Source: Anaerocolumna sp. (GTDB lineage Bacteria; Bacillota; Clostridia; Lachnospirales; Lachnospiraceae). From it: a DNA stretch of 39,884 bases. The notes beneath the pieces are model-generated. The model had not been told where the DNA came from. It saw nothing but the letters and a program-made list of their open reading frames with translations, and made no database searches. The position numbers were made by a program, and so were the translations under genes. This document shows, piece by piece, positions 1-39,884 of the stretch (positions within the stretch are counted from its first letter, which is position 1; every line of letters starts with the position of its first letter). The stretch is taken from contig JARBTX010000034.1 in NCBI GenBank assembly GCA_029239975.1, positions 1-39,884 of the forward strand. Direction: 5' to 3'.

Positions 1-199
1 ACCAAGTCACTTTTGTTTTCGTACCAGTTACCTTTAACGTCTTTGAGTCTCCTACTGTAAGTGTTAATTCCTTTTCACTTAATTTAATGGTTGCTGCACT
101 AACTTTTACTTCATTATGTAATGGTAAAATAGTTGGTACTACGAATGTAAGTACCAAAATCAAAGCACATACATTGTATAATCTTTTTAATAATTTCAC
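1..199 (-). CDS. Secreted Big_2 (Ig-like) protein, N-terminal part only
   Basis: This is the 5' end of a gene running off the left edge. A GTG start at 197-199 is preceded by a GGAGGCGGAG ribosome site (204-213), and the first ~66 residues can be read. They form a signal peptide (KLLKRLYNVCALILVLTFVV, ending near VSAA) followed by the start of a bacterial Ig-like Big_2 domain (TIKLSEKELTLTVGDSKTLKV). The sequence is clearly paralogous to the gene at 3266-4120 through signal peptide and domain, including the shared VSAATIKLS and TLPLHN-like stretches. An exported, possibly wall-associated role follows from the family; the function of the missing part is unknown. The frame and start are well supported. 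Confidence 0.8.
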   Translation of the reverse strand, partial: MKLLKRLYNVCALILVLTFVVPTILPLHNEVKVSAATIKLSEKELTLTVGDSKTLKVTGTKTKVTW

Positions 200-362
200 T
201 TCTACTCCGCCTCCAAATTTTCTAATATGTATTCTAATGAATATAGTAATATTATATAACAAGTTGTATTTATTTTCTAGAATAATTTACCATAACATAA
301 TGTAATTTCTTTCAAGAAATATTCACCAACTACTGGTGTATAGCTTTCGTTTCCTTACCAAA

Positions 363-1268
363 TCACAATTTCTTCCTATATTCACCCGGTGTAATTCGAA
401 ACCTGTTTTTAAATAACCGTGAAAAAGATACCTTATCTCCAAAACCGCAGGTAGTAGATATTTGTTGTATCGACAACGTAGTATTTTTCATCATTTTACA
501 GGCCAAGGTCAGTCTGCAGTTAATCACATAATCAATTGGTGAAACACCATATATTTCTTTAAATACCCGACAATATTGCCGTTCTGACAGACAAGCCATG
601 GAAGAAAGCTGTGAAAGTGTAATTTTACTATCTAAGTTATCTTGGATATAAGATACTGTTTTGATAATATCCTTTGCTTTGTAGGAATTAGTCGTAGCAT
701 TTGGTGAATAGTTTCTTGATAGGTAGGTTATTAGCGCTAAAAAGTATGACTTTATCACCCACTTATAGCCAACCTTGCGCTCGTTCCATTCAGCTAAAAC
801 CAAGTCGCAAAGTAATTTTGCTTCATTTAGTTTGTCATCTTCTAAATACATATAAGTGTGATATTCATTGTAATATTGATTCATCGGTTGGTATAAAAAC
901 AAAGATTGAAAGCCTGATAGCTTTTCAATATCAGTATCCAATAGAATTAATTTATCAAGATCGAATTTAAAGTTATATATTTCAAGCTCATTCACATTCT
1001 GTAGCTCATGTACATAACCCGGTAATAATACTAATACATCTCCTTTCCCAATCTGATACTTTTTTCCTTCTACGATATGATCAGCAGTTCCACTTACCAC
1101 AATTTCCAACTCAATAAAATCATGGGTGTGTGAGTAAAATGCATCTGTATGTTTTCCTTTCATGGCCCAAAAAGGAAAATCAATACCTGCAAAATCTAAT
1201 ATTTTAAATTCTTTCATTATGTCTGGATTGTATAAAGAAACGTCTGAATTGTCAACTGATATTGTCAT
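363..1268 (-). CDS. AraC-family transcriptional regulator with N-terminal cupin
   Basis: A 301-residue regulator. Residues about 25-105 look like the cupin sugar-sensing half of AraC proteins (HTHDFIELEIVVSG, GDVLVLLPGYVHEL). Residues about 195-301 hold the two helix-turn-helix motifs (ITLSQLSSMACLSERQYCRVFKE and IQQISTTCGFGDKVSFSRLFK, ending in RITPGEYRKKL). It is divergent from the GH29 fucosidase at 1614, so it probably controls that gene in response to a fucosylated sugar (inference). The start is odd: no ribosome site precedes the first ATG, because the upstream DNA is the arm of a long palindrome (1281-1574). The internal ATG at residue 18 also has a weak site. The element may have replaced the native 5' end. 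Confidence 0.9.
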   Translation of the reverse strand: MTISVDNSDVSLYNPDIMKEFKILDFAGIDFPFWAMKGKHTDAFYSHTHDFIELEIVVSGTADHIVEGKKYQIGKGDVLVLLPGYVHELQNVNELEIYNFKFDLDKLILLDTDIEKLSGFQSLFLYQPMNQYYNEYHTYMYLEDDKLNEAKLLCDLVLAEWNERKVGYKWVIKSYFLALITYLSRNYSPNATTNSYKAKDIIKTVSYIQDNLDSKITLSQLSSMACLSERQYCRVFKEIYGVSPIDYVINCRLTLACKMMKNTTLSIQQISTTCGFGDKVSFSRLFKNRFRITPGEYRKKL

Positions 1269-1280
1269 AAGTATGTATTA

Positions 1281-1574
1281 TAATGATATTGAGGTCAAAA
1301 GCCCTGTTTATGCTGTGGCAATGGCGATTTGCATAAAGCAAAAGACTCATGCTTCGATTTCAATGTATAAGATGTTCTAATTATCTAAATATTTTTGTTG
1401 GACATATCATAAAACAGATAACTCGCTGTGCTCAAACAAATCTGTTTTATGATATAACACAAATCTCTAGATAATAAGAACTTCTAATACATTTCCATAG
1501 GCGCATTCGTTCTTTTGCTTTATGCAAATCGCCGATGAACTTTTTTGAAAAGGCTTTTGACCCCAACATCATTA
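1281..1574. repeat. 294-bp imperfect palindromic (MITE-like) element
   Basis: The whole AraC-fucosidase gap folds on itself. The ends match over about 22 bp with two mismatches (1282-1303 against 1552-1573, core GGTCAAAAGCC). A perfect 23-bp pair lies further in (1323-1345 against 1511-1533), then a diverged stretch, then a 16-bp perfect stem at the centre (1404-1419 against 1440-1455, ATATCATAAAACAGAT) around a 20-nt loop. It has no coding capacity. The structure suggests a non-autonomous palindromic mobile element rather than an operator; no target duplication is evident. Confidence 0.8.
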
Positions 1575-1613
1575 ATTAAAATTACAATTTTAAAAAGTAT
1601 GGAGGTTTAACAT

Positions 1614-3083
1614 ATGGACAGACAAAAATATCTTGACGAAATTGACAGAGTTATCAGAGAAGGTAAATTTCATGATAATTGGGATTCCCTAACAAATTAT
1701 AAACTTGCAGACTGGTACCGTAATGCTAAATTTGGTATCTTTATTCATTGGGGAGTATACTCCGTACCTGCCTTTAGTAATGAATGGTATCCAAGAAATA
1801 TGTATATTCAAGGAACGAAAGAATTTGAGCATCACAGAAAAACCTATGGTGAACATAAGGATTTTGGGTACAAGGATTTTATTCCTATGTTTAAGGCAGA
1901 ACATTTCAATGCAGATGAATGGGCAGAATTATTTAAAGAAGCAGGAGCTCGTTATGTGGTTCCTGTAGCTGAGCATCATGATGGTTTTCAAATGTATCAT
2001 AGTGAGTTATCACCCTATAACGCCTATGAAATGGGGCCAAAGCGAGATGTATTAGGTGAACTGCGTGAAGCTTTTCAAAAAAGAGATTTAGTATTATGTG
2101 CATCCTCACATCGTGTGGAACATGCATTTTTTATGGGACACGGGAAAGAATTCGACAGTGATATAAAAGAGCCACTTGTTTACGGTGACTTTTATTGGCC
2201 TGCCATGCCAGAACCGGAGCTTCATGATTTGTATTCCCCAGCCCCACCGAAAGAATTTATGGAAGATTGGTTGTTACGTACCTGTGAGATTGTAGACCGT
2301 TATCGTCCACGCATAATATATTTTGATTGGTGGATTCAGCATAATTCTATGAAACCATATCTTCAAAAATTTGCTGCATATTATTATAACCGTGCTGAAG
2401 AATGGGGAATTGAAGTAGCCATTAATTATAAGCATGATGCATTTATGTTTGGTTCTGCTGTAGTTGATATTGAACGTGGTCAGTTTGCTGATGCAAAACC
2501 TTACTTCTGGCAGACGGATACATCAGTAGCACGAAACTCCTGGTGTTATACAGAAAATAATAGCTACAAGTCGGCCAATGAGATCATCTGCGACCTTGTT
2601 GATATCGTTAGTAAAAATGGAACCATGCTATTAAACATTGGACCAAAAGCAGATGGAACTATACCCGAAGAAGATAAAAATATTCTGTTAGAGATTGGAC
2701 ATTGGCTGAAAGACAACGGAGCGGCTATCTACAATAGTAAAGTTTGGAGAATATCTGGTGAGGGACCTACGAAAATTCAGGAAGGACAGTTCACAGACGG
2801 AAATGCCAAAGTATTTACCCCAGAAGACATACGTTTCACAGTAAATGGTTCGAGTGTTTATGCAACAGTACTAAGCTATCCAAAAGATGGCAAGGTTCAG
2901 ATTAAATCACTTGGAGAAAAGGAAGCCTGGAGTCTTCCGCATTTTAACGGAATTATTAAGGATGTCTCCGTGTTGGGATTTGATGAAAGGCCTGTCTGGG
3001 AACGTACAGGGGAATCATTAGATATTATTACAAAGAATGTGAAAAGTGATAAACCTGTCGTTTTTATGATTACTATGGCATAA
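1614..3083 (+). CDS. Alpha-L-fucosidase, glycoside hydrolase family 29
   Basis: A 489-residue enzyme that would remove alpha-L-fucose from oligosaccharides or glycans. GH29 marks are present: WYRNAKFGIFIHWGVYSVP (34-52), the substrate-binding EHHDGFQMY (120-128), the nucleophile context RIIYFDWW with Asp238, and the family signature LLNIGPKADGTIPE near residue 342. A C-terminal region of about 80 residues looks like the usual beta-sandwich. There is no signal peptide, so it acts in the cytoplasm on imported fucosides. The start is well set by TGGAGGTTTAACAT just upstream. It is divergent from an AraC regulator, the expected control pair. The acid/base residue is poorly conserved in GH29 and was not assigned. 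Confidence 0.95.
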   Translation: MDRQKYLDEIDRVIREGKFHDNWDSLTNYKLADWYRNAKFGIFIHWGVYSVPAFSNEWYPRNMYIQGTKEFEHHRKTYGEHKDFGYKDFIPMFKAEHFNADEWAELFKEAGARYVVPVAEHHDGFQMYHSELSPYNAYEMGPKRDVLGELREAFQKRDLVLCASSHRVEHAFFMGHGKEFDSDIKEPLVYGDFYWPAMPEPELHDLYSPAPPKEFMEDWLLRTCEIVDRYRPRIIYFDWWIQHNSMKPYLQKFAAYYYNRAEEWGIEVAINYKHDAFMFGSAVVDIERGQFADAKPYFWQTDTSVARNSWCYTENNSYKSANEIICDLVDIVSKNGTMLLNIGPKADGTIPEEDKNILLEIGHWLKDNGAAIYNSKVWRISGEGPTKIQEGQFTDGNAKVFTPEDIRFTVNGSSVYATVLSYPKDGKVQIKSLGEKEAWSLPHFNGIIKDVSVLGFDERPVWERTGESLDIITKNVKSDKPVVFMITMA

Positions 3084-3197
3084 CAATTTGAAAATAAAAA
3101 AACATTATCAACCTATGATATAAATGCCTGTGACACTATTAAGTACAAACTAACATATGAAAAGTATTTTAAAGATTGACCTATAAAAAGCACAAAA

Positions 3198-3243
3198 ATG
3201 AGCTGCACACTAGCGATTTAACAACCACTAATGTGCAGCTCAT
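3198..3243 (-). terminator. Rho-independent terminator of the Big_2 gene
   Basis: A perfect 12-bp stem (ATGAGCTGCACA and its complement, arms 3198-3209 and 3232-3243) is followed on the minus strand by a T-rich run. It lies just after the stop at 3266 and may also stop convergent read-through from the fucosidase gene. Confidence 0.8.
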
Positions 3244-3265
3244 TACAATCTTTATATTAATTATT

Positions 3266-4120
3266 TTATTTCGTTACTAAAATTGTATTTAATAAGTACT
3301 CAGCAACCGTTGTTACATCTGGAGTTATATTATCTCCAATATTTGTTACAGTTATTTCAATCGTATAATTATCAATACTTAAATCATATATAGTCTGTGC
3401 CATAGTTACGCCATTAGCAACTGATTTATAATCAGTTTTAAATACTTTACCAAGTTTTGAATCATAATCACTTGTTGTAAAATCAGATATGTTTGCTTCC
3501 ATTCCTGCTTGCTCTAATTGAGATTTTATTAAATCTTCAGTAATGAGTCCTTCCAGATATTCTTTGAATATTTCATAATCAAGTTTAGTAGTGCCTGTTT
3601 CTGTTATTGTTACTGTTACATTAGATGTTCCTTTATTAACATCTGTAGATGTTGGATATAACATATACATAGTAGTAGGACCTTGTTCTGCAATTTTAGT
3701 TTGAGTCCAATCTTTTGGCATTACATATCTTAGATTGCCATGAGTCATTTCCACAGCTTCAAAAGGTGCTTTTGCTACATTAGGGTTAACAGCTTCTGTT
3801 ACCGTAACTTTACATGTATATTTTTTCTTATTTACAGTAGCAGTGATTACTGCTTTACCTGGTTTAACAGCTGTTACTTTACCAGATTTACTAACAGTTG
3901 CTACAGACTTTTTGCTAGTTGACCAAGTTGCCTTCGCTTTTGTGCCAGTTACTGTTAATGTTTTAGACTTACCAACTTCTAAGTTTAATTCCTTCTTACT
4001 TAATTTAATTGTTGCAGCACTAACAATTGCTACATTATGTAATGGCAATACAGAAGGAGCCACAACAGTAAGTACCAATGCAAACGCAAGCATGGTGTAG
4101 AATTTTTTTAATTGTTTCAT
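3266..4120 (-). CDS. Secreted protein with one Big_2 Ig-like domain
   Basis: A 284-residue exported protein. Residues 1-36 are a signal peptide (KKFYTMLAFALVLTVVAPSV, cleavage near VSAA). Residues 37-108 are a Big_2 domain (IKLSKKELNLEVGKSKTLTV, ATWSTSKKSVATVSKSGKVT, GKAVITATVNKKKYTCKVTV). Residues 120-284 form a C-terminal domain without a family I can name; it has PKDWTQTKI and a pattern like a lipoprotein-type PsbP/LpqN fold (speculative). It is paralogous to the partial gene at 1-199, so the fucosidase locus is bracketed by copies. A GGAGG site lies upstream (CAAATTTGGAGGAAACAAA). Confidence 0.88.
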   Translation of the reverse strand: MKQLKKFYTMLAFALVLTVVAPSVLPLHNVAIVSAATIKLSKKELNLEVGKSKTLTVTGTKAKATWSTSKKSVATVSKSGKVTAVKPGKAVITATVNKKKYTCKVTVTEAVNPNVAKAPFEAVEMTHGNLRYVMPKDWTQTKIAEQGPTTMYMLYPTSTDVNKGTSNVTVTITETGTTKLDYEIFKEYLEGLITEDLIKSQLEQAGMEANISDFTTSDYDSKLGKVFKTDYKSVANGVTMAQTIYDLSIDNYTIEITVTNIGDNITPDVTTVAEYLLNTILVTK

Positions 4121-4246
4121 TTTGTTTCCTCCAAATTTGTTCTTAATTTTAAATTAACTCATAATTTAATAAATGAATTATACAACGTAATTCAATTACT
4201 TTCTAGTATATATTTCCAAATTTAGATTAGAATTTGATTAAGACAA

Positions 4247-4274
4247 TTGATTCGCATATTATTTGTGCTATAAT
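4247..4274 (+). promoter_or_regulatory. Sigma-A type promoter for the beta-lactamase-like gene
   Basis: TTGATT (4247-4252) and TATAAT (4269-4274) are separated by 16 bp, about 80 bp before the ATG at 4355. Near-consensus by eye. Confidence 0.6.
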
Positions 4275-4354
4275 ACACTGGTAAATAAATACTTTTATAA
4301 ATTAATGTGATTCCTTATAAATCGCATTATAATAAGTATAATAGGAGGATATAT

Positions 4355-6493
4355 ATGAAAAAAAGATTTCTACAATCTAGTCTTTCTCTTGTTTTAGCCT
4401 TATCACTTGCACTGATTCCACAGTCATCTGCAATAGCTAAAACATATGACTACTCACAGGTTAAAGTATCAATAGGTGCTGAAACCACTGATTCCATATC
4501 AGTAACTACAGATTATACTGATGTGAAAAAACTAGCAGATAAAAAAGCAACCATATTAACATCCATATATGGGGTTACAAGTATTCAATATGCTTTAATT
4601 GACAATGGTGAAATCGTATTATCTAATCATTCTGGTGTTTATAGTAAGGATGATAAAAGCCCACTCACTGAAAATAATATGTACGGCATTGGTTCCATTA
4701 GTAAAGTTTTCACAACCACTGCTGTTATGCAATTGGTGGAACAAGGAAAAATAGATTTAGACAAACCAGTCGTAGATTATATTCCTGAGTTTAAAATGGC
4801 TGACCCTAGATATAAGGATATTACTGTTCGTATGTTACTTAATCATTCTTCTGGTTTAATGGGTAGCACACTCGACAATGCACTATTATTTGATGACACA
4901 GACTTTACTACATACCAAAACTTTCTTAAAATATTAGAAACACAAAGATTAAAAGCTAACCCTGGAGAATTTTCTGTATATTGCAATGATGGTTTTACCT
5001 TAGCTGAAATTGTAGTAGAAAAAGTATCTGGAATTAGTTTTACAGAATATATAAACAAATATATCTCTAATCCATTAGGTTTAAATAACACGAAAACACC
5101 TTTAGACGAATTTGATAAAAATCAATTGGCTAAAACTTATTTTAATGGCAATAAAACAACATTACCAGTAGATTCTTTAAATATGATAGGTGCAGGTGGA
5201 ATGTATTCATCCGCTGAAAACTTGTGCAAATTTTCAGAAATCTTTATGGATAGTACTAATTCTACCGTATTAGAAAATACATCCGTAAAAGATATGGAAA
5301 ATCCAGAATATCGTAATGGTTTCTGGGCTGCTGAAACAGATTCTGTAATTGGTTATGGACTTGGCTGGGATAGCGTTAACACTTATCCTTTTGGCCAATA
5401 TGGTATTAAAGCTTTATCAAAAGGTGGAGATACATTATTATTTCATGGTAATTTAACTGTACTACCTGAAGAGAATATGGCAATTGCAGTACTTTCATCT
5501 GGCGGTGCAAGCTCATATGATCAGATATTAGCTCAAGAAATTTTACTATCAGCATTAAAAGCTAAAGGTACAATTGGATCTATTATTCCAAATAAAACTT
5601 CCACTAAGCCGACTGCTGTAGAAATGCCAATCGAATTAAAGAAATATGAAGGTATCTATGGTTCTATGAATTCAGTATTAAAAGTAGAAATTAGTGATGA
5701 TGGCATTCTTAAAATATCTGATGCAATTACTCCAGGTGCTGGAACACAAAAATTTACGTACACCGGAAATGGTAGATTCTATTTTACAGATGGTAGTGTC
5801 TATGTATCTTTTAAAGAGGAAAGCAATGGAAATACCTACCTTTATTGTGCTGGATTTGCAAACCTTCCAAGCTTGGGGCAAACTGTAACCGATGGATATC
5901 AAGGACAAAAACTAGATGACAATGTCATCTCCAAAGAGTTATTAGCTACTTGGGAAAAGAGAGAAAATAAAAAATACTTTATGGTAAGCGAAAAATATAG
6001 TTCACAAGTATATGCTGCTGGTTCTTTATCTATAAAGATTTCTTTATTGGATGATATTCAAGGCTATTGCTTAAACACTGCAATCGTAAATGAAAATACC
6101 TCTAAATCTACTATTAAAATACCAGGTGTATATGGTAGGGATTTAAATGATTTTACTTTCTTTAAGATAGGTAATGCGGAGTATCTTGATGCTGGTGGTA
6201 GTATCTGTATTACAGAAGATGCTATTAATCCATTACCAACAAAATCTAAATTTACTACTAAAATTGGTGCTTACGGTTATGCTAACTGGTTTAAAATTGA
6301 TAAAAACTCTGCAAATAAAAAGATTACTGTAGCTCATCCTAAGAATTCTGCTTTTGCAGTATACGATGAATATGAATCTTGTGTTTATTATTCTTACATT
6401 TCTAAAGAGAATACTGTGACCCTACCTAAGAATGGATATATCGTATTTGTGGGTGATCCAAAAGCTAAATTTACTGTTAAGTATATAAATTAA
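4355..6493 (+). CDS. Secreted serine beta-lactamase-family hydrolase
   Basis: A 712-residue class C beta-lactamase/esterase-like enzyme. The start chosen is the ATG at 4355, preceded by ATAGGAGGATATAT; an in-frame ATG 16 codons earlier has no ribosome site and would hide the signal peptide. Residues 1-29 are a signal peptide (SLVLALSLALIPQSSAIA). The catalytic SxxK is S114-I-S-K117, the second motif is Y209-C-N211, and a KTG-equivalent may be the HGN in LLFHGNL. Residues about 440-540 resemble the DUF3471-type C-terminal domain (LKKYEGIYGSMNSVLKVEI). The remaining ~170 residues are not recognised. Substrate unknown: esterase, D-aminopeptidase or penicillin-binding roles are all possible. Confidence 0.9.
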   Translation: MKKRFLQSSLSLVLALSLALIPQSSAIAKTYDYSQVKVSIGAETTDSISVTTDYTDVKKLADKKATILTSIYGVTSIQYALIDNGEIVLSNHSGVYSKDDKSPLTENNMYGIGSISKVFTTTAVMQLVEQGKIDLDKPVVDYIPEFKMADPRYKDITVRMLLNHSSGLMGSTLDNALLFDDTDFTTYQNFLKILETQRLKANPGEFSVYCNDGFTLAEIVVEKVSGISFTEYINKYISNPLGLNNTKTPLDEFDKNQLAKTYFNGNKTTLPVDSLNMIGAGGMYSSAENLCKFSEIFMDSTNSTVLENTSVKDMENPEYRNGFWAAETDSVIGYGLGWDSVNTYPFGQYGIKALSKGGDTLLFHGNLTVLPEENMAIAVLSSGGASSYDQILAQEILLSALKAKGTIGSIIPNKTSTKPTAVEMPIELKKYEGIYGSMNSVLKVEISDDGILKISDAITPGAGTQKFTYTGNGRFYFTDGSVYVSFKEESNGNTYLYCAGFANLPSLGQTVTDGYQGQKLDDNVISKELLATWEKRENKKYFMVSEKYSSQVYAAGSLSIKISLLDDIQGYCLNTAIVNENTSKSTIKIPGVYGRDLNDFTFFKIGNAEYLDAGGSICITEDAINPLPTKSKFTTKIGAYGYANWFKIDKNSANKKITVAHPKNSAFAVYDEYESCVYYSYISKENTVTLPKNGYIVFVGDPKAKFTVKYIN

Positions 6494-6537
6494 TAAAATA
6501 ATTTTATAAGTGAATTATAATTTTTATATCTTTTACT

Positions 6538-6583
6538 AAAAACACATTATTTACAGCACATGCTTAAATAATGTGTTTTTTTA
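6538..6583 (+). terminator. Rho-independent terminator after the beta-lactamase-like gene
   Basis: AAAACACATTATT pairs with AATAATGTGTTTT and is followed by a T run, 45 bp after the stop codon. Confidence 0.85.
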
Positions 6584-6621
6584 TCTCTAATCATATTATT
6601 AAAATAAAATATTTACATATA

Positions 6622-6650
6622 TTGCCAATTCCATCTCCGTGTGCTAGAAT
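6622..6650 (+). promoter_or_regulatory. Sigma-A type promoter far upstream of the subtilase
   Basis: TTGCCA (6622-6627) and TAGAAT (6645-6650) are spaced by exactly 17 bp. Transcription from about 6657 would give a leader of ~310 nt before the subtilase ATG at 6965. Confidence 0.55.
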
Positions 6651-6656
6651 AGTATC

Positions 6657-6964
6657 CATATAAATAACAGACTCGTTTGGTTACAAAGATGTAATCATAC
6701 GATTTTTTACGTTATTTACATTAACGCGGTAACGCGTTACTACTTCATGTATCGTCCTAAGAAGGGCTATTGTAAACGATTGGTATTCCTTACCGTTTGA
6801 TACTAGATTAACGTAAGAATTATTAAGAGATTTACAACAGCTTTTTTCATTTATATCTGAAGTTAGTAATTCAGAATAGGCGATTGCGAAACTATATAGC
6901 TTCGCAATTACCTTTCATTCAGAAAATGAGGATGGTATAAATAACATTAGAAAGAGGGATTGAA
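6657..6964 (+). promoter_or_regulatory. Long structured 5' leader of the subtilase gene, unknown class
   Basis: This stretch between promoter and gene holds no ORF but several hairpins. GGTTACA/TGTAATC at about 6678-6695 closes a 4-nt loop inside a CGT/ACG pair. AACGCG-GTAA-CGCGTT (6723-6738) is a perfect stem with a GNRA-type loop. ATCGT/ACGAT (6751-6755 and 6776-6780) encloses CCTAAGAAGG. GGTA/TACC sits near 6784-6796. The mini palindrome at 6880-6912 follows. It does not match the GEMM, T-box, SAM, cobalamin or lysine motifs I know. A new cis-acting RNA is possible, but so is a merely stable leader. Confidence 0.4.
6880..6912. repeat. Minimal palindrome matching the ends of the MITE-like element
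   Basis: GCGATTGCGAAACTATATAG followed by CTTCGCAATTACC is an almost perfect palindrome. It carries the same TAATTGCGAAACTA terminus as the elements at 11157-11300 and 21361-21505, with the interior missing, as if two ends had been joined. Confidence 0.6.
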
Positions 6965-9900
6965 ATGAAAAAGAAACTCACAGCAGCCTTTACAGCTCTG
7001 GTTTTAGTGGTTATGTCTATTTCTATAAATCTGACCACATTTACAACCACTGTTAAAGCCAAAGAAGAAACACAGGTAAAATCCTTCACAAAAGATGAAA
7101 ATTCAAAAGAATTTCATAAAAATACCGTGGATAAAAAAACATCTGAAGCGAATTATTCACCAGATGATTTAGTAACTGTAATTGTTGAACTAGAGAATAA
7201 ACCATTACTAGAGCATTATAGTAACGATGGGATTGCTCGTTTTTCAAGCCAAATCGCAAGTTTTGATGAATATGCAAACACAAGCGAAGCAGATCAAATT
7301 ACGAATAGCTTATTGCAACAACAAGACAAAGTTACTGATGAAATTGAAGATATTACACCTGTAAGCACTGACCCTGAAGTGCTTTATAACTACACTGCTG
7401 TTATGAATGGTTTTGCAGTCAAAGTTGAATATGGTTCATTGGATGAAATTCGTAAGCTCCCTTCTGTTAAATCTGCATACGTTGCAGGAAAATACGAAAG
7501 AATTACACCAGTTATGGATACTAGCACTGGAACCATTGGCGCAGTATCTACTTGGGACTTAAACTATAAAGGTCAAGGTACTGTTGTTGCTATATTAGAT
7601 ACTGGTTTAGATACCACTCATCCTGGATTTCAGTCGCAACCATCTTCACCAAAATTTACACTAAATGATGTACAATCAAAAATATCTGGTAGTTCAGGTT
7701 TAAATTCTGGTGTTACGGACGCATCAAAAACATATGTCAGTTCAAAAATCCCATATGCATATGATTATGCAGATAAGAATGAAGATGTTAAACCAACAAT
7801 CGAATCGGTAGCAGCAAATGGTAATGACCACGGAACCCATGTTGCTGGTACTGTAGCAGCACCAGATGGTGATGATGATCTCGTTACTGGTGTTGCTCCT
7901 GAAGCACAATTAATGATTATGAAAGTATTTAGTGATACTCTTGGTGACACCGGAGCTTATACTGAAGATATTCTTGCAGCACTTGATGATTCTGTTATAC
8001 TTGGTGCTGATGTAATTAACATGAGCTTAGGATCTCCAAGTGGCTTTACTTATGAAGGTGATGAATCGATAGCCAATGTTTATGATCGTATCGTTAACTC
8101 TGGCATTAATTTATCTGTTTCTGCTGGTAATCAACATAGTAGTACTTACAATAATGGGTTAAATGGTAATGCGTTAGCAAGTAATCCAGACACTTCTGTT
8201 GTAGGTTCTCCTTCTACATACTCAGCTTCCACTTCAGTTGCTAGTGTTGTTAATCAAAACTTTCATGCTTCTTACTTTGAAGTAGATGCTAATAAAATTA
8301 CTTATACTGAAACTGCTACTGTTTTAGATCCTAAATTTTCTGATTTATCCGTTGTATCAGGTGGAGCTATTAAGTTTGTTCCAGTACCAAACTACGGTAA
8401 TGCACAAGACTATGAAGGAATTGATGTAAGTAATCAAATAGCTGTGGTTAACCGCGGTTCTATTTCCTTTAATGATAAATTGTTAAATGCATATCATAAC
8501 GGTGCCCTTGGTTTGGTAGTAATTAACAATCAACCAGGAACCATATCTATGGCAATTAACGATTATCTTATACCTGCTGTATCTATAACAAAAACAGATG
8601 GAACTACACTATTAAGTTCTGTTGATAGAATCATTTCTGTTACAGGTGGTGTAGGAACTTATCCAGATAGTAATGGTAATCATCTATCTGATTTCTCATC
8701 CTGGGGTGTCACTCCAGACTTAAAATTAAAACCTGAAATATCAGCACCTGGTGAGAATATCTATTCTACTGTTCCATTTGATAGTTATGCAAGTATGAGT
8801 GGTACATCAATGGCTGCGCCTCATATTGCAGGAACATATGCATTAATGAAACAATATTTAAATTCAACCACCAGTTTTGATGTTTTATCTAGTATGGCAA
8901 AAGCTGAATTGGCAACGGATTTATTAATGAGTACAGCTACACCTATGAAAGATGCTAACGGTATCTATTATTCACCACGTAAACAAGGTAGTGGTTTAGT
9001 AAATGTATACAATGCAGTTACTACAGGTGCTTACCTTTATGCGTTCAATTCTGATGAACAAAGTGAACGACCTAAATTAAATCTAGGTGATGATCCTACC
9101 AAATCAGGTGTATACAAAAGCTCATTCCATATTAAAAGCGTATCAGGTTCTGCTATATCATTTGTTCTAAATTCTTCAACATTAACAGAATCTATCGTTG
9201 ACCAATTAGGTGGATTAATTGATGAATCCGCTTTTGATATTAGTTCCTTGGTTACTGTCGATTACTATGTAAATGATATTGCTACTAATTTAATAACATT
9301 AGAGCCTTATCAAGATTCCATTGTTACAGTAGTAATTCATTTAAGTGACGAAGCTAAGTACTATCTAGATTCAAACTTCCCGAATGGTGAATTTGTAGAT
9401 GGTTTTGTTATGTTAGATTCTATTGATAGCAACAATTGTGACTTATCAATACCATTTATGGGATTCTATGGTGACTGGTCAAGTGCACCATTATTCGATT
9501 CTGGATCTGCAAATAATTTAGATGGATATCAACAAACGATTCATGCTTTGTATACCAAAGATGGTTCGAGTTACAGTTACTTAGGTGTTAATTTATTTGA
9601 TGATATTGCATATGAATTAATTGGTAGTTATAATCCATATTTATATCAAGATTTATATGACGAGTATCTACCTGCTGCTGATTTAGATAAAATAGCTATA
9701 TCACCTAATGAAGATGGATCCTTCGATTATTTTGATAGTATATCATTAAGTTTATTAAGAAATGTTAAGGCATTAAATTGGTATATCACGGATGAAAACA
9801 ATAACCTATTAGATTCTGATAGTTATGAATATGAACGTAAATCTAGTTATAACAATACTTACAGTACCATTTTACCATCAGATCTAACTGTAAATTGGGC

Positions 9901-11044
9901 TGGTACAGATGCTTTAGGTAATGTATTACCAAATGATAGCGTGGTAACTTTTACCGCTGAAGGTGAATTAGATTATAATAACGGATACTCTAGTCCTTAT
10001 CAGGCAATATCATTCCCTATTGCTATTGATACAGAGGCTCCTACCTTACTTGAAGTTACAGAAGACTCTGGAACCATTCAAATTAATGTTACTGATAATC
10101 AATATATATCATTAGTAGCTTTATTTGATAATTCTGATTATGAAACACCAATCGCTACTCTTATCTTAGATGAAGATACAAAGAACACAGAGACATTAAT
10201 AGATATTAACTTAGAAGAACTAGGCTTAACTGGTAAAACAGCATCTGATATATCCATTGGTATGTTTGATTATGCAATGAATTTTGCTTTATACGATCTA
10301 TCAGATGGTACAACACCAACTCCAACACCTACGGATACTGTAACCCCAGAACCTACTGATACCGTGACTCCTACTCCTACACCTACTGATACGGTCACTC
10401 CTACTGTTACACCAACCACTTCAGTTACTCCATCTGTTACTCCGACAGCAACGGTCACACCTACTCCAACCGTTCCTAGTATACCTGGCGTTCCTGTAGT
10501 AACAACAACTCCTGAACCAACGGCTACTGTAACACCAACAAAAGAACCTGATTTAGTTGACTTAGTAAAGATAAGTCCAACATCTAAGACATTATATGTT
10601 GGCAAAACATGTGATGTAAAAGTTACTCTCCCATCTAGTTTAACTGATAAAGATACGACCAGCATTATCTATAGAACTAGTAAAACATCTGTAGCGACTG
10701 TTTCAAAAACAGGTACTATAACTGCTAAAAAAGCTGGAACAGCAACAATTACTACTACAGTGACAATTAATAATGTTTCTAAAAAGTTTACAACTAAAGT
10801 AACTGTTAAAAATCCATACATTAAGTTTACGAAAAAAACAGCTAAATTAGATATTGGTAATACTTATACTTTTTCTGTAAAAGCTTATGGCACAGATGAA
10901 ACAATTTCGTATAGTGTATCTAATACTAAGATTGCTACAATTGATCCAAAGACTGGTAAGCTTACAGCAAAAGCAAAAGGTACTGTCTATATAACTGCAA
11001 CAGCTGGTACTGTTAAAAAAACTTATAAGGTTATAATAAAATAA
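6965..11044 (+). CDS. Large secreted S8 subtilisin-like serine protease with PA and Big_2 domains
   Basis: A 1359-residue exported protease. Signal peptide at residues 1-33 (VLVVMSISINLTTFTTTVKA), then an I9-type propeptide to about 185. The S8 catalytic domain has Asp212 (AILDTGLDTTHPG), His289 (NDHGTHVAGT) and Ser615 (GTSMAAPHIAG). A PA domain is inserted at about 440-560 (GIDVSNQIAVVNRGSISFNDK). A C5a-peptidase-type Fn3-like region follows (about 700-860). After that come a Pro/Thr linker (PTPTPTDTVTP repeats, about 1117-1185) and two Big_2 domains to the end (SKTSVATVSKTGTITAKKAG; NTKIATIDPKTGKLTAKAKG). Similar architectures act at the cell surface on peptides or host and plant proteins. 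GAAAGAGGGATTGAA precedes the ATG. Confidence 0.96.
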   Translation: MKKKLTAAFTALVLVVMSISINLTTFTTTVKAKEETQVKSFTKDENSKEFHKNTVDKKTSEANYSPDDLVTVIVELENKPLLEHYSNDGIARFSSQIASFDEYANTSEADQITNSLLQQQDKVTDEIEDITPVSTDPEVLYNYTAVMNGFAVKVEYGSLDEIRKLPSVKSAYVAGKYERITPVMDTSTGTIGAVSTWDLNYKGQGTVVAILDTGLDTTHPGFQSQPSSPKFTLNDVQSKISGSSGLNSGVTDASKTYVSSKIPYAYDYADKNEDVKPTIESVAANGNDHGTHVAGTVAAPDGDDDLVTGVAPEAQLMIMKVFSDTLGDTGAYTEDILAALDDSVILGADVINMSLGSPSGFTYEGDESIANVYDRIVNSGINLSVSAGNQHSSTYNNGLNGNALASNPDTSVVGSPSTYSASTSVASVVNQNFHASYFEVDANKITYTETATVLDPKFSDLSVVSGGAIKFVPVPNYGNAQDYEGIDVSNQIAVVNRGSISFNDKLLNAYHNGALGLVVINNQPGTISMAINDYLIPAVSITKTDGTTLLSSVDRIISVTGGVGTYPDSNGNHLSDFSSWGVTPDLKLKPEISAPGENIYSTVPFDSYASMSGTSMAAPHIAGTYALMKQYLNSTTSFDVLSSMAKAELATDLLMSTATPMKDANGIYYSPRKQGSGLVNVYNAVTTGAYLYAFNSDEQSERPKLNLGDDPTKSGVYKSSFHIKSVSGSAISFVLNSSTLTESIVDQLGGLIDESAFDISSLVTVDYYVNDIATNLITLEPYQDSIVTVVIHLSDEAKYYLDSNFPNGEFVDGFVMLDSIDSNNCDLSIPFMGFYGDWSSAPLFDSGSANNLDGYQQTIHALYTKDGSSYSYLGVNLFDDIAYELIGSYNPYLYQDLYDEYLPAADLDKIAISPNEDGSFDYFDSISLSLLRNVKALNWYITDENNNLLDSDSYEYERKSSYNNTYSTILPSDLTVNWAGTDALGNVLPNDSVVTFTAEGELDYNNGYSSPYQAISFPIAIDTEAPTLLEVTEDSGTIQINVTDNQYISLVALFDNSDYETPIATLILDEDTKNTETLIDINLEELGLTGKTASDISIGMFDYAMNFALYDLSDGTTPTPTPTDTVTPEPTDTVTPTPTPTDTVTPTVTPTTSVTPSVTPTATVTPTPTVPSIPGVPVVTTTPEPTATVTPTKEPDLVDLVKISPTSKTLYVGKTCDVKVTLPSSLTDKDTTSIIYRTSKTSVATVSKTGTITAKKAGTATITTTVTINNVSKKFTTKVTVKNPYIKFTKKTAKLDIGNTYTFSVKAYGTDETISYSVSNTKIATIDPKTGKLTAKAKGTVYITATAGTVKKTYKVIIK

Positions 11045-11101
11045 TAATTTCTCTATTATTGATTAAATTTAATCACACATGCTCTCGTATTTAACTAAAA
11101 C

Positions 11102-11140
11102 AAGGAGATTTTGACTTCTGGTCAAAATCTCCTTATTTTT
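11102..11140 (+). terminator. Rho-independent terminator of the subtilase gene
   Basis: AAGGAGATTTTGAC (11102-11115) pairs perfectly with 11121-11134 around TTCTG, then ATTTTTA. It lies about 60 bp after the stop. Confidence 0.92.
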
Positions 11141-11156
11141 ATATACTAATTATAGG

Positions 11157-11300
11157 TAATTGCGAAATATCAAAGATGTTCTTATTGATTATACAATATA
11201 TACAATTTTATAGCTGAATCTTGCCCCTAAGGGAAACTGAAGCTAGAAAATTCGTGTATATTGTATAATCAATTTCAAATACTATTTAGTTTCGCAATTA
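11157..11300. mobile_element. MITE-like palindromic element, copy 1
   Basis: A 144-bp element with perfect 11-bp inverted ends, TAATTGCGAAA and TTTCGCAATTA. A long internal palindrome carries ATTATACAATATATACAATT on one arm and its diverged complement on the other, around AATCTTGCCCCTAAGGG. It is noncoding. Read on the minus strand it matches the copy at 21361-21505 almost base for base. Confidence 0.85.
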
Positions 11301-11328
11301 ACTAAAATACGAATTATTCGATAAAGAT

Positions 11329-13053
11329 TTATGGTCTTCCCATTCCACCTTGTGCAGGTCTTTGTCCAAATCCACCTTGACCACCCATTCCAGCCTGAAC
11401 ATTGCTTGTCACCATAGATGTAAGTGTTATATCTGCAGTTTGATCTCCACTGGTTAGTGTATATGTCTTATCTTTCGCCAGTTCATTGGTACTTATAACG
11501 ATTGTCTGATATTGTTTATTTGGAGTATAAGATATAACTACATTACCATTTTCGTCTTTTAATGTGATTTCCGTATTTGCATTACTTACTTCAGTTAAAC
11601 TATAAAGTATCGAATATTGAGTTGAAGCTTCTGAAAAACCTTGCGCCATTCCTGCACTTCCTGCTATTACGACAGTACCACCTGATATATCCGCAGTACC
11701 ATTATAATCAAGGGCACCATTTCTACTATCCGTAGGACCACTTACTGTAATGGTTCCACCTGTAATCGATATACTTCCATTTGAATCGATTCCATCACCA
11801 GCTGCATCTATATGAATTACACCACCGTTGATATAGATATAGGCATTGCTGTCTACTTCAAATTCACCACCGCCATTAAAGCCTTCACCAAAATCACCTT
11901 TTCCTTCTCTAGGAGCTTTATCATCTGTGGTTACTGTAGCAGAAGATTCTGCATCTACCTCTCCTTCTGTTGTTGTACTCATCATCTCTACACCCGTAAT
12001 ATCTGTGGCTACATCTGTAGTCTTTGTATCTAATGTATTGTTTACAACTGTAGTAACAGTTGCAGTAGTCGCTGTAGTAGTCGCATTCTCAGTCTCACTA
12101 CTAGCCGCGCTTGTAGCATTAAGTCCATCATCTTGTGAAGTGATATCAACTGTTCCATCATCAATTTGAATTATGGTTCCTTCAATGCCTTCTTGACTTT
12201 TTACAACTGTTATTTTACCACCTGCTATATATACATATCCTTTTGTTGTATTACTATCATTCTTTGACTGAATACCATTTCCGGTTTCTGCACTTAACGT
12301 AAGAGTTCCATCTTTAATTCTTACACTATCTTTTCCGTTTATTGCATCTTTTATCGCAGTAATATTAATCGTTCCGCTGGTAATAACAATGTCGTCTTTT
12401 GATACAATACCATGTTTGTAATTACCATTAATATTTAATGTACCACTACCATTGATCGTAATATCAGCTGTACTAAAAATAGCACCATCTACTGTATTAT
12501 CATCGGTTTGTATATATTCGCTACTATCAGTTAATGTATTGATTGTTCCATCTTCTAGAGTAATAAATACTTTGTCTGCACTTTTAACATAGATTGGTGC
12601 GTTATTAGAAGAAGTTATATTTGTATCCTTTAACACAATTTGGATTTTATCACTCTCTTCTGCTTCCACAATGATTTGTCCATCCTTTAACGTCCCTGAT
12701 ATTACATAAGTTCCTTCATCATTGATTTTTAGAATACCTTCTGAAAATGCAGCACCATTTCCTGTTACAGTCCCTGTATTTCCATTAAATACAACTTTTG
12801 TTGCTGTACTTTCTTCATAACCAACTTCTAAATCTCTTGCAGTAAACTCAGTATCTACAATAACTTCTGAAGTAGTTGACGTCGTTATTGTTTCTATTGA
12901 TGCATTAGAAGAGCCCGTTGTACTGTTTGAATTTGAAGACGTTACTCCATTATTTGTAGTATCAGTAGTATTACTTTGATTTGCAGCACATCCAGTTAAA
13001 AGAGTCGCTGTAATTGTCATGATGGTTATAATTTGCTTTATATTCTTTCTCAT
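11329..13053 (-). CDS. Carbohydrate-binding-domain (DUF4353-type) lipoprotein
   Basis: A 574-residue exported lipoprotein. The lipobox is LLTGC with Cys22, then a Ser/Thr-rich stretch to about 60. Residues 80-480 are rich in short beta-helix-like repeats (GDGIDSNGSISITGGTITV, INGGVIHIDAAGDGID), the pattern of the bacterial carbohydrate-binding-domain family often found with VTC and DUF4956 genes. The tail is Gly/Gln/Met-rich (GMGGQGGFGQRPAQGGMGRP). It is the last gene of a three-gene operon, 18 bp after the DUF4956 stop codon. Its ligand is unknown; binding to wall polysaccharide or a phosphate polymer would fit the context (inference). Confidence 0.88.
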   Translation of the reverse strand: MRKNIKQIITIMTITATLLTGCAANQSNTTDTTNNGVTSSNSNSTTGSSNASIETITTSTTSEVIVDTEFTARDLEVGYEESTATKVVFNGNTGTVTGNGAAFSEGILKINDEGTYVISGTLKDGQIIVEAEESDKIQIVLKDTNITSSNNAPIYVKSADKVFITLEDGTINTLTDSSEYIQTDDNTVDGAIFSTADITINGSGTLNINGNYKHGIVSKDDIVITSGTINITAIKDAINGKDSVRIKDGTLTLSAETGNGIQSKNDSNTTKGYVYIAGGKITVVKSQEGIEGTIIQIDDGTVDITSQDDGLNATSAASSETENATTTATTATVTTVVNNTLDTKTTDVATDITGVEMMSTTTEGEVDAESSATVTTDDKAPREGKGDFGEGFNGGGEFEVDSNAYIYINGGVIHIDAAGDGIDSNGSISITGGTITVSGPTDSRNGALDYNGTADISGGTVVIAGSAGMAQGFSEASTQYSILYSLTEVSNANTEITLKDENGNVVISYTPNKQYQTIVISTNELAKDKTYTLTSGDQTADITLTSMVTSNVQAGMGGQGGFGQRPAQGGMGRP

Positions 13054-13071
13054 ATAGTTTACCTCTTTCTA

Positions 13072-13743
13072 TTAAAGTTCCTCCGATAAGGAGGATACCT
13101 TTCCACAATTAATTTCTAAGTTCCCATTTCTACAACGAAGTTCATCGATAAAAGCTTTTTCATCCATTGGATTCTTTAATTTAATACGATATTGTAGTTT
13201 ATAGAGACTTCCCATATTTGCTGTTTTTACATTGATTAATTCATTTTTGGTAGTATATTGTTGAAATAAATCATCAAATACTTCAGTATAGTCTAATCCT
13301 TCTGGTATTGTAATTTTTAATTCTTTTTCTTTTATATTTAAATTTGGTTCACCAAAATTGGTAACATTATAAAGTACGTTAATGCCAACTATTATAAATA
13401 CAAATAAAACTGCTATTCCAATGTATCCCATTCCAGTTGCTAATCCAACTGCCATTGCCATAAAGATACTATTTATTTCTTTTGCATTACCTGGTATAGA
13501 ACGGAAACGCACCAAACTAAAGGCACCCATAACTGCTACACCAGTTCCAAGATTACCATTCACTAGCATAATTACCATTTGTACAATAGCAGGAAGTAAG
13601 GCAATTGTCATAACAAAACCTTTGCTACTTTGATTAAATAAACTGTGTACCCAAGCGATCCCTGTACCTAAAAGTATGGAACTTACCATACATATTAAAA
13701 ATGATTGAATTGTAAATGTTTCTGTTAAAATTGAATTAAGCAT
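13072..13743 (-). CDS. DUF4956 integral membrane protein
   Basis: A 223-residue protein with about four membrane segments in residues 12-135 (SFLICMVSSILLGTGIAWV, FVMTIALLPAIVQMVIML, FMAMAVGLATGMGYIGIAVL) and a conserved GVAVMGAFSLVRFRSIPGNAKE loop typical of DUF4956. The cytoplasmic end (about 140-223) resembles a ferredoxin-like fold. It overlaps the upstream VTC gene by 8 bp, so the two are translationally coupled. In other bacteria DUF4956 and VTC genes are neighbours, which suggests a membrane partner for a polyanion polymerase; the exact role is unknown. Confidence 0.92.
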   Translation of the reverse strand: MLNSILTETFTIQSFLICMVSSILLGTGIAWVHSLFNQSSKGFVMTIALLPAIVQMVIMLVNGNLGTGVAVMGAFSLVRFRSIPGNAKEINSIFMAMAVGLATGMGYIGIAVLFVFIIVGINVLYNVTNFGEPNLNIKEKELKITIPEGLDYTEVFDDLFQQYTTKNELINVKTANMGSLYKLQYRIKLKNPMDEKAFIDELRCRNGNLEINCGKVSSLSEEL

Positions 13744-14470
13744 ATTTTATCTCTCCATTTCGTTCTTCTTTTCGTTTTATCCTTAAGGATTCTTCATAAC
13801 CTTTTCCATATTTTGAAAAGGATGTTGGATATATGGTTAATTCATCAAGTATATGAGTTAACCATAATGGCATTGCTCCTGGAGTTTTTATTTCCATTAA
13901 CCTTACTCCTTTTTCAAGTAATGGGTTACCAAACACTCCACATTCTAACCATAGTTCTTCTTCTCTCCAAAGAATGTTACTATCAAAGGTAACTCTTAGT
14001 TCATTATCTTCTATTCCAAACATAGCAACGCGGTTATATGAAATATACATAGCAGGTTTTACATTTTGGTAGAAATTTAAAAACCAATCAATTTCATTAC
14101 TTATTTGCGATGACTGTTCTAATGGAATACCATCATATAAATAATGTTCAGCAGAAAATAAATCAGACTTTATACGTCTTTTATAAACAATTCCTTTATA
14201 TTTCTTTTTTAATTCAATAAAGACTGTATCATTATCTGTTGGTGTTCCATAACTTCGTAATCTTAATTTTTCTTTATAAATTGGCTTTTCCATGGAAGTG
14301 CGTACTAACCGATGATCTGGTGTATCAAAATATATATTACAAATCGTTGTTTTTCCATAACTGTCAACGCTTAATTTCCCTTCAAGTTTTTGTCTTAACA
14401 ATTTATATTGAGATTCACTTAATAAATATTTCTTTTCATACCTTTTAAATGTTCCTTGATATCCACTCAC
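13736..14470 (-). CDS. VTC-domain polyphosphate polymerase-like protein
   Basis: A 244-residue CYTH/triphosphate-tunnel family protein of the VTC type, whose yeast relative makes polyphosphate from ATP. The tunnel residues are visible in order: RYEKKYLLS (11-19), IYFDTPD, KEKLRLRSYG, VFIELKKKYKGIVYKRR, YNRVAMFG, LRVTFDSN and LMEIKTPGAMPLW. It ends in KYGKGYEES. It has no membrane segments; the DUF4956 partner downstream has them. It is the first gene of the operon, with AACGGAGGTATAAAAGTG before the ATG. Polyphosphate synthesis is inferred from the family; bacterial enzymes of this set are little tested. Confidence 0.92.
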   Translation of the reverse strand: MSGYQGTFKRYEKKYLLSESQYKLLRQKLEGKLSVDSYGKTTICNIYFDTPDHRLVRTSMEKPIYKEKLRLRSYGTPTDNDTVFIELKKKYKGIVYKRRIKSDLFSAEHYLYDGIPLEQSSQISNEIDWFLNFYQNVKPAMYISYNRVAMFGIEDNELRVTFDSNILWREEELWLECGVFGNPLLEKGVRLMEIKTPGAMPLWLTHILDELTIYPTSFSKYGKGYEESLRIKRKEERNGEIKYA

Positions 14471-14582
14471 TTTTATACCTCCGTTCCTGAACTTGATTTA
14501 TCTTATGAAGCAAGTATACAACCTTAACTTAAAATGAACCTTAAAGAGTACTTTAAATTAACTTTAAATTTTGAGGTTGTGA

Positions 14583-14694
14583 AATGAAAATGAGAGTATA
14601 AGAATTCATCTGGACTCGCCTTTCCTTCAAGTGCTAAAAAGCAGCACTTTCAGCCGGTCTTCGCCATCTGATTCCTTATACTCTCATTTTCATT
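14583..14694. repeat. 112-bp nested palindrome
   Basis: The outer arms are a perfect 20-bp inverted repeat (14583-14602, AATGAAAATGAGAGTATAAG, against 14675-14694). A second stem inside (AAGTGCT with AGCACTT) surrounds AAAAAGC. The interior also has ATCTGGACTCGCCTTTCC. It is noncoding and probably a small palindromic repeat element. Confidence 0.8.
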
Positions 14695-14736
14695 GCTTTA
14701 CATATATCTTAAATTATATTATGAAAATTATTTTAT

Positions 14737-14810
14737 TAATCTGAACTCGCTTTTCCTTCAAGTAATATTTTTATATTTGGGACTTTCATTAAGTGGCATC
14801 TGATCAACCT
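14737..14810. repeat. Degenerate partial copy of the nested palindrome
   Basis: ATCTGAACTCGCTTTTCCTT followed by CAAGT repeats the interior of the element at 14583-14694 (ATCTGGACTCGCCTTTCCTT, CAAGT), and GGGACTTTCATTAAGTGGCATCTG-type sequence echoes its other half. The outer arms are gone. Confidence 0.55.
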
Positions 14811-14828
14811 TTGTTTACACTTAAAAAT

Positions 14829-14870
14829 AAAAAGAAAAGAAATTATACTGGCATAATTCCTTTTCTTTTA
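14829..14870 (-). terminator. Terminator of the two-component operon
   Basis: On the minus strand AAAAGAAAAGGAATTAT pairs with ATAATTTCTTTTCTTTT around GCCAGT, followed by more T. It lies about 90 bp after the histidine kinase stop. Confidence 0.7.
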
Positions 14871-14961
14871 GGTGGGATTTAGATTAAATCAATCTAATCG
14901 TAAAATTGTTTCTGGTTTATCTTCATGCCCTTCTAGATGCTTTTTCATTTTTTTCATATAC

Positions 14962-16191
14962 TTAAATAACCACAGTAAAACATATTGATTTACCATCATC
15001 ACTCTTTACCGTTAATTTACCATGATGTGCTTCTACGATGGATTTTGCTATGGATAAACCAATTCCATATCCTCCAGTTTCTCTTGCTCTGGATGAATCT
15101 GCGCGATAGAATCGATCAAATAACTTATCTAAGTTTTCTGTATCTATGTTATCTACTGTATTATATACTTCAAGTTTTGAACCTTTTTTGGTTGATGTGA
15201 CGGATATTTTTATAATACCCTCTTCATTCGAATACTTAATTGCATTATCTACTAAAGTAGAGACTAGTTGATGAATACCATCTACATCTCCATTTAATTT
15301 TAAATCAGGCTGTATATCCATACTGAATATTTTATTTTGAGTTTCAGCAATTGTTTCAAATGGCCTTGCTATTTCGTACACTGCTTCACTTAAATCAAAA
15401 TCTGTATAAACTAGTTCAATATTACCTTCATCCATTTTGGATAATGTTAATAAGTTCTTTACTAATTTATCTAAACGCGTTGTTTGATTTCTAATACTCG
15501 AAATCCATTCGTTCCCGCCACCGGTTAATTCTAAAACATCTGCATTGGCTGAGATGATTGCTAGTGGAGTTTTGATTTCATGACCAGCATCTGTAATGAA
15601 TTGTTTCTGTTTTTCCATACTAATTACAATTGGTTTAATGGCTCTTTTTGAGAATATGGATACCAATATAAATACTAAAAGTAGAGTTGATAATGCAACT
15701 CCTATGGATATTAGTAAAAAAAGGGAAGTTGTTTGTAGTTGATTTCTATTATCAATGAATATTATCATGGATCCATTTAATTGTTCCACAACAGCATACT
15801 TATAGATACCTGTATATCCACTATTCTTATTGGTTTTTATTACTTTTTGTGCATATTTCTTAGCATCTGTGGATGTGATTGCTGCGATATGTCCGGTATC
15901 TATTTCACTAACTATATTATTTTCGTCTAGTTTAACAACAAAATATCGCATTTCAAATTGTGTTTCTTCGTTCATCTGAAAACCAAAATGTGGCTCTCCT
16001 TTTGGTAATTTTCCTTTATCAAATTTGGGAAATCGACCTTCATTTTCGGATAATATTTTTATGATTTCACTTATTCTATGCTCCATCTGATAAAAGTTAA
16101 TAATATTCATTGTACCAACTAAAAGCACCATAACTAAAGTTAAAGATGCCATCGTAATCATTACGAATTTTCTCTGTAATTTTTTAATCAT
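14962..16191 (-). CDS. Sensor histidine kinase
   Basis: A 409-residue membrane kinase. Membrane segments lie at about 10-32 (ITMASLTLVMVLLVGTMNII) and 157-182 (LFLLISIGVALSTLLLVFIL), with an extracytoplasmic sensor of about 120 residues between them. The phosphoacceptor is in DAGHEIKTPLAIISA (His about 205), the N box is DNAIKYSNEEG, and the ATP lid has GGYGIGLSIAKSIVEAHHG near the end. The gene starts 4 bp inside the response regulator, so the pair is coupled. The signal is unknown. The nearby VTC/DUF4956 operon is a possible target by position only. Confidence 0.95.
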   Translation of the reverse strand: MIKKLQRKFVMITMASLTLVMVLLVGTMNIINFYQMEHRISEIIKILSENEGRFPKFDKGKLPKGEPHFGFQMNEETQFEMRYFVVKLDENNIVSEIDTGHIAAITSTDAKKYAQKVIKTNKNSGYTGIYKYAVVEQLNGSMIIFIDNRNQLQTTSLFLLISIGVALSTLLLVFILVSIFSKRAIKPIVISMEKQKQFITDAGHEIKTPLAIISANADVLELTGGGNEWISSIRNQTTRLDKLVKNLLTLSKMDEGNIELVYTDFDLSEAVYEIARPFETIAETQNKIFSMDIQPDLKLNGDVDGIHQLVSTLVDNAIKYSNEEGIIKISVTSTKKGSKLEVYNTVDNIDTENLDKLFDRFYRADSSRARETGGYGIGLSIAKSIVEAHHGKLTVKSDDGKSICFTVVI

Positions 16192-16862
16192 AGGTTTTCC
16201 TCCAAGGTATACCCAACACCCCTTACCGCTTTTATTTTAACATTAGCATCTAGGGATTCTAATTTTTTTCTTAGGTATGAAATATAAACCCATACAACAC
16301 TAATTTCTGCTTCTGAATCGTATCCCCATATTCGTTCCATAAATTGTTCCGTTGAAATTAGTCGTTTGGGATTATTCATAAGCATTTCAAGCATTTGAAA
16401 TTCTTTATTACTAAGTCTTAAAGATGATTTGTCATTGGATAATTCAAAACTATCTTTATTTAATTTTATATTACCAAGTTCAATTACATTTGGCATAAAT
16501 TCTGATTTACGTCTAGTCATGGCTCTCACTCTAGCCAGTAATTCTCCCATGGCAAAAGGTTTGCTTAGGTAATCATCAGCCCCTTTATCAAGTCCCGCAA
16601 TACGATCTTCAATCTGTGATTTTGCAGTTAGCATTAAGATTGGTGTATGAATTCCTTGTTTTCTTAAATTCTCTAATACTTCTAAACCATTCATCTTTGG
16701 CATCATAATATCTAAAATCATAACATCATAATTCTCAGATAAACCATAATCTAATGCTTCTGCTCCATTGTAAACAGCATCTACTGAGTAATTATTATGT
16801 TTTAAAATTGCAACTAAAGCATTGGATAATTCCTTTTCGTCTTCTGCTAGTAAAATTCTCAT
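16188..16862 (-). CDS. OmpR/PhoB-family response regulator
   Basis: A 224-residue regulator. The receiver domain (1-115) has acidic residues at 7-8 (LLAEDEKE), the phosphoacceptor Asp in VMILDIMMPKMNG, a Thr in ILMLTAKS and Lys in YLSKPFAMGEL. The winged-helix DNA-binding domain (about 125-224) has LRLSNKEFQMLEMLMNNP, WGYDSEAEISVVWVYISYLRKKL and AVRGVGYTL. A GGGAGACAAAT site precedes the ATG. It is the first gene of the pair and signals to DNA downstream of the kinase at 14962. Confidence 0.96.
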   Translation of the reverse strand: MRILLAEDEKELSNALVAILKHNNYSVDAVYNGAEALDYGLSENYDVMILDIMMPKMNGLEVLENLRKQGIHTPILMLTAKSQIEDRIAGLDKGADDYLSKPFAMGELLARVRAMTRRKSEFMPNVIELGNIKLNKDSFELSNDKSSLRLSNKEFQMLEMLMNNPKRLISTEQFMERIWGYDSEAEISVVWVYISYLRKKLESLDANVKIKAVRGVGYTLEENL

Positions 16863-16976
16863 ATTTGTCTCCCACTTTGTACCGCATTTTTATTTTTCTA
16901 TATAAATTGTTATTGTTATTTTGATTTCATAATTTGTTATATTAGTTTTATTCTGTACTTTATTTTATCTCTAATA

Positions 16977-17624
16977 TTAGCGATTCGCTTCAATCAAATC
17001 ACATATAGCTTGAAAATTTAAATCAGTAGATGCTATTTCATCTGCACAACGTTTTAATTCCCATGTTATAATTTCTTGATTTGGTATATCTTTTTTATAT
17101 TTTAGTTGGTGTTCTAAACTAGCCCAACAGTCCATTGCTATTGTACGTATCTGTAATTCGCAATACACATTTCTAATTTTATTTTCCACATGTAAGGGAA
17201 CCTTTAATATCATATGATAACTACGATATCCATTGGATTTCGGGTTACGTATATAGTCTTTCTCTTCAATAACCGTTATATCTCCTTGATTTTTTAACAT
17301 ATTAACAATCCAGTATATATCATCTAAAAACGTACAAATAATTCGGATGCCTGCTGCATCATATATATCGGTTAATGCATGTTCTACTGTAATAGGTAAA
17401 TTTCTTCGCTTTAATTTATCTATCATACTATCTATAGACTTTATTCTAGCCTTATAATGTTCAATAGGATCTCTTTCATGGCTGTTCGCTTTTATTTTAC
17501 GCATGATATCTATTCTTAAAATAATTTCTAGGATTGCTGACTCTAATAATACATAGGATTCTTTATAAAAATCTTGTTCTTGTGTTTTGGTTTCACAAAT
17601 TATTTCGCATTTGTTCATTTGCAT
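16977..17624 (-). CDS. Small alarmone (ppGpp) synthetase, RelQ/YjbM-like
   Basis: A 215-residue RelA/SpoT-family nucleotidyltransferase that would transfer pyrophosphate from ATP to GDP or GTP. The start used is the ATG at 17624, preceded by GGAGGAAGCGTA; a longer frame begins at 17666 without a site. Synthetase motifs are seen: YKARIKSIDSMIDKLKRR, DAAGIRIICTFLDDIYWIV, DYIRNPKSNGYRSYHMIL (catalytic loop) and CELQIRTIAMDCWASLEHQ. There is no hydrolase, TGS or ACT domain, so it is a stand-alone small synthetase. It is monocistronic and divergent from the HD-GYP gene. Confidence 0.93.
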   Translation of the reverse strand: MQMNKCEIICETKTQEQDFYKESYVLLESAILEIILRIDIMRKIKANSHERDPIEHYKARIKSIDSMIDKLKRRNLPITVEHALTDIYDAAGIRIICTFLDDIYWIVNMLKNQGDITVIEEKDYIRNPKSNGYRSYHMILKVPLHVENKIRNVYCELQIRTIAMDCWASLEHQLKYKKDIPNQEIITWELKRCADEIASTDLNFQAICDLIEANR

Positions 17625-17833
17625 TACGCTTCCTCCATCCAGTAAATTATCATATATTAAATTCATTCTATCACCATAACCTTAAAACTACTTTAGAAGA
17701 TAAATTAATTTTGTTAATCAGTACCCCAATTTTTTTATAGTTTTACACGTATATTTCCATTAATAGATACTTTTACCTATCTGCTTTAATACTTGAGGAA
17801 TTAGATTGATAATATAAAAAAAGGAGGCCCTTT

Positions 17834-18805
17834 ATGCGATTAGCTAAATTAGATAATGATATCGAAAATAAAAAACTTGCAATAACTATTAAGTCACAGG
17901 ATGGTAATAAATTAATTGGTGAAGGAGCGATACTCTCAACTAAAATTATTGAACGATTAAAGAATAGTGGCATATATGCTATCTACATAGAAGATGAGAA
18001 TACTGATATAAAATTAAATGAAACCATTGACACAGATACACAGAATAATTTGATGATAAAGCTTATAGAAATATTTAAGAAAATAATAAAAAATGAATTT
18101 AGTAATGTTGAATTATTACGATTTATACGTATCGATTTACTGCCAAAGCTTAAAAATGGACCAGTCAGCCTTCCTGCTGATCAAATTTTAGACAGAGATG
18201 ATATTATTAAGCATTCACTTAATGTGGCAATCTTAGCAATAAAAATTGCTACTTCTTTAAAGTTTAGTAATGAAAAGATTGAACAAATGGCTTTTATTGC
18301 CTTAACTCATGACATTGGTAAGCTATTTCATAAAAATAACTCAAAACTAAAACATATTCCGCATTATGAAATTGCTTACGAGTATTTAAAGAAGAAGAAT
18401 TGTACTGTTTTGACTTATATGACAATTCGATTTCAAGAGGAATCTTACGATGGTAGGGGACCTTATTTAGTTCCACAAGAAAAGCAAATGGATTTTGTAA
18501 AAATCCTAAGTATTTGTGATTTTTACGATACTCTTTTGCGAACCACATCACTTATGCCTTACGAATGTTATGAAAAAGTATTATCACTGGTTAATATTAA
18601 ATTTGACCCAGAGATTTTCAAAGTTTTTCGCGATTCGTTATATATTTACCCTATTGGTTTACCAGTTATATTAAATAATAAAGACAAAGGAATAATTTAT
18701 ATGCAAAACGAATCTTATCCTTTACGTCCTATCGTAAAAACGGATAATAGTTATTATAATTTAATGGAGAATCTTTCACTATTTATTGAAGAAGTTGCAT
18801 TTTAA
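17834..18805 (+). CDS. Degenerate HD-GYP / HD-domain phosphodiesterase-like protein
   Basis: A 323-residue protein. Residues 1-110 are an N-terminal region like the DUF3391-type head of HD-GYP proteins (LAKLDNDIENKKLAITIKSQDG). From about 120 comes the HD core: KHSLNVAILAIKIATSL, FIALTHDIGKLFHKN (HD pair) and PHYEIAYEYLKKKN. The GYP motif is altered: where HHE..DGxGYP is expected it has FQEESYDGRGPY, losing both His and the GYP order. A c-di-GMP hydrolase role is therefore doubtful; it may bind the nucleotide or act on another substrate. AAAAAAAGGAGGCCCTTT fixes the start. Confidence 0.85.
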   Translation: MRLAKLDNDIENKKLAITIKSQDGNKLIGEGAILSTKIIERLKNSGIYAIYIEDENTDIKLNETIDTDTQNNLMIKLIEIFKKIIKNEFSNVELLRFIRIDLLPKLKNGPVSLPADQILDRDDIIKHSLNVAILAIKIATSLKFSNEKIEQMAFIALTHDIGKLFHKNNSKLKHIPHYEIAYEYLKKKNCTVLTYMTIRFQEESYDGRGPYLVPQEKQMDFVKILSICDFYDTLLRTTSLMPYECYEKVLSLVNIKFDPEIFKVFRDSLYIYPIGLPVILNNKDKGIIYMQNESYPLRPIVKTDNSYYNLMENLSLFIEEVAF

Positions 18806-18823
18806 GTTAAAAAAATATAACTC

Positions 18824-18866
18824 AAAAAGACCATTTCATTCTTTTCAAATGTCATGGTCTTTTAAA
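18824..18866 (+). terminator. Terminator of the HD-GYP-like gene
   Basis: AAAAGACCAT pairs with ATGGTCTTTT across an 19-nt loop, 20 bp after the stop. Confidence 0.75.
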
Positions 18867-18968
18867 TCATAATAATTTTTATAAAGTAATCCTATATGTA
18901 AATAGGAGATTTAGCATTCGTGTTATTATCTAATATCTCCTACTAATGAATTCCCGCTAACATACATA

Positions 18969-19391
18969 TTACCCTTGTAACTTTTTTAACCCAACATTAA
19001 TTTCGTTTGCTGTTCTACTATCAATAATCCATGTTATTAAGTTAGTAAATAGATATATAATAAATACAGACAAAGCAAAAGATATTGTAACATTCGTATC
19101 TCTCAATATTTTTGTGAAATACCCAAACCCGATTAATATCATTTCTAAAACAATAAAATGAAGAATTCTGCGCAATAACATTTGTTTTAAAGACAATTCT
19201 TTTTTTGAATATAGTACAAAGGATGGTAAAACAGCAATGATACCAATGATAATGGGGGAGTAAAAAGCTTCGTATCCAAATGTAGTTCCCTTATCAAAAT
19301 TTGCACCTAGTATGGCAATTGCAACTGTTACACAAGTTACAATAATAAAAAACGTCATCAGATTTTTTTTCGTAAATTCTATAAAACTCAT
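18969..19391 (-). CDS. DUF3021 family membrane protein
   Basis: A 140-residue protein with four membrane spans (LMTFFIIVTCVTVAIAILGA, FYSPIIIGIIAVLPSFVLY, FIVLEMILIGFGYF, ISFALSVFIIYLFTNLITWI). DUF3021 genes commonly sit right after LytTR regulators, as here. The start at 19391 (MSFIEF) has TTGGAGATTTGAT; a longer frame from 19436 lacks a site. It is thought to modulate its LytTR partner, but the mechanism is not known. Confidence 0.85.
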   Translation of the reverse strand: MSFIEFTKKNLMTFFIIVTCVTVAIAILGANFDKGTTFGYEAFYSPIIIGIIAVLPSFVLYSKKELSLKQMLLRRILHFIVLEMILIGFGYFTKILRDTNVTISFALSVFIIYLFTNLITWIIDSRTANEINVGLKKLQG

Positions 19392-19505
19392 ATCAAATCT
19401 CCAATCTACTAAAATACCATAACTCAAGCGTTTCATAATACATGCAGAGTAAATAAATATATATAGTACAATACGTAGTATAAAATATTACTATCAATTA
19501 CTCTC

Positions 19506-19943
19506 TTATATCTTTAATATCTCTTTTAATCTTGGTACATATTGTCTCGATATAATAACTTGCTCTCCATTTAGCAATTTTGCAGTAAAGCGACCATTCA
19601 AAGCAGGTTTAACACATTCTATTTTTAATAAATTAATTAAAATTGACTTAGAACAACGGAAAAATTGACGTTTTTCATACATCTCTTCTAATTCATATAA
19701 TTTATTTTTCATTTCATAAACATGATTTTTTAGATAGGCATATACTTTGTTATCTACACTTTCAAAATAATAAATATCTCGAAGTGGCACTTGATATAAA
19801 CCTGAATTTTCATAACCTGTTAGCATATCATCTTTTGATTTCACAAAATTAACGATTTCTAATATCTCATCGTTTATTTTACAACATCGAATTAAAACAA
19901 GTTCATCTTCTTTATTCTTAATATTTTCAACCCGGATTCTCAC
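19506..19943 (-). CDS. LytTR DNA-binding domain regulator without receiver domain
   Basis: A 145-residue protein. I use a GTG start at 19943 (VRIRVENIKNKEDEL) with GGGGGCTAAGCTAC upstream; the frame is open 13 codons further to an ATG without a site. Residues 45-145 are a LytTR domain (LYQVPLRDIYYFESVDNKVYAY, FFRCSKSILINLLKIECVKP, LLNGEQVIISRQYVPRLKEIL). There is no receiver, so activity is likely set by the membrane partner downstream at 18969-19391. Such pairs often control their own operon. Confidence 0.88.
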   Translation of the reverse strand: MRIRVENIKNKEDELVLIRCCKINDEILEIVNFVKSKDDMLTGYENSGLYQVPLRDIYYFESVDNKVYAYLKNHVYEMKNKLYELEEMYEKRQFFRCSKSILINLLKIECVKPALNGRFTAKLLNGEQVIISRQYVPRLKEILKI

Positions 19944-20022
19944 GTAGCTTAGCCCCCATTCTGCAGGAGTAGAGATTGGCAAATTAGTGTCTAAGCTAGT
20001 AACCGAGATTTCTACACATGCA

Positions 20023-21324
20023 TTAATATTCTTCTTGTAGATTTAATTCTACTGCATCTTTTAAGTAATGATTAAAGTAGTCTAATATAATCTGATTCGT
20101 CGTTTCGATACAATACCTACTGTCAACAGCACCAGTTCCTAATAATTTTGCAAGTAATGGTGAGAAAACAGGTAAATCTGTAAAGTTTAAATGACCAGCA
20201 CCTTTTATAACTACTTGTTTCGCATCAATAGCATTTTTAGTTGCCACCATATTACTGTAAAAATCAGCTATCTTGTTTGCATCCTTAAAATGTTCTTCGT
20301 TATAAATATTTAATAATGGAATGGGATATGACTCTTTGTTTAAAACTGCCATTCCGTCTTCAAAGGCTTCTTCTTCACCAAACATAGTTCCATCAATTAC
20401 AATAACGGCATCAATATCATTTCTTTCACGTCCAATGCTAGCCGCAGTTGCTCCTCCTAAGGAATGGCCAAATACTCCTATTTTATTAATATCAATCTTT
20501 TTATAAACAAGATCTGATTTCGAATTTACTACTTGTTTCTTAATATCATCTAAGACAAAATTCATGTCATCCATACGCAATTTCAACCATTCATGAGATA
20601 ATTCATATGTCTTCTCGTCATCATAAGCATCATTTTGTGCAGCCATAGCATCATTGATAAAATTCATATTTGCAATTACAACCTTACCATCTGTTTGCTT
20701 TGTAAAGAAAGAATGATACGTATGATCTATGCTACATACTACATATCCATTACTAGCTAAATTCTCATATGTCGAAGCATTGCTACCACGAAACCCAAAT
20801 GCACCGTGTGAAAATACTAAGAGTGGATACGTTCCATTACCATCTGATGGATACCAAAACTGAATTGTTACTTTTCTATTTTCATGGTTTTCAGAAAATG
20901 TTTCGTATCGATTTACATCTGTTAATGTATAGCTTACCGTTTCAACCTTTTTATTTCCTGTGACTTCAATTGGTCCAAACCCTGGAAATAAAATTAATGG
21001 AAATACTGCAAAGGTATATAAAAATGTACTTCCTAATATTGGTATTATAACATGTCTTTTCTTATAAATCTTCTCTTTTCTTTGTCTCTTAAATGCAAAA
21101 TACCAAATTGCTTGACATAGCTTTATAAAAAGAATTAAAAAAAGCATATAAATTCGAAAACCCCACCAGATTACATGAATTATTGTTAAAAATGAAATTA
21201 ACCCAAACAGCATTATGCGAATTATATTTCTCTTTTTCTCCTGATATGAATTTGTCTTTCTGCAATAAATTGTAAACCCTATTTCACAACCCACTAAAAT
21301 AACTAATATAATAACTCCCAACAT
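20023..21324 (-). CDS. Membrane-anchored alpha/beta hydrolase, PAF-acetylhydrolase-like
   Basis: A 433-residue protein. Residues 1-135 contain about four hydrophobic spans (MLGVIILVILVGCEIGFTIY, IIRIMLFGLISFLTIIHVIWW, IYMLFLILFIKLCQAIWYF, IIPILGSTFLYTFAVFPLIL). The hydrolase domain follows, with the oxyanion region FSHGAFGFRGSNASTYENLA, the nucleophile elbow GHSLGGATA, an Asp in VIVIDGTMFG and a His in KGAGHLNF. This resembles the platelet-activating-factor acetylhydrolase/dienelactone group; the substrate is unknown, probably an ester or lipid. It lies 79 bp upstream of the LytTR gene on the same strand and may be co-transcribed with it. Confidence 0.88.
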   Translation of the reverse strand: MLGVIILVILVGCEIGFTIYCRKTNSYQEKKRNIIRIMLFGLISFLTIIHVIWWGFRIYMLFLILFIKLCQAIWYFAFKRQRKEKIYKKRHVIIPILGSTFLYTFAVFPLILFPGFGPIEVTGNKKVETVSYTLTDVNRYETFSENHENRKVTIQFWYPSDGNGTYPLLVFSHGAFGFRGSNASTYENLASNGYVVCSIDHTYHSFFTKQTDGKVVIANMNFINDAMAAQNDAYDDEKTYELSHEWLKLRMDDMNFVLDDIKKQVVNSKSDLVYKKIDINKIGVFGHSLGGATAASIGRERNDIDAVIVIDGTMFGEEEAFEDGMAVLNKESYPIPLLNIYNEEHFKDANKIADFYSNMVATKNAIDAKQVVIKGAGHLNFTDLPVFSPLLAKLLGTGAVDSRYCIETTNQIILDYFNHYLKDAVELNLQEEY

Positions 21325-21360
21325 AATAATTCTCCTTTCAAATTAGAATATATCTTATAG

Positions 21361-21505
21361 ACAATTGCGAAACTATATAGTTTATCAAATTGCTTATATA
21401 ATATATACGAATTTTCTAGCTTCAGTTGCCCTAAGGGGCAAGATTCAGCTATAAAATTGTATATATTGTATAAGCAATAAGGACTTCTTTGATGTTTCGC
21501 AAATA
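21361..21505. mobile_element. MITE-like palindromic element, copy 2
   Basis: A 145-bp element with inverted ends CAATTGCGAAA and TTTCGCAAATA (one mismatch from the copy-1 consensus TTTCGCAATTA). Its interior, including ACGAATTTTCTAGCTTCAGT and GGGGCAAGATTCAGCTATAA, matches the reverse complement of the element at 11157-11300. It is noncoding and sits just upstream of the hydrolase start at 21324. Confidence 0.85.
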
Positions 21506-21623
21506 CCTATAGAATTTAACTTATGATGGAAGTATAAAACCAACGTAATTTGAATTCAATATCTGACACGGTGAGTTACATTTTTCCCATGTAAGTTGCA
21601 TTTAACCAATTTTAAAAGAAAAT

Positions 21624-21650
21624 AAGGGCCTGGTATTTTACCAGACCCTT
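21624..21650 (-). terminator. Terminator of the sugar ABC transporter operon
   Basis: AAGGGTCTGGTA (minus strand) pairs with TACCAGGCCCTT over 12 bp around AAA, followed by ATTTTCTTTT. It lies about 20 bp after the binding-protein stop. Confidence 0.88.
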
Positions 21651-21672
21651 AAATAATTAATTTATTTTATAG

Positions 21673-23313
21673 TTATTGACCTTTTGCAGCAAGGAAATCA
21701 GTTAATTGTTTATTTGCTTCATCCATTACTTTATCCATACCATTATCTTTTAATTTCTTAATAAATTCAGGTAATTTTTCAGCAGGATCAACCGTACCAG
21801 TATTTAATGCAAGTGCATATTCAGCCGCAACATTTGCTAATGCACCCATTTCTGTTTCTACACTAGTAGGATCAAAAGCCCAACCAAGAATTGGGATTTC
21901 ACCAGCTGCACCATAGTATGCTTTGAATTTATCTTGGAAATCTAAACCTTGACCTTCTTGTGGTGGTAATTGAGTTATATTACCCATACCATTTGTCCAA
22001 GGAGTGTAATCAGCACGTTTTTCAGTAAATACTACTTCACCATTAACCATATTATAATGAACGCCTTCTACACCGAAATCAAGTAATGTAAATAAATAAG
22101 GATCAGTATTTAATAAGTTAAGGAACATCATAGCACGTTCTGGGTTCTTAGATGATGTTGAAATAGCCATCATAGCACCTTGTGAAGATGTTGTATCAAC
22201 ATAAGCTGGAGTACATGGAACCATTTCTACTTTAAATCCACGTTCTTTGCTTGCTTGAAGTTCATATCCAAGTGCATAACTTTGAGTACCAATTAAGTAT
22301 TCACCAGTAAGTTGCTTTGCGGAACGAGTATCATTTGCTTGGTTCGCATTACCCATAGCTGGATCAATGTAACCTGCTTGGAAATACTCACGAGTTTTTT
22401 CTACGAATTTTTTATATTCTGGAGTTTCAAATTTGCTTAAAATCTTGTTGCCATATGCACCTTCTGCTGATGTATCAGTAGGATTAATATAGTAAGAAAG
22501 AAGATTATTTGTTCCAGCATCACCAGTTACGATAATTGAATTATTAACCATTCTTTCAAGAACAGCGCCTTCTACTAATAATGGATAGAAGTCATCGCCT
22601 TCGCCTTCTTTAACTTTCTTAAGGATTTCACCAAAACCGTAGTAATCTGTATTTTTGATATCGTCTATAGTGTATCCATATTTTTCAAGTAATGGAACAT
22701 TGATATCCCAACAGTTTTGAGTAGCAATATCTTTATAACCAGGAACTGCATATACACCATATCCGTTAGCTCCGTTGATTGTAGCACCTTGAGTTAACAC
22801 TTGTGGAAGTTGTTTCCATAGTTCTGGAGCATATTTTTCAATTAAATTATTTTCTGGATCATCAAGACGAACCCATGCACCTTTTTTAGCAAATGCATTG
22901 TATTCGTCAGCACTCCATGAACATGTGAAGTAAATGTCTACATCATCTCCACCATTAATTGCAAGTACAGAATTGGCATCAAAATCACCCCAAGTACCCC
23001 AAATTGGCTCTAAAGTTACATTTAATTTTTCTTTTAAATATTCATTTGCCTTTTCAAGTACTGCAGAGTCATCTGTTACATTACTACCATGTAAATACCA
23101 TTTTAATGTAACAGGTTCTGAAATATCCACTCCAGTATCTGCTGCTTCTGCAGCTTCTGTCACTTCTGCTTCAGTTGAATCGTTTGTTGTTGTTTCAGTT
23201 GCAGTATTGTCTTTCGTAGCATCTGCATTTGTATCTTTTGAAGTTTTGCTACAACCAGTGAATGCAACGGTTAGCATCATGAGCGATAAAACAATAGCTA
23301 GTATTTTTTTCAT
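21673..23313 (-). CDS. Sugar ABC transporter substrate-binding lipoprotein
   Basis: A 546-residue extracellular solute-binding protein of family 1, LplA/YtcQ-like in length. Lipobox VAFTGC at Cys20, then an acidic and Thr-rich linker to about 65. The body starts EPVTLKWYLHGSNVTDD, includes the typical ALGYELQASKERGFKVEMVPCTP and AMMFLNLLNTDPYLFTLLDFGVEGVHY, and ends QLTDFLAAKG. It would deliver an oligosaccharide to the two permeases encoded upstream. A GGGAGGGTTTTTTC site precedes the ATG. No ATPase gene is in the operon, as usual for this class, which shares an MsmX-type ATPase. Confidence 0.95.
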   Translation of the reverse strand: MKKILAIVLSLMMLTVAFTGCSKTSKDTNADATKDNTATETTTNDSTEAEVTEAAEAADTGVDISEPVTLKWYLHGSNVTDDSAVLEKANEYLKEKLNVTLEPIWGTWGDFDANSVLAINGGDDVDIYFTCSWSADEYNAFAKKGAWVRLDDPENNLIEKYAPELWKQLPQVLTQGATINGANGYGVYAVPGYKDIATQNCWDINVPLLEKYGYTIDDIKNTDYYGFGEILKKVKEGEGDDFYPLLVEGAVLERMVNNSIIVTGDAGTNNLLSYYINPTDTSAEGAYGNKILSKFETPEYKKFVEKTREYFQAGYIDPAMGNANQANDTRSAKQLTGEYLIGTQSYALGYELQASKERGFKVEMVPCTPAYVDTTSSQGAMMAISTSSKNPERAMMFLNLLNTDPYLFTLLDFGVEGVHYNMVNGEVVFTEKRADYTPWTNGMGNITQLPPQEGQGLDFQDKFKAYYGAAGEIPILGWAFDPTSVETEMGALANVAAEYALALNTGTVDPAEKLPEFIKKLKDNGMDKVMDEANKQLTDFLAAKGQ

Positions 23314-23376
23314 GAAAAAACCCTCCCTTAAATAATATGTTTTTTATTGTAATCGGTTGGCAATCTGCCACCGTTC

Positions 23377-24315
23377 TTACCCTTTAACAGAACCAATTGT
23401 AAGTCCTGAAATAATGTAACGTTGGAAGAAAGGATATGCACAAGCAATTGGTACAACAATCAATACAACCAATGCCATACGAAGACTTTCTTTAGGCAAT
23501 TGATTCATAATCTTTGCTGCTTCAACACCTATGACTGAACTATTCTTAACTAAGAAATCAACTTGGTTTTGCATTCTCATTAAAAGAAATTGTAATGGTA
23601 TATACTTCGCTTTACGAATATATAACATGGCAATAAACCATTCATTCCAATATGCAAGTGCATTTAATAAGGCAACTGTTGCAATACCTGGTTTTGATAT
23701 TGGTACAATTATTTTAAACAATGTATTGTATTCTCCACTACCATCTATTGCCGCTGCTTCTATTAAGTCTGTTGGTACAGAACTCTGAAAGAACGTTCTC
23801 ATAATAATTATGTTAAATGGATTTACTAACATTGGAACAATTAATGCTGCGTAATTATCATTTAAACCTAGCATATTCTTACAAACCATATAAGTTGGGG
23901 CAAGACCACCACCAAACATCATGGTGAAGAAACAAAAGAAGGTAAAAAATTTACGGTATTTAAAATCCTTACGAAATAATGCATAGGAATATAAAATGCA
24001 AATTAATACGCTAATTATGGTACCTACAATTGTAATAAAAAAACTATTAAAGTAAGATCTCCATAACTGATCTCCTAAATCCCATACATAGTGGTAAGCT
24101 TCTAGTGCCCACTGGGTTGGTACAAAGGAAAATCCTATTTCACGAATACTTTCTTCCGCAGAAAAAGAGATTATCGCTACAAAGACAAACGGTATAATAC
24201 ACAACAAGCAGAAGAAGGCGATAATTATATTAAAACAAATTTCTGCTGGAATACTTACCTTATTTAGGCGAGTATTCGATTTATGACTTAATATATCTTC
24301 ACTTCTATTTTTCAT
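23377..24315 (-). CDS. Sugar ABC transporter permease, LplC/YtcP type
   Basis: A 312-residue inner-membrane permease with six spans and the EAA loop EAAAIDGSGEYNTLFKIIVP (about 215-235) that docks to the ATPase. It ends QRYIISGLTIGSVKG, a hallmark of this subgroup. It is the second gene of the importer operon, 14 bp after the first permease and 63 bp before the binding protein. Confidence 0.95.
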   Translation of the reverse strand: MKNRSEDILSHKSNTRLNKVSIPAEICFNIIIAFFCLLCIIPFVFVAIISFSAEESIREIGFSFVPTQWALEAYHYVWDLGDQLWRSYFNSFFITIVGTIISVLICILYSYALFRKDFKYRKFFTFFCFFTMMFGGGLAPTYMVCKNMLGLNDNYAALIVPMLVNPFNIIIMRTFFQSSVPTDLIEAAAIDGSGEYNTLFKIIVPISKPGIATVALLNALAYWNEWFIAMLYIRKAKYIPLQFLLMRMQNQVDFLVKNSSVIGVEAAKIMNQLPKESLRMALVVLIVVPIACAYPFFQRYIISGLTIGSVKG

Positions 24316-24329
24316 TCTTCATTTCCCCC

Positions 24330-25292
24330 CTAAAATAAACTTGAATCTTCGTCAACTTTACGAACTATTGTATTTGCACCCATAAGACAGATGAAACCAA
24401 TTAAGTTTTGTAAAAGACCAGCTGCCGTACTCATACCAGGGTTGTTAGTTGTCATAAGTGCTCTATATACATAGGTATCTATAACTTGCGTAGTTGGGAA
24501 TAGTGGGCCTGAGTTCATTGGCACATTCCAGAACAAACCAAAGTCAGCATTAAAAATCTTACCAACATTCATAATAAATAAAATCAAAATCATTGGCCTT
24601 AAATGTGGTATTGTAACATATTTTATTTGCTGCCATTTGCTTGCTCCATCTATACTTGCAGCTTCATATTGTGATGCATCAATTCCTGTGATTGCTGCTA
24701 AATACAAAACAGTTGAATATCCGAGACTTTTCCACAAACTGGCAATGGTTAAGATAACTGGCCATTGTTTTGGATCGTTGTACCAATTGATTACTTCCAT
24801 ACCCCACTTTTCTTGTAAGTGAACCAGAAGACCACGAGTTGGATCAAGAAAAGCCAATACAAAGTAACTAGCAACAACCCAACTTAAAAAGTATGGGAAA
24901 AACATTAATGTTTGGTATGTTTTAGCTACAAACTTATTGGTAATCTCGCTAAGCATAATTGCAAATGTAACTGAGATTATTAGACCTAATATAATCCATA
25001 ACGCGTTATAGCCTATGGTATTACGAATCATAACCCATGAGTCAGATGTAGCAAATATAAATTTGAAGTTTTTTAAACCAGCCCAATCACTATGCATAAT
25101 ATTATTAAATAGTGATGGTGCTTTGGTATATATTTTGTAATTCTTAAAAGCCATTACAATACCAAACATGGGTAAATAACGTAACAGGATAAGCCATATG
25201 GCTCCAGGTAAAACCATAGTTAATAACAATAATGTTTTCTTTTTTGCAAATCGCTTGGAATGCGACTTAACAGAAACTAAAGACTTGGACAT
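24330..25292 (-). CDS. Sugar ABC transporter permease, LplB/YteP type
   Basis: A 320-residue permease. It starts with a basic stretch (KSHSKRFAKKKTLLLL) and has LPGAIWLILLRYLPMFGIVMAFKNY, then an EAA loop EAASIDGASKWQQIKYVTIP. The end AAGLLQNLIGFICLMGANTIVRK is typical of the LplB group. It is first in the operon; GAAGGGAGGATTTTTGTT precedes the ATG. It pairs with the LplC-type permease to form the channel. Confidence 0.95.
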   Translation of the reverse strand: MSKSLVSVKSHSKRFAKKKTLLLLTMVLPGAIWLILLRYLPMFGIVMAFKNYKIYTKAPSLFNNIMHSDWAGLKNFKFIFATSDSWVMIRNTIGYNALWIILGLIISVTFAIMLSEITNKFVAKTYQTLMFFPYFLSWVVASYFVLAFLDPTRGLLVHLQEKWGMEVINWYNDPKQWPVILTIASLWKSLGYSTVLYLAAITGIDASQYEAASIDGASKWQQIKYVTIPHLRPMILILFIMNVGKIFNADFGLFWNVPMNSGPLFPTTQVIDTYVYRALMTTNNPGMSTAAGLLQNLIGFICLMGANTIVRKVDEDSSLF

Positions 25293-25470
25293 AACAAAAA
25301 TCCTCCCTTCAAAAGTCGTTTAGCAATATGCAAAACGCCCAAAAATATCCTTTGTATTATAAATATTTTATATGTATTTGTTAATATTTTACTCAGTTTT
25401 CCCTTTCTAGTCACTACACCAAGTTGTTGTTTTTTGCTCACAATTGTGCTTTTCATATTTAACAACATAA

Positions 25471-25545
25471 AAAGAGAGCTTACCGTATACATTCCAAATA
25501 TCAACCTTAATAGGCTAATGGTGAAATGATAAATAAGCTCTTTGT
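25471..25545 (-). terminator. Hairpin between cupin gene and importer operon
   Basis: On the minus strand AGAGCTTA pairs with TAAGCTCT across a 51-nt loop, followed by CTTTTTATG. It may terminate the cupin transcript. The long loop also leaves a role as a leader of the importer operon open. No other feature is seen between 25293 and 25589. Confidence 0.5.
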
Positions 25546-25589
25546 GTTTTTATGTATTTAATTAAACTATTTTAATCGGATAATATATC

Positions 25590-25937
25590 CTAATCTTCAT
25601 ATAACTCTCCACTATTTTCTTTGTTTAGTGTTCCTTCTAATTCTATCATAAGAAATTTTGTTAAAGGACCAACCACAGGCCTGTGAAGCGTTCCTTTTGG
25701 CACAATTACAAATTCACCTTCATTTACTTCTAATAACCCATCTTCTGTTTCTAGATGAAAGGAACCTTCTAGTACTAAAAATAATTCATCGGATTTCTCA
25801 TGTACATGAAAGTCTAAAGTACGATTTTCCACTTGAACTACACTAAGAATATGATGGTTTAATGAACCGATCTTTTTGTAGACATATAAATCTTCAATTG
25901 CATTTACTTCTTCTTTTAAGTTCACTTTATTAAGCAT
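25590..25937 (-). CDS. Small cupin-domain protein
   Basis: A 115-residue single-domain cupin. The barrel motifs are FHVHEKSDELFLVLEGSFHLE (metal ligands His/His/Glu) and EFVIVPKGTLHRPV (second His), so a metal site is intact. Function could be sugar or small-molecule isomerase or sensor; substrate unknown. It precedes the sugar importer on the same strand but is separated by ~300 bp with a hairpin. A GGAGCTTAACAT site lies before the ATG. Confidence 0.88.
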   Translation of the reverse strand: MLNKVNLKEEVNAIEDLYVYKKIGSLNHHILSVVQVENRTLDFHVHEKSDELFLVLEGSFHLETEDGLLEVNEGEFVIVPKGTLHRPVVGPLTKFLMIELEGTLNKENSGELYED

Positions 25938-25998
25938 ATGTTAAGCTCCTTTACTCTATTATACATATTATGTTGGTTGACAGCATTGTATTTCAGGG

Positions 25999-26154
25999 TT
26001 ATCTACCAATTCCTATCTCATGGACAATGTTAAACCAATGAAAATACAAGTCAAATTTCTCTTGTATTCTTTCATCACCAAATAACTGATTATATCCCTT
26101 TTGTTGTTCTTCCGTACCTGTTTCATATCTTCCACTAATTATTTTATATTCCAT
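25999..26154 (-). pseudogene. 51-codon ORF, probable truncated zinc-peptidase-like gene
   Basis: A short frame (MEYKIISGRYETGTEEQQ...) with a good site TATAGGGAGTTCTA before its ATG at 26154. It ends FNIVHEIGIGR and stops. That end looks like the HExxH helix of ImmA/IrrE-type metallopeptidases (NIVHELGH) cut exactly where the second His should be. It is therefore read as a 3'-truncated gene. A genuine 51-residue protein cannot be excluded, because the ribosome site is intact. Confidence 0.5.
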
Positions 26155-26180
26155 TAGAACTCCCTATATTTATAATTATG

Positions 26181-27167
26181 TTATTTACCATTCTCTAAAT
26201 CTTTTAACATATTATAAATTTCCTTCGTTTTAATCTCCGATTTCGTATTAAAGAAAATAGTTAAATTACGAAGTTTGATCTTAATATATGGCGGGTTATT
26301 TCTATACACATAGACTTTAGATTTACCCGTACCTGATAAATTAAAATTACCAAGCATATAAGAATCCGTGGCTGCTCCGTTGGTTCTAGTACCCTTTGCT
26401 GGCAAAGCTTCTATTAATGAAATATCTTCAATATCTCCTATATTAAATTCATAACTATACATAGATGCTTTAATACCTACTTTATCATCATGGACAGATA
26501 ATTGAAATGTTGTGAAATCTAAACTTACAAGAAGAAGAAATACCCCACCTAATACCACAGTTATAAAACCGATTATACAAATATTAAATAGTTTGCTCCC
26601 CTTAGCTGCCATATTTAGAGTTGTTCCAAATCCAACTCTCTTATCAATCATGGTTCTCTTATCAAATGGATTATAATAATATCCTTTTATCCAGTATTCG
26701 TCATCATCCACATAGATTTCTTCTGTATCAGAATCAATGAAATGATGCTTTAAAAACCAAGTTTTTAACTTTTTATCTTTCAGTTCATGTTTCATACTAT
26801 CACCGTAAAACCATGAATTATTGCTTTTTAATACAATAAGTTTACGACTAAAAAACATCACCAATTGATTACATGCAATCATATATAACCCAAACCAAAT
26901 AGTTAAGTATAAAATTACAAATGATATGTATGGAATAAAAAAGTTTGGTATAGCAGCAATGGTAAAAATAAATAGTAATATTCGATTTATTTTTTTATAT
27001 GAGTTAGCAATTTCCAATATCTCTTGCTTTTTTGATAACTCGTTAGGCAAGAAAACATTTAATAATATATTTTTCTTTGGAGTAGCTGCTGACTGATATG
27101 TTGCAAACAACGTAATCAACATAATTAATATCACAGAACCTATTATAAATGGAAACATAACAAACAC
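26181..27167 (-). CDS. Membrane protein with DUF5808 and bacterial PH-like domain
   Basis: A 328-residue protein. Membrane segments lie at about 5-25 (FPFIIGSVILIMLITLFATY), 62-80, 84-105 and 200-220 (LFNICIIGFITVVLGGVFLLL). Between them is a DUF5808 motif (EYWIKGYYYNPFDKRTMIDKRVGFGTTLN, about 160-188). The last ~95 residues are PH-like (DDKVGIKASMYSYEFNIGDIEDISLIEALP, YVYRNNPPYIKIKL). This arrangement is known in Firmicutes membrane proteins of unknown function. It is 33 bp downstream of the CPBP gene and probably co-transcribed with it. Confidence 0.8.
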   Translation of the reverse strand: MFVMFPFIIGSVILIMLITLFATYQSAATPKKNILLNVFLPNELSKKQEILEIANSYKKINRILLFIFTIAAIPNFFIPYISFVILYLTIWFGLYMIACNQLVMFFSRKLIVLKSNNSWFYGDSMKHELKDKKLKTWFLKHHFIDSDTEEIYVDDDEYWIKGYYYNPFDKRTMIDKRVGFGTTLNMAAKGSKLFNICIIGFITVVLGGVFLLLVSLDFTTFQLSVHDDKVGIKASMYSYEFNIGDIEDISLIEALPAKGTRTNGAATDSYMLGNFNLSGTGKSKVYVYRNNPPYIKIKLRNLTIFFNTKSEIKTKEIYNMLKDLENGK

Positions 27168-27200
27168 CTGATTTCATTATTATTTTATATTGATACCTTA

Positions 27201-28031
27201 CTATATTATTACCTTACTATATTTTTTCCTAGCCATTACACCTATAATAAGGAGTAATGGTATATAAGCGAATGAATTTGAAAGAATTGAAAATAAAATA
27301 CTTGGATTACTAGGAGCTGCTACATAAAAGTAATTTGGTTGAAAGTTAAAGGAAGAATGTAATAAACACACAAATAGTATACTACCTCCAGTTCCATTAT
27401 AAAGCCAAGTATAAATAAATGAGTAACAAACAACTATTAGTAAATATATAATAAAGTTTGATTTAAATTGATATTGACCACTAATAAAATAAAGTGGAAT
27501 ATGCCAAGTAGCATGAATAACACCCAATATAATACTTGCCATTATTGGTGACATTTTTTGTTGTAATCTTGGTAGGACAAATCCTCTCCATCCGAACTCT
27601 TCATTAATAGGTCCTGCAAACATTTGACCTATAAATAATATAAGTAAATTTATGAATTGAAACCTTGGTCTTATTATGTATTGTTCTCCAAATATTTTAC
27701 AAAGGAATGCTGGAAGATAGTATATAAACGGAATATACCCAAGGGAAAACACATACCACAATGGATTCACTCTCCAGATTAATAGCTTTTTCAATAAACG
27801 TATGATGCCTTTTTTCCCCTCTGTTATTCCTTCAAAGATAAATGCAAGAACACTTGGTGATAATCCACCAAGGATAATAAATTCGAACGTATATTTTAAG
27901 CTAATGTCAGGAAAAATGATTCCTTTCGATGATGCGACTATAATACCCCATACGCACCATGTATATAGAAATGTACAAATGATAAATTTAGTGGTTATAT
28001 TATGTATTTGTTTTCTTAAAATTGCATTCAT
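27201..28031 (-). CDS. CPBP-family intramembrane glutamic protease
   Basis: A 276-residue multi-span membrane protein. The catalytic motifs of the Abi/CPBP family are present: GPINEEFGWRGFVLPRLQ (EExxxR) and LGVIHATWHIPLYF (HxxxH-type second motif). The start used is the ATG at 28031 with GGAAGGCCAATAT; a longer frame adds five residues. Members process CAAX-like prenyl proteins or, in bacteria, bacteriocin-related and regulatory membrane peptides; the target here is unknown. Confidence 0.92.
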   Translation of the reverse strand: MNAILRKQIHNITTKFIICTFLYTWCVWGIIVASSKGIIFPDISLKYTFEFIILGGLSPSVLAFIFEGITEGKKGIIRLLKKLLIWRVNPLWYVFSLGYIPFIYYLPAFLCKIFGEQYIIRPRFQFINLLILFIGQMFAGPINEEFGWRGFVLPRLQQKMSPIMASIILGVIHATWHIPLYFISGQYQFKSNFIIYLLIVVCYSFIYTWLYNGTGGSILFVCLLHSSFNFQPNYFYVAAPSNPSILFSILSNSFAYIPLLLIIGVMARKKYSKVII

Positions 28032-28046
28032 ATATTGGCCTTCCAT

Positions 28047-28291
28047 TTAGAATCCGATTTACATATTATACCACTTAAATATATCATAAACGATGGCTAA
28101 CTTAAAGAGAAAAATATAGTTATATCAATGCCAAAATATTAATATAGATCCCCAACGACTGAACAGCTTGAGCTATAGTATGCCCAATTCATAATTTTAC
28201 AATGATTAATATTAAAAGTAAATTGGCACGAATGCATAAGATTGAACTAAATACTACAATAGTGTTCAATAAACTGTTTCATTATTGGTAT
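28047..28291. other. Intergenic stretch with no recognised feature
   Basis: Between the CPBP gene and the RT terminator. AT-rich; no ORF with a ribosome site and no strong hairpin seen by eye. Confidence 0.5.
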
Positions 28292-28330
28292 AAAAAAGTG
28301 GAAGCAACCAACTCTATGTTGACTGCTTCC
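28292..28330 (-). terminator. Terminator of the reverse transcriptase gene
   Basis: GGAAGCAGTCAAC pairs with GTTGGTTGCTTCC across a 5-nt loop, then ACTTTTTTATA on the minus strand. It lies 50 bp after the RT stop and ends a stand-alone unit. Confidence 0.88.
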
Positions 28331-28380
28331 TGATGAGACATAATGCACAAAATCTAAGTAAAAATAGTAAATCCTTTTAA

Positions 28381-29679
28381 TCAAGTTTCTACTCCTAACT
28401 TAAGTCTTTCATTAATTTTTTTCCAATGTCTTTTTATTTGATTATGTATCTCATTATCTAAAATATCACTTTCACTAAATATTTTTTCGGCTTTATATGT
28501 GTATGTTATAAAGTTCCCATATCCCTTCTTATTCTTTTTATTACCCAAGTGTGTATATGACTTATATAGTGCTTTCTTAGCAGCAATCATGGATTTTGAA
28601 TCACGAGCAAATTGAACTGATTTAATTTTTTTATAAGCTCTACAATAATATTTAAACATACTCTTTTCACGAATTCTAATTACTTTTCCATTAAAAGAAA
28701 ATCCAAGATAGTTTATTATATTACTTTCACCAGAAATCTTACTAATGGTATCACTGCTATAAAAGAACTGTTCAGTTTTATCTATATTTAAATCTAAGTT
28801 TTTAACAAGACTTCGTATCTGATCAACCTTAATAATATGATGTTCATATTCTCGATATTGAAACTGTTCCTTATTCATTGGAATAATCATAATTATATCA
28901 TCACAATACCTTCTATAAATACCTTGCTTACTGGTAGCATAATCATTTAACATCTTATCAAATTCTATCATGTATACGTTAGCATATACGGAACTAATTG
29001 AAGAACCTTGTGGAATACCATATGTTTTATAATTACGATATAAATGACCTTTTTTAAATTCTTGAAATTCTCTTGTTAAAAAATACTTATCATAGTCACG
29101 CATATCTCGTCTTAACTTAGATTTAAATATTTCGATTTCCTTAGCTTCAACAAAAGAATATCTTGTAATATTTTTATATACTGCATATTCCGCATCATCT
29201 AGCATTTCTTTATTAGAAACAGTACATATTTTTTCTTTTAAATATTTATGATCAAGATTATCAAAAAAATTTGAAAAATCTCCAACAAAGACGAAAGCCT
29301 CTTTTGTCTTTACAAGGAATTCAAATACCTCTCTTGCAAAATGTATATTACATTTACCTTTTGAATTATTTCGATAAGCAGTAGATACATTACCAATACC
29401 TATCTGCTTACAATATGAATTATAAATATTATTCAGTTTATTCCCATAATATTGATATATAAACCTGTCAATATGTGCAGCATAATTTATATTCCGAACC
29501 TTTTTCTTCTTACCATTATCACTTTTATATTTATGAAATACAATTTGATAATGGATAAATGGATAAAATCCATGACTTTTAACCCAGTTAGGATCTTTTA
29601 TTCTATGTATATAGTGATGATAATCTTTTTTGATATCCAAATGTGTATAATATTTATTGGTAAAAATTTTCTTATTCAT
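28381..29679 (-). CDS. Reverse transcriptase, probably defence type (DRT2/UG2-like)
   Basis: A 432-residue RNA-dependent DNA polymerase. The RT motifs are in order: VFVGDFSNFFDNLDH with catalytic Asp134, YGIPQGSSISSVYANVYMIEFD (220-241) and YCDD at 258-261, followed by LGFSFNG. It lacks the maturase X and HNH domains of group II introns, lacks clear retron signatures (NAxxH, VTG) and has no variable repeat nearby, so it is not a DGR. Size, the N-terminal HGFYPFIHY region and the single-gene layout with a structured leader are most like the antiviral DRT2 (UG2) group. That assignment is from memory and not proven. TTGGAGGAAAA precedes the ATG. Confidence 0.9.
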   Translation of the reverse strand: MNKKIFTNKYYTHLDIKKDYHHYIHRIKDPNWVKSHGFYPFIHYQIVFHKYKSDNGKKKKVRNINYAAHIDRFIYQYYGNKLNNIYNSYCKQIGIGNVSTAYRNNSKGKCNIHFAREVFEFLVKTKEAFVFVGDFSNFFDNLDHKYLKEKICTVSNKEMLDDAEYAVYKNITRYSFVEAKEIEIFKSKLRRDMRDYDKYFLTREFQEFKKGHLYRNYKTYGIPQGSSISSVYANVYMIEFDKMLNDYATSKQGIYRRYCDDIIMIIPMNKEQFQYREYEHHIIKVDQIRSLVKNLDLNIDKTEQFFYSSDTISKISGESNIINYLGFSFNGKVIRIREKSMFKYYCRAYKKIKSVQFARDSKSMIAAKKALYKSYTHLGNKKNKKGYGNFITYTYKAEKIFSESDILDNEIHNQIKRHWKKINERLKLGVET

Positions 29680-29689
29680 TTTTCCTCCA

Positions 29690-29981
29690 AGAGCTTGCTA
29701 ATCATATGACCGACAGATATCATTAACTTCGATTAGCAAGCTTAAGCACAACAATTGGACTATGTAGAATACTACACTAGAACTCTGTCTCCCCCTTAAT
29801 ACGAAATGATGTATGATTATATTATCGAAATAATTGATACAATAATAGGAGGCTATACAATGAACAATTCTTTAGATTTAACTATACATTGCATAATATT
29901 ATTCTTAATCAAGATTATACTTGACAAAGAACACGAAACTCCCTTGCAACATTTTACAAGGCGATAGTATGTGTATACTAT
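29690..29981 (-). ncRNA. Candidate RT-associated template ncRNA (~290 nt)
   Basis: From the promoter at 29988-30016 to the RT ribosome site there is a ~290-nt leader with many stems. The 5'-most is ATAGTAT-ACAC-ATACTAT; next CCTTG/CAAGG (about 29942-29963), TCAAG/CTTGA (about 29907-29922) and GTAG/CTAC (about 29765-29776). The 3'-most is a perfect 12-bp stem AGCTTGCTAATC (29731-29742 and 29692-29703) that ends right at the RT ribosome site. In DRT2 systems a ~280-nt ncRNA in this place is copied by rolling-circle reverse transcription. The equivalence is inference. Confidence 0.45.
29860..29967 (+). CDS. 35-codon ORF antisense to the RT leader
   Basis: On the strand opposite the RT, AATAGGAGGCTATACA is followed by an ATG (29860) and a 35-residue frame MNNSLDLTIHC...RR with a hydrophobic centre (IILFLIKIIL) and a basic end. 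The same frame is open from 29800, so 165 nt are free of stops. It has no recognised relatives. It could be a real small peptide, an accident, or part of a product encoded by cDNA copied from the RT leader. Confidence 0.35.
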   Translation: MNNSLDLTIHCIILFLIKIILDKEHETPLQHFTRR

Positions 29982-29987
29982 AAAATT

Positions 29988-30016
29988 ATTATAATCCTAT
30001 ATTCCACAATTATCAA
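29988..30016 (-). promoter_or_regulatory. Sigma-A promoter of the RT leader
   Basis: TTGATA (30016-30011) and TATAAT (29993-29988) with an exact 17-bp spacer on the minus strand. Predicted start near 29981, directly before the first hairpin of the leader. Confidence 0.7.
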
Positions 30017-30118
30017 CACGATTTATTATATTATTACAATAATTTCTATTTTTCGAGAAATTTAAAATCTAGATTAATATAATTACAAAATCTTTATCTA
30101 ATTATAAACACCGAGCAC

Positions 30119-30157
30119 CAAAAAGGAACTATCACATTAACTGATAGTTCCTTTTTT
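30119..30157 (-). terminator. Terminator of the HD phosphohydrolase gene
   Basis: GGAACTATCA (30125-30134) pairs with TGATAGTTCC (30142-30151), flanked by A and T runs so it could work both ways. It nearly repeats the hairpin at 32261-32299. Confidence 0.85.
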
Positions 30158-30251
30158 AAAGTAGTCAAAGGAACAAGAACTTTTTGATACATATTTATTA
30201 CTTAAGTGAATTTCAAGAACTCGTTACTATGTTAGATAGATTACACCATAG

Positions 30252-32210
30252 TCAATTTTCACATGTAAATATACTTATACTATTCTGAACTCTTCTCATT
30301 ATTTCAATACCAATTCGTGTGCCAATGCTACCTAGCAGTTCTTCTCTTTTTTCCTTTAGAATCCCATCCTCATCTTTAGCTAAAATGTAAATATAGAAAA
30401 CCGGAAGATAATCAGAATCAAGCTGCAAAATATCTGCAATTCCACTGATGTCTTTTAAGGTACAAATCGAGCCCTTATTGTTATAGAAATAGATTGGTGA
30501 ATCTAATCCAATTGAAATACGTTTAAATAAAGTAACAGTATCATAAGTCTTAAGGTTGGTAACGATATCGTTTGTTTCCTTCCTAACAATTTCACTTACC
30601 ATCTCCCCAAAAGCTTCGATTTTCATTTCCTTACTGTATCTCGAAATAAAAGATAATACAAAACCAGAAGAATTTTTCATAGTAATGTCTAACATCCTAC
30701 GAATTAGTTCTGTGGATCTTTCCCTTAAAGATACCCCCTTTTCCTTCATGAGTAATGCTTCCAACTCGTCTTTTCGTTTCATAATCTCAAGTTTTACAGC
30801 ATCATCAATAATCTTAAAATTCTCACTTCGCTTGATTAAGGAATGATATCTCTTGCTATTACGCAACAATTCTGCTAGACGTTGTGCTAATATATAATCC
30901 CTAGAACCATCTTCGATTTCTTCATTATGATAATATTTCGTATAGTAAATTTGCCTAAGCACGGTCGTCAACCAGGAATCATTCCATTGAGAAAGTGCAT
31001 TTGCTTTGATTGCAGACTTTTTATCTCCTAATGGAAACCAAAGACCTGAGATATCAAATGGTATTAGCACTTCGTTATCACGTTGTTTCTCTATTACTGT
31101 TTCATTCAAGTATTTCATTACCAGCTCTTTTACGATTCCTTCTAGAATATAATCAGATTGGATTACTCTATGATGATAAATAATATCCTTATAGCTATTA
31201 TATCTACGCTTAACAAAGTCCTCTACCGAACTTACTGCTTTTAATGGAACACAGAAAAAAATCTCTCCATCCTTCACAATTAATTGCATATCATTAATGA
31301 TTCTGCTATATTCAATCTTTCCAGAATCTTTTCCCGAATTGATTACATCTCTTGTCGCATAATCCAAGCGGTCTCCGTCCAAACTAGAATCAATTATTCT
31401 ATGAAGATATTTGAATGCTCCATCGTCTGCAAAAATTCTTTTTACACTTTCTAGTACAAGCAACTCAAATAAATTCTCATCGTATTTCTCTTCATTTTCT
31501 GAAATTGGTACAATAATTTTACTTAAAATACCCTCGCTGATTTCATCCCCCATTTGTTCGTGTAATTTTTTATTACCCTCAAAGTATTTAGACATGATAT
31601 CGACAAATTCTTTTGCATTTTCCTTTTCACTAACTACTTTCTCTTTATATTCCATATAGACATCTTTTAGCGCAAATTCCACAATATGACTAAATGGCGG
31701 ATGTCCAATATCGTGTAGCAATGCTGCTGCACGAATCGATTGAATGAGAATTAGATGCACATTTTTATACTGATCTGGAATATTGTTGGGTATAAGAGAA
31801 TGTCTCAACCTATCTAGTTCAATCTGTGGCATCACTAACGGTAGTCTAGCACCTAGTTTTTCTGCACAAACATCTGGCTGCTGTCTTAATCTATCTAAAA
31901 TTATGGAATATTCTCTAACAAAAATATCAAAGAATTCACTTAGCATGGAATCCGTTGTATTTAATAACGATTGAAAAAACATATCGGAACAAAGTTTCAT
32001 TGTTCCAATGGAGTGTTCATATCGTTTGGTTCGATTCGTGGGAAACGTAAGATATACCGTTGAATTTTGATACACATCGTGGAGACGATTAAAACCAATC
32101 GTTGATACAATTCTTCTTTCATATTCCGTTAATGAAATCAGTCCATGAATGGAATCATTTAAATAAATACCTGTTTTCAAAGTTTTGCCTCCTGCTGTTT
32201 TTTTATCCAT
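30252..32210 (-). CDS. SAMHD1-like HD-domain phosphohydrolase
   Basis: A 652-residue HD-superfamily hydrolase. The metal and phosphate residues of SAMHD1/dGTPase-type enzymes are visible: RYEHSIGT (63-70, His66), LLHDIGHPPFSH (164-175, His166/Asp167), HEQMGDEIS (216-224) and SLDGDRLDYATRD (275-287, Asp282). The C-terminal ~250 residues are not assigned. Likely action is triphosphate removal from dNTPs. This can limit phage DNA synthesis, but housekeeping versions exist too. AGGGAGATACTTTATA precedes the ATG. Before the island arrived, this gene was next downstream of tRNA-Leu. Confidence 0.88.
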   Translation of the reverse strand: MDKKTAGGKTLKTGIYLNDSIHGLISLTEYERRIVSTIGFNRLHDVYQNSTVYLTFPTNRTKRYEHSIGTMKLCSDMFFQSLLNTTDSMLSEFFDIFVREYSIILDRLRQQPDVCAEKLGARLPLVMPQIELDRLRHSLIPNNIPDQYKNVHLILIQSIRAAALLHDIGHPPFSHIVEFALKDVYMEYKEKVVSEKENAKEFVDIMSKYFEGNKKLHEQMGDEISEGILSKIIVPISENEEKYDENLFELLVLESVKRIFADDGAFKYLHRIIDSSLDGDRLDYATRDVINSGKDSGKIEYSRIINDMQLIVKDGEIFFCVPLKAVSSVEDFVKRRYNSYKDIIYHHRVIQSDYILEGIVKELVMKYLNETVIEKQRDNEVLIPFDISGLWFPLGDKKSAIKANALSQWNDSWLTTVLRQIYYTKYYHNEEIEDGSRDYILAQRLAELLRNSKRYHSLIKRSENFKIIDDAVKLEIMKRKDELEALLMKEKGVSLRERSTELIRRMLDITMKNSSGFVLSFISRYSKEMKIEAFGEMVSEIVRKETNDIVTNLKTYDTVTLFKRISIGLDSPIYFYNNKGSICTLKDISGIADILQLDSDYLPVFYIYILAKDEDGILKEKREELLGSIGTRIGIEIMRRVQNSISIFTCEN

Positions 32211-32260
32211 TATAAAGTATCTCCCTACATAATTCTAGTAATTCAACCACTTTACTAAAC

Positions 32261-32299
32261 AAAAAAAGAACTATCGCTTCTGCTGATAGTTCTTTTTTT
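32261..32299 (-). terminator. Ancestral terminator of tRNA-Leu, now at the island edge
   Basis: AAAAAAAGAACTATC pairs perfectly with GATAGTTCTTTTTTT around GCTTCTGCT. It directly abuts the att repeat (32304), so before integration it would have followed the tRNA-Leu 3' end. Confidence 0.8.
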
Positions 32300-32303
32300 G
32301 TTA

Positions 32304-32325
32304 ACTGCAGTCGACGGGACTTGAA
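32304..32325. repeat. Attachment-site repeat, distal end of the island
   Basis: A 22-bp perfect copy of the T-arm and acceptor 3' part of tRNA-Leu (begins ACTGCAGTCGACGGG), identical to 38488-38509. The rest of the tRNA is missing here, as expected for the far att site of an integrated element. Confidence 0.88.
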
Positions 32326-32476
32326 GAAATTCACCGGTGCTTTGATCTATAATAACCCAACAATGCTCTTGATTTCGAGATCCTTACCAAGAGTCAGTTT
32401 TTCAGACATGTAAGCATAATTACCTTTAATAACAAGTGTCAGTTATTTTTTTTTATTATTAATGAAATGAGATTAT

Positions 32477-33460
32477 TCAATTAACCTTTTGGAATATTAT
32501 ATGTATTGTATATTCTTCTGAACCTACGTGAACAGCCTTTGTCAACTCCTCTAATACGGTATCAGGGTTAATATTACGTGGCAATAAAAATAATATACCT
32601 TGTTTAATATTACTATTAGTAAGATATAATAGTAATTGATTTATATAGTCATCATAGTTGTCTATATTTCTCATTTTCTTCAAAACTTTCAGTTCCACTA
32701 TAACTTTATCGTCATTTTTATTAGATATAATTAAATCAGGACTTAACCTTGAATCACGATTTATTATCGGCTCTGATTCTATATTCATCTCTATATCCAA
32801 TAAATTTATATAAGCTATAATACCATTTAAAAATTCACTCTCAGTTAATAATGATAGTTTATTATCTTCTGGATTTTTATATAAATTTCCATCATAGTTT
32901 TTTAAAAGATATTTAACTTTCTCTATAAAGTTTAGTGAATTATAATTAACATGGAAGTTTTTCTTGATATCAGTTACTAATGGTTCAATTCTCTCTATCT
33001 CTGACAAATAATATAAGTTATCGTTAATTTGATTTAGGAGTATATGTACAAATGATGTAACTGATAGAATTGCTGAGAATGCTTCACCACTATTAAAAAA
33101 CAGCCTATAATCATGTGTCGAGGTATTTCTCCACTCTTGCCTATAATTCTCAAGCAATTTTATAACTCTTTCTTTTAAAACTTTATTATCAAGTAAGTAT
33201 TTTTCAATATTATTAGGTGTTATTTTCTTATCTTCATTATTTGTAAGTGCAAAATATGCCTCCTTTAATATTCCCTCATATGCATGATTTGTTCTATAAA
33301 TGACATCCGTATAAAAATGTTTGTCATTATCTTTATCCCCCATTTCAAGCATATACTCCGCACGTTCGATATGAGTTATAACATCTTCTAATCCAACTAA
33401 TTTTTTATTTAATTCTAACGCTCTTGTAACTTGTTTTTTTATATAATTCATCGTATCCAT
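32477..33460 (-). CDS. HEPN plus PD-(D/E)XK nuclease-like protein
   Basis: A 327-residue protein of two parts. Residues about 15-150 are all helical, with AYEGILKEAYFAL and the RNA-cleaving HEPN motif Rx4H as R111-NTST-H116. Residues about 205-327 look like a PD-(D/E)XK fold: SPDLIIS (Asp242), VIVELKV (Glu256, Lys258), a following helix with YINQLLLYLT (Gln) and ILFLLPRN. Either half could be a toxic nuclease. It is the last gene before the att site. Whether it works with the SIR2-Argonaute gene or is a separate defence gene is unknown. TAAGGAGGCACAACA precedes the ATG. Confidence 0.75.
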   Translation of the reverse strand: MDTMNYIKKQVTRALELNKKLVGLEDVITHIERAEYMLEMGDKDNDKHFYTDVIYRTNHAYEGILKEAYFALTNNEDKKITPNNIEKYLLDNKVLKERVIKLLENYRQEWRNTSTHDYRLFFNSGEAFSAILSVTSFVHILLNQINDNLYYLSEIERIEPLVTDIKKNFHVNYNSLNFIEKVKYLLKNYDGNLYKNPEDNKLSLLTESEFLNGIIAYINLLDIEMNIESEPIINRDSRLSPDLIISNKNDDKVIVELKVLKKMRNIDNYDDYINQLLLYLTNSNIKQGILFLLPRNINPDTVLEELTKAVHVGSEEYTIHIIFQKVN

Positions 33461-33511
33461 TGTTGTGCCTCCTTACAAAATATATTTTCTTTCAACTCTC
33501 ACAAGGTTAAC

Positions 33512-33736
33512 TCATGCGAATATTTCTCCCCTTAAACAAGCTTGATTAAGAGCATAATCTAATAATTCTTGAAAGGTATAAATTCCTAAATGACCTTAAT
33601 AAAATGATTTAAAATGATTTCCATCAAACAACAAAACTTTAAGTTCTTTTCCTCTTGGTAATGATTTCAATACTTCAGATGAATAACCATTCATTGCTAT
33701 AAAAATACCTTTAGTCTCAAAAAATTTGATTATAAT
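33512..33736 (-). pseudogene. C-terminal remnant of a restriction-endonuclease-like protein
   Basis: One frame reads FFETKGIFIAMNGYSSEVLK, then LPRGKELKVLLFDGNHF, an in-frame TAA, and GIYTFQELLDYALNQACLRG with a TGA. This resembles the C-terminal end of restriction-endonuclease-like proteins that I know from defence loci (family from memory). It lacks the N-terminal part and a start, and has an internal stop, so it is dead. It lies between the SIR2-Argonaute stop and the HEPN/nuclease start. Confidence 0.55.
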
Positions 33737-33747
33737 AATATTATTAC

Positions 33748-36700
33748 TTACATAAAATATCTAAAATCATACGATTTGTCATAAAGAACAACATCCTGCT
33801 TTGCCATTTTAGATAAGGTTTTAGCAAAGTCTAATGTTACAGGTAAAACTTTATAAAAGCTGTCACCACTGTTCCAATTCATTTTCGTTAACATCATAAT
33901 TTCATTAACCAATGTTTCACCACTTGCCTTTCCCATAAATCTACGAATAAGTAATGGTGCTGGAATCCCTCTAGAATTCTTATAATAATTTTTACTTGTA
34001 CCGGCCAAATCTTCATCTTGAACAGAACCATGCGTCCATAATAAAAAGCTATATTCATCTAAAGGTATCACACTTCCTCTTTGTATAGGATAATAAGATA
34101 AGCCTTTTAACATATCCTCTGAATCAAATCTTATACACCTCCATGGTGTAAACTCTTGTATTTGCAATAGCTCAATATCATCAACACCATTTAACCCTTT
34201 TGTTATTCCTTCTATTTCTTCTTTAGTAAAAAAGGTTGTTTTATGAATTACAACCCTTTTTAAATTATAAGTTGGAATTGAGTCATCATAAAGTTTCTTC
34301 AGACTCATCATCAAACGACGAGCATCTTCACTTCTCATAAAGGGATTTTGTTGTATATACTGAGGATTCTTTATTGGCCTAAGATAAAGCCTCATTCCAT
34401 TTCCCTCGGAATCAAATAATTGGCTACAACCAATCGAAACTTTTTCTCCTTCCCTCACAGATTGAACATAGCTTAACCCTATAAAAGCAGTATTCTCGTT
34501 AAAATTTTCTGGTCTCCATAACCTTCCCACCGTCTTTGAATATATACCTGTTGAAAGTCCCCATAGGACTTTTGCAGTATCTGTATACTGTGTTGGCACT
34601 GCAGACCTTTCTTCAATAATCTGCATGATTATTCCACGTTCAGCACAATACAATTTCAATGAATCATGCAAATCAAAATACACATTATCATTTTTCAATT
34701 CTCTTAAATGCGAGAAATATGATGGTATATATATTATTAATAAATCAAAATCTGGTTTGTTTTTTTCAAATATATCAATATACTTAGATAAACCTTGAAA
34801 AAATTTATTGGGACTATTATTTTTTGCCTTTTCCCCATCATATTCCATGTATCTTAAGTTATCATCTAAAGTTGGTATATCTATATCTTTTCTAAATATT
34901 TGCTGAAACCCCATAAATTCTGGTAAAAAATCTTTTTCTGTTGTAGGAATCGCTTGCTTTTTTAGTTTTTGTAAATGGTGTATAATCTGTTGGTAATTTT
35001 GTTTAGGTGTTAGTACAGCTAATTTTATAGTATCGACTTCTATTCCATTTTTTAGCTTCTCTATTGGACCATAATTAATTAATCCTCTTAATTGATTAAT
35101 AGATTTTTTATTATTATCATCAACTGAAAAACTCATTTTAGGCTCAACGCATTGATAACATTGAATTTGAGGCCATTCGTCTTTTCTGCCATATCCACCA
35201 TAGGTATATACTAACCTGTTAAATACCAACTTTGCCCCATCTAGGCAAAACTCTAATTGTTTATTTGTTGTTATATTTTTAGTCCATTCATTAAATACCT
35301 CACTGATAGGTTTATTGTATAATTTCGATTGATATTTGTTTATAATATTTTGCTTTTCTATTGTTTTTAAATCTGATCCATTTAACTTTTCCATATATAG
35401 TGTAGGTAAAAAGGTAAGATTGATTTTCTTATTTAAGTAGGATAAGAATACTTCAATTGCATCATAAAGTTTAAGTCCATTCTCATATTTAATGCTGTTT
35501 ATATTGTAAAACTTATTTTTTCCAAAGCAATAAAATCCTTTTCTAATCATGGAAGTTTTGATTATATCATAATACATGCCGATAATAATGGACGAATCTT
35601 TCATCATCATGTAATCAGGAATTTCCATTAAAGTTATTTTACTTATCATTTTCTCTTTAAATATATCACACAAATTTACTTCGTTTCCAAATGCCCATAC
35701 TTCTCCATTATGCAATGCTGCTACAATATTGTGACCAGAACAACATTCCCTTAAATCTCTCCACTTTTGTATACTAGTTTTAAAAGTATAACACTTTGTA
35801 GGATACATTATAGATTCAAATGTATTAGACTTGACGAATCCTTTGTGTTTATTCATATTTCCAAATAAAACAGGTCTAATTTTAGTAACTTCTTTCCAAC
35901 TGCTATCTATTTCACTATAGGATTTATTTAATGTTAAATATAACCTATACATTAAATCATCAAAACTCTCAATTTCTAAAACTCCCGATAATTCATTTCG
36001 ACTGCAGGCATTTTCCATAAACAACTCAGCACGTTCACTTAATTTTGTATTTATTGGTTTGCACCATATTATCCCATATGGTAAGCTTTTCTCCTGAATA
36101 ACCAGTTTTTCTAAAATTGTCATTACTGAATTATCATTTCCGGCATAACCGACTATAACTAATCCTTTATCTCTAATTCCATGCTCGAAAATATCTCCTA
36201 TTTCTCTTTCCATCTCTTTAAGCTCATCAGATGTATTTTTTAATTTATCTATTAAATAATCTCCATGCAGTTTTATTATATTAGGGAAGCCATCGTGTAG
36301 ATTAAATCCAACGCTTTCTTTTATTGCTGATGAAATTTTTTTAATAGATAACCCAGGATTTAAAGTATATATACCAGCTTGTACAAGATCATCAAAGTTA
36401 GTTGTGGTAACAAGATCTATACGTTTTTCAGATATAATTGCACCTAAGCATAAGTAACCTGAATATGGAGTTACATCTTTAACTTTGCCTTGTATATATA
36501 GCTCTCTACTTCTTCTATCTGTATAACATTCTTCAAAATAAAATGGATACTCCTCTGGTGAATTCTGAACTGGATATGTACCCTTAGAATTAAAATAACT
36601 CTGTATTTCTGTTTGAGTAGCTTCTTTAGATAAGTCTTTGAAAGATGAAGTAGAGATCTTATTTTCTACACAATAAATTGATCGTTTAAAATCCCATACC

Positions 36701-36822
36701 ATTTGCCCTCCAGACATAATACCAGATGATATTGATGCCCCAGCACCTAAAAGCATTGCCATGCTTCCATCTGGTCTTACTGAAAATCCATTAATAAATT
36801 CACTTATTTCCATGTATCTCAC
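33748..36822 (-). CDS. SIR2-APAZ-PIWI fusion, single-chain short Argonaute (SPARSA-like)
   Basis: A 1024-residue protein from a GTG at 36822 with AAGGAGGAGATAGAT before it; the frame is open 9 codons further to an ATG with no spaced site. The SIR2 NADase half shows GAGAS (26-30), TTNFD (140-144), KLHGD with catalytic His (184-188) and GYAGND (225-230). Residues about 310-560 match the APAZ position. The MID-PIWI half runs from about 590: FDLLIIYIPSYF, GIIMQIIEERS, RPENFNENTAFIGLSYV and VVIHKTTFFTKEEIEG. The slicer Asp residues are replaced (GLS, HKTT), so the PIWI is catalytically dead, as in short Argonautes. Expected role: guide-directed sensing of foreign DNA and NAD+ depletion. Confidence 0.88.
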   Translation of the reverse strand: MRYMEISEFINGFSVRPDGSMAMLLGAGASISSGIMSGGQMVWDFKRSIYCVENKISTSSFKDLSKEATQTEIQSYFNSKGTYPVQNSPEEYPFYFEECYTDRRSRELYIQGKVKDVTPYSGYLCLGAIISEKRIDLVTTTNFDDLVQAGIYTLNPGLSIKKISSAIKESVGFNLHDGFPNIIKLHGDYLIDKLKNTSDELKEMEREIGDIFEHGIRDKGLVIVGYAGNDNSVMTILEKLVIQEKSLPYGIIWCKPINTKLSERAELFMENACSRNELSGVLEIESFDDLMYRLYLTLNKSYSEIDSSWKEVTKIRPVLFGNMNKHKGFVKSNTFESIMYPTKCYTFKTSIQKWRDLRECCSGHNIVAALHNGEVWAFGNEVNLCDIFKEKMISKITLMEIPDYMMMKDSSIIIGMYYDIIKTSMIRKGFYCFGKNKFYNINSIKYENGLKLYDAIEVFLSYLNKKINLTFLPTLYMEKLNGSDLKTIEKQNIINKYQSKLYNKPISEVFNEWTKNITTNKQLEFCLDGAKLVFNRLVYTYGGYGRKDEWPQIQCYQCVEPKMSFSVDDNNKKSINQLRGLINYGPIEKLKNGIEVDTIKLAVLTPKQNYQQIIHHLQKLKKQAIPTTEKDFLPEFMGFQQIFRKDIDIPTLDDNLRYMEYDGEKAKNNSPNKFFQGLSKYIDIFEKNKPDFDLLIIYIPSYFSHLRELKNDNVYFDLHDSLKLYCAERGIIMQIIEERSAVPTQYTDTAKVLWGLSTGIYSKTVGRLWRPENFNENTAFIGLSYVQSVREGEKVSIGCSQLFDSEGNGMRLYLRPIKNPQYIQQNPFMRSEDARRLMMSLKKLYDDSIPTYNLKRVVIHKTTFFTKEEIEGITKGLNGVDDIELLQIQEFTPWRCIRFDSEDMLKGLSYYPIQRGSVIPLDEYSFLLWTHGSVQDEDLAGTSKNYYKNSRGIPAPLLIRRFMGKASGETLVNEIMMLTKMNWNSGDSFYKVLPVTLDFAKTLSKMAKQDVVLYDKSYDFRYFM

Positions 36823-36883
36823 ATCTATCTCCTCCTTATCTCCTATCATCCTCGTATTTTAAGTAACAAGTATGTTCTGTTAA

Positions 36884-37048
36884 TCAAAATCCATTATCTA
36901 TCATATTTTGTATAATCTTAATCATATTATTCTTTTGCATATAGTTTAGTAAATAATCTCTAGGAGGACAATTACTCATATATGGTTTATCTTCAGGTCC
37001 CGTATATAAACCGCCTCCATGTCCTGTATATCTATTTCTTGTCCACAT
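36884..37048 (-). CDS. 54-residue GGGLYTGP-motif small protein
   Basis: Starts at the ATG at 37048 (MWTRNRYTGHGGGLYTGP) with GGAAAGGAATGCATTT; the frame is open to 37066. After the Gly-rich motif come DKPYMSNCPPRDYLLNYMQK and a helical end. From memory this matches a widespread small-protein family with one or more GGGxYTGP repeats and the PYxSNxPP box; its function is not known to me. It lies 61 bp upstream of the SIR2-Argonaute gene on the same strand and may be co-transcribed. The single repeat is short for the family. Confidence 0.7.
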   Translation of the reverse strand: MWTRNRYTGHGGGLYTGPEDKPYMSNCPPRDYLLNYMQKNNMIKIIQNMIDNGF

Positions 37049-37162
37049 AAATGCATTCCTTTCCATATTTATTTACGTACATACTCTTATTTTTCAAAAT
37101 ACCTTTTTCTTACATTATAATCCAATGCGCAACATATTACAATTGCATTTGACATATGTCTA

Positions 37163-38191
37163 ATTGAGTAGGAGATAGCTGATTAATTCAGCTATCGACC
37201 TCTCACACCACCGTGCGTACCGTTCGGTACACGGCGGTTCTTTAGTTTACACAGACTTTCGTGTAATAATCAGAAAAATAAATAAATCCTAGTGAATTTA
37301 ATGTTACATTATCTAGGCTTTTACTTAGAACTGGGCTATTGCTTGTTGTATTACCCTATCTACTACAGTTGGTATTCCTAGATTTCTCATTTTCCCATTA
37401 TCTTTGGGTATTTCTACCCTTCTCACGGGGTTCGGACGATATTTCCCATCCTTGATTGATTGAATTAGTTGCTCGTTGTTTTCTTTCAGATATTGTAGAA
37501 GCTCATCTACTCCCATCTTATCAATTCCACCGGCTCCTTTATTAGACTTTACCTTTTTGTAGGCTAGGTTCATGTTGTCTTTATCTAATATTTTCTCTAA
37601 TAATCTATGTTCGCTTGCGAACATTTCCGCCGACAAGTCTGTGTTGATGACGTTGTTTTCAGTTATCCTTGAACAAGCATACGCTTCTACATACTCTTTC
37701 CGTTCCGCGGATACCATTTGCAGATAGCCTTCATCCATCTCATTATGAAGTTTTCTGTATTTTATTTCTTCGTTAGTAACATTCATTTACTCTCATCTCC
37801 TAAAGTTCAGTCCTTCCCATATGTCGTCGACTACATATGGTACTATGACGTCTGCTGACTTCTCACGATAAATCTTATTTCAACCACGCTTCATACTTTA
37901 TGTTTCCACATGTCCGTGAGATCTCCCCAGGTAAGAACGCAATCTTTCCTTCCATCTATCTGCCACATTTACACACTGGATTTCCGAGTAGTTTGGGACT
38001 TCAGTTTGTATTGCAACTTTATCCAATCCATATATGCTGATGTGATTTCTGTTCGTCAGACCAGAAGTTTGCCTTAAGCTTCCTTCAGATTCCACGTCAC
38101 CGTGGACACCCTTGCTCTTAGCTATGTACTTGGCACTACTAACCCGTACTCGGGACTTTCACCCGTTAGATTGCGCCCATGCTGGGCGCAC
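37163..38191 (-). mobile_element. Group II intron with internal deletion
   Basis: On the minus strand the 5' end is GTGCGCCCAGCATGGGCGCA followed by AATCTAACGGGTGAAAGTCC, a typical group II start (38191). The 3' part has a domain V-like hairpin (about 37194-37240, GAACCGCCGTGTACCGAACG and its partner arm) and a domain VI-like hairpin (GATAGCTGA/TCAGCTATC), ending near CTACTCAAT (about 37163). About 1 kb remains; an intact intron is usually ~2 kb or more. It is inserted directly after a terminator hairpin. Confidence 0.82.
37325..37786 (-). pseudogene. ltrA: Truncated group II intron reverse transcriptase (LtrA N-terminus)
   Basis: The remaining 153 residues contain the RT-0/RT-1 region (RLLEKILDKDNMNLAYKKVK, KGAGGIDKMGVDELLQYL, DGKYRPNPVRRVEIPKDNGK, RNLGIPTVVDRVIQQAIAQ) and then stop. 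The YADD palm, maturase and any endonuclease domains are missing because of a deletion that joins this point to the intron 3' end. It cannot make an active enzyme. TTTAGGAGATGAGAGTAA precedes the ATG. Confidence 0.88.
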
Positions 38192-38193
38192 AA

Positions 38194-38226
38194 TAAAAAA
38201 AGAACCAAAATTAATATTTTGGTTCC
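38194..38226 (-). terminator. Terminator next to the group II intron 5' end
   Basis: GGAACCAAAA pairs with TTTTGGTTCT around TATTAA, followed by TTTTTTATTG; the intron starts 3 bp later. Insertion just after a terminator is the habit of group IIC introns. Confidence 0.85.
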
Positions 38227-38445
38227 TATATCTTATATGATATTACTTCAGACCGTCTGCTTGTAAAGAAATCAATATAATTCATAAGTGACAGAACGTG
38301 CCATCGAAGTTCCGAACTCTTCTTGTAAACATTAATTTACCTACCATAGTTTCCAATACCTGCACATTTATAATGTTTGCAAATACATATCTTAATGTTC
38401 CACAATTTCAGTTATTACCTAGCTTCTCCCGACTATCGCCTAACC
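38227..38445. other. Decayed noncoding stretch inside the island next to tRNA-Leu
   Basis: This is where an island integrase gene would be expected. On the minus strand no frame is open throughout; fragments such as LRYVFANIINVQVLETMVGK can be read but do not give a convincing tyrosine recombinase. It is followed by a good terminator, which suggests a gene once ended here. Confidence 0.3.
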
Positions 38446-38482
38446 AAAAAAAGAACCAAACCCGAAAGTTTGATTCCTTTTT
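38446..38482 (-). terminator. Present terminator of tRNA-Leu, supplied by the island
   Basis: AAAAAGGAATCAAAC pairs with GTTTGGTTCTTTTTTT around TTTCGG on the minus strand, just after the tRNA 3' end. Confidence 0.75.
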
Positions 38483-38487
38483 CCATT

Positions 38488-38509
38488 ACTGCAGTCGACG
38501 GGACTTGAA
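38488..38509. repeat. Attachment-site repeat inside the tRNA-Leu 3' end
   Basis: 22 bp covering the acceptor 3' strand and T-arm of the tRNA, identical to 32304-32325. It marks the tRNA-proximal junction of the island. Confidence 0.88.
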
Positions 38510-38574
38510 CCCGTACGGTCGCAATGACCACTAGATCCTTAGTCTAGCGCGTATGCCAATTCCGCCACGACTGC
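38490..38574 (-). tRNA. tRNA-Leu, anticodon AAG
   Basis: An 85-nt class II tRNA. The acceptor stem GCAGTCG (38574-38568) pairs with CGACTGC (38497-38491), discriminator A at 38490. The anticodon stem CTAGA/TCTAG encloses the 7-nt loop CTAAGGA, anticodon AAG. A long variable arm (TGGTCATTGCGACC) and T-arm GGGTTCAAGTCCC follow. The gene is intact despite serving as an integration site, because the island restores its 3' end. CCA is not encoded. Confidence 0.95.
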
Positions 38575-38698
38575 AAATTATTAATATGATAACTTTTGTT
38601 CTTAGGTTGTTTCCTAACGAACGAACTTTATTATATCAAAATATGTATCAAATTGCAATACCCAAACGAATTTATTTACTATCCTATTATTGGATTTG

Positions 38699-39460
38699 CT
38701 ATTCACTAAAAACCCATCTTGCAAATAATTTTAAAGAATCTTTTTCATCTACTATAGTATCTGGATTAACTGGATTTGCATCCGGATTCAGATAATCATC
38801 CCAAGTATACCATCCATGAAATACTTGTCCTTTTTTTTCAGGAATAGGTAATTCTCCGTATTTTTTGCCACAGGTAACTTCTTTTGTATAATTCTCTCCA
38901 TTATAAGCTATAAATGTTATCTTTAGAACCTTTTCACTCCAGTGTGCATACAATTTCTTTTTTGAGTTTTCATCAAAGAGAGAAAAAGTTGGGATTTTAT
39001 CACCACTTTTTTCGGATGTATACCACCCTTCAAATGTATAATTTTCTCTTATAGGAGTTGGGAGTTTGTACTTTGAACCATAATAAACTCTAATCGTATC
39101 TTCTGTTAACGTCCCACCAGTTGGATATAAGGTAATGCTGCTTTCTTTTCCCTTCCAGTTAGCATATAACGTGTGATTACTATTGATCTTTACTGTGCTA
39201 TCAGCGGTTATTTTGATTCCACCACTTTTGTAAGTATACCATCCAGCAAAATCATAATTTTTTCTTGTAGGTTTTGGTAATTTCCCATATTTGCTGCCAA
39301 ATGTCACAGTCGTACTATTTGTATCTACTTCCCCTCCATTGGCATCAAAAGATACCATATAAGCTTTATTTTCAGCTGCATATGAAACTTGTCTTATAGT
39401 AAATGTAAATATAATTACACATAAAAATAAACTCAAATAAGTTTTAAGAATTTTTATCAT
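38699..39460 (-). CDS. Secreted protein with three InlB B-repeats
   Basis: A 253-residue exported protein starting at the ATG at 39460 (MIKILKTYLSLFLCVIIFTF) with GGGGGTACAT before it. After the signal peptide there are three tandem Listeria-Bacteroides repeat (InlB B / Flg_new) units of about 65-75 residues. Each has a YGKLPxPxRxNYxFxGWYT box and ends in LYANWK, LYAHWS and LFARWV. Such repeats occur in cell-surface and adhesion proteins. It has no wall anchor, so it is probably released or loosely bound. It stands outside the island, upstream of tRNA-Leu, on the same strand. Confidence 0.9.
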   Translation of the reverse strand: MIKILKTYLSLFLCVIIFTFTIRQVSYAAENKAYMVSFDANGGEVDTNSTTVTFGSKYGKLPKPTRKNYDFAGWYTYKSGGIKITADSTVKINSNHTLYANWKGKESSITLYPTGGTLTEDTIRVYYGSKYKLPTPIRENYTFEGWYTSEKSGDKIPTFSLFDENSKKKLYAHWSEKVLKITFIAYNGENYTKEVTCGKKYGELPIPEKKGQVFHGWYTWDDYLNPDANPVNPDTIVDEKDSLKLFARWVFSE

Positions 39461-39585
39461 ATGTACCCCCATAAAATCATAATATCATTAACAATTACCA
39501 TAATTATACACCTGGTTGTAAATTATATCAATGATCTATCTTACCCTTTAAAGATACATATTTTCATATCTGTGTAATATTATTT

Positions 39586-39884
39586 ATATCTTATTATTTC
39601 TATTACTTAATTTCTATTTCTTAATTTCTATATCATAATTACTATTCTTAATTTCTATATCTTAATTCCTATTTCTTAATTCTAAATCATAATTTCCTAT
39701 TTCTTAATTTCTAAATCATAATTCCTATTTCTTAATTTCTAAATCAAAATTCCTATTACTTAATTTTTTTTCTATATCTTGATTCCTATTTTTTATTCTA
39801 TATCTTATCTATTTCTTAATTTCTATATCCTAAATTCTATTTCTTAATTTTTATATCCTAAATCCTATTTCTTAACTTCTATGT
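39586..39884. repeat. AT-rich degenerate tandem repeat running off the end
   Basis: The last ~300 bp are built from variants of a ~28-bp unit made of two half-units, CTATTTCTTAATT and TCTAAATCATAATT, with drift in length. Copies are clearest at about 39690-39760. There is no ORF and no spacer pattern, so it is a low-complexity minisatellite upstream of the InlB-repeat gene. Confidence 0.8.

Follow-up and report, generated by a model that had tools for sequence, protein, structure and literature searches.

The window analysed here, a stretch of 39,884 nucleotides from an Anaerocolumna genome (contig JARBTX010000034.1), carries on its minus strand a gene that encodes a SIR2 domain, an APAZ domain and the MID and PIWI domains of a short prokaryotic Argonaute (pAgo) in one open frame. 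This gene, referred to below as the SPARSA gene, sits between a tRNA-Leu gene and a 22-bp copy of the 3′ end of that tRNA. Between the two copies of the repeat lie a group II intron, a 54-codon open reading frame (ORF), the SPARSA gene, a fragment of a further frame and a PD-(D/E)XK/HEPN-like gene. Listed from the tRNA downwards, with GsAgo denoting the Geobacter SPARSA pAgo, the features are:

38489-38575: tRNA-Leu(AAG)
38488..38509, minus strand: 22-bp repeat, the 3′ end of tRNA-Leu(AAG)
36884..37048, minus strand: 54-codon small ORF directly upstream of the SPARSA gene
36831..36837, minus strand: Shine-Dalgarno sequence AAGGAGG, spaced 8 nt from the GTG start, read from the sequence
33748..36822, minus strand: SIR2-APAZ-MID-PIWI fused short pAgo, 1,024 aa, GTG start (open frame, PADLOC PDLC02420, PDB SPARSA chains)
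35911..36822, minus strand: predicted SIR2 NADase domain, residues about 1-304, catalytic N142/H186 (Pfam SIR2_2, E = 3.8e-8; 8in8_B, E = 4.1e-41)
35179..35910, minus strand: APAZ domain, residues about 305-548 (AlphaFold2 model and Foldseek)
34504..35178, minus strand: MID domain, residues about 549-773 (alignment to GsAgo; boundary transferred from GsAgo as given in PMC10781750)
33751..34503, minus strand: PIWI domain, residues about 774-1024, no Asp at two slicer motifs, sensor loop at about 815-828
32477-33460, same strand as the SPARSA gene: HEPN/PD-(D/E)XK-like gene, by weak similarity
32304..32325, minus strand: the other copy of the 22-bp repeat, a perfect match
30252-32210: HD-domain gene, outside the 22-bp repeat

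An ATG-initiated frame (33748-36849, minus strand) runs for 1,033 stop-free codons, and a GTG at 36822 forms its codon 10. The relatives do not decide the start, because their matches that reach the N-terminus begin at scattered positions, anywhere from query residue 1 to 29 in the 1,033-residue numbering. The Shine-Dalgarno sequence 8 nt upstream favours the GTG at 36822, the start that an earlier note on this DNA had also chosen, and on this ribosome-binding site the true protein is therefore probably 1,024 aa long. From that codon the gene forms one intact frame, as the same note had held, with 1,024 residues and no stop (33748-36822, minus strand). Residue numbers below refer to this form unless the longer numbering (1,033 residues) is stated. 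The SPARSA gene is the sole match in its own assembly, which is rated 92% complete.

Domain identity and conserved residues

The PADLOC model for SIR2-fused class I pAgos (PDLC02420) matched the protein end to end, residues 1-1024 against model positions 1-1010 of 1010, with a score of 1,287.9 bits, and it matched all 27 rows of alignment A2. This alignment consists of the Anaerocolumna protein, the relative L018 and proteins from 25 of 43 loci, the other 18 (L036, L038, L042, L046-L050 and L052-L061) having been left out as partial, split over frames or contigs, two-gene or more distant. The top sequence match in the PDB was 8in8_C, the Geobacter SPARSA pAgo chain (E = 2.8e-60; query 569-1033, longer numbering), and the Geobacter Sir2-APAZ chain 8in8_B matched query 29-436 (longer numbering; E = 4.1e-41). 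At the level of sequence, the PADLOC and PDB matches are far beyond chance. Pfam placed SIR2_2 alone above its cut-off on the fused protein, with no Piwi domain and no TIR; its Piwi model PF02171 gave zero matches across the Anaerocolumna genome, and no NCBIfam family reached E 0.1 against the fused protein.

The full AlphaFold2 model, built from the 27 rows, reached a mean pLDDT of 80.7 and a pTM of 0.67. Foldseek placed chains of the Geobacter SPARSA complex at ranks 1-7, with SPARDA, the long pAgo RsAgo, SPARTA and SPARHA below them. The rank 1 entry, 8k87, is titled only ‘procaryotic Ago’, and its PDB sequence listing shows the GsAgo sequence. The SIR2-APAZ chains superposed poorly on the full model over their whole length (rmsd 14.8-17.1) and, together with the moderate pTM, this makes the domain arrangement unsure. 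Sequence search covers part of the APAZ region only. Modelled alone (AlphaFold2, residues 305-600), this region gave a pLDDT of 82.0 and a pTM of 0.81, and its best Foldseek match was the SPARSA chain 8jl0_A (E = 1.2e-9, TM 0.55 by query length). All of ranks 1-27 were chains of short-pAgo complexes, SPARSA and then other SPARSA or SPARTA chains, so that the APAZ assignment holds on structure. Sequence and structure searches together place SIR2, APAZ, MID and PIWI in one polypeptide. The earlier description as a SIR2-APAZ-PIWI protein, and its expectation of profile or structure matches to APAZ, MID and PIWI, thus stood up: each of SIR2, APAZ and MID-PIWI was recovered by sequence or structure search (PDLC02420, the 8in8 chains and Foldseek; none from Pfam Piwi).

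In Geobacter SPARSA, the N142A and H186A changes abolish NADase activity, and changes at F143, D144, Y226 and F287 do likewise (PMC10781750). The Geobacter catalytic and NAD+-pocket residues from that paper, N142, F143, D144, H186, Y226, D230 and F287, recur in the Anaerocolumna protein under identical numbers. Among the 26 of 27 rows that reach the column, D144 is conserved in 25 and each of the others in all 26; the SIR2 NADase motifs read earlier from the sequence are thus intact, including the catalytic pair N142 and H186. The MID domain has a His-Lys-type 5′-phosphate pocket formed by H719, K723 and Q734. By alignment these are the counterparts of H166, K170 and Q181, the guide 5′-phosphate residues of GsAgo in PMC10781750, where the lysine is printed once as K70 and once as K170. 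All 25 fused MID-PIWI rows keep H719 and Q734, and 24 of them keep K723.

Two motifs quoted in the earlier note were found, AFIGLSYV (residues 779-786) and VVIHKTT (residues 857-863), and we take them to be the PIWI slicer columns. Both are free of Asp, in line with the claim that the slicer residues are replaced, and they carry Ser784 and Thr862, which are identical in GsAgo. At these columns, taken as two of the four slicer positions, no Asp occurs in any of the 25 fused rows, nor in the 15 other short pAgos compared. With Ser784 and Thr862 instead of Asp at both motifs, in columns assigned from the motifs quoted in the earlier note, the protein does not fit a catalytic pAgo nuclease at these two positions. 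A Pfam Piwi search of 291 genomes of the class returned two long pAgos; they were ruled out as a catalytic reference for the slicer columns, since their motifs, by eye, are also without Asp. GsAgo is itself reported to be without catalytic residues (PMC10781750), which favours the column assignment. Its sensor loop, residues 260-274 according to the same paper, aligns to residues 815-828 of the Anaerocolumna protein, and NP stands near the end of the loop in 25 of 25 fused rows.

Relatives, phylogeny and genomic surroundings

Lachnospiraceae is an anaerobic family, and 12 of its 397 genomes searched have a match to the fused protein, among them partial or stop-interrupted copies in G283, G339 and G029. 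The matches in G264 and G136 are identical over the gene to those of Parablautia intestinalis (L023) and ‘uncultured Lachnospiraceae bacterium’ (L033). Scans of viral sequences, with the protein as query and with alignment A1, returned one relative each time, L018, and a viral scan for a two-gene pAgo returned one fragment. Identity to the nearest full-length relatives, L018 and L019, is 60-63%.

A tree of the MID-PIWI region, from which L025 and L026 were dropped because most of their PIWI is missing, united the Anaerocolumna protein and 24 other fused proteins in one group of 25 rows (100/100). GsAgo and four two-gene proteins formed a separate group of 5 rows (98/94), so that the phylogenetic comparison foreseen in the earlier note placed the protein with the fused forms and apart from the two-gene ones. 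By tree path, its nearest relatives are L019, L033 and L018. The label S1A, a clade name used in PMC12205087 and PMC11156904, rests on the architecture and the PADLOC model, the tree having been built without a labelled S1A reference. Locus L015, a two-gene system, has a 4-bp overlap between its genes, and the fused form therefore differs from it in layout essentially by the loss of this junction. Membership of the two-gene clade S1B was rejected, with one open frame here against two genes in L015.

Upstream of the SPARSA gene, the group II intron gave Rfam matches from 38106 to 37163, and its reverse-transcriptase frame has just 153 codons. Broken frames flank the SPARSA gene: that of the intron upstream and, downstream, the fragment mentioned above. 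For the sequence upstream of the DRT2 gene, Rfam gave no RNA match. The gene at 32477-33460 resembles PD-(D/E)XK (E = 0.00064) and HEPN (E = 0.0074), both below the Pfam cut-off. In the window, tRNA-Leu and the HD-domain gene are about 6.3 kb apart; G404 has about 0.5 kb between them and G407 about 2 kb. The stretches examined from G405 and G406 yielded no HD-domain gene, so that the pairing of tRNA and HD-domain gene is seen in two of four genus relatives. Since its length varies, the interval is variable, and the SPARSA gene was probably acquired horizontally, into this interval beside tRNA-Leu.

The manner of this gain is unsure. A simple integrase-made island is not proven: no integrase was seen among ORFs of at least 80 aa in the repeat-bounded interval, and the sequence after the second 22-bp copy does not fit. 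The stretch just past the tRNA is also tRNA-adjacent in G404, G405 and partly G407, and the second copy therefore lacks the sequence expected after simple integration. The relatives occupy other mobile or defence surroundings, including a recombinase-like protein cluster in 12 loci (two checked with Pfam), type I restriction genes (checked in L020), a Schlafen/AlbA_2 gene (checked in L024) and a caspase-domain gene (checked in L018).

Probable mechanism, alternatives and the guide pocket

In all likelihood the protein is a single-chain SPARSA of clade S1A, in which RNA-guided sensing of invader DNA would trigger NAD+ hydrolysis by SIR2 and a stop of growth. The APAZ and MID-PIWI regions would form a catalytically dead Argonaute lobe holding a 5′-phosphorylated guide, most likely RNA, which would pair with single-stranded invader DNA. 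Once paired along the guide, the target would shift the PIWI sensor loop, and this shift may free or open the covalently attached SIR2 domain, which would then hydrolyse NAD+, the cell ceasing to grow or dying (abortive infection). Domain order, the intact frame, the conserved catalytic and guide-phosphate residues, the two Asp-free slicer motifs and the fold were computed here; guide and target type, activation, NADase activity and defence are carried over from the two-gene Geobacter system. The literature on SPARSA oligomers is conflicting: SIR2-APAZ/Ago forms no higher-order assembly in PMC10474274, whereas target DNA induces SPARSA tetramers in PMC12205087. A tetrameric structure, 8y80, exists in the PDB.

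A functionless remnant, decaying or silent in its host, is a very improbable reading of the protein. Such decay would suit the partial or stop-interrupted copies in relatives (G283, G339 and G029) and the broken intron frame and frame fragment on either side of the gene, but the gene has a full-length frame and a strong ribosome-binding site, and its catalytic and guide-phosphate positions are conserved. Still more improbable is a larger system of which the SPARSA protein would be one component, together with the HEPN/PD-(D/E)XK-like gene or the 54-codon ORF. Both of these genes lie on the same strand and inside the repeat-bounded interval, yet the PD-(D/E)XK-like gene is matched in 3 of 397 family genomes, one of them its own and two with weak matches, and its one plasmid relative has no annotated Argonaute within 6 kb (several hypothetical proteins lie there); a viral scan for it was empty. 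The 54-codon ORF occurs in 2 of the 397, as itself and one weak match (E 8.8e-4, 34% identity, unrelated-looking context), and its motifs GGGLYTGP and YMSNxPP were absent from the other loci examined for them; a role as conserved partner is not supported. It has no plasmid match and no NCBIfam family, and the promoter-like match near it (37142-37114) is weak, the region holding 30 such matches against a shuffle mean of 27.7. Finally, the neighbours of the 23 full-length fused genes differ, with none common to all these loci, the Anaerocolumna locus included, and a conserved operon of neighbours was rejected. The earlier note had set the adjoining genes outside the standard system; they do not look like a variant of it, since no neighbour is common to the relatives compared.

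A single-chain SPARSA of clade S1A may still differ from the Geobacter system in what it recognises. All 25 fused rows carry Glu737 and Lys751. The 15 other short pAgos never do: their residues are R, W, N or L at column 737 and T, S or N at column 751. After collapse at 90% identity the pair is present in 20 fused proteins and absent in 14 others. These comparators are GsAgo and SIR2-, DUF4365- or SMEK-linked short pAgos, some with unannotated partners, and 8 of the 15 were picked by hand from 30 listed plasmid rows (96 records matched). The invariant Gln734 and, on the opposite side, a Trp common to all rows shown anchor the two columns. Their GsAgo counterparts are Asn184 and Asn195. According to PMC10781750, N184 bonds the first guide base and N184A loses activity, and N195 together with R190 reads the second base, the double mutant R190A/N195A losing NADase activity. 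With N184 and N195 changed to Glu and Lys, and N184A abolishing activity, the Geobacter guide preference is not transferable, and a different preference for the guide 5′ end is predicted from this clade-specific pair at guide-base contacts.

In its wider form, this reading keeps the architecture and the NADase output and gives the fused clade another guide or target (another 5′ base, a DNA guide or an RNA target) through the rebuilt pocket; we regard this as a tentative possibility, on the less likely side. With the same reserve, residue patterns suggest that the fused S1A branch may load guides of different first and second base, or different chemistry, from Geobacter SPARSA and the short pAgos compared; if so, its choice of invader would differ from that of two-gene SPARSA. 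Against it stand the conserved 5′-phosphate residues and the counterpart of D164, the third GsAgo base contact, which is not clade-specific (12 D and 13 N in fused rows; 9 D, 5 N and 1 T in the others). Base readout may moreover be loose: single changes at the Geobacter base contacts other than N184 are tolerated (PMC10781750), and guides with 5′-U and 5′-A both activate the Geobacter system (PMC10474274). The sampling also weighs against it, with the hand-picked comparators and a fused sample that is rich in Clostridia. That sample includes rows from Bacteroidota, Melainabacteria and Spirochaetota and zero proteobacterial fusions, a gap due to the two short peptide patterns with which genomes were scanned. 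Within the accessible literature on SPARSA systems, searched by system and not by residue, no discussion of the Glu737/Lys751 pair was found. Of all points raised here, only the Glu/Lys pocket merits follow-up.

The closest solved structures are those of the two-gene Geobacter complex, and the Anaerocolumna protein, being fused, intact and from a family of anaerobe type, with a probable start site and clean relatives, is convenient for testing. With it one can ask what activates a covalently tethered SIR2 domain and whether the choice of guides depends on the invariant Glu/Lys pair, and it offers a test of the oligomer question. The original experiments on fused SPARSA are those of Zaremba and colleagues in 2022.

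Comparison with known systems

SPARDA and SPARHA, in which a nuclease-APAZ protein acts with a short pAgo, share APAZ and MID-PIWI with the Anaerocolumna protein; their effector is a nuclease, whereas the domain predicted here is of the NADase type. SPARTA, a TIR-APAZ protein with a short pAgo, likewise shares APAZ and the MID-PIWI lobe and, by the literature, the NADase output. It has a TIR domain and two parts in place of a fused SIR2, and assignment to SPARTA (clade S2A) was rejected since Pfam gives SIR2_2 and no TIR.

Closer is the two-gene SPARSA of Geobacter sulfurreducens (8in8, 8jkz, 8y80), which falls in clade S1B by the definition in PMC12205087. The two share the SIR2 catalytic residues, the APAZ fold, the 5′-phosphate pocket and the NP[YF] sensor loop. 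They differ in that Geobacter uses two genes, of 587 and 473 aa, and Anaerocolumna one, of 1,024 aa, and in the replacement of Asn184/Asn195 by Glu737/Lys751. The nearest system is the fused SIR2-APAZ-pAgo of clade S1A (PDLC02420), with which the Anaerocolumna protein shares the one-chain domain order, an end-to-end profile match and the tree group, with no structural difference seen. This architecture is already known, and the protein is a distinct-sequence addition to the described family.

Surroundings of the fused gene in its relatives

Two of the nearest relatives of the SIR2-APAZ-MID-PIWI gene of the window were found at loci L018 and L019:

7944-11081 in L018: fused gene, among the closest relatives of the window gene
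7977-11063 in L019: fused gene, among the closest relatives of the window gene

In both, a serine recombinase gene lies directly ahead of the fused gene (82 and 138 bp, respectively), with an amidase-type gene farther upstream, and one of the two loci belongs to an IMG/VR viral contig, suggesting that the fused gene may travel with prophages. At other loci (L004/L055, L005/L013, L006/L014, L058 and L059) the gene is reduced to C-terminal remnants, in which the longest open pieces span about 40-150 residues; judging from these, its 3' end looks as if it were a recombination junction. Some remnant loci adjoin defence-type genes.

The tRNA-Leu interval and its intron

The interval 3' of the tRNA-Leu gene (38489-38575) differs among the genus members examined and is therefore a possible hot spot for insertions. 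In G406, the genome of a genus relative, a piece matching the post-tRNA stretch lies approximately 30 kb away from tRNA-Leu itself. An intron was also identified:

37163-38106 (-): group II intron, with matches to the RNA domains

Its reverse-transcriptase frame is just 153 codons long. A terminator-like hairpin (38227-38200) precedes the intron.

Features near the SPARSA gene

Three further features were delineated:

33530-33720 (-): scrap of a protein-coding frame, interrupted by an in-frame stop
32477-33460 (-): gene weakly similar to HEPN and PD-(D/E)XK
28381-29679 (-): DRT2-type defence reverse transcriptase (PADLOC Drt2, 435 bits)

The frame scrap, which lies between the PD-(D/E)XK-like gene and the SPARSA gene, gave no convincing match in a Pfam search. 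The PD-(D/E)XK-like gene is nearly an orphan, matching in three of the 397 family genomes (its own counted); one plasmid relative, from Janthinobacterium (33% identity), adjoins an IS3 transposase. It may be an uncharacterised defence gene.

The NCBIfam Drt2 score of the reverse transcriptase gene is 340 bits, under the family cut-off of 390, and a search of 14 other genus genomes yielded one weak match. Upstream of the gene an Rfam search returned no family match; the 321 nt on its 5' side fold much more strongly than shuffled sequences (z = -4.28), and a 13-bp stem immediately precedes the start codon. A structured non-coding RNA nearby is reportedly used by DRT2 systems (PMC12039810).
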